Shown one piece after another: positions 1 to 64,000 of a DNA stretch of 64,000 bases. Below the pieces are notes generated by a model. It did not search any database, had not been told where the DNA came from, and worked only from the letters and a program-made list of their open reading frames with translations. Position 1 is the first letter of the stretch. The number at the start of each line of letters is the position of its first letter. A program made the position numbers and the translations under genes. The DNA is taken from positions 48,807,920-48,871,919 of the forward strand of contig OY282606.1 of assembly GCA_958298945.1 (NCBI GenBank), read 5' to 3'. Origin of the DNA: Atherix ibis (lineage: Eukaryota; Arthropoda; Insecta; Diptera; Athericidae).

Positions 1-599
1 ACACCCTCTTTTGGATTATGCGCTACGTGATCATATTCAGGGATTCTGTACATGGCAACTTTCTAATCATAGGTAAGGAAGGACACAACAATCTGTAATA
101 TTTTTTTTTAAATTTTATAATATATATTTTTTAATAAAAATACGCTTTAAATATACCATAACTTTGTTTGATTTTTATCCAAAATTAAGTCCTGATTTTT
201 GGAGACTGAAGCACTTTGTTTTTATATTAAGGGTTAATCATAAAATAAGTAACTATGAATCAATTTTTCCAATACTTCAAGAAGTAATTATTTTCGGAGA
301 ATATGTACCTCATACAATCACTTTTCCATAGTAATAAATACCGTTCTATGTTGATATAAACATGAAATATGGTTTATTATTTACAATACGAGGTGTGGCA
401 GAACGTAATTAGACTTGCATCACTTAGAGCAATCTAGCAACACTGCGGATCTGCCTCCACACAGCCTGCCGTGAACCCAGAAACGTATTTTTGAGAGGTT
501 GTAGAAGGCGATAAAAATGTCGAACCACTGAGAATAGATGTGAGGTCTGACCTGAGTGGGTATTTGAAAGGGTCAGAAACAGGGGTCCTCGCGTCAAAT
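1..599. other. AT-rich sequence, nothing recognised
   Basis: No coding frame, RNA gene or repeat could be recognised here. The short open frame on the minus strand around 424-606 has no family resemblance and lies next to a decayed mariner piece. Confidence 0.4.
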
Positions 600-880
600 T
601 GGACATTGCAGATACTTGGATGTTCTACCTTGACAACGCCTCTCTATTTGTTGTAGCAAAAAAGGATTCGTGTGGTTCCCCAGCCTTCCTATTCATCTGG
701 TCTAAGTCTATGTGACTTTTTCTGTACCCCAAGATTAAAAAACGTCATCTAGGTAATGTTGATAATATCCAAAAGGTGTGTAACCGAGGACCTGAAGACG
801 ATATCAGTTGAAGTCTTCCAGCAATCGCTTAGATATTCCACCATGACAACCCCCCTGGCACACAGCCATTAATTAGTTAA
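600..880 (+). pseudogene. Degenerate mariner transposase fragment
   Basis: Conceptual translation across several frames gives scraps of the catalytic half of a mariner transposase. There is a DNAS block around 630, then a degraded PYSxxLSLCDFF block around 690-720 (normally YSPDLAPCDFF), a C-terminal stretch resembling LKTISVEVFQQSL around 790-830, and a second HHDNPPGT block near 836. The second HHDN block lies downstream of the CDFF block, so the relic is rearranged or two relics are joined. It resembles the fragment at 22905-23330 in this window. No terminal inverted repeats were found. It cannot encode a working enzyme. Confidence 0.55.
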
Positions 881-1599
881 AATAAATCAAAAGTTTTATT
901 AAAAAGGAAATTCCTACAGACCAATAAATATCCATTCCTGAAAGGAAAAATTTGTTGAAGCATTGTTGATCTGTAGGATTCCAGTACAGGACCGCTTACA
1001 TACCCTACTTGAAACCGCAAAATTCTTTTCCAACCATAATTCGGTTTTCGTTGCGATCATTCCACTACCCAGCAATATCATGGAGTCGTCGATTTCATTG
1101 CATGCTCTTTAAAAATCAAATAGTATTGTCCCGGTGTATTTTAAGCAATAAATTAAGCGCCTAATTGAGTTTCGCATCCGGGTTTACTATAAAAACTCAG
1201 GAAAATCCTTTTCTCTACACAAAAGCGGATACTAAAATCATTTTTTAAACTGGCACTTCCAAGTTAATGAGTACTATTAACTCTCAAGTAGCTCTCCGAT
1301 ATAGCTCTCCGCTAATACAATCTATCCAACTCCTTCTTTTCTACATGTATAAAAAATCTTGCAATAATGTTATTCATCATAATTTTAAAGTCCCCTCAAA
1401 CTTGATGTTACAGAGTTTCATTACAAAAAATTTCATTCTTGTCTTTCGAATCATACAAATCCCCTTGTTTGAGAGCAATCCTCCACTTCCCTGCTTAGAA
1501 TTATCCATCGAAAACTTAAACGCCATACTGGATGGGTAATATATTAAAATACTGGATCTTAGCTTCGCTGATCATTACTTTGCTTTTTTATTAGAACAC
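881..1599. other. No clear feature
   Basis: AT-rich. A 90-codon open frame at 1267-1539 shows no recognisable domain. It may be decayed LINE sequence, because a LINE 3' relic follows directly, but this cannot be shown. Confidence 0.3.
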
Positions 1600-1830
1600 T
1601 CCACAATCCAATAATGTTCGTTGTATGTTCGTAACAACATTAGTTATAGTGACTTAAATCTCGTCCCTTTGTTCATAACTTATGTGTTTTTGGTAGTAAA
1701 AAAATGCATTCCGATTATTCTCTTGTTAGAAAACTCTCCTGCGTTACTTTTCCCATAAACACTCATCGGCATTTAAAGAGAAATTGTCTAAGATATTCCT
1801 TTATAAATTTGCTTTTATGTATAAATATCT
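1600..1830 (+). mobile_element. Jockey-like LINE 3'-end relic
   Basis: The stretch reads FYVRN-like, then SYSDLNLVPLF, then a block with CATCGGCATTTAAAGAGA. It matches, in the same order, the 3' part of the LINE copy at 25950-26130, where the blocks are FYVRNTVIHRDLNVPFVHDL and CATCGGAGACTTAAGAGA. Only the extreme C-terminal coding end remains and it is out of frame. An A-rich run near 1840 may be the old tail. Confidence 0.55.
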
Positions 1831-3911
1831 GCAAAATTTAAAAAAAAACGTATATCTCCGATGAGAGCTTAATGACAAATGCTTATTCTTAAAGAGTTTT
1901 TATTGCCAAATTATGGAATAGTTTCAAATTTTCATCGCCTGATTTTAAGGCCGCCAGTGTAAGAATGGAAAGATATCACTGAATGACTATCTCTCTCATT
2001 CGCTAGTCTAATACTGATAAAGGTACCACCTAGCGATCCGCCCTTAGGCATATGTCAGCTTATCATCGCAATGATGGCCAGTGGCTAACAGGGGGCAATA
2101 GTATGTATCCGACAGAGGATATTAGATGCGAATCATATTGCAAATGCAATTCATAATGACCTCCTATGAAGAACGGGGTACATATGACAAAAATCCTAAC
2201 AGGGCTTTGGGGGTGCAATACCCAAAATTTTAATAGGTTTTCCATAAGAAACTTGAACGGAAGATCGTTCTGAAATCAGAGAAATCTGTTTCAAAAGCGT
2301 ACTCTGTATAAGGGGCTACCCAAGCTTCGGAATGGGCCCTGATAATTGGCATAGACTTCAAGATGGATGTGGGGTTTAGTAGTTAGGGTTGCAGCCAAAG
2401 GTTGCATGCTCTCCAATAATCTCCATCGGTTTTTTTAATTTTAATCCACTATTACATGATGTAGAAGATGCCACCTAGCGATCAGTTGAGGCACACTATG
2501 CATATTTGATGGACGAACGATCGATCGCATTCTAAACTCAAGAATGAGCACGGCTTATTCATTTCTTCTTAATTTTATAGAATATTATTTTTATAAAATT
2601 TTTAAACGCTTACAAAATATTTAAAAAAAAAAATACATGAAAAAATATTTCTGAAAATTCGAACAACCAAAATTTTATTTAAAAGAAAAATTGGAATACT
2701 AACCAAAAATCGTAGAACATTTTGCAAGTGTCATCTAGAGAGTAACGCTGTCATTTTGATTAAATTTTTATTCTTTTCTTCAAACAATTGAAAAAAAAAA
2801 AACAATATTAAAGTGAATACAGAATTGAGTAAGGAAACGGAATAGAGATATACGATTGTATGTATGCAGATTGAGGAAGGTAAATTAAAGACAATGGCCG
2901 AAAAAAACCAATACTTAATTGTCTTGTTCGATCAAATTATTCATTTTTGATTTATATTATTTATTTTATACACATACATACCTACCTATTGAATGCACGC
3001 ACATGAAGATATATAAAATGATCGTTTATGAATATTTTAAGAGAATACGAATACACGTAAATTTGCACACGAAAAAATGTTTACTCATTATAATATCAGA
3101 AAACTACTACTCACAATATTGAATGATCTCTTTTCAAGTCCATTTTCATTATACACCACCTTCTGCATATGTGTACTGGTGTGTGTGTGTGTGGCCATAT
3201 TTAAATTTTCGAATGTGAACATTTTTTTTTTTGGTTTTTTTCTCTGTTACATTATCATTTATACACGTACATATGGGATTGGACTATTTCAAACTCCTTT
3301 TATTGATTGTATGAATGAATGTATGTGTTTGTAAACATAAATAGATATGTATACGTATATTTATATAGAGTAAAATTTTGAATGTGTATTGAACTATTTA
3401 TCAAAATTTATTTGTAGGCATGCGGTTTTGTTTACTTTTCGAATTTTATTATGAATTAAATTAACAAAAGAAAAAGAAAATACAGATTGCAAAAATTCTC
3501 TTTTTTCTTAATAAATATTCTCTTCCAAATTCTCTTCTAGGGCAGTTAACGAAGAGATGTATTTATTAAGAGACATAAAGTATAGAAATGGTGAAAATAT
3601 ATCATAAAAATTAAAATGAATTAATTTTTTTTAGAGAAATTTTGTGATTAATCGTAACAAAATTTAAAAAAATTAATAAAATTAAATTAAATTGAAAATA
3701 ATTGAATGTAGACTGTACCCACTCGTACATTGTCGTAGGCCTTCTTATCATCTTAGGCTGAGAGGCTGACGACAATAGTAGATAACATGCACTGTCATAC
3801 GTGCAAATACATAATACTGATAACAGAATATGTGGTGTATAAGAAAGGCAAATGATCTTCGAAAAATTTTACCATCTATCTCTATTTTGCCCTTTCCTTA
3901 ATCTATTACTA
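1831..3911. other. AT-rich non-coding stretch with GT microsatellite
   Basis: No gene seen. Around 2015-2480 the sequence is less AT-rich and the phrase CCACCTAGCGATC occurs near 2026 and again near 2470, which may mark the ends of an old unidentified repeat. A short (GT)n run lies at about 3179-3192. The open frames between 2919 and 3334 are low-complexity. Confidence 0.35.
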
Positions 3912-3962
3912 CGAGGGTCGTTCAATAAGTCCTTAGAAAATCCGAGAAATTGCGCTCGTAGT

Positions 3963-4070
3963 GTCGGTAAAGACTTTTTTTTTGTAAGTAGCATTACTGT
4001 CAAAATTTCAGCTCGATCCATAGCGAAATTTTGAAAGTAATGCTACTTACAAAAAAAAGTCTTTACCGAC
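3963..4070. repeat. Inverted repeat in the A1 5' region
   Basis: Two near-perfect arms of about 46-48 bp (3963-4010 and 4025-4070) face each other around a 14-bp loop. The outer ends are GTCGGTAAAGAC and its complement. The mariner relatives A2 and A3 hold this segment only once, so the second arm is an inverted duplication inside A1. Confidence 0.85.
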
Positions 4071-4181
4071 ATTTCAGCTATTTTCGATCCATAAGAAAGC
4101 TGTCAAAATTTCAGCTCGATCCATAGCGTAGGTCAATTTCTATCGTCGATTAAAGTTAACGACATTTATTTGTGCATAACA

Positions 4182-5227
4182 ATGGAAAAAAGCGAGTTTA
4201 GGGCTGTCATCAAACATCTCCATTTGAAAGGCTTAAGCCCGAAAGAAATCAAAGCCGAGTTGGATGCAGTTCATGGCACATCTGTACCTGTGTTTGCGAT
4301 GGTTTACAATTGGGTGAATGAATTTAAACGTGGCCGTTCATCTACAAAAGATGAACATCGTTCAGGACGCCCAGTTGAGGTGTCTACTCCTGAAATCATC
4401 GACAAAATCCACGATCTGATTTTGACCGATCGGCGAATTAAAGTGCGCGAATTAGTTGAGGCCACGGGCATATCACAAGGCACAAACGCTTAAATTTTGC
4501 ATGAAAAATTGTCTGTGAAAAAAATTTCGGCAAGATGGGTGCCGCGTTTGCTGTCAGAGGAGAATAAGCGCAATCGTGTAGTGGACTCTGAGGCTATGTT
4601 GACACTCTTTCATCGCAATCCTGCCGAATTCCTTCGTCGATATGTCACTGTAGACGAAACCTGGATACACTACTACACTCCAGAAACGAAGAGACAGCCA
4701 TCACAGTGGATTTTCAAGGGTGAACGGGCTCCGAAGAAGGCACAAACTGTGCCATCGGCCGGCAAGGTGATGGCCACGGTCTTTTGGGATTCGCAGGGCA
4801 TCATTTTTATCGACTACTTGGAAAAAGGAAAAACAATAACAGGAGCGTATTACGCGTCTATATTGCAACGGTTGAGCGAGGAAATCAAAGAGAAACGCCC
4901 CCATCTGAAGAAGAAAAAAATCCTCTTGCATCAGGACAATGCGCGTGTGCACACCTGCGCTGTTTCCATGGCCAAAATTGTGGAATTGAGAATGGAATTG
5001 TTGCAGCATCCCGCTTATTCACCAGATTTGGCCCCGAGTGACTATTTTCTTTTCCCCAATCTGAATAAATGGCTTGGCGGACGACGGTTCCCTTCCAACG
5101 AGGACGTCATTGCTCAAATGGATGAGTATTTTGAAGAACTTCCGAAATCCTATTTTTTGGACGGGATAAAAATTTTGGAAAAACGGTTGGAAAAGTGTAT
5201 AGAGCTAAAAGTAGATTATTTTTTTTT
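4182..5227 (+). pseudogene. Mariner A1 transposase, one nonsense codon
   Basis: This encodes a cut-and-paste transposase of the Tc1/mariner superfamily, which excises and inserts the element at TA. The start MEKSEF at 4182 is shared with A2 and A3; an in-frame ATG lies four codons upstream. The N-terminal helix-turn-helix region (residues 1-110) includes GRSS and the SGRP linker. The WVPRLL motif follows near residue 120. The catalytic triad is complete: D158 in VDETW, D252 in HQDNA and D287 in PSDYF. The last two are 34 residues apart, the DD34D signature. Codon 104 is TAA (4491-4493) where A2 and A3 have a serine TCA, so translation stops before the catalytic domain. The C-terminus runs into a T-rich tract (KVDYFFFF) instead of the GDYVEK end seen in A2, and the frame stays open out of the element to 5312. 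Confidence 0.9.
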
Positions 5228-5281
5228 TTTTAAAAACAGTTTTTTTCCATCTTTTTCTAAGGACTTATTGAACGACCCTCG

Positions 5282-7442
5282 TATTATGATGCCTCGTTCT
5301 CTTTCTCTTTAATCAAGTACCTACTACTCGTTAAAATACAATGTGAAAGAATTTTATTTTTACGAGTGTTAACATAATGGTTTTTAATTGAGACTAAATA
5401 TTTTAAATTATAACATGTCATTTTTAAGTGAAAAACTCAATGGCGATTCCAACCCAGCCCTCCCAAAAACTACCCAATTTTCTCTGGGACTTTTAACAAA
5501 CAAACAAATAAATTTACTTTTTTTGTTTTTGATTATTTTTTATTTATATATTTTTAATATGGTTAATTATTTCTTATAATTCTTAGGTTATTTTTTTAAA
5601 AATACTGATATGTATTGTTAATAATTCATTATTAAAAATATATAAAAGTTATTTAGCGTTATTGGAGGATGCTCACAGCTAGATGATGGTTATTTGGCGT
5701 TATTGGAGATTCTGTCTAATTTTACAAGTTATTATCATAAAATTCCCTTTTCTATAGATAGTGTGACTGATAAAAATTTTTATCGATTAATTTCGTATTT
5801 ATTGATAATGTTGTGGGAACTTTTGCAGTATTTCGATACCAGTACTAATGAGATTCTTAGCCCAAAGTCCAATTTTGTTTTATTAGAAATTTTTGCTTCC
5901 TAAAATAATTGTAAAATATTTCATAAAAATTAGAAATAATATAATTGCATTAAATTTAAGTAAATTTTTAAATATTTAAAAAAAATTACATCTTCTTCTT
6001 TGAATATGATTTTTCTGAGGTAGATTCTGTACATAACTTATTTATCCGTTTTTATGAATAAAATGCATATTTAATATTATTAAAATAATGTAAAAGAATT
6101 ACTAATCAGTATAGTAATTAATACAATTGCTCAAGAATATGTATAGTAATTAATAAAAAAAATAATAAATATAAGACAAAATAACCATACAAAAATTAAT
6201 AAACTTAATTTTCAATCTATTTTTGCCTGGACAAAATGCTTAGCGAGTTTAAACTAAAACAATATTCGCTAATATTTGCTCATCAAATAAAAAAAAATAT
6301 CCGCTAATAAACAATAATATTTGCTAGTTACCTAAAATATACTAGCCGGGGACCTTAAGAATATTGAACACTAAGTTTTAAATTATTCACTCATAGCCTA
6401 AAATATTGTATATTCGCTGAGAATCTTAAGAATATTCGCCAATAACCTAAAAAGTCGCTATTAAGCTTAAATATTTTCTGTTAATGATCTTAAGAAATGT
6501 TCGTTGGTAAAAAATATTGACTTATAATCTTAAAATTATCCTCCAATAATGTCAAAAACATATAATAATCTGCAAAATTATCCGCAAAATTTATAAATTC
6601 TTTTTAAAAAAAGTTGTTAAATCTAATTAAGAAAATCTTATAAATAATATTTTTAATTTATTATATAATTTTGTTTAATGTATTTTTAATTGTTTTTAAG
6701 ATAGTTTGATTCTTTTGGACTTTTTAGATTTAAATAGAGCAACTACAATATTTTTTTAAAGATTTTGTATGGTAATAAAATGTTTTTGGAATCGAATTCT
6801 TTCAACTTAGTTTAATTTAAACAAAAATCGACGACTCACATTTTTATTTCACCTTAAAACAAATGACAATGAAAAAACCTTTTCCATAACTGTTTTATTT
6901 ATTTAAAGGTGTTTTTATACAATTTAAATTATTTACAATTGCAAAACCTTTTTTTAATAAATATAATATATTTTATGAATTTTTAAAGAATTTAAATTCT
7001 TTAATTGTTTTATTGATAAATAAAACTAATCATATATGATTTGGTTGTACACATATGTGGTAGTCTTGAGTTCAAATCTAGTTAGTGGCAAATAATCGGG
7101 GTGTCCTTTAGTTTGTCACCAAATGGCCTGTATTGTCGTATCGCCCAAAACTTAAATTAAAAACCAATAAATTTACTAGAAAAAAGCTGAATAGATATGA
7201 TGGTTTTTACACATTAAACCATTTTAAAGTATTCCAACTATAAGATGACTTGACAATAAGTACAATATGAATAGTTCAGTTATAATTCGGATAAAATATG
7301 GCTTAATTATGAGTAACTTTTTGAAGACAGTATTTATGACAGCAGAAAAGAAGCTAGATAAATCGACATTGCAGCCCCTTTTAGTTTAAGGAAACTGACA
7401 ATCAAATGTGGATATTGACAATAGCTTAAGGATAATAACGTA
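5282..7442. other. AT-rich non-coding stretch
   Basis: No gene recognised. It contains a degenerate tandem repeat (listed separately) and a small direct repeat of the phrase GCGTTATTGGAG near 5657 and 5697. Open frames here are short and AT-driven. Confidence 0.4.
6235..6560. repeat. Degenerate tandem repeat, about 25-30 bp unit
   Basis: Variants of the phrase AATATTCGCTAATAACCTTAAG recur every 25-30 bases from about 6240 to 6560, with ATTCGC/ATTTGC and CTTAAG/CCTAAAA as the recurring cores. Copies are strongly diverged, so the array looks old and inactive. Confidence 0.5.
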
Positions 7443-8734
7443 CGAGGGTCATTCAACAAGTACTTAGCCTCACCGCCCGATGGTACTACTGTCACAAAAG
7501 AAATTTACCATCGTGCAGTACATTCTTTTGGTAGCCTACTGTCAAAGTTTCAGTCGATTCCCTTCATTAGTTTTGTTTTGAGACCTTTTGAAAGCGAGCG
7601 TGTCGGTCGGTTGCACAAAAATGGAAAAAGAACAATATCGTTCGGTGATTAGATTCTTGTTTTTGGAAGGGAAAACGCGCAGCGAAATCAAAGATCGCTT
7701 GGATGCTGTGTATGGTGACTCTTCTCCTTCGATGGCGACCGTCAAGAATTGGTTCAACGAGTTTGTTCGTGGCCGCACGTCGGTTTTTGATGAGCCAAGC
7801 CCAGGTGCCCCAAAAACGGCTGCTACGGAGAAAAACGTTAAAAAAGTCCACGATCTCGTGTTGGCAGAGCGTCGATTGAAGGTTCACGAGATAGCTGAGA
7901 CTGTGGGCATCGCAGTAGGAATGGTGCATCATATTCTACACGAAGAACTTGGCATGAGAAAGCTGTCGGCGCGATGGGTGCCGCGTTTGCTCACACCGGA
8001 AAACAAGCGCAACCGTGAGACCACATTGGCGACTTGTTTGGCGCTGTTTCAGCGCAATCCAGCGGAGTTCTTGCGTCGTTTCGTGACCGTCGACGAAACA
8101 TGGATTCACTGGTACACACCAGAGACCAAGGAACAGTCGAAACAGTGGACTTCACCCGGCGAACGTGCTCCGAAGAAGGCGAAGACTGTTCGATCGGCCG
8201 GAAAGGTGATGGCCACCGTTTTCTGGGATTCACAAGGTGTGATCCACATCGATTACCTCGAGAAGGGTAAAACAATCACGGGGCGCTACTATGCTGACTT
8301 ATTGAGCCGATTTGACGTCGAATTGAAGAAAAAGCGGCCCCGCTTTGCGAAGAAAAAAGTGCTGTTCCACCACGAAAACGCGCCGGCTCACACCTCCGCC
8401 GTCGCCATGGCCAAATTGGTCGAATTGCGCTACGAATTGCTGCCCCATCCACCGTACTCTCCAGATTTGGCCTCCTGTGACTACTTTTTGTTTTCAAACC
8501 TAAAAAAATCACTCGCCGGGAATAGATTTGGGTCGAATGAGGAGGTCATCGTCGCCACGGAGGCCTATTTTGCTTCCCTCGAGAAAATCTATTTTTTGGA
8601 CGGGTTAAAAAAGTTAGAGCATCGCTGGGCCAAGTGTATCGAGCTTGAAGGAGATTATGTGAAAAAATAAATTGCCACCTTTCCAAAATTTTCGTTTTTC
8701 TTTTGTAGGCTAAGTACTTGTTGAATGACCCTCG
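7443..8734 (+). mobile_element. Mariner element B1
   Basis: The 1292-bp element has perfect 28-bp terminal inverted repeats (7443-7470 and 8707-8734, starting CGAGGGTCATTCAACAAG) and is flanked by TA on both sides. The ends resemble those of the A family closely, so A and B are sister lineages. Intact length and perfect ends suggest a fairly young copy. Confidence 0.95.
7621..8670 (+). CDS. Mariner B1 transposase, full-length open frame
   Basis: The 349-residue transposase has the usual mariner length. The start MEKEQY at 7621 is chosen because it matches the A-family start; an in-frame ATG lies 11 codons upstream. Residues 1-110 form the paired helix-turn-helix DNA-binding region with the GRTS linker. 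WVPRLL follows at about 119-124. Catalytic positions are D158 (VDETW), residue 252 and D287 (SCDYF), with 34 residues between the last two. Residue 252 is glutamate (HHENAP), whereas copy B2 has the normal aspartate (HHDNAP). Loss of this metal-binding aspartate would be expected to inactivate the enzyme even though the frame is intact. The YSPDLAP motif is changed to YSPDLAS. The gene ends with GDYVKK and TAA, 64 bases before the 3' end of the element. Confidence 0.92.
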   Translation: MEKEQYRSVIRFLFLEGKTRSEIKDRLDAVYGDSSPSMATVKNWFNEFVRGRTSVFDEPSPGAPKTAATEKNVKKVHDLVLAERRLKVHEIAETVGIAVGMVHHILHEELGMRKLSARWVPRLLTPENKRNRETTLATCLALFQRNPAEFLRRFVTVDETWIHWYTPETKEQSKQWTSPGERAPKKAKTVRSAGKVMATVFWDSQGVIHIDYLEKGKTITGRYYADLLSRFDVELKKKRPRFAKKKVLFHHENAPAHTSAVAMAKLVELRYELLPHPPYSPDLASCDYFLFSNLKKSLAGNRFGSNEEVIVATEAYFASLEKIYFLDGLKKLEHRWAKCIELEGDYVKK

Positions 8735-8736
8735 TA

Positions 8737-8825
8737 AGTAAAGTACTACTGAACTTCTACCTGAAAGAACGTGAACAGTAAGTAAAGTACTACAACTACT
8801 TCTACCTGAAAGAACGTGAACAGTA
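8737..8825. repeat. 44/45-bp tandem duplication
   Basis: Two adjacent copies (about 8737-8780 and 8781-8825) each start AGTAAAGTACTAC and end GAACGTGAACAGTA, with a few changes between them. The pair sits immediately outside the 3' end of mariner B1. Confidence 0.8.
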
Positions 8826-8826
8826 G

Positions 8827-9305
8827 AATGAATATCAATTACATTTGAGAAAATAAATATGACCTTCTTTTGAGTTTATTATAAATACTTCTAAAAGACT
8901 TAAAACCAGCTAACAAAGTCAACAAAAAATTTATTGCCCTATAAATCTAAAATATTTAAATATGAAAAAAAATTAGTTTACAATTTTTTAGGCTATTAAA
9001 ATTGTGATTTTTTTATTTAAATATTGCACTTTTATGCAAAATTTGAGTATTTCTTGCAAATAAAGAAATGCACCTAAGAACGAAAAGCTATTCTCCTTTT
9101 ATAGAAATTTTATAGATAGAAATAAAGAGAGAATACTAAGTTAGTATGGCAGAACCTATCATGGAAAATTTAGAAGAGCTGAAGAAAAAGAACCCTTAAA
9201 AGTAGGCTCACTATCGATAGAACCTACTATTGTACTATTAGAAAATGTAAAGATAAAGGATCTCAGAATAGAACTTAAAAGGACCTCAGAACAAAATCGT
9301 CTTTA
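8827..9305. other. AT-rich, nothing recognised
   Basis: No coding frame or repeat seen between the tandem duplication and mariner C. Confidence 0.4.
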
Positions 9306-10245
9306 ACAGTTCGGCTGAAAAGTTTATAACGTTGACGTCTAGATGGCGCTTCTTGCAAAAATCTACTTAATTATCACAAAGCACCATGCTTCAAATGATT
9401 CCTGTCAAAATTTCTGAAGATATCGAAAGAGCGTGTTGGACATATCGTGCATGAATATTTGGGCATGCGAAAGCTGTGTGCAAAGTGGGTGCCGCGTGAG
9501 CTCACTGTGGACCAAAAACAACAACGTGTTGATGATTCTGAGCAGTGTTTGGAGCTGTTCAAGCGCAATAAACCCGAATTTTTACGTCGATATGTGACAA
9601 TGGATGAAACATGGCTCCGTCACTACACTCCAGACTCCAATCGCCAGTCGGCAGAGTGGAGAGCGAGCGACGAACCGAATCCAAAGCGTGGAAAGACGCA
9701 ACAGTCGACTGGCAAGGTGATGGCGTCTATATTTTGGGATGTGCATGGTATAATATTCATTGACTATCTCCAGAAGGGACAGACGATCAACAGCGACTAT
9801 TATATAGCGTTATTGGATCGTTTGAAGAAAGAAATCGCTAAGAAACGGCCTCATTTGAAGAAGAAAAAAGTGTTGTTTCACCAAGACAATGCACCGTGTC
9901 ACAAGTCGATGAAAGCGATGGTCAAACTCAATGAATTGGGCTACGAATGGCTTCCCCATCCACCGTATTCTCCAGATCTGGCCCCCAGCGACTTTTTCCT
10001 ATTTGCAGACCTTAAGAGAATGCTCGCTGGCAAGAAATTTAAGACCGATGATGAAGTGATTGCCGAAACTGAGGCCTATTTTGAGGCAAAACCAAAAGAG
10101 TACTTTAAAAATGGTATCGAAAAGTTGGAAGATCGCTATAATCGCTGTATCGCCCTCGAAGGCAACTATGTTGAATAAAAAAAATGAATTTTACAATAAA
10201 AAATATTTCTACTGTGTTACGTTATAAACTTTTCAGCCGAACTGT
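9306..10245 (+). mobile_element. Irritans-type mariner C, internally deleted
   Basis: Perfect 27-bp terminal inverted repeats (9306-9332 and 10219-10245, starting ACAGTTCGGCTGAAAAGT) are flanked by TA. The element is only 940 bp, against about 1.3 kb for full mariners. The missing part is the 5' third of the gene. Confidence 0.93.
9414..10178 (+). pseudogene. Irritans-type mariner transposase lacking its N-terminus
   Basis: The frame runs from a block reading LKISKERVGHIVHEYL to the normal end EGNYVE and a TAA. It is close to the irritans/Himar1 type, with WVPREL, MDETW, SPDLAPSDFF and a Himar-like C-terminus. The catalytic aspartates (MDETW, HQDNAP, PSDFF) and the 34-residue spacing are all kept. 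The DNA-binding helix-turn-helix region, roughly the first 100 residues, is deleted, and no ATG sits at a suitable place. The element may still be mobilised in trans because both ends are intact, but its own product could not bind them. Confidence 0.9.
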
Positions 10246-10824
10246 TAGCATATTCGTAGTCAAGCTCAAATCTTACTCTGACAGAACCGACTATAGTAAG
10301 CAATTAAACATATTTTGATATTAGCATTTTTGAATTAATACAAATATTTATGAAGAAGACAATAAATAATCCAAATATTCAGTTATGGTACCCATGAATA
10401 GAGCACATTTAGACAGGACCTACTATTAAAGGTGCACAAAAAACTACTTTTATTATAGAAAAGGCTGAAATTTGTTAAAGCAAGCTGAATTATCTCAAGA
10501 CAGAAACTCCTCCATTAAAGGCTGAAGGCAGAACCTACTAAACCAGAACCTCTACTTTAACCATGGTCCTAAATACAAGTATCTCGCGAGCAGCACTACA
10601 ACTTATCAAAAGCAAATACATAGACTGAAAGTGTGGGATCTGCGTCTCTAAAGACATATTTGACTACAACGAGAATAAGAACAGAACCTACCTACTTGTC
10701 ATAGTCAAATTTTACTATTACACGGCACAAACCCGTCTAATGCCACTCTTTCGTTCCGAAACTGGTAGTACCTTTCAAATAAATATAAAAATAATAATAA
10801 CTTACAATATTTTAAGGTCTACAA
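10246..10824. other. AT-rich, nothing recognised
   Basis: No coding frame or named repeat seen. Confidence 0.35.
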
Positions 10825-11045
10825 TTGTTGTTGTTGTTGTATGTAACGTTTCTGAAATAAAACCTAGATGCCATTTTATAGCGCCACGGTCATGAGGCCA
10901 TTTTGCGACATTACGTTAAGATGGGTTTACATGGTCAGCTTACATAATGAATGCTTGGAGGAAGCAATCGAAAGTGGTTATATGTTATGGACACGTTAGA
11001 TTAATTTCGGAAAATAAATTGAGGATTTGGGAAAGAAGTTGTTTA
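10825..11045 (+). repeat. Dispersed repeat R, copy 1
   Basis: It begins with a (TTG)n run, then GTAACGTTTCTGAAA, then GCGCCACGGTCATGAGGCCA, and ends near GAAGCAATCGAAAGTGG. The same order of blocks occurs at 30161-30375 and, reversed, at 54636-54764 and 59105-59164. It looks like a SINE- or LINE-derived family whose reverse strand ends in (AAC)n, but I cannot name it. Confidence 0.7.
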
Positions 11046-14000
11046 TTCTGAATAAAGTGGTGATCGTTTAGAATAGGAAAAATAGGAAGTTGAACATTGC
11101 AGAAATGAAAAAAGAGGAGGAAAGCGTGTGTAAGTGTGGTATGCCAAATCCGAAATCTGTGAAGTTTCCTAGCCCAGAATATCCAAATGGTACTTGAGTA
11201 AACTACTTTATTGATATTGGACCGATGCGTGAAAAAGAATCCTCCGCTCTCTATTTCAACGCATGGCCAAAGATGTCAAATGTCGTTTGATTCGGAATTA
11301 TAATGGCTACAGAACCGTGGATATACCCCCTAACAGCAGATCAGCCCGCTCATTACGGAGGATACCAATATAACCTCAAAACCAATTAGAGTCTAAAATT
11401 TTATAAGACTTTAAATTAAGGTAAAAAAAATACATTTTTGTACGGAAAATTATCCACAGTTGTTTGTATTGATATCGACAAATTTACCCACCACCAAGTG
11501 ATATTAATCAAATTTATTTTACAAATTTTTTAATTAATTTTAAAATTTTTTTTTTAATACTTAAATACTAATTGCACAAGAGTTAATAAAAGATATTTAA
11601 AAAAAAAAGTGAAACGAAAGATTATAAGGACCTAAGAAGTTTTTTTTAAATACTAGCTTTAAAAGTAAAAAACCAAAATAATACGCACACAATGATTGGA
11701 AAATGTTCTCAATGCTGTTGCTGCTGTAGCTGCTCTCTTGCTGCTGATCTCGCCGTTTCTTGCTACTTTTGCTATTTTTTTGGCTACTTTTTCTGCTATT
11801 TCAGCTTCTTAAGCTTTATAGCTGTTCTGTTACTTCTACACCGTTGGTGCTGTTGTTGTTACTATTTAATTTTCTTTAGTACTTGTAAGAAAAGCTCTAT
11901 TTTACGTAGGCAAATTTTGTAAATGTATGCGTCTATTAAATAATAAGATTTATTCTTTGATTACATTAAAATAAGTAGTATTAATAATGACGACGAGCAA
12001 TTCTTTTCACCGCACTTCACTATACAATAAAAAAAATAACTATGCACAATACTAATAGAAGTACTGATTATAGGCAAACTTATCTGTTTGTATATATATA
12101 TACAATGTATTTACTACTATATATTTTTAGGTATTAGATTGTAACGAATTTATCTTTTTTTTCTCGTTTTTCTTCTCTTTTCTTTCTATATAATTAAAAT
12201 GAAGAAAAAATATATATAAATAAAAATTAATTTCTATATCGGATAAATTGAGAGAAATAGAGAAGGAAAGCCTCGAAAGGAGAGAAAACTATATATGTTC
12301 AATATAAAAAAAAAATTTTAAATATGACACTTGTTAGTTACGTAATTGAAAATAAGTATATTCTCTACGTACGGTGTATGAGAGTATATATTTACAAATT
12401 TTTATGTACCTACACATAGTTACACTAGCCTAAATTTAATTTTTAATTTTCATTAAGTTTATTCCTAATTCTAGAATACGCAATTTATATGGAGTTTTGA
12501 TTGTGTTATTACAAATTTTTCAAAATTACTCAAAATAAAACGTAAGTTTTTGTTAATTTTACATAATTTTACGTTCAAAAAAAAAATTTAAAAAAAAAAC
12601 AACCAATAAGTGTAAATTTTTAATGAGAATTTCAAAATTTTTATTAATTTCCCACAGTAAAAGAGTAATTTCTTAAGATTTTAATTAGGGCAAAAAAACC
12701 CTTATACATAAATTAAACACATTTGAGGAGCTTTTTTAGCATTTTTTTTTAATTTTAAATTTTATCAAATTATACCTTATCACATATTTTCATTATTTGT
12801 CATTATAAAATATTAACTTTATATTTTAAAAACTTTAGGTTTTTGTTATTTGTTTTTTGTTTAAAAATTAATTCCATTAGTGCACTAAATTTATTCATAT
12901 TCTTTTAATTCATTTTTTTTGTAACAAAATTTATTAAATTTGAATTTAAAAAAAAAATATTTTATTGAATTTTATTTAGAAAAAAAAATTCTTTAAAATA
13001 AAAATAATATATTCGTTGACTGGAAATGTCCGAGCAAAAACTTGCTTAAAATAGATTATATTTAATATTATAATTTTCTTTAAGTTAATTCGAATTGCCT
13101 TTTTTTCAATCATAAATATTCCATGCAATAAAAGCGCGAATACACACACACTCACTTTTATACATATGTATACATGTGCAAATAATAAAAATTTAAATTT
13201 GATAAAACGCTCGTTTATTGAAACAAATTCATATGCAGAAACACAGCACATTTAAAAATTAACTAAGCAATTTAATCAGTTTATTATAGACTACGTCGTT
13301 TGTTATCATATTTTCTGTATTAATGAAAAAATCAAATTGTTTTCCTGGTTTACGGTCAATTTTATTTAATCGCAAATATTATATATATAATAATTATTAT
13401 CTTTAACATTCTAGTTAATTTTATTTTATTAATTATTTTCATTACTTTTTTATATGTTTATTTTCATTTTTATTTATTTGTTTTAAGCATTCTTTTAATA
13501 TTATTTTGAAAAAAATATTATGTTTTTTGTTCTATTTTTTCTCCAATCTTATTAGAGGCTTTTTTCTTTAAAAATTTCTCTTGTATTTCTCTTATTTTGG
13601 TTTTAATTTTAAAAAAAGTGTTCAGCGGATTACTGCTTAGTCCACTTTTAAAGTTATGCTTATTTCTTTCTCACAAACTTCGTTTTTTTCAAAACGACAA
13701 ATTTTCAAATTTTTTAATTTTTTTTTTTTTTGCACGTGAAAAATATTAACACACCTTTTTTTTTAATTTTTAATTAATAATTTATGAAGAAATTTTTAAT
13801 TAATAATTTTAAAATAAATATAAAAAAAATAAAATCAGTTATTTTTAAAAAAAAATTTTTTATTGTTAAATATTTTCATTTTTGTCAAAATTTATTTGTG
13901 CCGGATTTTATTTTTAAAAATATTTTTTTAATCCTTTGCGCTTAATTTCAATTTTTTCAAGTTTCTATTACTGGTTATTAATAAATTTGAAAAAAAAAGT

Positions 14001-15129
14001 GAATTTTTTTTCACAATTCACTTAAAAAAATTTTTAGCACAAAAATAAAATAATTTAAATAAAAATGACACAGTAAAAAAAGGTCAATAAAAACTCCACT
14101 GAAATAATAATTATAAAAAAAAAGCACAAATAGAGAAAAAAATGACTATTTCATTGAGAAATATTTTAAGAAAAAGGATTTAGATGAAAAAAAAAATTAA
14201 AATAAAAACAAAAATTGAAATTTTTTTAAGAAAAAGAATTTTAATAAAAAAATTTGTAAATAAAAACAAAAAACACAGTTCCTAAAAGTAATCACTAAAC
14301 CAAAAAAAAAAAAAATACAAAATTTCCGTTTTTTCTCTTGCTCTTTATCTATTTCTCTCACACACTCTCCTCTTTAACTGTGTAAACTATCTCTTATATG
14401 ATAATATTAATTTTTTATTTTTGTTTTGATATTATTTTTTATGGCCAAACTAATCACACACAAGAATTAAAAAAATTATTTAAAAAACCAACAACAAAAA
14501 AACTGAAAAGAAAAAAAAATTTGAAAAATCGCTTTTGAAAAATTTCCACTACTAAATGAAAAATTCTCGTTCTCATTGGAATTTGTTTCACAATCAGCTG
14601 CTCGCACCGAATTGGCTAGTTAATGTTGCCGAATTTTTTAAAAATTTTATTTATTTGTAGTTTTTGTTTTTATTGTTGCTATAGAAATAGTAGCAACTGT
14701 TGATGTTGTTGTTATCAATAGACTTCATTTTCTTCATTTTTTGCAACGATCAAACACCAATTAATTAATAATAAAAATTGGAACTACATACTCTCTTAAG
14801 TATAGTATTTATTTGATTACAATACTATTATTTGTTGAGAGAAAAAAATAAAACAAATTCCATGTATACAAACACTGTTGCCGTTGAATATTTATAAACA
14901 TTAACAGAAAGAGAAAAATAAATTAAGGTGAAAGAGAGAAAAAAACTTAACTAAACTAAACGAATTTAAATAAAATTAAACTGACCAAAATAATACTTGG
15001 TTTTTTTTTCTTGTTATTATAATAATTATTATTACTTTCTGCTCTTTGCAAAATAATAATTTTTTTCCTCTTTTTTTAATAATATTATTTACTTGTATTT
15101 TTTTTTCGTAACAATTAAAAATTATTTAA
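11046..15129. other. Long AT-rich non-coding stretch
   Basis: No gene is seen in about 4 kb. The composition is extreme, with many A and T runs of 5-12 bases. A CTG/CAG-rich stretch lies at 11710-11745 and codes only low-complexity Cys- or Gln-rich peptides in any frame. It could be intron or untranslated sequence of a gene whose coding exons lie outside the window. Confidence 0.35.
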
Positions 15130-15830
15130 TATTTTGTTTGTAGCGCGACCTCGTGGCTTAAACGAAAAACACTTCTTATACAGTACGACCTGCTTTCAAG
15201 CCGGATGTGGACACACAACTAAACGATGGCATGTACGTCGCGGCGCGGGATCGTCATTCGCATCAGATTCGGTCTCAACCAACGTACGATGTATGTACGT
15301 ACATACGTACCATACGATGCGATACGATAGATGGACGAATGAACGGACAACCTCCGGCAAAACTCGAATTTTATTTTTGCTTTATTTTCTATTTTGTATT
15401 TGGTAGTTTTTTTTTTAACTGTGATTTTTTTTTCTTTATTATTATTATTTTTTGATTTTTTACTTTTTTTTTTCGGTTTGTCTCTTTTTTTTTACTATAC
15501 AATTTGTATAAGAAAAAGAGCAAAAGCAACGAAAAAAAATTAGGGAACCAAAAAAAATCCAATTCGGTTATGCAAAACGACTCAGAGCGGCGCTGTTGGC
15601 TGATCAGTATTCGCAGTTCGCTATTCGCTGTTGGAGCGAATATTCCACTGATAGTACGTAAATCCTATACATCTACCACTAACCAATTCGCTGAAAACGT
15701 ATTTTTTGTAACGGTAGTAGTGAAAGCAGAAGCAGTAGTAGTAGTAGTACTAATTATTCATAGTGCAGTACTAGCACTAGTAGAAATGAGTATTGCTCTG
15801 TGGGAGTATTAAAAATTTTATCATATTTCA
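15130..15830. other. GC-richer island with unresolved function
   Basis: Within very AT-rich sequence, 15140-15360 and 15570-15650 are clearly richer in G and C. The first holds a palindromic run based on GTACGTACATACGTAC; a (GTA)n run lies near 15738-15750. The open frames here overlap on several frames and show no known domain. A promoter or untranslated exon is possible. Confidence 0.25.
15600..15640 (+). promoter_or_regulatory. Possible initiator-type core promoter
   Basis: The sequence GATCAGTATTCGCAGTTCGC fits the fly initiator pattern TCAGT followed by CG-containing downstream sequence. There is no coding exon in reach to support it, so this is only a suggestion. Confidence 0.15.
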
Positions 15831-16734
15831 AACACATAAACAACTATTGAACATATTCAATCAGTTATTAGTGCCCCTGTCCGTATTCTACTTTGAATAC
15901 AAAGTACACTTATTCAATTAAAATGCTAAAAAAAAAAAACATTTAAAAAAAATATGTAATCGTATGAGCAATACAGCGGAGAGAATAAAGAAAACGATAA
16001 TCAGTGGAGGCCGCACATTTGCGTATCGGAATCTCTCAATTCTCTGTGAGGTAATAGTTTAAAAAAATACCACAAAAAAAAATGCACAATTAATAGTGAA
16101 ATACGAAGAGAAAGAAGAAGAAGAAACAAAAATCGTCAAGGGGCGAAAGAATAAAAGGAAAGAACGTGCAAGAAATCAAAATTCAAAGAAAAAAAATGCA
16201 AAATTTGTATTTGTATGTGTGATGGAGTATACCCACTTGGGGAATTTGGAATTGTTCGCCACTTGTTCATCGACACCGGTTTCTATACTCACATATTCGC
16301 CCAAAATGTATTCTCTGTCTCTCTCTCTCTCTCTAATATGCATACATGCGTTCGTGAAATATTTCCGAATCTATAAAGCTACTACTCGTAGTTATTGGCG
16401 CTCGTTGGTGGCGTGAAGAAATAAAATATGTTCCCCTCTTCTGGATTTCTATCGTTACACATACAACTCAATGCAACTTGAAGTACTTACTGATAACGTG
16501 ATCGGTGGTCACTTCATTGTCCGAAGTTGAAGTTGTATCTACAAAAGTTCACTTCTCCCCAAACAAATTGCTAGTACTTGCATGTAAGTAGGCGTGTGTG
16601 TGCGTGTTCGTAATAGATAAAATTCAATTTCTCCGCTACAGGAAACCGCAAACTAAACTCCCACCAGCAGCTCCGCCACTGACCCTACCATCATAAGAAG
16701 GCCATTCGATTGCTATCTGGAGCTTAACCACGTG
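15831..16734. other. Non-coding, CT microsatellite
   Basis: No gene recognised. A (TC)n run lies at about 16315-16334. The 106-codon open frame across it has a Lys/Glu-rich start followed by low-complexity sequence and resembles nothing known. Confidence 0.35.
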
Positions 16735-17400
16735 TCATGATAAAATATTTATTCGCCGATTTCGTTTGCGTTGCGTATGCAAATGTACAGCCACACCACA
16801 CATAGATATAGGTGAATGTGTGTTTGTTAGAACATGTGGAGCCATGCCCCGAGTTGCGACTGAAGTATGACATGTGCGCAGAGCACCGTCCACGTATATT
16901 CGCTCTTTGCCGCGTCGGTCAAAAATTCTCTGGTCGGTGCCCCCCATACTTGGCGGTCGTTGGAACAGTATATAGTGTTCGGTGCGCACGAACGCAATTA
17001 AACAACAGTCATGCCAGCCCAGCAGACTGTTGCATCGACAGAGGATTTTCTTCAATGGAACTTGGACTTCCTTTGGATAGATTTTCTTTTGGCGTACGGC
17101 GCCGTTCGGAAGTGCGCTTTAGAAGATTTCTTAAATCTGACACATTGCTACGGAAAATCCGCCACCCATCCACCCACTTGTCGTCTCTCGAACACAAAAG
17201 AATAGAATTTTGCGCATTTACCATCAACTGGTGTAAACGAGATGAATCTCTTCTGTTTAAGTATTCTACCGGCGCCGATGGTATACAAGAACACGCTTTG
17301 GCCGTATTCTTCCTATTTATAGACGCCCAGAATAGGAAACGCAAATCCGGTGCGAAATGTGGGAGTTTACCAGGAATTGAAGATTAACTGCGCCTGTCAA
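16735..17400. other. GC-richer block with overlapping open frames
   Basis: Open frames occur on both strands over the same interval (a 191-codon one on plus, about 110-codon ones on minus). None shows a domain, signal peptide or family motif that I recognise, and overlap on both strands is what moderate GC gives by chance. A TATATAG sequence lies near 16969 and the phrase TTAACCTAACCT, common in fly repeats, near 17419. It could be a fragment of an unidentified mobile element. Confidence 0.25.
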
Positions 17401-18574
17401 CGCTTATATACTCAAGCCTTAACCTAACCTCTTCACTTAAACTTGCCATCCAAGACAACACATTCTCTCATATTCCAAGCATTCCACAGTAACTGAAGTG
17501 AACCAGTCACGACAACACCTTCTCCGTCTTGATTTATAGTAAAATCTTACAAATTCTTCAACGTCAACAAATTTGGCAAAATTCTTACAATTTCAATTAA
17601 TAAATTTCAAATGTGACAGTCGCTATTCAAATGCAAACCAAATAAAAGATTGGCCATTAGGATGGGTATTACTCCCTCCAACAAAAAAAAAAATCTTAAA
17701 TATAGAAATTCAAGAGCTTGAACAAAAAAAAAACTACTTCAGTTTATGAACAGAGGCTTTTTCAGTTTTCTTATTTCCTTTTTATAAAATAAAACAATTA
17801 TATTAAAAAAATTTAATTTTCAGGTTCCTCTATACACTTGCAAGGAATGACAATTTATTAAAAACTAATTAATTAAAAATATTTTTTAGAAGAAAGAAAA
17901 ATTCCATAATTTGGATCATTAAAAAATTATCAAAAAAAACTCTGAAAAGAAATCCAAATTCCCAAATTGCAATATTGGTAGTTCTTAAAATAATTCAAAT
18001 TCAAAAGAACGTAGTTAGAAACTTCTGTTGCAGTTAAAAAAGAAGATCAGATAATCCCCTTTATCAGAATCAAATATTTTACATATAGTATAGCATGTAT
18101 TTTTTATATTGTATATAATTTAAAACACACTTAACGAGAGCAGCAGATATTTTTATAGAATAAAAATTCATCATTATCCAAATGGATTTAAAAAACCATT
18201 GCATTTGATGCGATTTGATTTATTGTCAATATTGTAAGATTAATAATTGGTAAGATAAAAGTCTCTTAAGAGGATTTTTGGTAATTTTAAAAGCAAGAAA
18301 AATTGTGAAAATAAGTTCACTTAAAAATGAAAAAATTATGTTTTCACTTAAGGTATACTATTGTGACTGAAAGTGAAGGATAATTTTACCCAAAAAAATA
18401 ATTTTGGAATATTTAAAATTTTAATTTGGCGTCATTATAATATTTTCAAATTGGCACTTCTGAGTTATTTACATATAGTTAATATAAGCAAAACGATATT
18501 TTTTATCATATGGAATTCTAGGAAAGATGTCATATTAAATTTTATAAACATTTTAGTTTAGTTTTTTAGTTTTG
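17401..18574. other. AT-rich, nothing recognised
   Basis: No coding frame or repeat seen. Confidence 0.4.
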
Positions 18575-19469
18575 AACTCTACTGAATATTGTTTTGGTCG
18601 TACGAGCAGAAATGACGCTAAACACCAAGAACGTATAATTTTGCTCACTACCGAAGAAATGATTAATAAAATCCATGATATTGGAATAGAAGATCCTCAA
18701 AGGAAAGTGTATGAGATAACTGATATGATAAACATCTTAAAAGAATGAGTATGTAACATCTAGGGAAGCTATCGGCGAGATGGCTGCCGTTTTTGCTAAC
18801 ATCTGACCAAAAATGTGTTCATACGTGTATAATGACTTCAATAGAGTGTTTCGACATTTTAAAGAGTAATCCAAATGATTTTTTTTGCGTCGAAATTTGG
18901 TTTCACCCTTTAGAAAACCAAATTTAGTGAAATAATAGACTTATAGTAGCAAACATGCCCCAAAGAAGGTAAAAGCGATTCTATCGGCAGTAAATGAGAC
19001 AGCTACTGTTATCTGAGACCCACATGGTATAATCTTCATCGACTATCTTGCAAAAGGAAAAACTATAACAGGTCAGCATTATATAACATTTGGCGAAGGA
19101 AAAAATGATATTTCATCATGATAATGCACGCAACACAATTGTGTCATTTCTTCCATGAGTTAGGGTACGAATTGCTTCCGCATTCACCATATTCGCTAGA
19201 TTTAGCCCCCAGTGATAACTTACTACTTCCGAATATGAAAAAATAGGTGACGAAAAAATATTTGTCCCAAACGGTGAGGTGATTGCTGAAAAAAAAGTCT
19301 TTTTTGAAGACTTGAAAATATTGCATTTTTTAGATGGGTTTAAAAAGATAGATAAATGTTGGACTAAATGTATCAAGCTCAAAGGCGATAATGTTGAAAA
19401 ACAAAATGAGTTTTGCATATAAAACTACTTTTTTCTTATTGAGGCCACCTATTTATCATATAATCCTCG
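18575..19469 (+). pseudogene. Degenerate mariner D (A/B-like)
   Basis: A conceptual reading across frames gives FGRTSRNDAK, then EEMINKIHDIGIED (linker and second DNA-binding part), KLSARWLPFLLTSDQ (the WVPRLL region), a damaged central part, MIFHHDNARN (second catalytic aspartate), a broken SPDLAP block near 19195-19215, and a C-terminal block LDGFKKIDKCWTKCIKLKGDNVEK ending near 19400. A worn 3' end reading CCTCG+TA at 19465-19471 fits the A/B terminal repeats. The TACGAG at 18601 is coding sequence (Arg-Thr-Ser), not a terminal repeat. Many stops and indels make it dead. Confidence 0.8.
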
Positions 19470-20776
19470 TATAACACATACATATGTGTAGCACAATTGA
19501 AATAAGTCAATATTTTCTAGAATACCGATATAAGCAATGGAGAAGACATTGCGTGCATACACATTTGAATGAAGCAATTTTTCAATACCCTTATTAGTAG
19601 TGGCCAACAAAACGTATTATTTACCATGCTTGTACTACACGTATTACTGAAATCTATTGCGGCTTATGAGCACTGTAAAATATTTATTATTAATTTAAAA
19701 AATCTTATTTATAATAAAATATTTTCCAAAATAACGTTTAAAAACATTTCCAATTTATTTTCCATCCGCTTTGAGTAGAAATTATTTACAAACACTGAAT
19801 TGCTGTTTAAATTTGTTCACGCTGTATCTCCATTTTAATTTTTTTGCGGTGATCAATACACCTACTACAGGCCAAATATTGAAATTTAGATGTTTCTATG
19901 ATGCTTAAAATATAACATTATGTTAGGTAATCCAAAGTATCAAAATTAAACATTTTATATATGATATAATTTGATAGACTTTTAACAAGAGCAGAGCATA
20001 TTTCTATATCTCAAAAATAAAAAAACAATACCAATAACACAAATATATAAGAAAATATTTCCTTAAGCAATTCTAAAATAGATTGTCCTTAATCCATTTT
20101 ACTAAAGCGTTTATTTTGTTTTCATATAAATATGCTTTTTGCATGTTTTTCTAAATAAAAATATTTAAATTTTATAGAATATTCCAAGCATCCAATAAAT
20201 TTATTAATTTATTCAAATTTTAGACAATATCTCCCATAAATATCCTTTAGGGCATACTTTTTCACTTATCATCATGATGATACCATAAATATTCCATTAA
20301 AAATTATGGGATAAGGGCCTTTCTCTTTACAATTGACTAAAATACATTAATTTTAAAAAATCATATGCATGCGAAAAAAATGAAAATAGCAACAAATTGA
20401 AGTGTTCTAAAAAACTCCTATTTTTATATTGTGGTTGGGTGATTGTGTTCAAGTCAATAATGAACACTAACACTTACATTTACTGACAGCTAGACCACAA
20501 ATTGAGTTTTTTTTTGGTATATTAAGAAATAAGAGAGTGCATACATACATACGATACTTATGGCTAAAAACTCCCTTACAACTTTTTCGAAAGTAAATAC
20601 ATTTTTTCCAAAACAATGAAAATATGTCAATACGTGCTAAAAACTTATATCGCCACCAATGAAAAATTGCACTTTACTTAAAAAACATCCACATGTAGAG
20701 AACCAAATATTCTTTATAGAATCCTTCTTTCAAACGCGGATAAGAGTCATTCCTAAGGTTTTTCCTGAGAACCAAA
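19470..20776. other. AT-rich, nothing recognised
   Basis: No coding frame or repeat seen. Confidence 0.4.
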
Positions 20777-20912
20777 CGTTTTCAGGTGTTTTCCCGCCCT
20801 TTTTTAGTTCAGAATTATTTTCAAAAACTACTTCACTTTCCATTCTAATTTAATTTCCTTATTCCGTTATCCGTTTCTGAACTAAAAAAGGGCGGGAAAA
20901 CACCTGAAAACG
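20777..20912. repeat. Perfect 38-bp inverted repeat with 60-base loop
   Basis: Arms at 20777-20814 and 20875-20912 are exact reverse complements. The outer ends read CGTTTTCAGGTGTTTTCCCG and its complement. No transposase, terminal repeat family or coding frame is visible in or around it. Confidence 0.95.
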
Positions 20913-21454
20913 CAATCAGCCATCAGAAATACGAAATATCAATACCAGCTTCCGAAAGGTTAAACTAATCGTTGATAAAAACCCGTATTGGTCAAAGATA
21001 ACCATCCGAAAATTACACAATTACGAAATGAATTTTAAAAATCGATATAGATAGATAATCATCTCACCCACTCGTTGATATTTAATACATATTAAAAGTT
21101 ATGAACAATTATGAATAGTAATATAAAAACAACAAATAAAGAAAAATTGCATTCGAAAAAGGATAGTTTCTCAACAAAATAATTAAAAAAAAAAACATAA
21201 AATGCAACAAAAAAAACCCAAAATTTGAATTACAAATAATTGAAAGAATTCAATTTCAGAAATAATTGTTTAACAAAAATACGATCATCTTACGAGCTAT
21301 TGTATATAAATAAAAATGAGCCTGGCACCAAAGTAAGATTTGGCAACACTGCGCACTTATACATTATTCTGCAAAGTTTTTGCATGAGTCCCTCTTAATT
21401 ATGTAGAACAAGTTTCATCCCCGTGCAGATAGCTACACGAAACCTCAGATCGTA
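20913..21454. other. AT-rich, nothing recognised
   Basis: Non-coding stretch between the inverted repeat and mariner B2. Confidence 0.4.
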
Positions 21455-21518
21455 CGAGGGTCATTCAACAAGTACTTAGCCTACAAAAGAAAAACGAAAA
21501 TTTTGGAAAGGTGGCAAT

Positions 21519-22660
21519 TTATTTTTCCACATCGTCTCCTTCAAGCTCGATACACTTGGCCCAGCGATGCTCTAACTTTTTTAACCCGTCCAAAAAAATT
21601 TTCTCGAGGGAAGCAAAATACCCCTCCATGGCGACGATGACCTCCTCATCCGAGCGATGCTCTAACTTTTTTAACCCGTCCAAAAAATACATTTTCTCGA
21701 GGGAAGCAAAATACCCCTCCGTGGCGACGATGACCTCCTCATTCGACCCAAATCTATTCCCGGCGAAAAAGATTTTTTCAGGTTTGGAAACAAAAAGTAG
21801 TCACAGGGGGCCAAATCTGGAGAGTACGGTGGATGGGGCAGCAATTCGTAGCGCAAGTCGACCAATTTGGCCATGGCGACGGCGGAGGTGTGAGCCGGCG
21901 CGTTGTCGTGGTGGTACAGCACTTTTTTCTTCGCAAAGCGGGGCCGCTTTTTCTTCAATTCCACGTCAAATCGGCCCAATAAGTCAGCATAGCAGCGCCC
22001 CGTGATTGTTTTACCCTTCTCGAGGTAATCGATGTGGATCACACCTTGTGAATCCCAGCAAACGGTGGCCATCACCTTTCCGGCCGATCGAACAGTCTTC
22101 GCCTTCTTCGGAGCACGTTCGCCGGGTGAAGTCCACTGTTTCGACTGTTCCTTGGTCTCTGGTGTGTACCAGTGAATCCATGTTTCGTCGACGGTCACGA
22201 AACGACGCAAGAATTCCGCTGGATTGCGTTGAAACAGCGCCAAACACGTCACCGATGTGGTCTCACGGTTGCGCTTGTTTTCCGGTGTGAGCAAACGCGG
22301 CACCCATCGCGCCGACAGCTTTCTCATGCCCAGTTCTTCGTGTAGAATATGATGCACCGTTCCTACTGCGATGCCCACAGTCTCAGCTATCTCGTGAACC
22401 TTCAATCGACGATCTGCCAACACGAGATCGTGGACTTTTTTAACGTTTTCCTCCGTAGCAGCCGTTTTCGGGGCACCTGGGCGTGGCTCATCAAAAACCG
22501 ACGTGCGGCCACGAACAAACTCGTTGAACCAATTCTTGACGGTCGCCATCGAAGGAGAAGAGTCACCATACACAGCGTCCAAGCGATCTTTGATTTCGCT
22601 GCGCGTTTTCCCTTCCAAAAACAAGAATCTAATCACCGAACGATATTGTTCTTTTTCCAT
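21519..22660 (-). pseudogene. Mariner B2 transposase, frameshifted and duplicated
   Basis: The frame starts MEKEQY at 22660 and follows B1 almost residue for residue through the helix-turn-helix part, WVPRLL, VDETW, HHDNAP and YSPDLAPCDYF. All three catalytic aspartates are present, unlike in B1. Two extra bases in a T-rich spot around 21764-21770 shift the frame just after PNLKKS, and the out-of-frame tail ends at 21671. The rest of the C-terminus is still present out of frame, with about 90 bp repeated (21563-21652 and 21653-21745), down to the original stop at 21519-21521. Confidence 0.9.
21563..21745. repeat. 90-bp tandem duplication inside B2
   Basis: Two adjacent copies both contain GCGATGCTCTAAC and CTCGAGGGAAGCAAAATACC, ending near GACCTCCTCAT. 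The unit codes the C-terminal FLDGLKKLEHR region, so the duplication arose inside the gene after insertion or in its source copy. Confidence 0.88.
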
Positions 22661-22904
22661 TTTTGTGCAACCGACCGACACGCTCGCTTTCAAAGGCTCT
22701 CAAAATAAAACTAATGAAGGGTATCAACTGAAACTTTGACAGTAGGCTACTAAAAGAATGTACTGCACGATGGTAAATTTTTTTTGTGACAGCAGTTCTA
22801 TCGGGCGGTGAGGCTAAGTACTTTTTGAATGACCCTCGTAATAAGCGAAGTTTGATTTTTGTAGTGCATTACGAAAAATGGATCTATAAACATTTTGAAA
22901 ATGT

Positions 22905-23330
22905 ACCTACGAGAAATATTCCTTATCAAGAGCGCACATATTTCGGTGGTATCAAATATTTTTAGAAGACCGAGCAGCATTAGAAAGCAAACCCCGCCCA
23001 GGGAACCGTTTAACATCGAAAACTGATAAAATTGTGGAATCAGACTGTCGATTAACATTGACGCCGATGAATGACGAGTTCAAAGGATCAGAAAAAATGT
23101 AATTTACGTCAGATCAGATACTGCAGATATTTCGATGATCCATCATGACAAAGCCCCCTGGCACTCTGTCATTTTCATAATCGAATTTATGTCTCAAAAA
23201 AGGATTCGCCTTTATTTGCCTGATCTTAGTCCATGTGACTTTTTTTGTCTCACAAAACACTGAACAAGACTTCATTTTGTTACTGTCAATGACATCCAAA
23301 GCCTTCCAATACTACTAAGAAAATTGTAAA
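22905..23330 (+). pseudogene. Degenerate mariner of another lineage
   Basis: The reading gives a linker block (EDRAALESKPRPGNRLTSK), TDKIVESDCRLT, then after a gap ILHHDKAPWHS, a block like IEFMSQKRIRLYLPDLSPCDFF, and a tail resembling the NDIQ part of the C-terminus. The order is normal but much of the middle is missing. The DKAPWH motif and the linker separate it from the A/B family and tie it to the scrap at 600-880. It abuts the 3' side of B2. Confidence 0.7.
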
Positions 23331-24599
23331 ATCCCCGATGTATAGCTTCCCAAGGGAACAACTTTGAAGAGATAACATTAATGTATAAAAATAAAACAAA
23401 ATGTTGTTTTTAAGAGATAACATTAATGTATAAATAAAATTCAAAGTCAAAAAAATTATAAAAATTGACAAAAAGTTAGAGTTCTAAAATTTAGTTAATT
23501 CAAAAAAATTAACCATTAAAATAAACTATTAGAAGAAAATAGTTAGACAAAAAAATCATTCAACTTAACAGAACATTTTTTTTTTTTGGAGATTTTTCAG
23601 ACAACCTTTTTAGCCCTTCTACTTTATTTTAACAAAATAAGTATGTACAAATACAAATGCAAAATTTTGATAATTCGAAAATATAAAAAATGTAGATTAG
23701 AAAAGCAGAAAGAATATTATTTTCCCATTAGCAGCTCGAAATATTGTATGTAGAAATATTTCCCAACAGAACTCAACTAAACCAATTTAGCTGAAGGGAT
23801 TTTGGCTCGTATAAATAAATTTGTCCCCACCTACGACTCTACGGAAAACTCTCCCTAAAATATTAGAAAACTTTCGTTTGCTCCATTTCGTTTCTTCTAA
23901 ACGCACAATCACATATATGTAGTCAGAAGAGCTTTCTGTATTGTGCAAATTATTTAATATGATAATTCTTTCTGAATAATTACAATAGTAGAAAGATCAG
24001 AGTATCAAATTAAAGACATTTCCTTAAAAAATCCTATAGTTTTCTTTAAAAAAAAAAATTTTTAATTTAAGAGAAAACTCATTGACAGTGGAAATTATGA
24101 CTCTTTAGTTCCCACTGTCGCTCAATAATTTCTTCACTATCTTCTATTATTAAAATATTTATAAACAATTTAGAATTTCGGAATGTTGTAGGTAGAGTCT
24201 GTGGTCCGCTTATATGAAATGTCTGTGGTCCGCTTATTCGGCCCATGGGCTTACTCAAATTCGAATCATTGACAATGATAAATTAAATTTTTTAAATTTT
24301 TCTTTGTATTTTTTCTTTTTACATTTATTATTTAATTTTTTTTAAGTACATTTTTTTTGTAAATTTTAGTAATTGTTGTTTTAAGATTTTTCAAATTTTA
24401 TTTTGATATTTTTCATTATTATCATCAATTTTTTTTCCAGGATGTCATTGCTAAATAGGCTTCAGAATCGTCCATTCTTATGTATGAGTTAAAAATTTTT
24501 TCGAAGGATCCTCCTCTTAAAAGCGGACAAGGATTCGTAACCGTTTTTGTTGAGATCACAAGTTTTGCAAAAAAATACACATACTTAGACTAACTGAAG
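23331..24599. other. AT-rich non-coding stretch
   Basis: No gene recognised. A 17-bp direct repeat, GTCTGTGGTCCGCTTAT, occurs at 24197-24213 and 24221-24237. Confidence 0.4.
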
Positions 24600-26245
24600 T
24601 AGGCTCTGCCGACAAATCGTTTTCAGCTGTGACCCCAAATAGGAAAATAATTTAACTCTTTCGAAAACATTTGGTAAATATTTTTGCTCCACATGATGAT
24701 ATAGAAGACGAATCGCATACTAACAAAATCATCGAAGAACTCATGTTCCCACTCCCTATGAGTCTTCCTTCCAAAAATTTTAAGCCATCGGAAATTAAAT
24801 CTACAATTCTGAGTCTTCCCAATAAAAAAGCTCCTGGTTATGATCTAATAACAGCTCCTATTCTCAAGAAAAATTCCCCGAAAAGCTTTAGTTTTAATTG
24901 CACATATTTTTAATAGTATCCTGCGTACAACCTATTTTCCCTTACTCTGGAAATATTCTGTCATAAAAATGATTCCTAAACCAAATAAACCCATTAATTC
25001 TCCTTTCTCCTATAGACCTATCAGCCTCTTACCAATTCTTGATAAGATATTCGAGAAACTCCTATTAAAACGACTCTATCCAGTTCTAGTTAATGAAAAA
25101 ATTATTCCTGATCACCAATTTGGCTTCCGGTTTGAACACTCTACTATCCAGCAATGCCATCGCATTGTTGATCATATTGCATCCTCTCTTGAGAGGAAAG
25201 AGTATTGCCCAGGAGTATTTCTAGATATTTCCCAAGCTTTTGATCGTGTGTGGCATCCTGGACTCCTTTGGAAACTCAAGAGCTTTCTTCCTTCAACATA
25301 CTACCTTATCATAAAGTCATATCTCTCCCAACGATATTTCCAAGTTGTAATTAACTCAGAATCCTTGGAAATATATCCTATTCTAGCCGGAGTCCCACAA
25401 GGTAGTATCCTTGGTCCCATCTTATATAATATTTATACTCATGACATCCCAGCTTATCCGAATACTATCATTGCTACTTATGCAGACGATACGGCCATAC
25501 TTGCTACCCATTCAAATCCTGTAATAGCTTCCAACAATTTACAATCCCATATCCACAACCTTCAATCCTGGTTTAAGAGATGGAGAGTGAAGGTAAATGG
25601 ACAGAAGAATGCTCACATTACTTTCACACTTTGTCAAGGTAAACCTACCCATTTATACCTTAATACCAACATGATACCGCAATATGATAAAGTGCGATAT
25701 TTGGGACTTTACCTGGACAAGAGACTAACATGGAACCCACATATACGTATGTTACTACGTGTAGATTAAAAAGAGCTGAAGCTAACAGACGTTACCTACA
25801 ACTTCTTAGACTACTGGACAAACGCTCGAAACTATCAATTAAAAGTAAACATCTTATTTACAATACAATTATAAAATTTTAGGGTTCAACGAAACGTTCC
25901 AATTCCTATCGCGCCCAGGCCTTACAATCCAAGATCCTCCGTAAAATTGTTGATGCTCGCTTTTATGTTCGTAACACTGTAATACATCGTGACCTAAATG
26001 TTCCCTTTGTTCATGACCTGTGCATTTTCCGATAACAAAAATTTCACTCCTGTTTACCCTATCCGTTTACCCCGGAAACACTCATCGGAGACTTAAGAGA
26101 CAATGGCCTAGAGATTTTCTAGAGGAATCTAACTTCCGTTAGTTGGAGAAACGCCGATGGGTGTTTACTCCCACTTCATGATGCACAAGATTGTTAATTA
26201 AAATGTTATGTAAATCTGCTTGTTACAATAAAATTGTAGTTGCAG
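24600..26245 (+). pseudogene. Jockey-like LINE, reverse transcriptase part
   Basis: This is the second-ORF reverse transcriptase of a Jockey-type non-LTR retrotransposon, which copies its RNA at a nicked target. Order: a lead-in with FAPHDDIEDESH, IKSTILSLPNKKAPGYD (24780-24850), a frameshift near 24880-24960, then 24969-25769 in one frame with IPKPNKP, YRPISLLP, FLDISQAFDRVWH (catalytic Asp), GVPQGSILGPILYN and YADD. After another frameshift near 25750 come the C-terminal block LLRLLDKRSKLSIKSK and the HRDLNVPFVHDL end near 25990-26020. The endonuclease domain is missing, as in a 5'-truncated insertion. A-rich sequence at 26249-26270 is the likely tail. Confidence 0.88.
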
Positions 26246-26269
26246 ATAAAAAAAAAATATAAAAAAAAC

Positions 26270-26530
26270 TCTTTCGAAGCTATAATCTTCTTTCTGTTTG
26301 CGACTATTGTTAACTGGTCCTGTCTTCGACGCTGACTTTGCCACCATGTACTTTATTTTGGCTTTATTTATGTGTAACCCAAATTTTTTTTTATCTGGAT
26401 GAAGGGCTCTCGTGCAGTCCTTTCTAAACGATACATGATATCGATGTCATCGGGATATGCTAAACCCTGAGTCGAAGAACTGTTTTGAATATCATGTAAT
26501 GATTACGATGCTCATTGTCCAAAAGTCTCA
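26270..26530 (-). pseudogene. Reverse transcriptase fragment of another LINE
   Basis: The minus strand reads GLAYPDDIDIMYRLERTARALHP, then KKKFGLHINKAKIKYMVAKS. It corresponds to the YADD box and the following thumb region (GLxINxxKTKYM) of an RTE- or related LINE reverse transcriptase, with YADD changed to YPDD. Only this piece is recognisable, tail to tail with the Jockey-like copy. Confidence 0.6.
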
Positions 26531-29500
26531 CGTTTATTGGAACCTATAGCCATTCAATATTACTGGTGTTACGGAGATCTTTGCTTCCAGGGATGAGTTA
26601 CTTAAAGTGAAGAAACGATATTTCGATAATTAGAAAAGTAAACTACTGCCATCTTAATCGCCGACAACATTCAAAATGAAGAAAGAAACCTTTTAACTCA
26701 AAGGCGTGATAGCTTAGTTGATGGTTGCAATCCGAGAAAACTAACAGGTAATCCGCGGGACCTTGCAACTGATCTAGAAAAATGTTCCTGTAGAAGGACG
26801 AATCAGTATTCACCTTATTATACCTGTTTAAGGATGCAGACACTCTGAAGACTGCTCTGAATCATGGATGTATTTTTCCGATTAAGTAGCACTTATTGAA
26901 GGAATCATTTTTTTATTATTCTAAGACGTTGTAAAAATACGTTGTTTTATCTTTATTTAAAAAAAAAAGAAAAATTTATGTCAAATATTTTTCATTAGCA
27001 ATTACTCAAAAAAAAAAAAAAATAATTACCATTAAAAATAGTGAATAGAATGAAAATAAAATAAAACTCAATATTCTGTTATTTCCGTATGCACATACAT
27101 ACATAATTTGTCTTTCGGAACAATAAAAAAATAAAAACTGTCATTAAATTCTAATACTATTCCCAAAAATTTCGAAATTAATTTCAAATACAAAAGAGGG
27201 AAATGTCTTACAAGATTATATTTAGTATGACGGAATTTACATTGTTCCAATCGAAAATAACATAAATGACCGGACAATAAATATTTGACAGTCGACTAAA
27301 AATAATGAAATATTTCCAATCATCAATTTTATTTGTCGTTGAATGTTGTACTAAAAAGATTTACGATTAAGCTGGGAATCCCCTCATTCTCATGAACATA
27401 GTGAATACGGGGCAATATTGTTCGTTTAGTAACTCATTCTATTCGGTAATTCAGTCTGTTAAGATATTCAGATATTATGGAGTATTGGTCGAAGTATCTT
27501 CAAATAATTATGGGTTTTGTGTTAATTCTTCATTTTTCTCCAATAATATTGTGTGTCGTAGTGGTTTGATAATAGAATGACTTCTTTAAACTATTTTATG
27601 TCCATATGTACAATATATTAACTAACCCCAATAAAAGTGGCTATGAAATTATGGGATAGTATGTACACAAATATATGTGAAAAAATTGGTGCGGTAGAGG
27701 CTATGCTATTATATCAAGTTTCTGGCAATACCTTTTTGGGGTTGATATTCTGCTCTCGCTGAAGATTATAGAGATGTGAAGCGGACCCTTCTTCTAAGAT
27801 AATTCGCTTTTCGAAACGATCTAGTTTTATTTATACTTTTTGATTTCTCTATCTCTCCAATGGCCGAATAACCAGTACGATAGTGCATAATTTTCTTTCT
27901 ATGAAATTTCGTATATCGCAATTTTTCTATTCATTGTAAAACTTATCATTCGTAATAAATACTCAAAAGTGGTCAGAATATGTGCAATTATTTGATTATA
28001 TGGGCTACCTATTAGAGTGGCTTCTGTCTGAGGATTCTACTCCTCCTCGCTCGTTCGTTTTGATGATGATGTATGATGGATTGGGTGGATTTCGTTCGCT
28101 GTACTAATACAGTTTGCGTAACTCATCTGACAAGGAATAAAAGTAACGGACTAAACGGTTATATAACCCATTAGACTGATATATATGTCGTCTAAATGGC
28201 GCCAACTATCTTTGCTCTACTGCTCAGAAACAAAAAGTGCCAAAGGTATCACACAAACTATAATTTATCTCCGTTATATGTTTAAAGTTTTCACTCGCTT
28301 GCATTAAACGTTTCTAGAACCCTTTCTCATTTGTAAAACTTTTCCGTATACTTTCGAAACAGAGTTCTTTGTCAGTTTCGCGAACTTTTTCTTTTTCTAA
28401 TCTTATTTTCTCAAAAATACCAAGTAAACTGTTAAAAAAAACCACTTAGATGTATTTTACATTTAGTAAAAAGAATTTTTTTTCTTCTGGTTTCAAATTA
28501 TTTTCTTTCAAGCTTTATCAGAAAATTCACTTCCTTTAATTCCTTAACTTATTCGAAGTTCTTACAAATTTATTCGCGTCTTCATGGTTTCGTTTTTTTT
28601 TTTTGTTTTTCATATCTTTTACGAAAAATTTATCAGAATTTATTTTCTATATTTTAATTTATTATTTGTTCGTTTTTTCTTTGATATTTTTTTCTATACT
28701 TTCTTTTAAGGTAAAAAGCTTGTAACCAAAACTACCAAAAGTTTCCCTAAAGAAAATATAAATATGATTTTAATTTATTCCTTTCGATATGGAAAACATT
28801 ACTAGTTTCTGGTATGAGCGGCAGAGGTTATCAGAAATCCTTCCCGTTTAAAGGACGAACTGATTTTGAATCAATATAATCGTTTTTGCCATGATTTTGA
28901 GAATTTTTTTTTACATAGCAGAAAAAAAATAGAAGCAATGAGACAATGTCAATGAACACGATTTCAAAGTAGAACTGACTGCATTTGTACTCAGCATTGG
29001 AAAAAGTTCTTACTTAAAAGCTGACAAGAAGAATTTTCTTATTTATCTTTAATAAAACTATTAGAAGTCATGAGAATGTCCTGAAGACTTTTGAAAAAAA
29101 ATTAACTACTCCGATAAAACAATTCCAAACGATATTCCATTTGAAAACCATTCCAAACGACTGATCTTTACGAAATAGTTAATTGCAAGCTCAGTTTTCA
29201 GGAACAATAAATTTCTGACTTGGAAGTTAATCGCCAGGAGATCCTTTCAAATAGCGAATTGCGTAGGCATTTGACCTAGATTCAAAATGGTCAAAAACGA
29301 ATTTAATTTATGAACGAAACTAACAAAAAATTCGATTCTGATTTATGGAATTACGACTAATTAATTCTTCTCTCTTATGAAACGATAAATCTCGAATGAT
29401 TTCGACTGGAATGAGATTTCTACAGGGAACTGTGAAAAAAATATGTACGCTTTTTGTACATTTTCATCTGATTTAACGTGTTTAATGCATCATTAGTGAT

Positions 29501-29801
29501 TCCGAATAGAAAACTGTTCTACGATAGTTCCTGCTTCTCCCGGACTGTATGTATCCAGTTTTTTTAATATTCAAGTCGAGTAACATTTGTCCTAACATAG
29601 TTAGTTGGCGACGAATAAAGGCACTCCGTTCAGTTTTTTTTTAGCTGTAGTTGAACCCGAAACTGTTCTACAAAAGAAGTCCCGATATTATTTGTTATTC
29701 ATATCATAAAAATTAAATTTATAAAAAAACAAAAAATTTAGAATTTACCTTATTTTGATTATTTAATTTTTTTTTAATATAGTTTCTGTGATGTTACCAC
29801 G
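26531..29801. other. AT-rich, nothing recognised
   Basis: More than 3 kb without a recognised gene. The short open frames show no domain. Some of it may be decayed LINE sequence continuing from the preceding fragment. Confidence 0.35.
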
Positions 29802-29877
29802 TTTTAAAGGGCATTATAAGTTCAGACCATAGCGTCAGTTTATGGGTCATATTATGCAGGAATTATAGAAATGCATA
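29802..29877 (+). repeat. 76-bp dispersed repeat S, copy 1
   Basis: It starts TTTTAAAGGGCATTATAAGT and ends AGAAATGCATA. It matches 33184-33259 with about four differences. The phrase TATGGGTCAGATTATG recurs a little downstream. Confidence 0.85.
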
Positions 29878-30160
29878 CGTCAAATACTTTTTACATATAG
29901 CAGATTATGGGTCAGATTATGAACGAAGTATAATAGTTCATATTATAAACAACACGTACTATAGTACATATTGCTCAAATAGTAAATACAAAAAACATTT
30001 AGGATTCCTGATTAAGCTTATCATTTTTTAAAGCTAAATTTCAATCGGAGACAATCATACAAAAAAAAAAGTCTTTTAAATATTGTAATATCTTAAAAAA
30101 TTTCAATTTTACATCCAAAAATATGTAAGTTTGTATTTAAGATGATTTGCAAACAAAGTT
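29878..30160. other. AT-rich spacer
   Basis: Nothing recognised beyond short repeats of ATTATG-type words that continue from repeat S. Confidence 0.35.
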
Positions 30161-30375
30161 TTTGTTATAAGGTCTCTCAAAATAGAACCAGAGGCCATTA
30201 TGTAGCGCCACGACCATGAGGCCATTTGGCGGCTTTCTGTTGCGTGTTGACTGACATTGCCACCTTAGTAAGTGAACTGATCTATAGTAAGTTAAAGGAA
30301 GCAATTAGAAGTGGTTAAATTTTATGGAGCAGATTAGATAATTTTAGGAAATTATCGTAGGAGTTGTTGGATCGA
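30161..30375 (+). repeat. Dispersed repeat R, copy 2
   Basis: The block order is the same as in copy 1: AAGGTCTCTCAAAATAG, AGAGGCCATTATGTAGCGCC, ACGACCATGAGGCCATTTGG, then GGAAGCAATTAGAAGTGG. Identity with copy 1 looks moderate over about 200 bp. Confidence 0.72.
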
Positions 30376-30562
30376 TGACCTCCATAATAGAAGAAATCCT
30401 ATTCAAAAAGAAATTCTGAGCTAACCAGCATACCTTAGAATATGAAAAATAGTGTGTTGAACGTCACAGGAATGATATAAAGAACGAGATTGGTTACCAG
30501 AGAAAAAATCATGGATAAGGGAGGCTCGCTCATCGTCCATCATATCAACATGACCCATCATA

Positions 30563-31778
30563 CGAGGGTCGTTCAATAAGTCCTTAGAAAATCCAAGAAA
30601 TTGCGCTTGTAGTGTCGGTAAAGATTTTTTTTTTGTAAGTAGCATTATTGACATTTCAGCTCGATCCATAGCGTAGGTCAATTTCTATCGTCGATTAAAG
30701 TTAACGACATTTATTTGTGCATAACAATGGAAAAAAGCGAGTTTAGGGCTGTCATCAAACATCTCCATTTGAAAGGCTTAAGCCCGAAAGGAATCAAAGC
30801 AGAGTTGGATGCAGTTCATGGCACATCTGCACCTGTGTTTGCGACGGTTTACAATTGGGTGAATGAATTTAAACGTGGCCGTTCATCAACAAAAGATGAA
30901 CATCGTTCAGGACGCCCAGTTGAGGTGTCTACTCCTGAAATCATCGACAAAATCCACGATCTGATTTTGAACGATCGACGAATTAAAGTGCGCGAATTAG
31001 TTGAGGCCACGGGCATATCACAAGGTACAGTCGCTTCAATTTTGCATGAAAAATTGTCTGTGAAAAAAATTTCGGCAAGATGGGTGCCGCGTTTGCTCTC
31101 AGAGGAGAATAAGCGCAATCGTGTAGTGGACTCTGAGGCTATGTTGGCACTCTTTAATCGCAATCCTGCCGAATTCCTTCGTCGATATGTTACTGTGGAC
31201 GAAACCTGGATACACTACTACACTCCAGAAACGAAGAGACAGTGATCACAGTGGATTTTCAAGGGTGAACGGGCTCCGAAGAAGGCAAAAACTGTGCCAT
31301 CGGCCGGCAAGGTGATGACCACGGTCTTTTGGGATTCCCAGGGCATCATTTTTATCGACTACTTGGAAAAAGGAAAAACAATTACAGGAGCGTATTACGC
31401 GTCGTTATTGCAACGGTTGAGCGAGGAAATCAAAGTAAAGCGCCCCCATCTGAAGAAGAAAAAAATCCTCTTGCATCAGGACAATGCGCGTGTCCACACC
31501 TGCGCTGTTTCCATGGCCAAAATTATGGAATTGAGAATGGAATTGTTGCAGCATCCCGCTTATTCACCAGATTTGGCCCCGAGTGACTATTTTCTTTTCC
31601 CCAATCTGAAGAAATGGCTTGGCGGACGACGGTTCACTTCCAACGAGGACGTCATTGCTCAAACGGATGAGTATTTTGCAGAATTTCCGAAATCCTATTT
31701 TTTGGACAGGATAAAAATTGTGGAAAAACGGTTGGAAAAGTGTATAGAGCTAAAAGGAGATTATGTTGAAAAATCTCG
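30563..31778 (+). mobile_element. Mariner element A2, 3' end eroded
   Basis: The 5' terminal repeat (30563-30587) is intact after a TA. At the other end the sequence passes from the last coding residues directly to CTCG followed by TA (31775-31780). The 3' untranslated part and most of the terminal repeat are deleted, leaving only its last four bases and the TA. Confidence 0.88.
30727..31773 (+). pseudogene. Mariner A2 transposase, one nonsense codon
   Basis: The start is MEKSEF at 30727. The sequence tracks A3 through the helix-turn-helix region, WVPRLL and VDETW. Codon 173 is TGA (31243-31245) where A3 has serine, one base change. After it the same frame continues with SAGKVM, HQDNARVHT, SPDLAPSDYF and the original family end GDYVEK at about 31770. 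The usual stop is lost with the 3' deletion, so the open frame reads on into flanking DNA to 31896. It keeps the ancestral C-terminus that A1 and A3 have lost. Confidence 0.9.
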
Positions 31779-31780
31779 TA

Positions 31781-33183
31781 TCAACAATACAACTTATCGT
31801 TGCCGTTGTTTAATAGATTATCATTTGATGATTCACGAACGGCTGCTTCCAAGGGTGCGAGACTGTCTGCGCAAATATTTACTCTGCGCCCTTTAGGTAG
31901 ATTAAATGCAGTCTTAATTGCTGTTCTAATTGCCTATATTTCGCTATGTAAAGGAAAAAATTCTATTTGATAGGATTGCACATTTAACCTCACGATATTC
32001 ACCGCTCGCAAGCTGGATGAATGCAAATGACGTTATATGGTCATCGAAAGCTGCGTCTGTTAATAAAAGTGTATGGTAGAATCACCCAATTCATCAACCA
32101 ATTCCAGGAAAAGCTTCTTATAAATAGTTGAATTTATTTTTGCCTTTGAATCCGTTTCTTAATATGGCCTCCAGTCCGAGTGTGATAGAAAAGTTGGGAA
32201 AATAAGCGAGAAAGTGGATCAGAGATCATTGAGGAAAGGGAGGTCTAAATCCTCAGAATTTTTTGAGTATGTGGTAGACATAATTTATTTTAAAGAATTA
32301 TGGAGAGGATAATTAAGAAAGCGTAGGTTATTATAAATAAGGTTTATACGAAACTTATAGAAGTAATCTTAAACAGGTTTTCGACTAGTTTAAATAAGGA
32401 TATAGTCCACCGGGGAAGTCCACTCTGATTAGGGCGTTAGCCACTCTGCTAACCTCACTTTGTCTAAGCTTACATTACTAAAAATGGAGTTGATTTGTCT
32501 TATAGCGTTTTTAATCTGCAGAATCTATTTAGACAGTGTATCACTGGTGCGAGTGATGTGCATAGGGAATGGATATAGGTATTGAGTAAAGCGGTGGACT
32601 ATGGGGAATCTTGGGGAATGCTATTCTCAACCTTACGTTTCTACGAAAAGTAACCGTTTAAATAGAATTAAGCAGGTTCTACCAGTTAAGTAGGACTGCA
32701 CCAGGGCTCAAAAACTGAGTGTCGACCCCACACTCAGGTTATTGTTAAAGTACCTTGTACGGGCAAATGGGGTCGTATGCCTTTTATAAATCACATGACA
32801 GTTTTTTATCAACAGTGGATTGCATGTTGCAATTCTAGAAGCATACTCAGAGTCTTCAGCTTGAGTTATAGGCATTTTGATAGGAGGGTGTGTTTATTAT
32901 CAAGAATTTTATTCAATCTGAATATTACAATTTTTTCCAGAGTCTTCCAAATATTTATCTCCTTAGGGATTTTAATGCTGCACGGAATATTGGCTGGTTC
33001 AAGGCACTTGTGAAAGAAGATGAAATTGGTGAGCGGCAAACTATCTATTCAAATTGTGAACCAATAAATAATAATTGATTTTTTTATTGTACAATTTGAA
33101 GTGAATAATTGTAATTTATTTTTATTGTAGAAACTTCTTTGATTTTCAGAGGTCTGAATAATTTCTTGTAGAATTCAAATTGA
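31781..33183. other. No clear gene; possible decayed LINE
   Basis: The sequence is less AT-rich than its neighbours around 32150-32760, which is common for old LINE sequence, but I could not identify motifs. Open frames at 32777-33078 have no recognisable domain. Confidence 0.3.
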
Positions 33184-33259
33184 TTTTAAAGGGCATTATA
33201 AGTTCAGACCATAGCGTTAGTTTATGGGTCATATTATGCAGGAACTGTAGAAATGCATA
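33184..33259 (+). repeat. 76-bp dispersed repeat S, copy 2
   Basis: It matches 29802-29877 with about four differences and ends exactly at the TA where mariner A3 is inserted. Confidence 0.85.
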
Positions 33260-33261
33260 TA

Positions 33262-34532
33262 CGAGGGTTGTTCAACAAGTCCTTAGAAAAAGATGGAAAA
33301 AAACTGTTTTTAAAAAAAAAAATCTACTTTAAGCTCTATACACTTTCCCAACCATTTTTCCAAAATTTTTATCCCGTCCAAAAAATAGGATTTCGGAAGT
33401 TCTGCAAAATACTCATCCGTTTGAGCAATGACGTCCTCGTTGGAAGTGAACCGTCGTCTGCCAAGCCATTTTTTCAGATTATGGAAAAGAAAATAGTCAC
33501 TCGGGGCCAAATCTGGTGAATAAGTGGGATGCTGCAACAAGTCCATTCTCAATTCCACAATTTTGGCCATGGAAATAGCGCAGGTGTGCACACGCGCATA
33601 GTCCTGATGCAAGAGGATTTTTTTCTTCTTCAGATGGGGGCGTTTTACTTTGATTTCCTCGCTCAACCGTTGCAATAACGACGCGTAATACGCTCCTGTT
33701 ATTGTTTTCCCTTTTTCCAAGTAGTCGATAAAAATGATGCCCTGCGAATCCCAAAAGACCGTGGCCATCACCTTGCCGGCCGATGGCACAGTTTTTGCCT
33801 TCTTCGGAGCCCGTTCACCCTTGAAAATCCACTGTGATGACTGTCTCTTCGTTTCTGGAGTGTAGTAGTGTATCCAGGTTTCGTCCACAGTGACATATCG
33901 ACGAAGGAATTCGGCAGGATTGCGATGAAAGAGTGCCAACATAGCCTCAGAGTCCACTACACGATTGCGCTTATTCTCCTCTGAGAGCAAACGCGGCACC
34001 CATCTTGCCGAAATTTTTTTCACAGACAATTTTTCATGCAAAATTGAAGCGACTGTACCTTGTGATATGCCCGTGGCCTCAACTAATTCGCGCACTTTAA
34101 TTCGTCGATCGTTCAAAATCAGATCGTGGATTTTGTCGATGATTTCAGGAGTAGACACCTCAACTGGGCGTCCTGAACGATGTTCATCTTTTGTTGATGA
34201 ACGGCCACGTTTAAATTCATTCACCCAATTGTAAACCGTCGCAAACACAGGTGCAGATGTGCCATGAACTGCATCCAACTCTGCTTTGATTTCTTTCGGG
34301 CTTAAGCCTTTCAAATGGAGATGTTTGATCACAGCCCTAAACTCGCTTTTTTCCATTGTTATGCACAAATAAATGTCGTTAACTTTAATCGGCGATAAAA
34401 ATTGACCTACACTATGGATCGAGCTGAAATTTTGACAGCTTTCCTGTCGATAATGCTACTTACAAAAAAATCTTTACCGACACTACGAGCGCAATTTCTC
34501 GGATTTTCTAAGGACTTATTGAACGACCCTCG
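33262..34532 (-). mobile_element. Mariner element A3
   Basis: The 1271-bp element is flanked by TA, with 25-bp terminal repeats at 33262-33286 and 34508-34532 that differ at two positions. The gene lies on the minus strand. Confidence 0.94.
33310..34356 (-). CDS. Mariner A3 transposase, uninterrupted
   Basis: This 348-residue transposase is the only A-family copy here with an open frame. The start MEKSEF at 34356 is favoured; an in-frame ATG lies four codons upstream. Residues 1-110 form the DNA-binding part with GRSS and SGRP, and WVPRLL lies near 119-124. The catalytic triad D158, D252, D287 is complete with DD34D spacing. Residue 253 is tyrosine (HQDYAR) where A1 and A2 have asparagine (HQDNAR); this Asn is strongly conserved next to the catalytic Asp, so activity is doubtful. 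The C-terminus is ELKVDFFF and a stop, not ELKGDYVEK as in A2, so the last residues derive from a T-rich tract shared with A1. Confidence 0.92.
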   Translation of the reverse strand: MEKSEFRAVIKHLHLKGLSPKEIKAELDAVHGTSAPVFATVYNWVNEFKRGRSSTKDEHRSGRPVEVSTPEIIDKIHDLILNDRRIKVRELVEATGISQGTVASILHEKLSVKKISARWVPRLLSEENKRNRVVDSEAMLALFHRNPAEFLRRYVTVDETWIHYYTPETKRQSSQWIFKGERAPKKAKTVPSAGKVMATVFWDSQGIIFIDYLEKGKTITGAYYASLLQRLSEEIKVKRPHLKKKKILLHQDYARVHTCAISMAKIVELRMDLLQHPTYSPDLAPSDYFLFHNLKKWLGRRRFTSNEDVIAQTDEYFAELPKSYFLDGIKILEKWLGKCIELKVDFFF

Positions 34533-34534
34533 TA

Positions 34535-36695
34535 TATATAAACTAAATTAATTTTGAAGCAATATGTCGCAATAAACTTAATACTTTTTTGTCAAATTTA
34601 TAATAATTACTTTAATTATTCTTTTATTTAATTTTCATTTTTCACATAATTAATATTCTAATCATTTTGGAATAAAATAAGATTTGTTTTAGCCTTTTTT
34701 TTGGAAATTGATGTCACCACCAAACATTTTTTTTATTACAATAAAAAAACTTCACTTGAAATTGTCAATAAAGTCTTATCAAAAAAAAAATTCAAGAAAC
34801 TTTTTTTTACTTAAATTAAAAAAATACACAAAAACATTGGATGGGGCTTATTTGTGATTTAAACTGAAATTAATTCGAATATTTCAAATAATTTATTTAT
34901 TCTTGTACAGATGGTAAACATTTTATAAATTAAATTTAATAATTAATAGAAAAATATCTACATACCATTTATGATGTATAATTTCGATTAGAAACAAACC
35001 ACATTCGAACAGTCGATACTAATAGAAATTTTCTTTAAATAATTTTGGTTCAGGTAGGGGTAGCGGTGGGTCAAGACAAGGTCATGTGACAAAGGTGATT
35101 GCTACAAAGAACGAAAATGGATTTGAATCAAAATTATTGAAATTTTTAGAAAAAAATTGATTTCAATATAAATCACTATTCATATTGAGGAATTTGGTTT
35201 GTTTCCAACGATCATCTTTGGTAATTTTATTCGAGCACACGGATAACATTTTGCATTGCGAATTGAATCCTTTCGATTTGAATTATTGACATCTTGGCAA
35301 CCGGATAGTGGTATCATCTAGCAGCAGTGATTGAATGAATTCAATGAAGACGAACCGTCATCTTTGGTGGCTACACTATATGCTGATGCTACCCAGTATA
35401 CACTATACGGGATGAACCACGGAGGGGGTTACACTATAGACGATGAACTACGAAAGGACCAAATGTCACTCGGTGCGGCTTCATTTTATCATCTTATGAC
35501 TGTGATTTATTTTTATCTTTTCAATTGCCATTACAACTCTTTGTAGTGTATGAATCCATGCCAATATTGACTATATTGGCGATATTGGATCTATGGAGAT
35601 TTTGTGGTTGTTGTATGGATGTGGCAGTTCTTGGCCTATCGGTACTATCAGATCCCATCACATATGACAGCTCGCCAATATTGTTCATATTTAAATTTTC
35701 TAAATCAAATTTTTTGCTTACGCCACCAACTTAACGATGAAAATGGCAAAAAGGACTAAATCGTTATTGTACAGTACTCGGAATACTATCTCGTCTACAA
35801 ATCAATTCCAAGCATCGATTTCATTAGAAATTGTGTATAGAAACTGCGATTTATACTCATACTTTGGATTTTATTCTAAGATCTTCATATTCTCTTAGAA
35901 ATAGAAATTGGAGGCATGTGGATTATACGAGTGTATGTACAGAGATATGGAGCATTTCAAAAAATTATTGAACTAAATTCAGAACGTTAAGTAATCGAAG
36001 ATAAAAATGGTAAAACTCATATTACCCGTCCCCCTACTTTGCTATATAAATTTTGTAACATCAATTTTGTATATGAATTTTATACAAAAAGACTTGTTTC
36101 ATATCAAATTTGATTTGCTTTTCATTGCCTTTATAAATATTTACTCTCAGCTATAGAATCGGATCAATTGAGTTGAACTATTTTTTTTTCAGCGAAAAAT
36201 TACATTTCTCTAGTAATTTTTTTGCTTATATTGGATTTATTTTTGAAGTTTTTGAGAATAAAAGAATTTTATTAGATAATCTACCTTCAAAAAAATTTTT
36301 TACTTTAAAATTTGAAAAATATTATTACTCATGAAACTAACATTTATTTTCTGAAAAACTCAATTTAAAGTATAAAAGAATATTTTCGGTACTCAATTTT
36401 GAGTACTCAAGGAGATAAATTTGGAGACCTAAATATAAATTCAAAAACTTAGTTTTTATTTTAAAAATTTTCTGATGATATATCCAACGCGGAGCCATCG
36501 TATTTTTTTGTTACAATAAATGTCTAGTTTTGAAGTGATTTTTTTTTTGAGCATTCAATTTTAGACAGGATGTAAAAGGTAGAACTTATAGGCCGGGAGG
36601 AATATAAGGCGTAGCACATTTTTTCTTCAGTTTTCAATACCTATAATGCTTTTTAGGAGAATGAATCTCCAAATTTAGGAGAAGGAATCACCAAT
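34535..36695. other. AT-rich, nothing recognised
   Basis: More than 2 kb without a recognised gene or named repeat. Open frames at 35331-35734 show no known domain. Confidence 0.4.
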
Positions 36696-36699
36696 TAAG

Positions 36700-37125
36700 G
36701 AAGCTGTACCAATGGGCAAGAAGACAAAAGGATTTTGAGACCATCAGGCAACAACATAAAAAAATTTCTTAAGCACTCAAAAACGCCATCAAACTGAGAA
36801 AAAGCAGTTGTTTGAATGAGCTAATTTATGAAATCGATGATAAAAGGACGGCGTTTAAAAAGGTTGCTGATTAAAAAACCGAGGCCATGCTAGTGAGCAG
36901 CAGAAAAACGAAGTAGTCTATTACTCTAACTCATTAGTATCTCGCAATCATCTTTTCGATACCCGGGAGTTTAGATAGACACCAGATTGAGTTTGGCAAA
37001 TATCTGAGAATCGCTGCTGAAAAAGCCATTAAGATTTTCGAATGCCTTAGCAAGTATTATACCTAACATATCTTCTTCCGCTGTCCTCACTTTAGGAAGG
37101 AGGTGGATAAAATAGTCCATGAAGA
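36700..37125 (+). pseudogene. R1-type LINE relic
   Basis: Two separate parts of an R1-like pol can be read. At about 36710-36860 the stretch QWARRQKDFETIRQQHKKIS and ALKNAIKLRKSSCLNEL fits the arginine-rich linker between endonuclease and reverse transcriptase. At about 36985-37125 YLRIAAEKAIKIFECLSKYY, then HIFFRCPHFRKEVDKIV, fits the C-terminal region ending in a zinc-knuckle-like CPxF block. The reverse transcriptase core between them is deleted. Stops interrupt the frame. Confidence 0.6.
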
Positions 37126-37165
37126 GTGATAGTTGAATACGCATCCTGAGTAATAGGGGAGCGTA

Positions 37166-38443
37166 CGAGGGTCATTCAACACGCACTTAGCCTCACCACC
37201 CGATGGAACTGCTGTCACAAAAAAAATTTACCATCGTGCAGTACATTCTTTTAGTAGCCTACTGTCAAAGTTTCAGTCGATTCCCTTCATTAGTTTTGTT
37301 TTGAGAGCCTTTGAAAGCGAGCGAGTCGGTCGGTTGCACAAAAATGGAAAATTAACAATATCGTTCGGTGATTAGTTTCTTGTTTTTGGATGGGAAAACG
37401 CGCAGCGAAATCAAAGATCGCTTGGATGCTGTGTATGGTGACTCTTCTCCTTCGATGGCGACCGTCAAGAATTAGTTCAACGAGTTTGTTCGTGGCCGCA
37501 CGTCGGTTTTTGATGAGCCACGCCCAGGTGCCCCGAAAACGGCTGCTACGGAGGAAAACGTTAAAAAAGTCCACGATCTCGTGTTGGCATACCGTTGATT
37601 GAAGGTTTACGAGATAGCTGAGACTGTGGGCATCGCAGTAGGAACGGTGCATCATATTCTACACAAAGAACTGGGCATGAGAAAGCTGTCGGCGCGATGG
37701 GTACCGCGTTTGCTCACACAGGAAAACAAGCGCAACCGTGAGACCACATCGGCGACGTGTTTGGCGCTGTTTCAGCGCAATCCAGCGGAGTTCTTGCGTC
37801 GTTTCGTGACCGTCGACGAAACATGGATTCACTGGTACACACCAGAGACCAAAGAACAGTCGAAACAGTGGACTTCACCCGGCGAACGTGCTCCGAAGAA
37901 GGCGAAGACTGTTCGATCGGCCGGAAAGGTGATGGCCACCGTTTTCTGGGATTCACAAGGTGTGATCCACATCAATTACCTCGAGAAGGGTAAAACAATC
38001 ACGGGGCGCTACTATGCTGACTTATTGGGCCGATTTGACGTCGAATTGAAGAAAAGGCGGCCCCGCTTTGCGAAGAAAAAACGACAACGCGCCGGCTCAC
38101 ACCTCCGCCGTCGCCATGGCCAAATTGGTCGAATTGCGCTACGAATTGCTGCCCCATCCACCGTACTCTCCAGATTTGGCCCCCTGTGACTACTTTTTGT
38201 TTCCAAACCTGAAAAAATCACTCGCCGGGACTAGATTTGGGTCGAATGAGGAGGTCATCATCGCCACGGAGGCCTATTTTGCTTCCCTCGAGAAAATGTA
38301 TTTTTTGGACGGGTTAAAAAAGTTAGAGCAACGCTGGGCCAAGTGTATCGAGCTTGAAGGAGATGATGTGGAAAAATAAATTACCACCTTTCCAAAATTT
38401 TCGTTTTTCTTTTGTAGGCTAAGTACTTGTTGAATGACCCTCG
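37166..38443 (+). mobile_element. Mariner element B3
   Basis: The 1278-bp element is flanked by TA. Its 28-bp terminal repeats (37166-37193 and 38416-38443) differ at two positions, both changes being in the 5' copy. Confidence 0.94.
37344..38379 (+). pseudogene. Mariner B3 transposase, multiply disabled
   Basis: The start ATG is at 37344. Compared with B1 it has three nonsense codons: codon 4 (TAA, 37353), codon 44 (TAG for Trp, 37473) and codon 85 (TGA for Arg, 37596). A 14-bp deletion near 38081 removes the bases before the DNAPAHTS motif and shifts the frame. The remaining C-terminal part is otherwise close to B1 and ends DDVEK with a stop. This is the most decayed of the three full-length B copies. 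Confidence 0.92.
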
Positions 38444-38445
38444 TA

Positions 38446-41429
38446 AATATGATAATAGACTTGATGTCGGTCTACTCCGCATAAAATAGTACCTGACGGT
38501 GGTCCGATAACAGGTCTTTAGAATATTTCGTCCCTACCTATTAAAAAAAAAATGTAAAATAGAAGAGCTAAAAGATAAACTTAAAAAATCATTAATCTTT
38601 AGATCAAACACATTCAGTATATTTTAGATGTATAATAATATTTATAATTAAAAAAATTAATATTATGTAGCTAATTTTTAATCTATGGCATTTTCAGCGT
38701 ACTTTTTTTATAATTATATTACTTACTTTTTCAGATCACTATATTATTAATTCAAAATTCAACAACATCAATAAATAGTAATATTTCAATTAAAATTAAT
38801 ATCCAATAATATTTGTACTTTTAATAAAATGAAATATTTAAACAATGAAAAATTTCAATTTCATCAAGCAAAAATAATTTTGTCTTATCATTTTGATATA
38901 ACGTTATTTTTTGAACATTATTAGAAATGAGTTTATCTAACATATTTTTTAATTAAATTCAAAAACAGACTAAAATCCAGAATCCTCGATACAAAAAAAA
39001 AAACTTCTAAAGTAAATATCTTTTGGCCATTTTTCCCAAGGCTGAACTTCTATGAATATTTTTTTTTGCTATTTGCAAAATATAAATATTCATAAATATT
39101 CAAAACGCAAAATCAATTATAAGTATATACCTAGAAATGATTAAAATGAAAAGTATCTACGTAAAAAATTTAAATATATAAAAAAACTGAGTATACCTGC
39201 CGTTTTTTCATAATTCAATTTTTATCCATTATGGCTAATCAACTAGAAAATTATTGAAGAGTAAAAAAATTTACAATTTAAAAAGAATATATTATAATAA
39301 AAAAAAAGATTAAATTAAAAAATATCCTACAAATTTCTCAGATTTTCCACTTTTATGAGTTTGACCTAATTCAAGGAAAAATTTTTTTTGATGATAGCAT
39401 AAGATCTAAGAATTTTTGTCTAATTTAGAAACTATAATTGTTCAGCGCACTGTTCTTTAAGTATTCAGAGTTTTTGGAGGATTCATCCGTCGAGGAAGCA
39501 TTCTATGTCCATGGAGACCATTGATTTCCGGCATGGCCAATACAAAATGGAATGTTCGTTACCATCAAAACTTTTTTTTTCGATTCAAACAGATTTACAG
39601 GATATGAATAACCGAGGGCTGATAGTTTAATACGTGAAAAATCAATTTTATCGAAACTCAGTAGAACAGAAAGCGATCCATCTTAATTACACGCTGCCTC
39701 GAGGGGTCAGAGACAGCAAACAAATGCCTTCCTTATTCCGAAGTAGGCCTAGAACTTTTCCGTTTCATTTGTTAGGAATCGGAAAAACTAAACATCTTGT
39801 AACAGGTGCCTGCCTCCACATCCATTCACACTCCACCCCATGCTGACAGAATAAAAATTCGTACATCTTTAACGGAGTATTCAGTCGTTGCTTTAAGAAC
39901 GATTTTGAGTGTGCGTTACAATATTAAACGTCAGCTGAGGTAAGGATATTTTTTCTGCATTCACATAAGTGAACATTATTTAATAAACTTATAGGTATGC
40001 ATTGATCTACACATAACTTTCCTATTTCTTCTTGTAATAAATAGTGTTCAATGCCAACTTCATATATCAGCAGCATACTAACGTAACGTTGTCATACAAT
40101 ACATATTCCCATTGAACTATACGAAAAATTATTGTCATAGAATTCTAATAATAAAAGCAGTGAAAATTGATAATTATGAGAAGATGGTCTGCTTTTTGTA
40201 AAGAAAACTGATAGCTTACCAGGATTTATAGAAGAATTCAATACGAGCATTGTTAAGACAGACGACCTACTGATGACTAACTTGTATCTTTACCTTACTT
40301 TTTTCTATTATAAATATTAGATTTTCATATGATAAAATGTATGAAATATAATTCGTAGAAATTCTATACAATAAATATATGAAAATAACCCATTTACCAA
40401 TTCAATTTGTCGCAGAAAACTCACCCCAAAATTTAAGTAACAAATAACAGCCATCTTTGAAATTGGCCGCAGGGACTTTTATTCGCACTTTTTTTTTTAC
40501 CTTTCTTTTCTTCGTCGAAAAGGAATGAAATCTAATCTGATTACCTTAATTAGCTTCCTACGCTTTTATTCTAAGCGAATTTGTTTTGACAACCTAAGAA
40601 CAATTATCTACTTTGTGTAATATTACGCATAAAATTCAATATTGTCAAAGTTATCTCCAATTAGGGAGCTGCCTTGAATTGTGCCCCATACTACGTTTCA
40701 TAGCTATAAGACAAGAATCTTCACACATTGGCTTTGAAAGACAGGCATTTATGTATATGGTAAAAGTCATTCATTTACGATGTAATTAATAGTCAGTCAA
40801 TAGTTTTATAATTACCAATCGTCCTTTAGCCTAATAGTAATATCATGATTACCAGAATAAATGGCCATCTAGCAATATTATATTTCGATTCCCATAATCT
40901 GAATGCGTGTACATTTTCTTTTATGGAATCAGAGGAGTTTACAACTGACTATAGATGCCATTTATAAATTATTACTTTGGCAAAGGACAATGAAACTGAA
41001 AGAGTTTGTTTTGATTATATTTACGATAAAGTATTTCAGTTTTTTTTGCTTCCAAAGTACTCATACTCAAAAGGAATAAATTTACACAGTTTTAATTCTT
41101 ATGTCTACTTAAAATTTTTTTTTTAAATGGGATCTTGCGTAATTGGTTTAAAAAATTTATCAAATTCCAATATTTTTATTATAGTTTTAGGTAAATTTTA
41201 ACTGCTTTATATCGTCCTACTAGTATAGGAGGATATAAAGCATAACAATGTATGCAATTAATATTTTTTTAAAAATACTACTCGAATGCTTTCGATTGGA
41301 TAAGAAAAGCCGTTCTTATTATTATATAGATGGCATTGTATTGTAAATATTTTTCTCAATCTTGTGCTATACACGTATGAAGCAAAGCTTCGATTTTTTT
41401 AAAGTTTTTCTTGTAATTTTTGAAAAAAA
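38446..41429. other. AT-rich, nothing recognised
   Basis: About 3 kb without a recognised gene. The 70-codon frame at 39634-39846 lies in a slightly less AT-rich patch and shows no domain. Confidence 0.4.
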
Positions 41430-42460
41430 ACAGGGTTTTTTTTCAAAATTTGAGGCTTTATTTTGGAAAATTGCTCACATTTTCATGCTTTAAAATATTA
41501 TCCATTGCTAGTCATAACTTTTTCCAATCTTCCTGGCAGCGTAAGGATTCTATGTCGAAACAACTGGTCGTCTTTTGAGACGATCCACGAATTGACAAAA
41601 TTTTAGGTCTCTTCGTAAGATCGGAAGTGCTGCTCAGCCAGCGTCATTGAACAGAAGAGGTAGTAGTCGGAGGGGCGACGTCTGGAGGATGCAGTGGGTG
41701 GGGCGGGACGTCCTATTTTAGTGGTTTCAGTAGGTTTTAACCACCTAAGCAACATGTGACCGAGCGTTGTCGTGCTTCAACATAAATTTGTCTTGTCTTT
41801 GCTCGTATTGAGGCTGTTTTTCCTTCAATGCTCGGCTCAAACGCATCAGTTTTGTTCGATAGGATGAGCTAGTCCCATCAAATACATAGCATGAGCTTCG
41901 AGCGATAGATCTTTGGCTTGGCCATCGTTGTTGATGCTTCTTTATCGTAGTGGATCCATTTTTTATCGCCAGTCACAATACGATGCAGAAAACCCTTCCT
42001 TTTTTGCCGTTGGAGCAGCTGTTCGACGTCTCTATGCTTCAACTCATATGGCACCCAATTTTCTTGCTTTTGGATCATTCTCAAGGCTTTCAAACGATGG
42101 AAAATGGGTTGTTGAGTCACGCCCAATGAATTTGTAAATTCTTGCTGCGTTTGACATGGATCTTCATCCAAAAATGCCTCCAATTCTGGGTCTTAAAAAT
42201 TTTTTCACCGGTCCGGGACGCTCCTTGTCTTCCACGTCTAAATCAACACTTTTATAGCGTTGAAACAATTCGTAACTTAATAAAACAAGCCTCACCATAA
42301 GTGGAAGACAAGGAGCGTCCCGGACCGGTGAAAAAATTTCGACGTTCGTCAGCCGCAGTTTTTTTGAAATTGAAGGTAAAAATCAGAACTAAAATTTTGA
42401 CATTTTCACGCACAACAAAATATATAACGCCGATAAAAAGTCTCAAATGCATACGCTTAA
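41430..42460 (-). pseudogene. Mellifera-type mariner, rearranged
   Basis: On the minus strand the N-terminal block ENVKILVLIFTFNFKKTAADE (about 42345-42450) is followed by a reversed copy of the linker-coding segment, then YGEACFIKLRI, DVEDKERPGPVKKF, and from 42183 down EAFLDEDPCQTQQEF, SLGVTQQ, IQKQENWVPYEL, QRQKRKGFLHRIVTGDKKWIHYD and KLMLCI. Farther down KFMLKHDNARSHVA supplies the second catalytic Asp. WVPYEL and the EALLDEDPCQTQ-like block are typical of the mellifera subfamily. Several frameshifts and stops, a deletion after HYD and the inverted segment make it non-functional. Ends are not clear. Confidence 0.82.
42197..42339. repeat. Perfect 39-bp inverted repeat inside the mellifera-type mariner
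   Basis: Arms at 42197-42235 and 42301-42339 are exact reverse complements, 65 bp apart. Both code VEDKERPGPVKKF, one on each strand. One arm is an inverted copy of the transposase linker inserted upstream of the original. Confidence 0.93.
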
Positions 42461-45400
42461 GATTTGACTTTTCTGATCCAATATTTTGGATCAGCATTTA
42501 CTGCTGGTGCCATCTATTGGAAAACGCCAGTTTACATAAATAATTCCTAAATTCTATTATTTTCGAATTAATTGTTTCCAATAAATGAACAATTTTTTGT
42601 AATTGGATTTTTTTAATCTATAATATATAATTTTCAAATAGACAGAGGATAGTCTTTGTAATTTAATTAAAAGATACGTTTGAGCCGAGCATTGGTTTCT
42701 GATGAATAAATGAATATTTTTTTATTGTTTTAAATATTATTTCAATTGAAAGTATATACCATCTACGTGAAGTTATTCTAGGAAAGGACCAGGAATATAC
42801 CTAATTATAATTAATTGATGGCCATGTTATGTATCTTTAAAAAAAAGATATTTATCACTGATTGAGAAGACATAATATTACTTTGGTTATAATTGGGAAA
42901 AATTTCCACACGGCACAATTTTTTATATCTCAAATATTTTTAAAATTTTTTTTCATATCTCAAATTTGTGCCATTTTAAAAATAAAAAAGTTTTGATGAT
43001 AACTTAAAGGTCTTATATATAAAAATATGTATTTTTTATGTTATGCAAATTTTTCTAACTTTAATTTTATAAAGTTAGAAAAATTGGTTTTACATAAAAA
43101 ATACATAATTTTATATATAAGAAAAATAAAGTAAATATTATATAATCTTCATTAGAAAGAAAGCTAGGATTCTAAAAGTAAAAAAAAAAATTTTGCACAT
43201 ATTGGAGTTAATATAAAATAGAAAATATTGTGGAACAAATTCTTAGTTGTGAGTAATGAAAATTCATTTTTTAATAAATTTTTTGAGTTAAAATTAAATT
43301 TTTTTATTGATTTTTTGAGTTAAAATTAAATTGTAATATATCTTTACACATACGTTAATTAAAAATTATCCTTGAATGAAGCCAAAAATCCGTTTTAAAA
43401 AGAAAGGAAAAGTTTTTCTAAAGCAATCAATTCCTTCGTCCATTAGTCAAAAGAACCTACAACTATCGTATAATTTCATGATTCACAACGTATTTTAGTA
43501 TACGAATTTTCAATAAAATATCATTGTTACTCTATCAACAGGTCCTGTTTAAATCGAACCGATTTGATATTTTCCAAATGGAAAGTTTTTATTTCCATTT
43601 GGATTTATCTACTCGAATGTCGAGTAACCCAATAAAAAATAAAATACTACAAATATGAAAAAAATTCTATCCAATATACGTGCATAAATATCTATATGGT
43701 AAAGGATATTATTGACAAGGATAATAAGAAATAAATGCTCGCATACACAAAGAACAACATCAAATAGAGAGAAAAAAAATACAATTTTTGTTCAGTCTAA
43801 AAATAAATATAAAAATAAATGATAGCAAAAATGTCAATAGGGTCCATCAATTATACAGTTTTTTAGTCTTTATGACCTTTCGAAGAGAGCAAAAGAGCCT
43901 TTTAAGAAGGATTTTTACACACCAAGACGATGAAATGCCAGGCAAAATATGCCAAAAAAGCTTTAAAATTTTCCACTTCATTGGCAATATACAAATTTAC
44001 TTGAGGTATACTCCCACGATATGGAGTTGATGTTCAAAGGATACAAAAAGGATAGGAATATTTTTCTTTTCAATTTTTTTTCTTTTCCTTTCCACTTATC
44101 ATTCTATCACTCTCTTAAATTTCTTAAATTCTTTTTTTCTTAAACTTTTATCATATTTTTCATTTGTTGTTGTATTCTTGTTACTTAAGGTTTCGTTTCT
44201 CTTTTTAATTGTGTTTGTCCCTTTTTAACATCTCTATTAGAATTAGTTTATCGTTTATTTTATGTCTCAATTTTATGTGCATTGGTTGCAAAATCACACT
44301 AATACAAATGAAAAGAAAATTGAATATCCACGTGGGCAGAGGATTTATATTGTATAGCAACGGGGAGACATAATTATTGCCCCTTTTTTCATATGAATTC
44401 TCCTTGAAAACAAGGCGAATCCAACTGTTGCGTCACAATAGGGGAGAATAAACAATTCCAAAGCCGAAGCAATATTCCGAAATACGAACAGTATCGATAC
44501 TGTCCGATATTCTTAACGAAACCATCAACATAGTTTACAACGGCGAGTTTAGTCAGGACAAAACTGTCCAAACAACAAGGGTTCTCAGAAACGTTATTAC
44601 TGTTTTTTTTTCTCAAACGAATAGTATTACGAGTTATCTTCTCAAAGTATACACATTAAATTTTATTATCATTTTACAAAGTTTTAGAACGTTAAACTTT
44701 AGAGTTTCTCTGATTGCATCGATCATACCCTTTTACCCTTAAAAACATAGTTACTTAGATTCTAAGGATTAGAGGGAAAATCATAGACGTGATGAGGTTA
44801 TAAGTTAATGATTAAATGACACAAAGGGCGAAATAAACGATTTTGGCAATTGTAAAGAAAATTTCACTTAATTTCGTATCCTTAATTCCAAGGTGGAAAT
44901 TCAACATAATAATTACACGTTAAATGCTTTTATTTGATTGCATTATATTAGCTGATGATAATTATTTTCGTATCCTTTTCCCACCATTCTTATTCAATTC
45001 AAAATATTACTATTGTAGTATGTCCATTTTATAATTGCAACATTTTTTGCCTATTTTAATTCGTGGTTTGTTATCTTTAAAGTCTTATATTTAATAAATG
45101 TTTAAAAAAGTTTTTCTTATGCTATATCTGGTTTTCTTTTATTTAAATCTTTTTTAATTTTGCTCATTTTTCATTTCAATTTTTCAATAAATCTTTTCAT
45201 TTGTTTATTTAATTATAAATTAAAGATTTCGATGATTTATTAAAAAATTTCAAAATAATTTTGGTGAAATAAAAAAAAATCATAATAGAAAAATTTCAAA
45301 AGAAAAATCGCTTCCCTATTAAGAAGATTTTATCATCTAAGAAATTTAATCAAAAATAATTTTGCAAACACAGTAAAAATTATGTTAGTAATTTTTAATT

Positions 45401-46015
45401 AAAAATTTAAAAAATTAATCAGAAAGTATTCAAATGCAACAAAACCATAATGTTGCTAGCAATATATTGAGAATGTTTTTAGCAACATTTTTGAACTTGA
45501 CGAATTTACTAACAAAAATTATGACCAAGAAATCATTTTTCACACGGGTAGAGACACTCTTGATCCAAAAATAATTATTCTAAATTTTTACTGTGTAAAC
45601 AGGACTAATTATTTATAAATGCATTTTAGTGAAAAATAAAATGGACACAATTGAAATTTTTAAAGAAAAATCGAAGTGCATGCGAACTTTGATTAGAAAC
45701 TAATTTGAAAGCAAAAAAAAACGAGTTTTACATTATTTTTAATGTCGTTCACACCAACAAATAATAATCGAAATATTATGAAGACTATCAAGAATCTTTG
45801 GATTTCTACAATATGTGTATATTAGGACGAACTACTCCGAAGCTTATATAGCAAAAAATCAATCTATAAAATTAGGTACAGTTAGAAAGTAAAATGATTA
45901 ATAAATTATGAAGGCTGGATAAGAGTATAGCTTTTATACAATAACTATTTGCATTTAGTTATATACTCGTAGTTAGTGAAAAAAAGTACTACTTCTAATT
46001 AGATAGTAATTGTAA
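42461..46015. other. AT-rich non-coding stretch
   Basis: No gene recognised in 3.5 kb. It contains an imperfect inverted repeat at 43013-43120 (listed separately) and a small hairpin of CCAAATGGAAA type near 43571-43601. Confidence 0.4.
43013..43120. repeat. Imperfect 49-bp inverted repeat, 10-base loop
   Basis: Arms at 43013-43061 and 43072-43120 pair at about 45 of 49 positions. The loop is TTAATTTTAT-like. The inner stems carry TTTCTAACTT and its complement. The arms are AT-rich but contain specific mixed sequence, so this is more than chance. Confidence 0.8.
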
Positions 46016-46019
46016 GTAG

Positions 46020-48700
46020 CTAAAGAGTTTCTGAACTCCCGTTTAAGTTTCTAGATGCCCTTTTGAGCTTCTTAACACTCTTCTTAGTTTTCGAAAGCCT
46101 ATGTAAGTTTTTGAATAGTTATTTCAATTTCTGAGCGCCGTGAATTTTCGACCGTACGATTCTGAATACCCACGTGTGTTTTTGAATTCCCACGTGGGAT
46201 TCTAAACGTCAAAGTGAGTTTTTGAACACGTGCTTGAGTTGCAAAGTCCTGCGTTTAGTTTCTGAATAACAGTTGTAGATTCTAAATGCCCGTTTGAGTT
46301 TCTGAACGCACTCATGTAAATTTTTCAATGCCCGTTTCTGAATGATCGATTGCTTGAGTTTCTGAGCGCCTGCACAAACTTTTAAGTAATTGTTTCTCAG
46401 CGGCCTTTTAAGCTTTTGAACACACACGAATGTCATCTTCAGTGTGTCCATGTAAATTTCTGAAAATCTGTTTCAAAAGTCAGTGTATATCTGAACATCC
46501 ATGTGAACTTCTAAATGTTTTTAAATACTTGCTTGAGGTTCGTGTGAATTTTGAAATGTCTCTTTTGGTCTTCTTAACGCCTTTTTGAGGTTCTGAACGC
46601 CCTTTTGAACTTCTGAGTAACGTACTGAGCTTCTGAGCGCTCATTTTTAGATCCTGAGCGGTTCTTTTTAGCACCTTAACGCTCATTTTTAGTTCCTGAG
46701 TGCTAATTTTTAGTTCTCAGTGCTCATTTTTAGTTCCTGAGTGCTAATTTTTAGTTCCTGAGTGCTAATTTTTAGTTCCTGAGTGCTCATTTTTAGTTCC
46801 TGAGTGCTCATTTTTAGTTCATCAGTGCTCATTTTTAGTTCCTGAGTGCTAATTTTTAGTTGCTGAGTGCTCATTTTTAGTTCCTGAGTGCTCATTTTTA
46901 GTTCCTGAGTGCTAATTTTTTAGTTCCTGAGTGCTAATTTTTAGTTCCTGAGTGCTAATTTTACGTTCCTGAGTGCTAATTTTTAGTTCCTGAGTGCTAA
47001 TTTTTAGTTCCTGAGTGCTCATTTTTAGTTCCTGAGTGCTCATTTTTAGTTCCTGAGTGCTCATTTTTAGTTCCTGAGTGCTCATTTTTAGTTTCTGAGT
47101 GCTCATTTTTAGTTCCTGAGTGCTCATTTTTAGTTCCTGAGTGCTAATTTTTAGTTCCTGAGTGCTCATTTTTAGTTCCTGAGTGCTCATTTTTAGTTCC
47201 AGAGTGCTCATTTTTAGTTCCTGAGTGCTCATTTTTAGTTCCTGAGTTCTAATTTTTAGTTCCTGAGTGCTAATTTTTAGTTTCTGAGTGCTCATTTTTA
47301 GTTCCTGAGTGCTCATTTTTAGTTCCTGAGTGCTCATTTTTAGTTCCTGAGTGCTCATTTTTAGTTCCTGAGTGCTCATTTTTAGTTCCTGAGTGCTAAT
47401 TTTTAGTTTCTGAGTGCTCATTTTTAGTTCCTGAGTGCTCATTTTTAGTTCCTGAGTGCTCATTTTTAGTTCCTGAGTGCTAATTTTTAGTTCCTGAGTG
47501 CTCATTTTTAGTTCCTGAGTGCTAATTTTTAGTTCCTGAGTGCTAATTTTTAGTTTCTGAGTGCTCATTTTTAGTTCTTGAGTGCTCATTTTTAGTTCCT
47601 GAGTGCTCATTTTTAGTTCCTGAGTTCTAATTTTAAGTTCCTGAGTGCTAATTTTTAGTTTCTGAGTGCTCATTTTTAGTTCCTGAGTGCTCATTTTTAG
47701 TTCCTGAGTGCTCATTTTTAGTTCCTGAGTGCTCATTTTTAGTTCCTGAGTGCTCATTTTTAGTTCCTGAGTGCTAATTTTTAGTTTCTGAGTGCTCATT
47801 TTTAGTTCCTGAGTGCTCATTTTTAGTTCCTGAGTGCTCATTTTTAGTTCCTGAGTGCTAATTTTTAGTTCCTGAGTGCTAATTTTTAGTTCCTGAGTGC
47901 TAATTTTTAGTTCCTGAGTGCTAATTTTTAGTTTCTGAGTGCTCATTTTTAGTTCCTGAGTGCTCATTTTTAGTTCCTGAGTGATAATTTTTAGTTCCTG
48001 AGTGCTCATTTTTAGTTCCTGAGTGCTCATTTTTAGTTCCAGAGTGCTCATTTTTAGTTCCTGAGTGCTAATTTTTAGTTCCTGAGTGCTAATTTTTAGT
48101 TCCTGAGTGCTATTTTTTAGTTTCTGAGTGCTCATTTTTAGTTCCTGAGTGCTCATTTTTAGTTCCTGAGTGCTCATTTTTAGTTCCTGAGTGCTAATTT
48201 TTAGTTCCTGAGTGCTAATTTTTAGTTCTTGAGTGCTAATTTTTAGTTCCTGAGTGTTAATTTTTAGCTCATGAGCGGTCATTTTTAGTTCCCGAGTGCT
48301 CATTTTTAGCTCATGAGCGCTCATTTTTAGCTCATGAGCGCTCATTTTTAGCTCATGAGCGCTCATTTTTAGCTCATGAGCGCTCATTTTTAGCTCATGA
48401 GCGGGCATTTTTAATTCCCGAGTGCTCATTTTTAGCTCATGAGCGCTCATTTTTAGCTCATGAGCGCTCATTTTTAGCTCATGAGCGCTCATTTTTAGCT
48501 CATGAGCGCTCATTTTTAGCTCATGAGTGCTCATTTTTAGCTCATAAGCGCTCATTTAAAGCTCCTGAGCGCTCATTTTAGCTTCTGAGAGCTTATTTTC
48601 AGCTCCTGAACGACAATTTTAAGCTTCTAAAACCCCTGAACGCCCTTGTGATATACTGAGCGCTCATGTAATTTCTGAACACCTGTTTGAGTTGCGAATA
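46020..48700. repeat. 21-bp satellite array
   Basis: The core unit on the plus strand is GAGTGCTCATTTTTAGTTCCT (21 bp), repeated roughly 90 times between about 46670 and 48580. Flanks at 46020-46670 and 48580-48700 hold strongly diverged units of the TTCTGAACGCCC type. The middle is homogeneous and the edges are decayed, as expected from unequal exchange. A distinct subfamily with CTCATGAGCG occupies 48268-48560. Diagnostic variants recur at 378-bp and 840-bp offsets (18 and 40 units), showing larger duplications inside the array. The array ends roughly 350 bp beyond the stop codon of the glycosyltransferase gene. Confidence 0.96.
46912..48555 (-). other. Open frame of 7-residue repeats over the satellite
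   Basis: A 547-codon open frame translates the array as repeats of MSTQELK, with variants such as ISTQELK, MSTQKLK and, at the N-terminal end, MSAHELK. Because the unit is 21 bp, one stop-free unit makes the whole frame stop-free; another minus-strand frame and one plus-strand frame of the unit are also open. The hydrophobic spacing (2 and 5) does not fit a canonical coiled coil (3 and 4). A one-base insertion near 46917 ends it. I regard it as a by-product of the satellite rather than a gene, but cannot exclude translation. Confidence 0.3.
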
Positions 48701-49040
48701 GCCCTAAGTCGAGAGAAAAATAATAATCGATACACAAGCAGTGAAGATGGTCCAAACTCAAAGTGAAAACCTTTACGCCCTTCCAATCTCGATCAAACAA
48801 TTGAAGAAAAAAAAACAATTTTTTACAATTTTTAAAGAATTTTTAATATATTTATTTTTAAAACAGTAAAAAATAGTACAAAAAACAAATAAATAACAAA
48901 AACCATATTTGGTTGGAATGTAAAAATATCATTTCCTCTGCTCTCTCATTAAACAATACGAGTATTAATAATTTACTTAATTAACAAAAACTCTTAAAAT
49001 GTATATACAATATATTGGCTAGAATTTCTGGCGAAACTTA
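48701..49040 (-). other. 3' untranslated region of the glycosyltransferase gene
   Basis: This is AT-rich sequence between the stop codon and the satellite. A minus-strand AATAAA lies at 48851-48856, about 185 bases past the stop, and is a plausible polyadenylation signal. The decayed satellite edge begins beyond it. Confidence 0.45.
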
Positions 49041-50867
49041 TTAAATCAAGTCCCATGAATTAAGTGAATTTTGTGAACATAAGTCCAATATGATCGCTGC
49101 ACCAATTGTAACGGTGGGCGCACGGAGGCAAGTGCCGGTTGCTACGTTATAAATTGGAGAACCTTTTGATGAAATATGTCGCCATTCCTGATCGCTCAAC
49201 ATTTCATGGCACTTTCCCAGTACGGGCACTCCGTTACGCTCAGAGTGTGCTGCCTCAAGGCAATATAATTTGTCCAGGATTATTTCGGACTTATCGGTTT
49301 CATACCACATTTGACTTTTGACGCGCAAGCATGAGCGTAATGACAAGCGGCTTCCGCGCTTCCACATGCGATTTTCCTTAGTGCCGTCAGCCGATATGCA
49401 AAGAGTCGAATTGGTTAACCGAATCATGAAGTTGTTCACGTACTTGCGTTTGCGCGAATGCCATGGTTGGAAAACTGGTTGAACTGCTTTCAGTATGTTC
49501 TTCTCTAATTGTCCTGGAATCTCTAGTTCAGGGTAAATTTTTTCTAAATACCATGAGAACGTCTTGCACTGCAGTCTTTTCCTTAGTTCCAGCCTTTCTT
49601 GTATGTCACCGAAACTGAAGTTCTTTTCCAACTTCTGATTATCTACATAATATTGCTTGTACTCATCCATCCAGACATACGCCAGACGCAGTGAATTGCG
49701 CAGCATTGTGTTGACTCCATCCGGAGATGTGTATGGCCTTCTCTTACGAAACACATGCCCAACTCGGGAGCATGGAATTATTTTTATGGCACCACCGCAT
49801 TGCCAGACACGAAAAGAAATCTCGAGATTTTCACCGCCCCAAATGTCCATTCCCATGTCGTATTCACCAATTTCTTTAAAGTATTTCCTATCAATTCCAA
49901 ATAGTCCTCCTGCCATTGTCGGAGAAAGGAATGGGCCAGCGAACGACGACTCATTGATAAGTGTACCTTCTGGTAGATTTTCCCACTGAAAGTGGAGGCC
50001 CCAATTGAAACCGCCACGCACTAATGGACTGGAGGTGTACGCAAAGGTATCCGCGTTGATTATGTCAATAACGGGCACGGCAAGGGATGAATTTTCAATT
50101 TTTACAATTTGCAAAAGTGGCTCCAACCACTGAGTATTGACTTCAATGTGACTATCCAAAAAGACGAGTACATCCGCAGTAGCATGCCTAGAACCTATCA
50201 CTCTTGATCGAATCAAGCCCTCGCGCTTCTGATTGCGTAATAGTTTGACTTTTCTGTCAGGATCTATTAGTGAGATTTTCTCCAAGACAATCGCTTCACC
50301 CAGATCCTCGAAATCACTAAAATCATCCACCAAGATAATCTCTTTTAGAAGTTCTGGCGGAGAACGTCGCAGAACGGATTTTATCGAACGCAGCAGGGTC
50401 ACAAGGTGTTCATTGAAAAAGCACATTATAATCGAAGCTGATGGCAAATTGGAGTCATAATGTTGTTGCAAGCATACCTTGTGCCTGGTATCTGGTAGTT
50501 CTCTGTCCAATCCAATATTGTTGCTCACAAGCGTATTATAGGCATGGCGTTTGTAGCCTATATCTCGGATGTATTGGTCGTACGGATTATGTATCATTCC
50601 GACTTCTTCAAATTTGAAAACTGGTTTGGTGCCCTTTCCATTGCTATTACCAAACGCTGAAGATGCGCTAGGAATGTTTGGTGCCCTAATTTGATGAATA
50701 TCGCGGAATGTGCTCTCCACTTTCACTTTCTTTTCAGATATTGTCTCTTTGGTCGGGGCGTATTTTATTGGATTACTCACTAAATTCACATATAAATAGA
50801 ATGTTATAATCCATGTCAACGATGCTACCAGAATTCCCCAGCAAAACTGTTTCTCGAAAAGTCCCAT
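49041..50867 (-). CDS. Polypeptide N-acetylgalactosaminyltransferase, GALNT11/Pgant35A type
   Basis: This is a Golgi type II membrane enzyme that transfers GalNAc from UDP-GalNAc to Ser/Thr of target proteins and so starts mucin-type O-glycans. The 608 residues lie in one uninterrupted exon. A short cytosolic start is followed by a membrane anchor at about 10-30 and a stem to about 85. The catalytic domain has PSASIIMCFFNE near 142-153, ILVDDFSD at 178-185, the metal-binding DSH at 238-240 (FLDSHIEVN), SPTMAGGLFGIDR at 315-327, the Gal/GalNAc-transferase box WGGENLEISFRVW at 343-355 and GHVFRKRRPY at 370-379. A ricin-type lectin domain (about 478-608) follows, with QMW and QEW in QxW positions; the last repeat has NSW instead. 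The start MGLFEKQF resembles the GALNT11 start, and as I recall human GALNT11 is also 608 residues. It is the only convincing host gene in the window. Confidence 0.95.
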   Translation of the reverse strand: MGLFEKQFCWGILVASLTWIITFYLYVNLVSNPIKYAPTKETISEKKVKVESTFRDIHQIRAPNIPSASSAFGNSNGKGTKPVFKFEEVGMIHNPYDQYIRDIGYKRHAYNTLVSNNIGLDRELPDTRHKVCLQQHYDSNLPSASIIMCFFNEHLVTLLRSIKSVLRRSPPELLKEIILVDDFSDFEDLGEAIVLEKISLIDPDRKVKLLRNQKREGLIRSRVIGSRHATADVLVFLDSHIEVNTQWLEPLLQIVKIENSSLAVPVIDIINADTFAYTSSPLVRGGFNWGLHFQWENLPEGTLINESSFAGPFLSPTMAGGLFGIDRKYFKEIGEYDMGMDIWGGENLEISFRVWQCGGAIKIIPCSRVGHVFRKRRPYTSPDGVNTMLRNSLRLAYVWMDEYKQYYVDNQKLEKNFSFGDIQERLELRKRLQCKTFSWYLEKIYPELEIPGQLEKNILKAVQPVFQPWHSRKRKYVNNFMIRLTNSTLCISADGTKENRMWKRGSRLSLRSCLRVKSQMWYETDKSEIILDKLYCLEAAHSERNGVPVLGKCHEMLSDQEWRHISSKGSPIYNVATGTCLRAPTVTIGAAIILDLCSQNSLNSWDLI

Positions 50868-51020
50868 TAGGGATTTTTTTCTTTATTATTTTCTAAACGA
50901 TTCGATAACAAAACAAAAACACGAATAATACGCACGAAAAAACGTGAACCTTTGCACTGTTACCATTCAAATGTCAAAATTGTAAACAAAAACTTCTGCT
51001 ATATTAAAATGCTGCGCAGC
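50868..51020 (-). promoter_or_regulatory. Likely promoter and 5' leader of the glycosyltransferase gene
   Basis: Reading on the minus strand, TGGTAACAGTG (plus 50955-50965) lies about 90 bases before the ATG. It differs at two positions from the fly core-promoter motif 1, TGGTCACACTG. The ATG context is CCCTAATGGG. No TATA box stands out. The assignment is by position and weak motif only. Confidence 0.3.
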
Positions 51021-51475
51021 CTCTAACCTTCACAACTGATTGTAGTCGAAGTTTGTCATTTCTATTCCAAAAGACGTTCTTCTATTAAAAATTGAATTAT
51101 TTATTTTTTAATATAATTAAGAAGAGTTTTTCTTAAAAAATTATCTTGGATATAATATAATATAACATTTATTTCTTGGTGTTGTATGATAAATTAATTT
51201 TTAAAGAGGCAAACATTAGCTATGATAGAATTTATATTTGCATGACTTCGTAATTAATATACAATAAATAATTTACTCAAAATTAAATGCTTAAATATAA
51301 TTGTTTACTTTCAATTTGATATTTCTGAAATATTAATAGAAATCAATATGTAAATAATTGATTATTAGTTATAAAAATAATTATTGTTATTAATGCAAAT
51401 ATTTAACTTCTTTTATTTATAAAATTTTTTATGAATAAGTTTAAAAAGATAACACAGTCCAATTCTATTCGTACA
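51021..51475. other. AT-rich spacer
   Basis: Nothing recognised between the glycosyltransferase promoter region and the inverted repeat. Confidence 0.4.
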
Positions 51476-51633
51476 GTTGTGCACTTCGGAGAACTGGTAG
51501 AGTGTAAACAATAATAAAATTAAAAAATTTTTAAAAAAACGAATTTGTCCTATTTTTACACAAATTCGTTTTTTTTTAAATATTTTTAATTTTATTACTA
51601 TTTACACTCTACCAGTTCTTCGAAATGCACAAC
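51476..51633. repeat. 73-bp inverted repeat
   Basis: Arms at 51476-51548 and 51560-51633 are near-perfect reverse complements around an 11-base loop. Outer ends are GTTGTGCACTTCGGAGAACT and its near-complement; inner ends are ACGAATTTGT and ACAAATTCGT. The right arm runs directly into the first recognisable sequence of the I-clade LINE relic, so it may mark the LINE's 5' end folded back on itself. Confidence 0.9.
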
Positions 51634-51639
51634 GTTCTT

Positions 51640-54560
51640 TGGCTGTACTCACTTTTGAGGCATACGATATTCCGGCAAGGTTAAATATTTCATATCAAAA
51701 TTTTCGAGTTAAGACCTATTATGCAAATCCTGCAGAAAAGAGGCCAGCTACTGGGACACACCATAGAATATTGTAAATCACTCAAGGTCTGTGATAAATG
51801 CGGACTTAATCCACATACAGGGCGTCCGTGCTCTTGCAGTTATTGTGTGAACTGCAAAGATGACTCGCACTCCTTTGGGGGCCGACATTGTCCACCTTTT
51901 GCGTAGAGGAAAAGTGTTCTCAAAATCATGACCGGAAACCGGTGACAAGGACCACAAAGATTTTCAGAACCCCGTGAGGTCAATCTGCGGGTAAAGAACA
52001 TATTACATTTGTACAGACACTACGCAAGGAAATTACTCCCACCATCTCTATTCCCTAACCAACACCTTATTCACCCGCCTCTACTTCCTTCGCAGCAGCA
52101 TCTCCTACAACTCCCATAATCAATAAAAATCTCCTCAAAAAAATAATGTACCTTCACCATCCTTTCCAAAACATCCCCCTAAAAAAACCAAAACTCTGCT
52201 CATAAATACTATGGAAGAGCTAAGTTCGGAGGAGCGGTCAGCGGCCTGCGAAATGGTGCACAACTAAATCTGATCTACCATGGTAAGAGGTTTAAATTGC
52301 AGTTTTGGGAAAATCAAGTGGCTTTGTATCAGTAAAATCCACATGTTAGTCTCGCAATTTTAAATTAGATTTCTCTTCCCTTTTTCCCATCCAGTTGACC
52401 TGCCTACAATGGAACATCTACGGTTTCTTCAATATCCTAATGGGTTTGAACTTTCTACTAAATCAGTACGCTCACAAAATAGTTGCCTTGCGAGAAACCA
52501 AATTATCCTATTCCCAGAGTCAACCTCACTACAGCAATTATAATTTTTTATTTTTCTTATTGACCTCTCTTTATCGTACACCCAAATCTAAATTTCAACA
52601 GAGTTAAGAGCTCTAGACATTTCTCGTGTTGAGCACTCTGTACCTTTTCATCAGCGGTTTGGCACGGTCTAGTTAACTAGCTGCAAGAAAAAGTCATTAT
52701 TCTTGGAGGCTCCAACGCCCTTAGCCTTTCTTGGGCTCATCAACAATCTGCCGGCGTTGAAGGATCTTCAAAGAATGGCTGAACTCAACTGATTCGAGGT
52801 AAATGGTGCACCGATCTTCTTTTCAACCAGGGGTACCTAACCTTTATTCCTTCACTTGCGTATGGTTTATTTTCATGGAAAGAGTATAGCTTCATCAAGG
52901 AAAGTGACCATCTGCCCATCGTAGTGGAAGCTAACGTGATATACTCAAATGTTAAACTACTTTCGCGCTTCAAGGACGAACTTACAAACTGGGACAATTT
53001 TAGGCGAGCCTTGATCGAATACCGTTGAAGATTTTCCTCCGGTACTGTCCCCAAACCAGGAAGCGGGAAATGTGGTAAGAATACTAAGCTGAGCAGCTAG
53101 TGAGTCTATTTCATCTTCTACCGGCACGTCCAGGCGACAGCCGGTATAGTACGCACAAGAAATCGCCACACTAAGCCGAGTGCGAAATTGGAATGAATTT
53201 ACTGCCATCATTAACACCAGGTTCTCCTCGAAGGAAGCATGGAGGAGAATTAATCGGATTCTCGGTCACTAAAAGAATAGAATTATTCCATCAATTGATA
53301 CTGAGAATGGAATTATAACCGATCCATCGTTGATGAACTACCAACAGCTTGGGCAACTTTCTCCTCGAACAGCCACCTTGGTGTTGAATGTGATTAAAAA
53401 GGCTTCTTCAACAGTAGAATTGTTTACCTCTTTAATCATATACTGGAAACATCAATATTTCCAAATATTGGAAAGTTGCTGTTGCGGCTACTACACCAAA
53501 ACAATAACTTTCTCGGCCGTCGGCAAATAATTATAAACCAATTTCTCTTTTGCCTTGTGTTTCCAAGATTCTGGAAAAAATTCTATCCTTTAGATTGAAT
53601 TAGATTCACGACAAGAAGCTCACCCTCCATCAACATGCCTATAGGTGATCTTGACTATGGTCCTGACTATGCTTGTGGAATTGCAGCATCAGATCCACAA
53701 ACCTTCTCGAGCTAAAAACGTAGACTCTGTGGTTTGCTGCTGTCATTCGATTTAGAAAAGCCATACAAATGAATTTGCCAGCAAAGGATACTTTTTCAAT
53801 TGGCTGAGTAAGGAATCGACTCCGCAACTTTAACCCTAACCGATCCTACCTAGTTGATTACTTTTTTGTGTTGGTCACTGAATCTGACGTGCAAAAAACA
53901 CTCAACGAAGTTAATAAAATTACTTCTAGAGTGAATGCCTGGAGCAGTAAAAGCGATCTCTGGAAAATACGCGTCCAATCCCCATCGTCTGACAGATTCC
54001 ATGAAAGGCTTGGATATTTCCATTACTCAAGGAAGAAGATGGAATCTGCAAATTAACAATACTATCAGCCAAATTAACTCCATTTTTAATATGGTGAAAA
54101 TTCTGGTTGGTAGTAAATGTAAGATTAGACAAATTAAGGTAATCAGGGTGACTAACGCTCTACTGGACGGAACGTTGCTCTATTCCTTTACTTTATGCGT
54201 CTGAATGTAATCTCCCCAAACATCGCAGCGTAAATATTTTTACGGACAATCTCGCAGCCTTGGAACGAGATTCGTCATAGTCTATTAAGCAATAGAAGCG
54301 TCTAATTGTGTGTGGTTCCCGTTTACGCTGGTAATTTTGGAAATGAGCGAGCTAATCAGCTCCACCGTCCTGTTCCCACTGAAATAACAAACTTCTCGTA
54401 TTTGCTTACCAAATGGCATTTTATAGTCCTTAGCCATGCGTAGACAAATAGACAGAATCAAAATTGGAAGATTTCCTTCCACACATTGGCCTAACATCCA
54501 AAATTTTTTTGAACAGAACTACTTTTATTGTGGAGCTCCTAGATCCAACAACTTCTTTCC
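51640..54560 (+). pseudogene. I-clade LINE relic: gag, endonuclease, RT, RNase H
   Basis: All parts are damaged but in normal order. A gag zinc-knuckle region lies at 51721-51905 (GHTIEYCKSLKVCDKCG, then CVNCKDDSHS and HCPPF). The endonuclease start MTCLQWNIYGF with ALRETKLSYSQ lies at 52395-52520, and its C-terminal signature ESDHLPIVVE near 52900-52935. Reverse transcriptase pieces include a block like PISLLPCVSKILEKI near 53540-53590 and LVTESDVQKTLNEVNKI near 53865-53920. RNase H pieces are NIFTDNLAALERDS near 54230-54275 and VPVYAGNFGNERANQL near 54315-54360. The FVDIxKAFD and YADD boxes were not found, so the catalytic core is lost. Gag, endonuclease, RT and RNase H together point to the I group rather than Jockey. 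Confidence 0.75.
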
Positions 54561-54635
54561 CAAGTTCTCTTCTTAATTTTGTCAAGGAAATTAACTTGCT
54601 CCTCCGAATCTAATTGCTCTCTCCAACTAATGTTC

Positions 54636-54764
54636 GACTAGTTCCATTAAGAAAGCTGGCAATGCCAGCCCACATGAACATGATGTCGCGAAATAGTTTC
54701 ATGGTCGTAACGCTACAAAATTGGCGTCGGCGCTTGTCTCAGAGACCTTACAGCAACAATAAAT
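54636..54764 (-). repeat. Dispersed repeat R, copy 3
   Basis: On the minus strand it reads GTTGCTGTAAGGTCTCTGAG, then TTTTGTAGCGTTACGACCATG, TTTCGCGACATCATG and GGCATTGCCAGCTTTCTTAA, the same block order as copies 1 and 2. It lies just after the I-clade relic. Confidence 0.65.
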
Positions 54765-55747
54765 ATACGAGTATATACACATATATATATATATAATAAA
54801 TGGACATACCATATTGTTTATAATTAGAAATTAAAAATGGAATTTTGAAAAAAAAAATTTCATTAAATCCTCAATGATGAAAAGCAAATGTTAGCAATAT
54901 TTAAAAAAAAAAAATAATTATAGCAGCATTATTGTTGTTAAGATATTAAGAAAAACAAAGATATTTTCTGAAATTCTTAAAATTTTTTTAACTTAAATTA
55001 TTGTTTATCTAAAAGAAAAAATCTAAAACTTTGACCTATAAATTAAGATTATTCAAATTTGTAAGACAAAGTATAATTTAAAAATAATGTTTTTCAAATA
55101 ATTCTTTATTTAAAATAATAAAAATACCTTGAAATAGTATAACTTATAGCTAAATTGGGAGTAAGTTTTTATTGACCATTTAAATATAAGTAAAAGATAA
55201 TTAATGAAGGATAATTCTTTTTTAGTATCTGATTGATGGAAAAATTATTACCAATCAAGCGTTCAATAGACACCATTTTTTCCACTTTAAACCATAAAAT
55301 TGACTTCTGAGAATTTACTTATTTAAAATACAATAATATACATATATACAATAAATTATTACTGTTTGAATTAATTCATAAGCATAATCTTGAAAGCATA
55401 TAGAATCTAAGATACAATAAAATGTAAACGGTCCCTAGCGAATATACTTACGAAATTTCCTATTCAAGGATATTATTCCACATTTTAGTCTACACGTAAT
55501 TTATTGATTGCTCTTCAACAATTTGAGAATTGATAGTTGCGGATAGTTCTATCATATTCCTATAGTAATTACCATAAACAAAACGTTTTTATGGCTTCTT
55601 ATTAATAGCCATCTAACTAATTACTGAATATTTTACTGAAATTATTATAAAAGAGTAAATTAATAATGCCATTTGTAATTTCATATACTTTACTATATTT
55701 TAAGACTTATGTATACAACAAAAAAAATTGTTACTACTACATAATGG
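54765..55747. other. AT-rich non-coding stretch
   Basis: No gene recognised. An (AT)n run lies at about 54782-54796. Confidence 0.4.
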
Positions 55748-55759
55748 TTTTTGGCTCTT
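55748..55759. repeat. Target-site duplication, LINE 3' side
   Basis: TTTTTGGCTCTT at this position is repeated at 59077-59088 on the other side of the LINE. The last two T's merge with the poly-A tail (poly-T on plus), so the sure part is 10 bp. Confidence 0.9.
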
Positions 55760-55835
55760 TTTTTTTTTTTTTTTTTTTTTTATTTGACAGGTTTTTATTT
55801 CTATGTTACACATAGACATGAGAACACAGTCACTC

Positions 55836-58799
55836 CTATGGAGCATATAGCGGCACTAGAGCCTCTGTGAACTCTCTCCATCTGCTTCTGTCTTGAGCCA
55901 GCCTTTTTACTTCCGACCATGATTTGCCAGTTTGTTGGTGTTCGCGCTCGACTGATCTTCTCCAAGTGGTCCTTGGACGTCCTCTGCTGCGATTGCCCTG
56001 TGGGTTCCAATCTAGTGCCATCCTTGCTATGTCCGTAGGTGGTTTTCGCAAGGTGTGGCCAATCCAACTCCATTTCCTGCGTTTGATGTTATCTAGCAGG
56101 GGTATTTGCTTCGTGAGAAGTAACAGCTCATCGTTCGTTATCCAGTTTGGCCAGAAGATCTTGCTTATACGCCTCAAGCATCTGTTCACAAATGCCTGAG
56201 GCTTACGAGTCGTGCTCTCTGTTACTTTCCATGTTTCGCAGCCATACAGCAGGACTGGCTTGACGTTTGAGTTGAATATTCGAAGTTTGAGTGCTATGGA
56301 GAGATGATTGGAACGCCATACGTTCCCAAGTGAGGTGTACGCTTGTCGCGCCTTGTTGATGCGCGTTTGGATGTCTATTTCAGTTCCACCATCCTTGCTG
56401 AGCATGCTGCCAAGGTAACAGAACTTTTCGACATCTTCAACTTGGGTACCGTGTAGCATCAAGGGTCTCTCGCAGGTGGCGCCGACACGTATCAATTTGG
56501 TCTTCTTGATGTTGATTCTCATCCCAACTTTTTCTGCGTTGGAGGCCAGTGCATTCAGTTTCTCCTGAATGCCGTTGAAGGTGTGGGACATGAGGCATAT
56601 GTCGTCGGCGTAGTCCAGGTCGTGGAGCTTCTCACGCAGTGTCCACTGTATACCGTTGCTGGCTGTGCTGTTAGTGCGTTGAAGAACTAGGTCTAGGGCG
56701 ATTATGAAGAGGATAGGCGAGATTATGCAACCCTGCCTGACTCCTCTCGAGATGTTGAATGTATCGCTGTTTCGTCCTTTGAGACGCACTCTACACGGGG
56801 CCTCGCGGTATAGTTCTCGGATTAGATCGATTATGGCCTGCGGGATGCCTAGTTCAGCCAGAGCACTCCAGATGGCGTCGCGAGAAATCATGTCGAAGGC
56901 TCTTTCGAAGTCAACGAAGAGAAGATAGAGCGGGCTGTTCCATTCGTTCGACTGTTTAATGATCATTCTTAGGCTGTTGATGTGATCAATACAGGAGCGG
57001 TTTGGTCTAAAGCCAGACTGCTCGTTGCGGAGGGCACTTTCCACTGTTGGAGTGATGCGAGTCAGGATGATTGATGCGATTAGTTTCTGGATGGTGTTCA
57101 GCAGCGTGATTCCCCTCCAATTTTTGCAATCGCCAAGGTCACCTTTCTTCGGGATGGTGATAATTACTCCTTCTTTCCAGCTGTCCGGGAAGTGGCATTG
57201 TGTCCAGGCTTTTACGATTATAGGATGCAACAGCGAGGCCAGGAGTGGCGGGTCAAACTTCAGAACTTCTGGGGCCAGGTTGTCAGGTCCGGGTGCTTTG
57301 CTGTTCTTAAGCTTGTTGATTGCTGTTGTGATCTCCGTAATCGTAGGTGGTGTTGTTGGGACGGATCTTCGTGGGTTTCTGCGCATCACTGTAGGAGGAG
57401 GATGGAATTCTGGAGCTATTGGAAGTGATTCTGAGAAGAATTCCTTCCAGCGGTCGAGTTGTTCTTCATCCGTGGGGAGAGTTTGACCGTCTTTGTCCTT
57501 AAGTGGTGGCAGTGAGGGTGTTATTTTTCCGGATAGTTTGCGAATTGATGCATAGACACTGCGGATATCGCTCCGGTGTGCAGCGGCTTCTGCTTCGCTC
57601 GCTATTTCGTTGAAGTAGTTCCTCTTGTCGTCCCTTGCCATGCGTTTGACCATCTTTTGAGCAAGGTCGTACCTCGTCTGTAGATGGTGCCTTTTCTCGC
57701 GAGTTTGAGCAGTTTGGAGTAGACCTTTCAGCTTTCTTCGTTTTCCTTTTTGAGTCCAGGTTGACTCGCGGATCCACTCTTTCCTCTTATAGTTCCGAAA
57801 GCCCGTTGCTTCCTCTGCAGCGGACTTTAGTTTGCGCATTAGAGAAGGCCATGTCAGCCTTTCGGCATTGTGGCTAACTTCTTCCAGCTTGTTCGCAAAT
57901 ATCTCGGCTGTCTCTGGATTCTGCAGGCGTTGGATGTCATGCCTGCGTTCTGCGCGATCTTGTTGTTTCTTAGTTGCCACAGGCCTTAGTCTGACCACCC
58001 CAAGTAACAGCTGATGGTCGCTGTATATGTCAGCTCCTCGGATTGTCTTGACGTCCAGGAGCGATCCGAGGAATTTTTTGCTTATTAGGATGTGGTCTAT
58101 CTGGTTGCGGGTCACGCGATCCGGAGACTGCCAGGTGTATTTGTGGATGTTCTTGTGAGGAAACTTGGTTCCACCGATGAATAGTTGATGAGTTGAGCAG
58201 AGGTCAGTGAGACGGTTCCCGTTGTCATTTCCCTCTGTATGAAGGCTGTGTGTTCCAATGATCGAGCGAAGATCAGTGTTGTCCCGGCCTATTTTAGCGT
58301 TAAAATCGCTCATTACAATTTTGATGTCGCTCTTCGGGGCAGATTGAATGCACGTCTCTAATTGGTGGTAGAAGGCTTCTTTATTGGCGTCATCATCTAC
58401 TTCAGTTGGGGCATAGCATTGCACGATGGTGATGTTTCGGAACTTCGAGTGGAACCTGGCTGTCAGAAGGCGGTCGGAGACCGGTTTGGAGCCCATGAGA
58501 GATCTCTTTGCGTTGGCTGATAGGATTAATCCGACTCCGCAGTGGTGTCCACTGTCGTTGCCGCTGTAGATGAAGTGTTCACCCGTCTGCGTTGCGAGGA
58601 TTCCTTGATGTTTCCACCTTGTTTCGGAGATTCCCAGTATGTCGAGATTGTAGCGTCGCATTTCGGAAGTAGCTTGCGCCAGACGAGAAGTTTGGGAGAG
58701 AGTTCGCACGTTCCAGGTACCTATTCGGGTTGTTCGGTGAAAGCCAAATGTCGTTTTGCCTGAGGTGTTGTCCGGTTGATTACTCTTGTGCTGTTTCAT
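55836..58799 (-). CDS. LINE endonuclease/reverse transcriptase, intact
   Basis: The 987-residue protein nicks the target DNA and reverse-transcribes the element RNA there. The N-terminal endonuclease/exonuclease/phosphatase fold has TWNVRTL (about 28-34), the catalytic glutamate E59 in GISETRW, CYAPTE (128-133), SDFNAK (164-169) and SDH (260-262). A basic linker follows (about 330-400). The reverse transcriptase has KAPGPD (501-506), IPKKGD (549-554), GFRPNRSC (596-603), FVDFERAFD (628-636, Asp 630), GVRQGCIISP (686-695) and YADD (730-733). The C-terminal part has YGCETW and a WIGHTLRK block typical of RTE-like proteins. No stop or frameshift occurs and all catalytic residues are present, so it could be active. 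Proteins of this type are often mislabelled craniofacial development protein 2-like in automatic annotation. The ATG at 58799 is 277 bases from the element's 5' end. Confidence 0.93.
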   Translation of the reverse strand: MKQHKSNQPDNTSGKTTFGFHRTTRIGTWNVRTLSQTSRLAQATSEMRRYNLDILGISETRWKHQGILATQTGEHFIYSGNDSGHHCGVGLILSANAKRSLMGSKPVSDRLLTARFHSKFRNITIVQCYAPTEVDDDANKEAFYHQLETCIQSAPKSDIKIVMSDFNAKIGRDNTDLRSIIGTHSLHTEGNDNGNRLTDLCSTHQLFIGGTKFPHKNIHKYTWQSPDRVTRNQIDHILISKKFLGSLLDVKTIRGADIYSDHQLLLGVVRLRPVATKKQQDRAERRHDIQRLQNPETAEIFANKLEEVSHNAERLTWPSLMRKLKSAAEEATGFRNYKRKEWIRESTWTQKGKRRKLKGLLQTAQTREKRHHLQTRYDLAQKMVKRMARDDKRNYFNEIASEAEAAAHRSDIRSVYASIRKLSGKITPSLPPLKDKDGQTLPTDEEQLDRWKEFFSESLPIAPEFHPPPTVMRRNPRRSVPTTPPTITEITTAINKLKNSKAPGPDNLAPEVLKFDPPLLASLLHPIIVKAWTQCHFPDSWKEGVIITIPKKGDLGDCKNWRGITLLNTIQKLIASIILTRITPTVESALRNEQSGFRPNRSCIDHINSLRMIIKQSNEWNSPLYLLFVDFERAFDMISRDAIWSALAELGIPQAIIDLIRELYREAPCRVRLKGRNSDTFNISRGVRQGCIISPILFIIALDLVLQRTNSTASNGIQWTLREKLHDLDYADDICLMSHTFNGIQEKLNALASNAEKVGMRINIKKTKLIRVGATCERPLMLHGTQVEDVEKFCYLGSMLSKDGGTEIDIQTRINKARQAYTSLGNVWRSNHLSIALKLRIFNSNVKPVLLYGCETWKVTESTTRKPQAFVNRCLRRISKIFWPNWITNDELLLLTKQIPLLDNIKRRKWSWIGHTLRKPPTDIARMALDWNPQGNRSRGRPRTTWRRSVEREHQQTGKSWSEVKRLAQDRSRWREFTEALVPLYAP

Positions 58800-58937
58800 G
58801 ATAAGATGTTTTTCTTATGGCTTGCGGCTTATCAGGCCAGCGAAGCAACCCCCAGTGACGTTGGGGGACCCTACGGACTACATATGTAAGGCTTGTAGTC
58901 GGCCTCTCACCCCGGCACCAATGCCGAGATGGCGGCA

Positions 58938-58954
58938 GCGGGAATCGAACCCGC
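58938..58954 (-). promoter_or_regulatory. tRNA T-arm-like hairpin with B-box sequence
   Basis: The minus strand reads GCGGGTTCGATTCCCGC: a 5-bp stem closing the 7-base loop TTCGATT, exactly the form of a tRNA T-arm. It contains GGTTCGATTCC, a perfect RNA polymerase III B-box consensus. It is followed by TGCCGCCA, which looks like the 3' acceptor strand of a tRNA with CCA. No D-arm, anticodon arm or A-box was found upstream; the 5S-like segment stands there instead. Confidence 0.75.
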
Positions 58955-58962
58955 TAACCTAC

Positions 58963-59075
58963 CTGCGACACGCGGTTTTCCAAGTGGTCACCCATCCGAG
59001 TACTAACCACGCCCAGTCCTGCTTAACTTCGGTGATCTGACGAGAACCGGTGGATCCAGGATGGCACGGTCGCAG
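58963..59075 (-). ncRNA. 5S rRNA-like segment forming the LINE's 5' end
   Basis: The 113 bases align end to end with insect 5S rRNA from about position 3 to 118. They contain GGTTCTCGTC, AGATCACCGA, GTTAAGCAG, GTGGTTAGTACT, GGATGGGTGACC and ACCGCGTG. The internal control region of 5S genes (A block, intermediate element, C block) is therefore represented. The terminal helix pairs perfectly over seven bases (CTGCGAC with GTCGCAG) although it differs from the Drosophila sequence on both strands. Helix II (TCCTG with CAGGA), helix III (CGGT with ACCG) and helix V (CGTGGTT with AACCGCG, one G-U) also pair. The segment begins one base inside the target-site duplication, so it belongs to the element. 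It is not a host 5S gene. Confidence 0.85.
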
Positions 59076-59076
59076 A

Positions 59077-59088
59077 TTTTTGGCTCTT
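59077..59088. repeat. Target-site duplication, LINE 5' side
   Basis: TTTTTGGCTCTT directly follows the 5S-like segment (one A between) and equals 55748-55759. Confidence 0.9.
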
Positions 59089-59104
59089 GTACATTAAAAA
59101 AAAT

Positions 59105-59164
59105 GTTCGTGGTACTACATAATGGCCTCTGATTGTTGTTTCAGAGACCTTACAACAAACAAAC
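59105..59164 (-). repeat. Dispersed repeat R, copy 4 (partial)
   Basis: The minus strand reads TTGTAAGGTCTCTGAAAC, then CAGAGGCCATTATGTAG and TACCACGAAC, matching the first third of copy 2. The LINE is inserted in its neighbourhood; a second CTACATAATGG lies on the other side of the LINE at about 55736. Confidence 0.6.
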
Positions 59165-59479
59165 AAATTTCATAAAATACTCGATGTTCTATAAAATTGT
59201 TTAATTTTGCCTAAAACATTGTTAAAAAATACATTTTAAATAATATCCATTTGATAATAAAAAAGGAATGTGCTTCGGTTTTTTTTTGGATCAACAACCA
59301 GAATATTGAGCAGGCTTTTTGAATACAAGGAACATTAATTCTAGAATAATGTGCAGGCTTTTTGAACACAAGAAACAGTAACAGGACATAAGATACGAGT
59401 AGGCATCTATTAATTCTTCTTTAAATCATGAGATTTACTCGAATTTTAATTTCTTAAGCTTAGAAAATCACGTGTTTAT
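59165..59479. other. AT-rich spacer
   Basis: A near-repeat of GTGCAGGCTTTTTGAACACAAGAA-type sequence occurs twice (about 59310-59335 and 59350-59374). Nothing else seen. Confidence 0.35.
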
Positions 59480-60000
59480 TGCCTTTTCAAGCGTTTATGT
59501 GCGTTTTTCCAGGGACGAAATTGTACAATATTTCAATATGACTATTATGGGATGACAGCCGACTACTGAATTTTTATAACGACTAACAGACAATTCATGT
59601 ACGTAAGGAATATTGAGGTCACAAAGGATCATACTATTATGCACGTTAATGTTCGGAGGATTTTCAATTGAAGGGATTGATTGGTCTCCAAATTTCTAAT
59701 CCATATTTCTAGAAGCTAATCCTGTATTTTATATAAGTAAATTTTTGTCGACTATCAGTTTTGATCGTGTATCTGAATATGTGTTTAGTTATCAACAAAA
59801 ACAGTTTCAGTTCCTTTCAGCTCTGAGTGTGAGACAATGTTGGCGTTAATAATTATGGAACGGGATGTTTTTTGGTAAAGCGTAAAAGTACCATGAACAC
59901 TCTTTTATTCGTTTACTTTTATTCGCCAATTTCTGAACCGGCTTTGAAGAAATCAATTTGGTTTTGTAAATGGCAGGAGTCCTTTATGCAAAGGAAAATG
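59480..60000 (-). mobile_element. Jockey-like LINE 3' relic
   Basis: The minus strand gives a degraded KVNE-KSVHGTFTLYQK block (about 59870-59930) like the VNEQKSVHVTFTL region after the reverse transcriptase. Farther down come a block like YGLEIW near 59690 and CDLNIPYVHEL-like sequence near 59600. The same blocks appear in order on the minus strand at 63240-63620 and on the plus strand at 25590-26020. Out of frame and decayed. Confidence 0.6.
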
Positions 60001-62290
60001 TGAGGTGAGGATGATCCTATTATTAATATATATGGTAAGGACTATTGCTTTTTTTAAGTTTAAAATTTATTTTTACTTCATAATTATAACGACAATAAAA
60101 AAATATTTGGTATTCTTTGGGGTAAAAAAGGGACAGAAAGGAATTAAAATTTGGATAAAAATTAAAATTTTACTGAACGTGAAGTTCTACAGGAGTATGG
60201 CCTCATACTCAGAGAACAGAGATATGCTCCCACACCCAGCATAAACAGAAAAAATCATACGAGACATATAGGGGATAATTAAGATACCCGAAGGTGTTAA
60301 GTTCAAAAACAAAAAATATTGAAAAAAAGAGAAAGGAATAGGATTTTAGGGGAAAGGTAGAAAAATTCGGAGAGGAAAAAATAGATCGGAAACAAATTTG
60401 AAAAGAAATTAAAAAAACGTATGTTAAAAAAACTAAAGAAAAGAGGAAGAGACCTATTCCCTAATCCTCTTTACATTACTCCTCGGCTAAAATACATTTG
60501 GAATGCTCGTTTTATGAACGACGATGATCTCTTTCAGGCTATCTTTGGGCAGTGCTATTGTTGGACCGGGTACCTTTGGGTAGGAGGAACCCTGAGTAAA
60601 AATATAAATTTAATTTAAATTCATTATAAAAAGATTTACTTATTTTATATTTTACAAACTTAATTTAATAACAACTTAATAAAAATCAGTATTTATTACA
60701 AGTCGTGGGAATAAAAATTTTATGTTATTTAAATTCAGTTACCTTTTTTTTTCCAATTTATTTGAGTCGCAACAATTTGTTATTTTATCTCATTTCAATT
60801 AATATTCTTTTTTCAATTTATTTTTATATCGAAAAAAAAATGAATACCTTATCACATTTCAATTCTATTCATATTTAAGGTTTTTAAAATGGTTTAATTT
60901 ACAAAGTGTGTCCCAAAAATAACCGACTTTATATTTAAATCATAAAACATGCAGCGTCATCTATTGAAAATTTACAGCATTAAATAGATACATTCATCTT
61001 CTTTCAAACGCACCTAAATTCATGTAAATCGGATGACAGATGTGAAAGTTACAGCCTTAAATTAAAGAAGAACTGGATAGGCCTCTACACAAAAATTCTG
61101 TCGGAATTTTGTGGCAATACATTCGTAGAACGCACACACATGCAATACAACAGAAACGGCGTAAATCATTGGGGGCTAATTTTAAACTTCAATATGCGAT
61201 TGAAGCGGTTTGTTTAAAACCATTTTTCATATGTGATATCATTTATGCATAAAGAAGCAGATTTTTTTAATATTGCCGGTCTTGTTGTTTGATGGAATTA
61301 GTTTTGTAAATATGCAATAAAACACAGTATTTTTTTTAAAAATATTTATTTATTTATTATGTATTTTCATTTTTTTTATTTCACTATATATTATTTATTA
61401 AAACAGAATTTTTAAAGTGGGGAAGAGTATTTAAAATATGAATTGTAAGTTATTTGATTATATTAAAGCAATTATGTGCACAATAAGATGTTAATCGTAT
61501 ACAATATTAAAGAAAATGCTTTAAAACTAAATTACAAAATGAAAAATTTAATGTACTTAAAAACTTCATAACTAATATTTTTAAAAAATTAAAAAAATAT
61601 TATTTATTATAGTAAATGCATTATAATGTGGTATAATAGAGCAAGCAAAACAAATTTATTTAAATAATAATCTTACCGAAGAATAAACTTTATTTATTAT
61701 AACATAATGCAAGCAGCAATGGAAAATAGACAGAAAAATTCGGGCCCTTAAACTTTCTTACACACACTTTATTTACACCGGCACTGTACTATTTTATGGT
61801 AAACATTGAACTGTCAACATCGGATTCACAAATGACAAAGCTATCCTTTAAGTCTCCCCTTTCATGGAGAATTAAAGTTTTAAAACTCTCCGCAAGTCTA
61901 CAAAATTGAGACGCTTTATATTTGAATGATATTTACGAAATGAATAATAAACCTAAAATAGAATTCCATTTCATATCAAAAGTTTGTACAAAAAATAAAA
62001 ATTGCCAATTGTTGTGTTTAAATTGTATTTTTGTTTCCAATAACTGAATAAAAATGAATATAAATTATGGTTTTGCGATTCAAAAAATTTCTATTACGAC
62101 AACTAGATGGCAGTGGGTGTCATGTCTACATAAAAAAAATCAAAACAAAGCTTTACCAAGCGGCGAGAAATGGCAACAACGGGATAGCAAAAGCGGGAAT
62201 TCCGACACAAAATTGCGTATACATATAAGGTCAGCGCATATCCAGGTATTCTTTAATCTAAGGTTACAGCCATTTCAATAAAAGAAAAAG
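60001..62290. other. AT-rich non-coding stretch
   Basis: No gene recognised. Around 60907 the phrase GTGTGTCCCAAAAATAACCG resembles the start of some mariner/Tc1 terminal repeats, but no partner end or coding sequence was found with it. Open frames at 60005-60618 have no domain. Confidence 0.35.
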
Positions 62291-62313
62291 TGTGCTCATG
62301 TTATAAAACAAAA

Positions 62314-62540
62314 ATGGAACAAAGAGCAACTATAAAATTTTGTGTTAAACTTGAAAAAAAATTCGCTCAGACATACGAATTGATATAAAAAGTTTATGGT
62401 GATGATTGTATGAGTCGTACTCAAGTTTATACAGGGTTTACACGATTTAAAAATGGCCGTTAGGATTTAAATGACGACCTAAGGCCAGGTCGTCCAGAAG
62501 CTAGTAATCGTGCTCAACTGGTGGAAAAAGTTCCATGAAA
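62314..62540 (+). pseudogene. Mariner transposase N-terminal fragment
   Basis: From the ATG at 62314 the sequence reads MEQRATIKFCVKLEKKF, TYELI, KVYGDDCMSRTQVY, FTRFKNGR, LNDDLRPGRPEAS and QLVEKV. This is the helix-turn-helix region and GRP linker of a mariner transposase lineage different from A/B, C and the mellifera type. Two stops interrupt it, and the catalytic part is absent: the match ends near 62540. Confidence 0.75.
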
Positions 62541-63009
62541 TCACACACACTGTGTATTCTTCTCTTGTATCTATTAATACCGTAATAACAAAATAAAATT
62601 ACGGGTTTCATAATTTTATTATTTTATTTCCCTTTTCTTATTCCATTAATAAATTTAAAAAAACTTTTGCAGTGAAACGATAGGAAAAGCCGAAGAAAGA
62701 ACCAAAATAATAAGAAAGAAGGGGAAAAAGAAGCAAAGATAAACAAATAAAAAAGAAAGAATCGTTGAATTCACTTTTCTTTCCTTTTTCTCCTTTTTTT
62801 ATTGATTAATAATAAATTCACAAGTACACGTGATATACAAATTTATATTGTGTATTTATATAAATTTTCGTTCATAAATATAAATAAATTATGAATTCAT
62901 CGTTTAAATTTAACTGAACAAAAATCGATCAGGAGCAAATAAATCTTGTTTTTTTATTTATATTTGTTTAGCTGCCTACAACTACATATATATTTTAACA
63001 AGCAGATTT
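62541..63009. other. AT-rich, nothing recognised
   Basis: Purine-rich then AT-rich sequence; no gene or named repeat. Confidence 0.4.
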
Positions 63010-64000
63010 TATGACAAAGCACAACAATGACAGGATAGGAACATGTCAGAGTAAACACCCATCAGTGTTTCTCTATCTAACGAGATTTTAACGTTTTAAG
63101 AAATCTCGTGGCCAATTTCTTTTTAAACGCCGACGAGTGTAAATAAGGAAGGTAACAGAAGACAGGTGCTTAATGAGAGCATTATAGTGATAGGGTAGTC
63201 AGGAATGAAACTTTTTATAACGGGAGACGCACAAATCATGAACGAAGGGAATATTTAGGTCACAGTGAATAACATTGTTACGAACATAGAATGGGGCATC
63301 AATTGGATGCGATAGGAATTAGAAGCATTGGTAGAACCCCATAGTTCAATACCGTACATCCAGATCGGTTTTAAAATCGTTTGTTCTTTAGTGTCAGTTT
63401 CGATCGGCTGTCCAGTAGTCTAAAAAGTAGTCGGTAACGTCTGTTAAGTTCCAGTCTTTTTGACGTCGTATGAATGTTCCAAGTAAGTCGTTTGTCTAGC
63501 TTTACTTCCAAGTAGCGGTATTTGTCTTTTGATGGATTGGTGTCCTCATTAAGGTATATTCGGATGGGGTGATCTTTGCAGAGGGTGAAGGTAACATGTA
63601 CACTATTCTGCTTATTTACTTTTACTCTCCACCTCGTAAATCAGTTTTGGAGATTTTTGATATGGGATTGTAGGTTTCTGGAAGCGATTCTGATATTGGA
63701 GTGGGATGCAAGAATAGCGGTGTCATCAGCAAATGTAGCGGTTATAGTTTTGGGATTTATTGGGATGTCAAAGGTATAAATATTGTATAGGATTGGACCA
63801 AGAATACTGCTTTGAGGAACCAGCTGTGCGGAATGTTCCTTCAAGGATAGAGTGAAGGCGTTTTAAGAGGAGTTTTCTAAATATTTTTCCAAGGATTGGT
63901 AATAAGCTTGAGTATTATTTTAATAATTAAAAATTTCTAAAGTAAGGGAAAATAGGTAATACGAAGAATACTGTTGAATATATAGGTGATAAACACGAGA
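63010..64000 (-). pseudogene. Jockey-like LINE, runs off the window edge
   Basis: The minus strand contains VPQSSILGPILYNIYTFDIP, FADDTAILASHSN and RNLQSHIKNLQ (63641-63844), then a KVNKQNSVHVTFTL-like block near 63590, KYLEVKLDKRLT-like near 63500, a block like YGIELWGSTNASNSYRIQ near 63310-63360, and the HRDLNVPFVHD-like end near 63230-63270. The 3' end near 63000 carries AAAATCTGCTTGTT, shared with the copy ending at 26220. The catalytic box is FADD. Frameshifts break it; its 5' part lies beyond the window. Confidence 0.82.

Follow-up and report, generated by a model that had tools for sequence, protein, structure and literature searches.

A coding LINE of the fly Atherix ibis carries 5S rRNA-derived and tRNA-like heads that may act as replaceable Pol III-type promoter modules

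LINEs are held to be transcribed by Pol II and SINEs by Pol III (PMC10886601, accessible text). SINEs of the SINE3 type and other 5S-derived SINEs, exemplified by PxSE4/5 (accessible text of PMC8010984) and SINE3-1_TC (accessible text of PMC3272025), bear a 5S head with A, IE, and C boxes at the extreme 5' end of a retroposon, as does the element described here. In contrast to this element, a coding LINE with a 987-aa ORF, SINE3-type SINEs are short, non-coding, and in need of a partner LINE. HaSE3 likewise joins 5S to a tRNA-derived element; its origin has been ascribed to a template switch that led from SINE RNA onto 5S rRNA (PMC3272025, in the portion available). A 5S head is tabulated for AmnSINE1 (PMC3747384, in the portion available). 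Unlike the fly LINE, neither of the two is autonomous. The AmnSINE1 head is a 5S/tRNA chimera. A series that leads from such a joint through loss of the A box to a T-arm within one genome is not described in the available portions of these sources.

Mouse L1 resembles the fly element in being an autonomous LINE that swaps its promoter module. The promoters exchanged in mouse L1 are Pol II promoters, whereas the old and the new modules of the fly LINE are both of Pol III types. For mouse L1, 11 replacements of the 5'UTR have been estimated, with strand switching as one proposed route (PMC3600994, accessible text). Captured small-RNA promoters are also present in the TRIMs Cassandra and Ajax, with 5S in their LTRs, and in Helenus, with a tRNA; these, however, are non-autonomous LTR elements in which 5S lies within the LTR (accessible text of PMC10886601). 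Finally, 5S/L1 and U6/L1 chimeras place small RNAs at the 5' end of a LINE, but as individual insertions with a typically truncated and antisense 5S, whereas the fly 5S is near full-length, in sense orientation, and family-founding (PMC13174262, accessible text).

In the open PubMed Central literature searched, as far as its text was accessible, no autonomous LINE headed by 5S or tRNA is described. The separate parts are already known from SINEs, TRIMs, and L1, and their combination on an autonomous LINE is absent from the papers searched. A coding LINE with successive Pol III-type 5' modules blurs the divide between Pol II-driven LINEs and Pol III-driven SINEs, and its surviving intermediates show a route from a small cellular RNA to a retroelement promoter. 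Moreover, the system makes testable both Pol III synthesis of a translated retrotransposon mRNA and the replacement of old heads by template-switched ones. If the reading proposed below is true, the LINE would be a rare self-sufficient mobile element that runs on the kind of promoter usual for its short parasites.

A full-length LINE copy and its family

The window, as we call the whole stretch of 64,000 nt of A. ibis DNA analyzed here, contains on its minus strand one full-length copy of the LINE with the following features.

55761..59076, minus strand: full-length LINE copy of lineage I, 3316 nt including the poly-A
59077..59088, minus strand: 5' copy of the target-site duplication (TSD), AAGAGCCAAAAA on the minus strand, 12 nt
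58961..59076, minus strand: 5S rRNA-derived head, 116 nt, corresponding to 5S nt 2–118 with one base deleted, ~91% identity to host 5S
59014..59028, minus strand: position of 5S box A (5S nt 50–64), same as host in the alignment to host 5S
59006..59011, minus strand: intermediate element of the 5S promoter by position (nt 67–72), same as host in the alignment
58982..58998, minus strand: position of 5S box C (nt 80–97), core GATGGGTGACC retained, both ends altered
58937..58955, minus strand: tRNA T-arm with B box, a perfect AGCGGG-TTCGATT-CCCGCT that starts five bases past the 5S head
58800..58936, minus strand: 5' UTR of 137 nt, common to four head types
55836..58799, minus strand: ORF of 987 aa with endonuclease (aa 27–262), reverse transcriptase (549–797), and DUF6451 (820–852)
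58302..58305, minus strand: sole T4 run on the sense strand (element nt 772–775); T5 absent
55761..55835, minus strand: short 3' UTR that contains AATAAA twice and includes the poly-A tail
55748..55759, minus strand: 3' copy of the TSD, after the poly-A tail, with which its border is ambiguous

The limits of box A, the intermediate element, and box C are the textbook ones. The LINE starts at 59076 directly adjacent to AAGAGCCAAAAA, and the identical 12 nt recur past the poly-A tail. Rfam 5S_rRNA (RF00001) matches at 59077–58960(−) over the entire model (1–120) with 103.6 bits (E 1.4e-22). Together with the TSD outside the head and the endonuclease and reverse transcriptase in the 987-aa ORF, this match bears out the claim of an earlier note on this DNA that a 5S-like sequence heads a coding LINE. 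The perfect T-arm with a B box, which the same note had placed behind the 5S, is confirmed at 58955–58937(−); ARAGORN called no tRNA in the window.

Endonuclease and reverse transcriptase reside in one ORF (Pfam Exo_endo_phos, E 3e-9; RVT_1, E 4e-37), and the protein matches the structure chains of L1 ORF2 and R2. An A-rich 3' tail, TSDs of variable length, and the absence of LTRs further identify the element as a LINE, perhaps an RTE-like one. It is a recent autonomous non-LTR retrotransposon that probably retains its competence. Among the protein matches listed, the best relatives are P0015 (63% identity, with 72% of the query covered) and P0001 (55%, with nearly all of it covered), and no relative outside the fly's own genome was found among the viral contigs searched. 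In three relatives of ~51–55% identity (P0001, P0004, and P0009), an N-terminal extension resembles by eye the translated end of the LINE 5'UTR, part of which may therefore be conserved or even coding. Among the genome contigs searched, a single one (L051), filed under a proteobacterial MAG, encodes a relative of 32% identity and most likely represents animal DNA in the bin.

Two imperfect copies of a CCATTATGTAGTA...TTTTTTTT... stretch, recognized by eye, flank the LINE at 59123–59077 and 55748–55700; the LINE may thus have inserted into an older element or into tandem repeats that have diverged. Further upstream in the 5' flank (59300–59381), two 39-nt copies, 87% alike, start 43 nt apart. 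The window also holds a second, distantly related reverse transcriptase fragment (24933–25721, plus strand; 24% identity by tblastn) and a polypeptide N-acetylgalactosaminyltransferase 35A-like (GalNAc-T) gene with a single open frame of 608 aa (49041–50867, minus strand). The best-scoring named relative of the latter is from Condylostylus longicornis (65% over 89%), and the next ones belong to further Diptera.

The 5S head is a property of a multicopy autonomous LINE, as the earlier note had supposed. The first 30 nt of the LINE have 106 exact matches in the 670-Mb genome, compared to none for a reversed control pattern, and all 40 copies scored in a DNA search (the best 40 of 1334 candidates) are 98–100% identical to the 381-nt 5' end. 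In 37 of these 40 the match starts at query position 1–6, the element itself starting at query position 5. Twenty further copies were picked by similarity to the 381-nt 5' end and, being chosen in this way, are all headed. With the window copy counted in, 17 of the 21 copies have their TSD no more than one base away from the head; a script identified 16 of these, including a weak TSD of 6 nt, and L042 was added separately. The extra base between TSD and head is an A, equal to 5S nt 1, in three copies and a G in two. The TSD borders and this pattern indicate that the element starts at 5S nt 1–2, in agreement with the note's expectation that full-length copies begin at the 5S start.

Thirteen of the 20 further copies align as a single full-length piece with 97.4–98.7% identity. 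An internal stop is absent in 27 of the best 45 protein-search matches, at least four of these 27 being 5'-truncated. Full-length coding was seen in lineage I; in type III, defined below, coding was seen in one copy as far as element nt 1158, with frameshifts. A common start of the 5'-truncated copies L085–L087 near the TTTT at nt 772 was dismissed as a ranking artefact, since the near-equal length of these bottom three rows of a score-ranked list is forced.

Four head types before one 5' UTR

The exact 24-nt T-arm sequence occurs at 364 genome sites, far more than there are exact heads. We typed the first 100 listed, all on C1, by eye: 25 follow an exact head at the expected spacing, 71 were fetched and read, and four are lineage I copies already identified. 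Only sites with an intact T-arm enter this sample, which is less biased than copies picked by similarity. It comprises 42 heads of type I, 43 of type II (a count that takes in one inverted 5S, one rearranged, and one truncated), ten of type III, two of type INT, and three untyped (L102, L112, and L118). A motif of the LINE UTR follows within 60 nt of the T-arm in 64 of 70 loci, some loci ending 10 nt past the T-arm.

In type I, to which the window copy belongs, the 5S is fused straight to the T-arm and the rest of the tRNA is absent. Type II consists of the 5S, TTTAACC, a GT-rich linker where the A box was, an anticodon arm, and the T-arm. Type III is without 5S and displays a tRNA-like head with the A box TGGTGCAGTGG, a hairpin that by eye resembles an anticodon arm, and the T-arm. 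Copies of the LINE lacking 5S, which the earlier note had named as an outcome against its reading, thus exist, but they bear a tRNA-like head. The A box TGGTGCAGTGG is intact in seven of the ten type III loci and changed in three, and the A-box stretch has 103 genome sites at ≤1 mismatch, INT copies counted in. Three type III heads (L090, L106, and L107) are not called by ARAGORN, which found a tRNA in none of the seven loci run, and score below threshold for the Rfam tRNA model; a near-identical INT segment passes RF00005. The interval C1:78539757–78610211 contains four type III A-box matches in the same orientation, of which three recur at an exact spacing of 5699 bp, possibly a tandem array of tRNA-headed copies.

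Type INT combines the 5S via the link TCTGCCGT with a complete tRNA head containing A and B boxes. Its joint is found at 17 genome sites at ≤3 mismatches, compared to none in the control. Reading covered 12 of the 17 (ten fetched loci, L135, and L152), all of which are arranged as 5S, TCTGCCGT, and tRNA, with one base differing in L152, L169, and L170. These 12 copies have differing 5' truncations, and their A box is intact throughout. Among the ten fetched loci, Rfam accepts the tRNA in seven and the 5S in seven; adjacent 5S and tRNA, both above the Rfam gathering score, are present in L152, L162, L163, L164, L166, and L167. A chimeric 5S/tRNA head is therefore found in INT, while the window copy has a T-arm remnant only. 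Immediately upstream of the 5S, the flanks of L162 and L166, which lie on separate contigs, are almost alike; the two copies may share a larger duplicated unit and may be non-independent.

Judged by the complete heads of III and INT, the T-arm of the window copy is probably the fossil of an older tRNA head to which the 5S was added later, a relation that the earlier note overlooked. In a tree of T-arm and UTR (30 rows, INT left out, midpoint-rooted, outgroup absent), type I falls on one side of a branch (99/95), as does type II (93/96, just below the tool's star). Type III needs two changes, and L102, broken off in the anticodon arm, is sister to type I. INT and III have a longer TA repeat of the UTR in common (by eye). 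The simplest reading of these sequences is the order III, then INT, then II and I, which we infer, the tree being midpoint-rooted without an outgroup. C10T, which is present in INT and II but not in I (I has C), conflicts with this simple order, and a single origin would need a reversal or a polymorphic ancestor.

Host 5S genes and the origin of the heads

In the host, the 5S genes are arranged in tandem at C1:111.42–111.53 Mb, mostly in units of 655 bp. Of 47 scored matches, 46 reach 114.1 bits, and the 20 loci fetched are identical in sequence. They carry CTGCG/CGCAG in helix I and TCCTG/CAGGA in helix II, as does the window head, in which G8A is the sole helix I difference from host 5S. The earlier note had interpreted these helix letters as compensating changes relative to Drosophila 5S that suggest a selected RNA fold. 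This argument fails because the letters belong to the host's own 5S genes (20 of 20 loci identical).

The INT 5S consensus departs from the host by C10T alone, in three of the four copies covering that base, with up to five changes in individual copies. Lineage II has C10T, A11G, A13G, A81G, and T111C, and older lineage I has G8A, A11G, A13G, G16A, C40A, T80C, A81G, and C102A; three derived bases (11, 13, and 81) are common to both. All ten changes fixed in the heads preserve pairing when placed on the Rfam structure (0.67 for a random change, P 0.018; by lineage, P 0.14 in II and P 0.05 in I), a result to be read as suggestive, since three changes are common to I and II and possibly stem from one 5S variant. 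Pair 8-111 is G.U in the host, A-U in I, and G-C in II. Taken as a whole, this pairing test is weakly positive.

At the sequence level a type 1 promoter layout, with A box, intermediate element, and C box in 5S spacing, is present: 5S nt 46–78 are unaltered in the majority sequences of I and II, and box C is partly altered. The earlier note is thus borne out in that Pol III-type boxes are present in the head. Within lineages, the promoter boxes are not better conserved than the rest of the head (box C 4.4% versus 1.5% variation in II; 2.8% each in older I), and the youngest heads carry box C changes, which speaks against the promoter reading. All 20 host genes fetched end in GCAGG followed by eight T, whereas of 57 matched joints in LINE heads 54 retain one to three T, with four T in two joints and five in a single one. 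With five T at most, the heads are without the eight-T terminator of a functional 5S rRNA gene.

The INT joint is positioned at the 5S 3' end inside the terminator run, as template switching predicts. We consider it rather probable that the 5' end of the LINE constitutes an exchangeable promoter module of the Pol III type and that the 5S was added to a tRNA-headed LINE by template switching. INT would have arisen when the reverse transcriptase, on reaching the 5' end of a tRNA-headed LINE RNA, continued on the 3' end of a 5S rRNA, a switch that would leave behind most of the 5S terminator T-run. The internal 5S promoter with its A, IE, and C boxes would then fix the transcription start at 5S +1, and the tRNA A box would turn dispensable and disappear, with the B box being retained. 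Full-length copies after the arrival of the 5S start at the 5S, and in II and I the A box is missing and the B box kept. Less certain is the further step, in which Pol III would produce the full-length LINE RNA, later to be polyadenylated and translated.

One non-autonomous derivative, ~830 nt long, has a single internal junction that joins element nt ~739 to 3216; it occurs under I heads (L041, L042, and L047) as well as II heads (L092 and L099). One junction under both heads suggests head exchange by template switching within the family.

Pol III or Pol II for the full-length RNA

In favor of Pol III, the tRNA and 5S heads have no visible sequence or fold in common, just internal Pol III promoter types, and the eight-T host terminator is cut down in the LINE heads. 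Over 3295 nt, the sense strand of the LINE contains one T4, no T5, and one TVTTT. Equal synonymous codon use would lead to 7.7 T4 (P 0.001) and 6.3 TVTTT (P 0.006) in the ORF, with A4 runs at a normal level (15 versus 17.3 expected). If its own codon usage is retained, the scarcity is non-significant (T4, P 0.07–0.08; TVTTT, P 0.16) and A4 runs show a comparable deficit (P 0.04), so that composition or a general avoidance of runs may account for it. The depletion of T5 alone is non-significant in both codon tests (P 0.46 and 0.17). The neighboring GalNAc-T ORF has 9 T4 in 1827 nt. Against Pol III, the TTTT at ~nt 772 is present in all 14 full-length copies of lineage I, and all eight lineage II loci examined have a conserved TTTT ~209 nt past the T-arm. 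In HeLa cells, TTTT terminated 65% of B2 transcripts and a fifth T nearly all of them, and for a tRNA gene a figure of ~95% is quoted (accessible text of PMC8466645). The same paper describes how Pol III SINE RNA is polyadenylated in an AAUAAA-dependent manner, and hence the LINE 3' end is compatible with either polymerase. AATAAA and poly-A suit Pol II as well, and an mRNA made by Pol III, being uncapped, would be expected to translate poorly.

Taken from sequence features, we see an even chance that Pol III drives the full-length LINE RNA. Equally balanced is the wider reading that a coding LINE is transcribed by Pol III and has passed from a type 2 (tRNA) via a tandem dual to a type 1 (5S) promoter with the old B box, in combination with a near terminator-free coding strand.

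Alternatively, Pol II could transcribe the LINE, and the captured 5S and tRNA heads could serve the RNA through a stable 5' fold, binding of uL18/uL5 or the ribosome, or easier second-strand synthesis, which we regard as unlikely. The preserved 5S pairing, including the passage of 8-111 from G.U to A-U or G-C, is consistent with such a role, as are AATAAA and poly-A at the 3' end and the tolerance of TTTT runs. However, the tRNA and 5S heads differ in fold, with the internal Pol III promoter as their common feature, and the A box, intact in all 12 INT heads, is lost in II. Moreover, three of the ten pairing changes perhaps trace to one 5S variant, and a Pol II origin requires an unseen promoter that starts by coincidence at 5S +1. 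It is more doubtful still that Pol III acts mainly on short derivatives, with full-length RNA stemming from rare readthrough or outside promoters and heads returning to the LINE by template switching. The nt ~739/3216 junction under both II and I heads argues in this direction, as does an internal deletion in five of six partly read III/INT bodies (L090, L106, L107, L135, and L146; not L108), but lineage I has many full-length copies that begin at the head, often with open frames, as the 27 stop-free matches among the best 45 indicate, and the sense strand has its single T4 and no T5.

Compared to these possibilities, we give little credence to a ready-made capture of the heads from a 5S or tRNA SINE of the fly instead of from cellular 5S RNA. 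Chimeric 5S-tRNA SINEs of insects are known, e.g., HaSE3 (accessible text of PMC3272025), yet no body other than the LINE, with its UTR motif near the T-arm in 64 of 70 loci, was seen behind the T-arm, and an INT consensus that differs from host 5S at base 10 only fits direct capture of host 5S. Single 5S/L1 chimeras known from mammals (accessible text of PMC13174262) would be the precedent for a one-off chimera, or for a LINE inserted into a 5S pseudogene. This origin retains practically no probability and is ruled out by TSDs that lie outside the 5S and by the 106 exact heads, which are dispersed in the genome.
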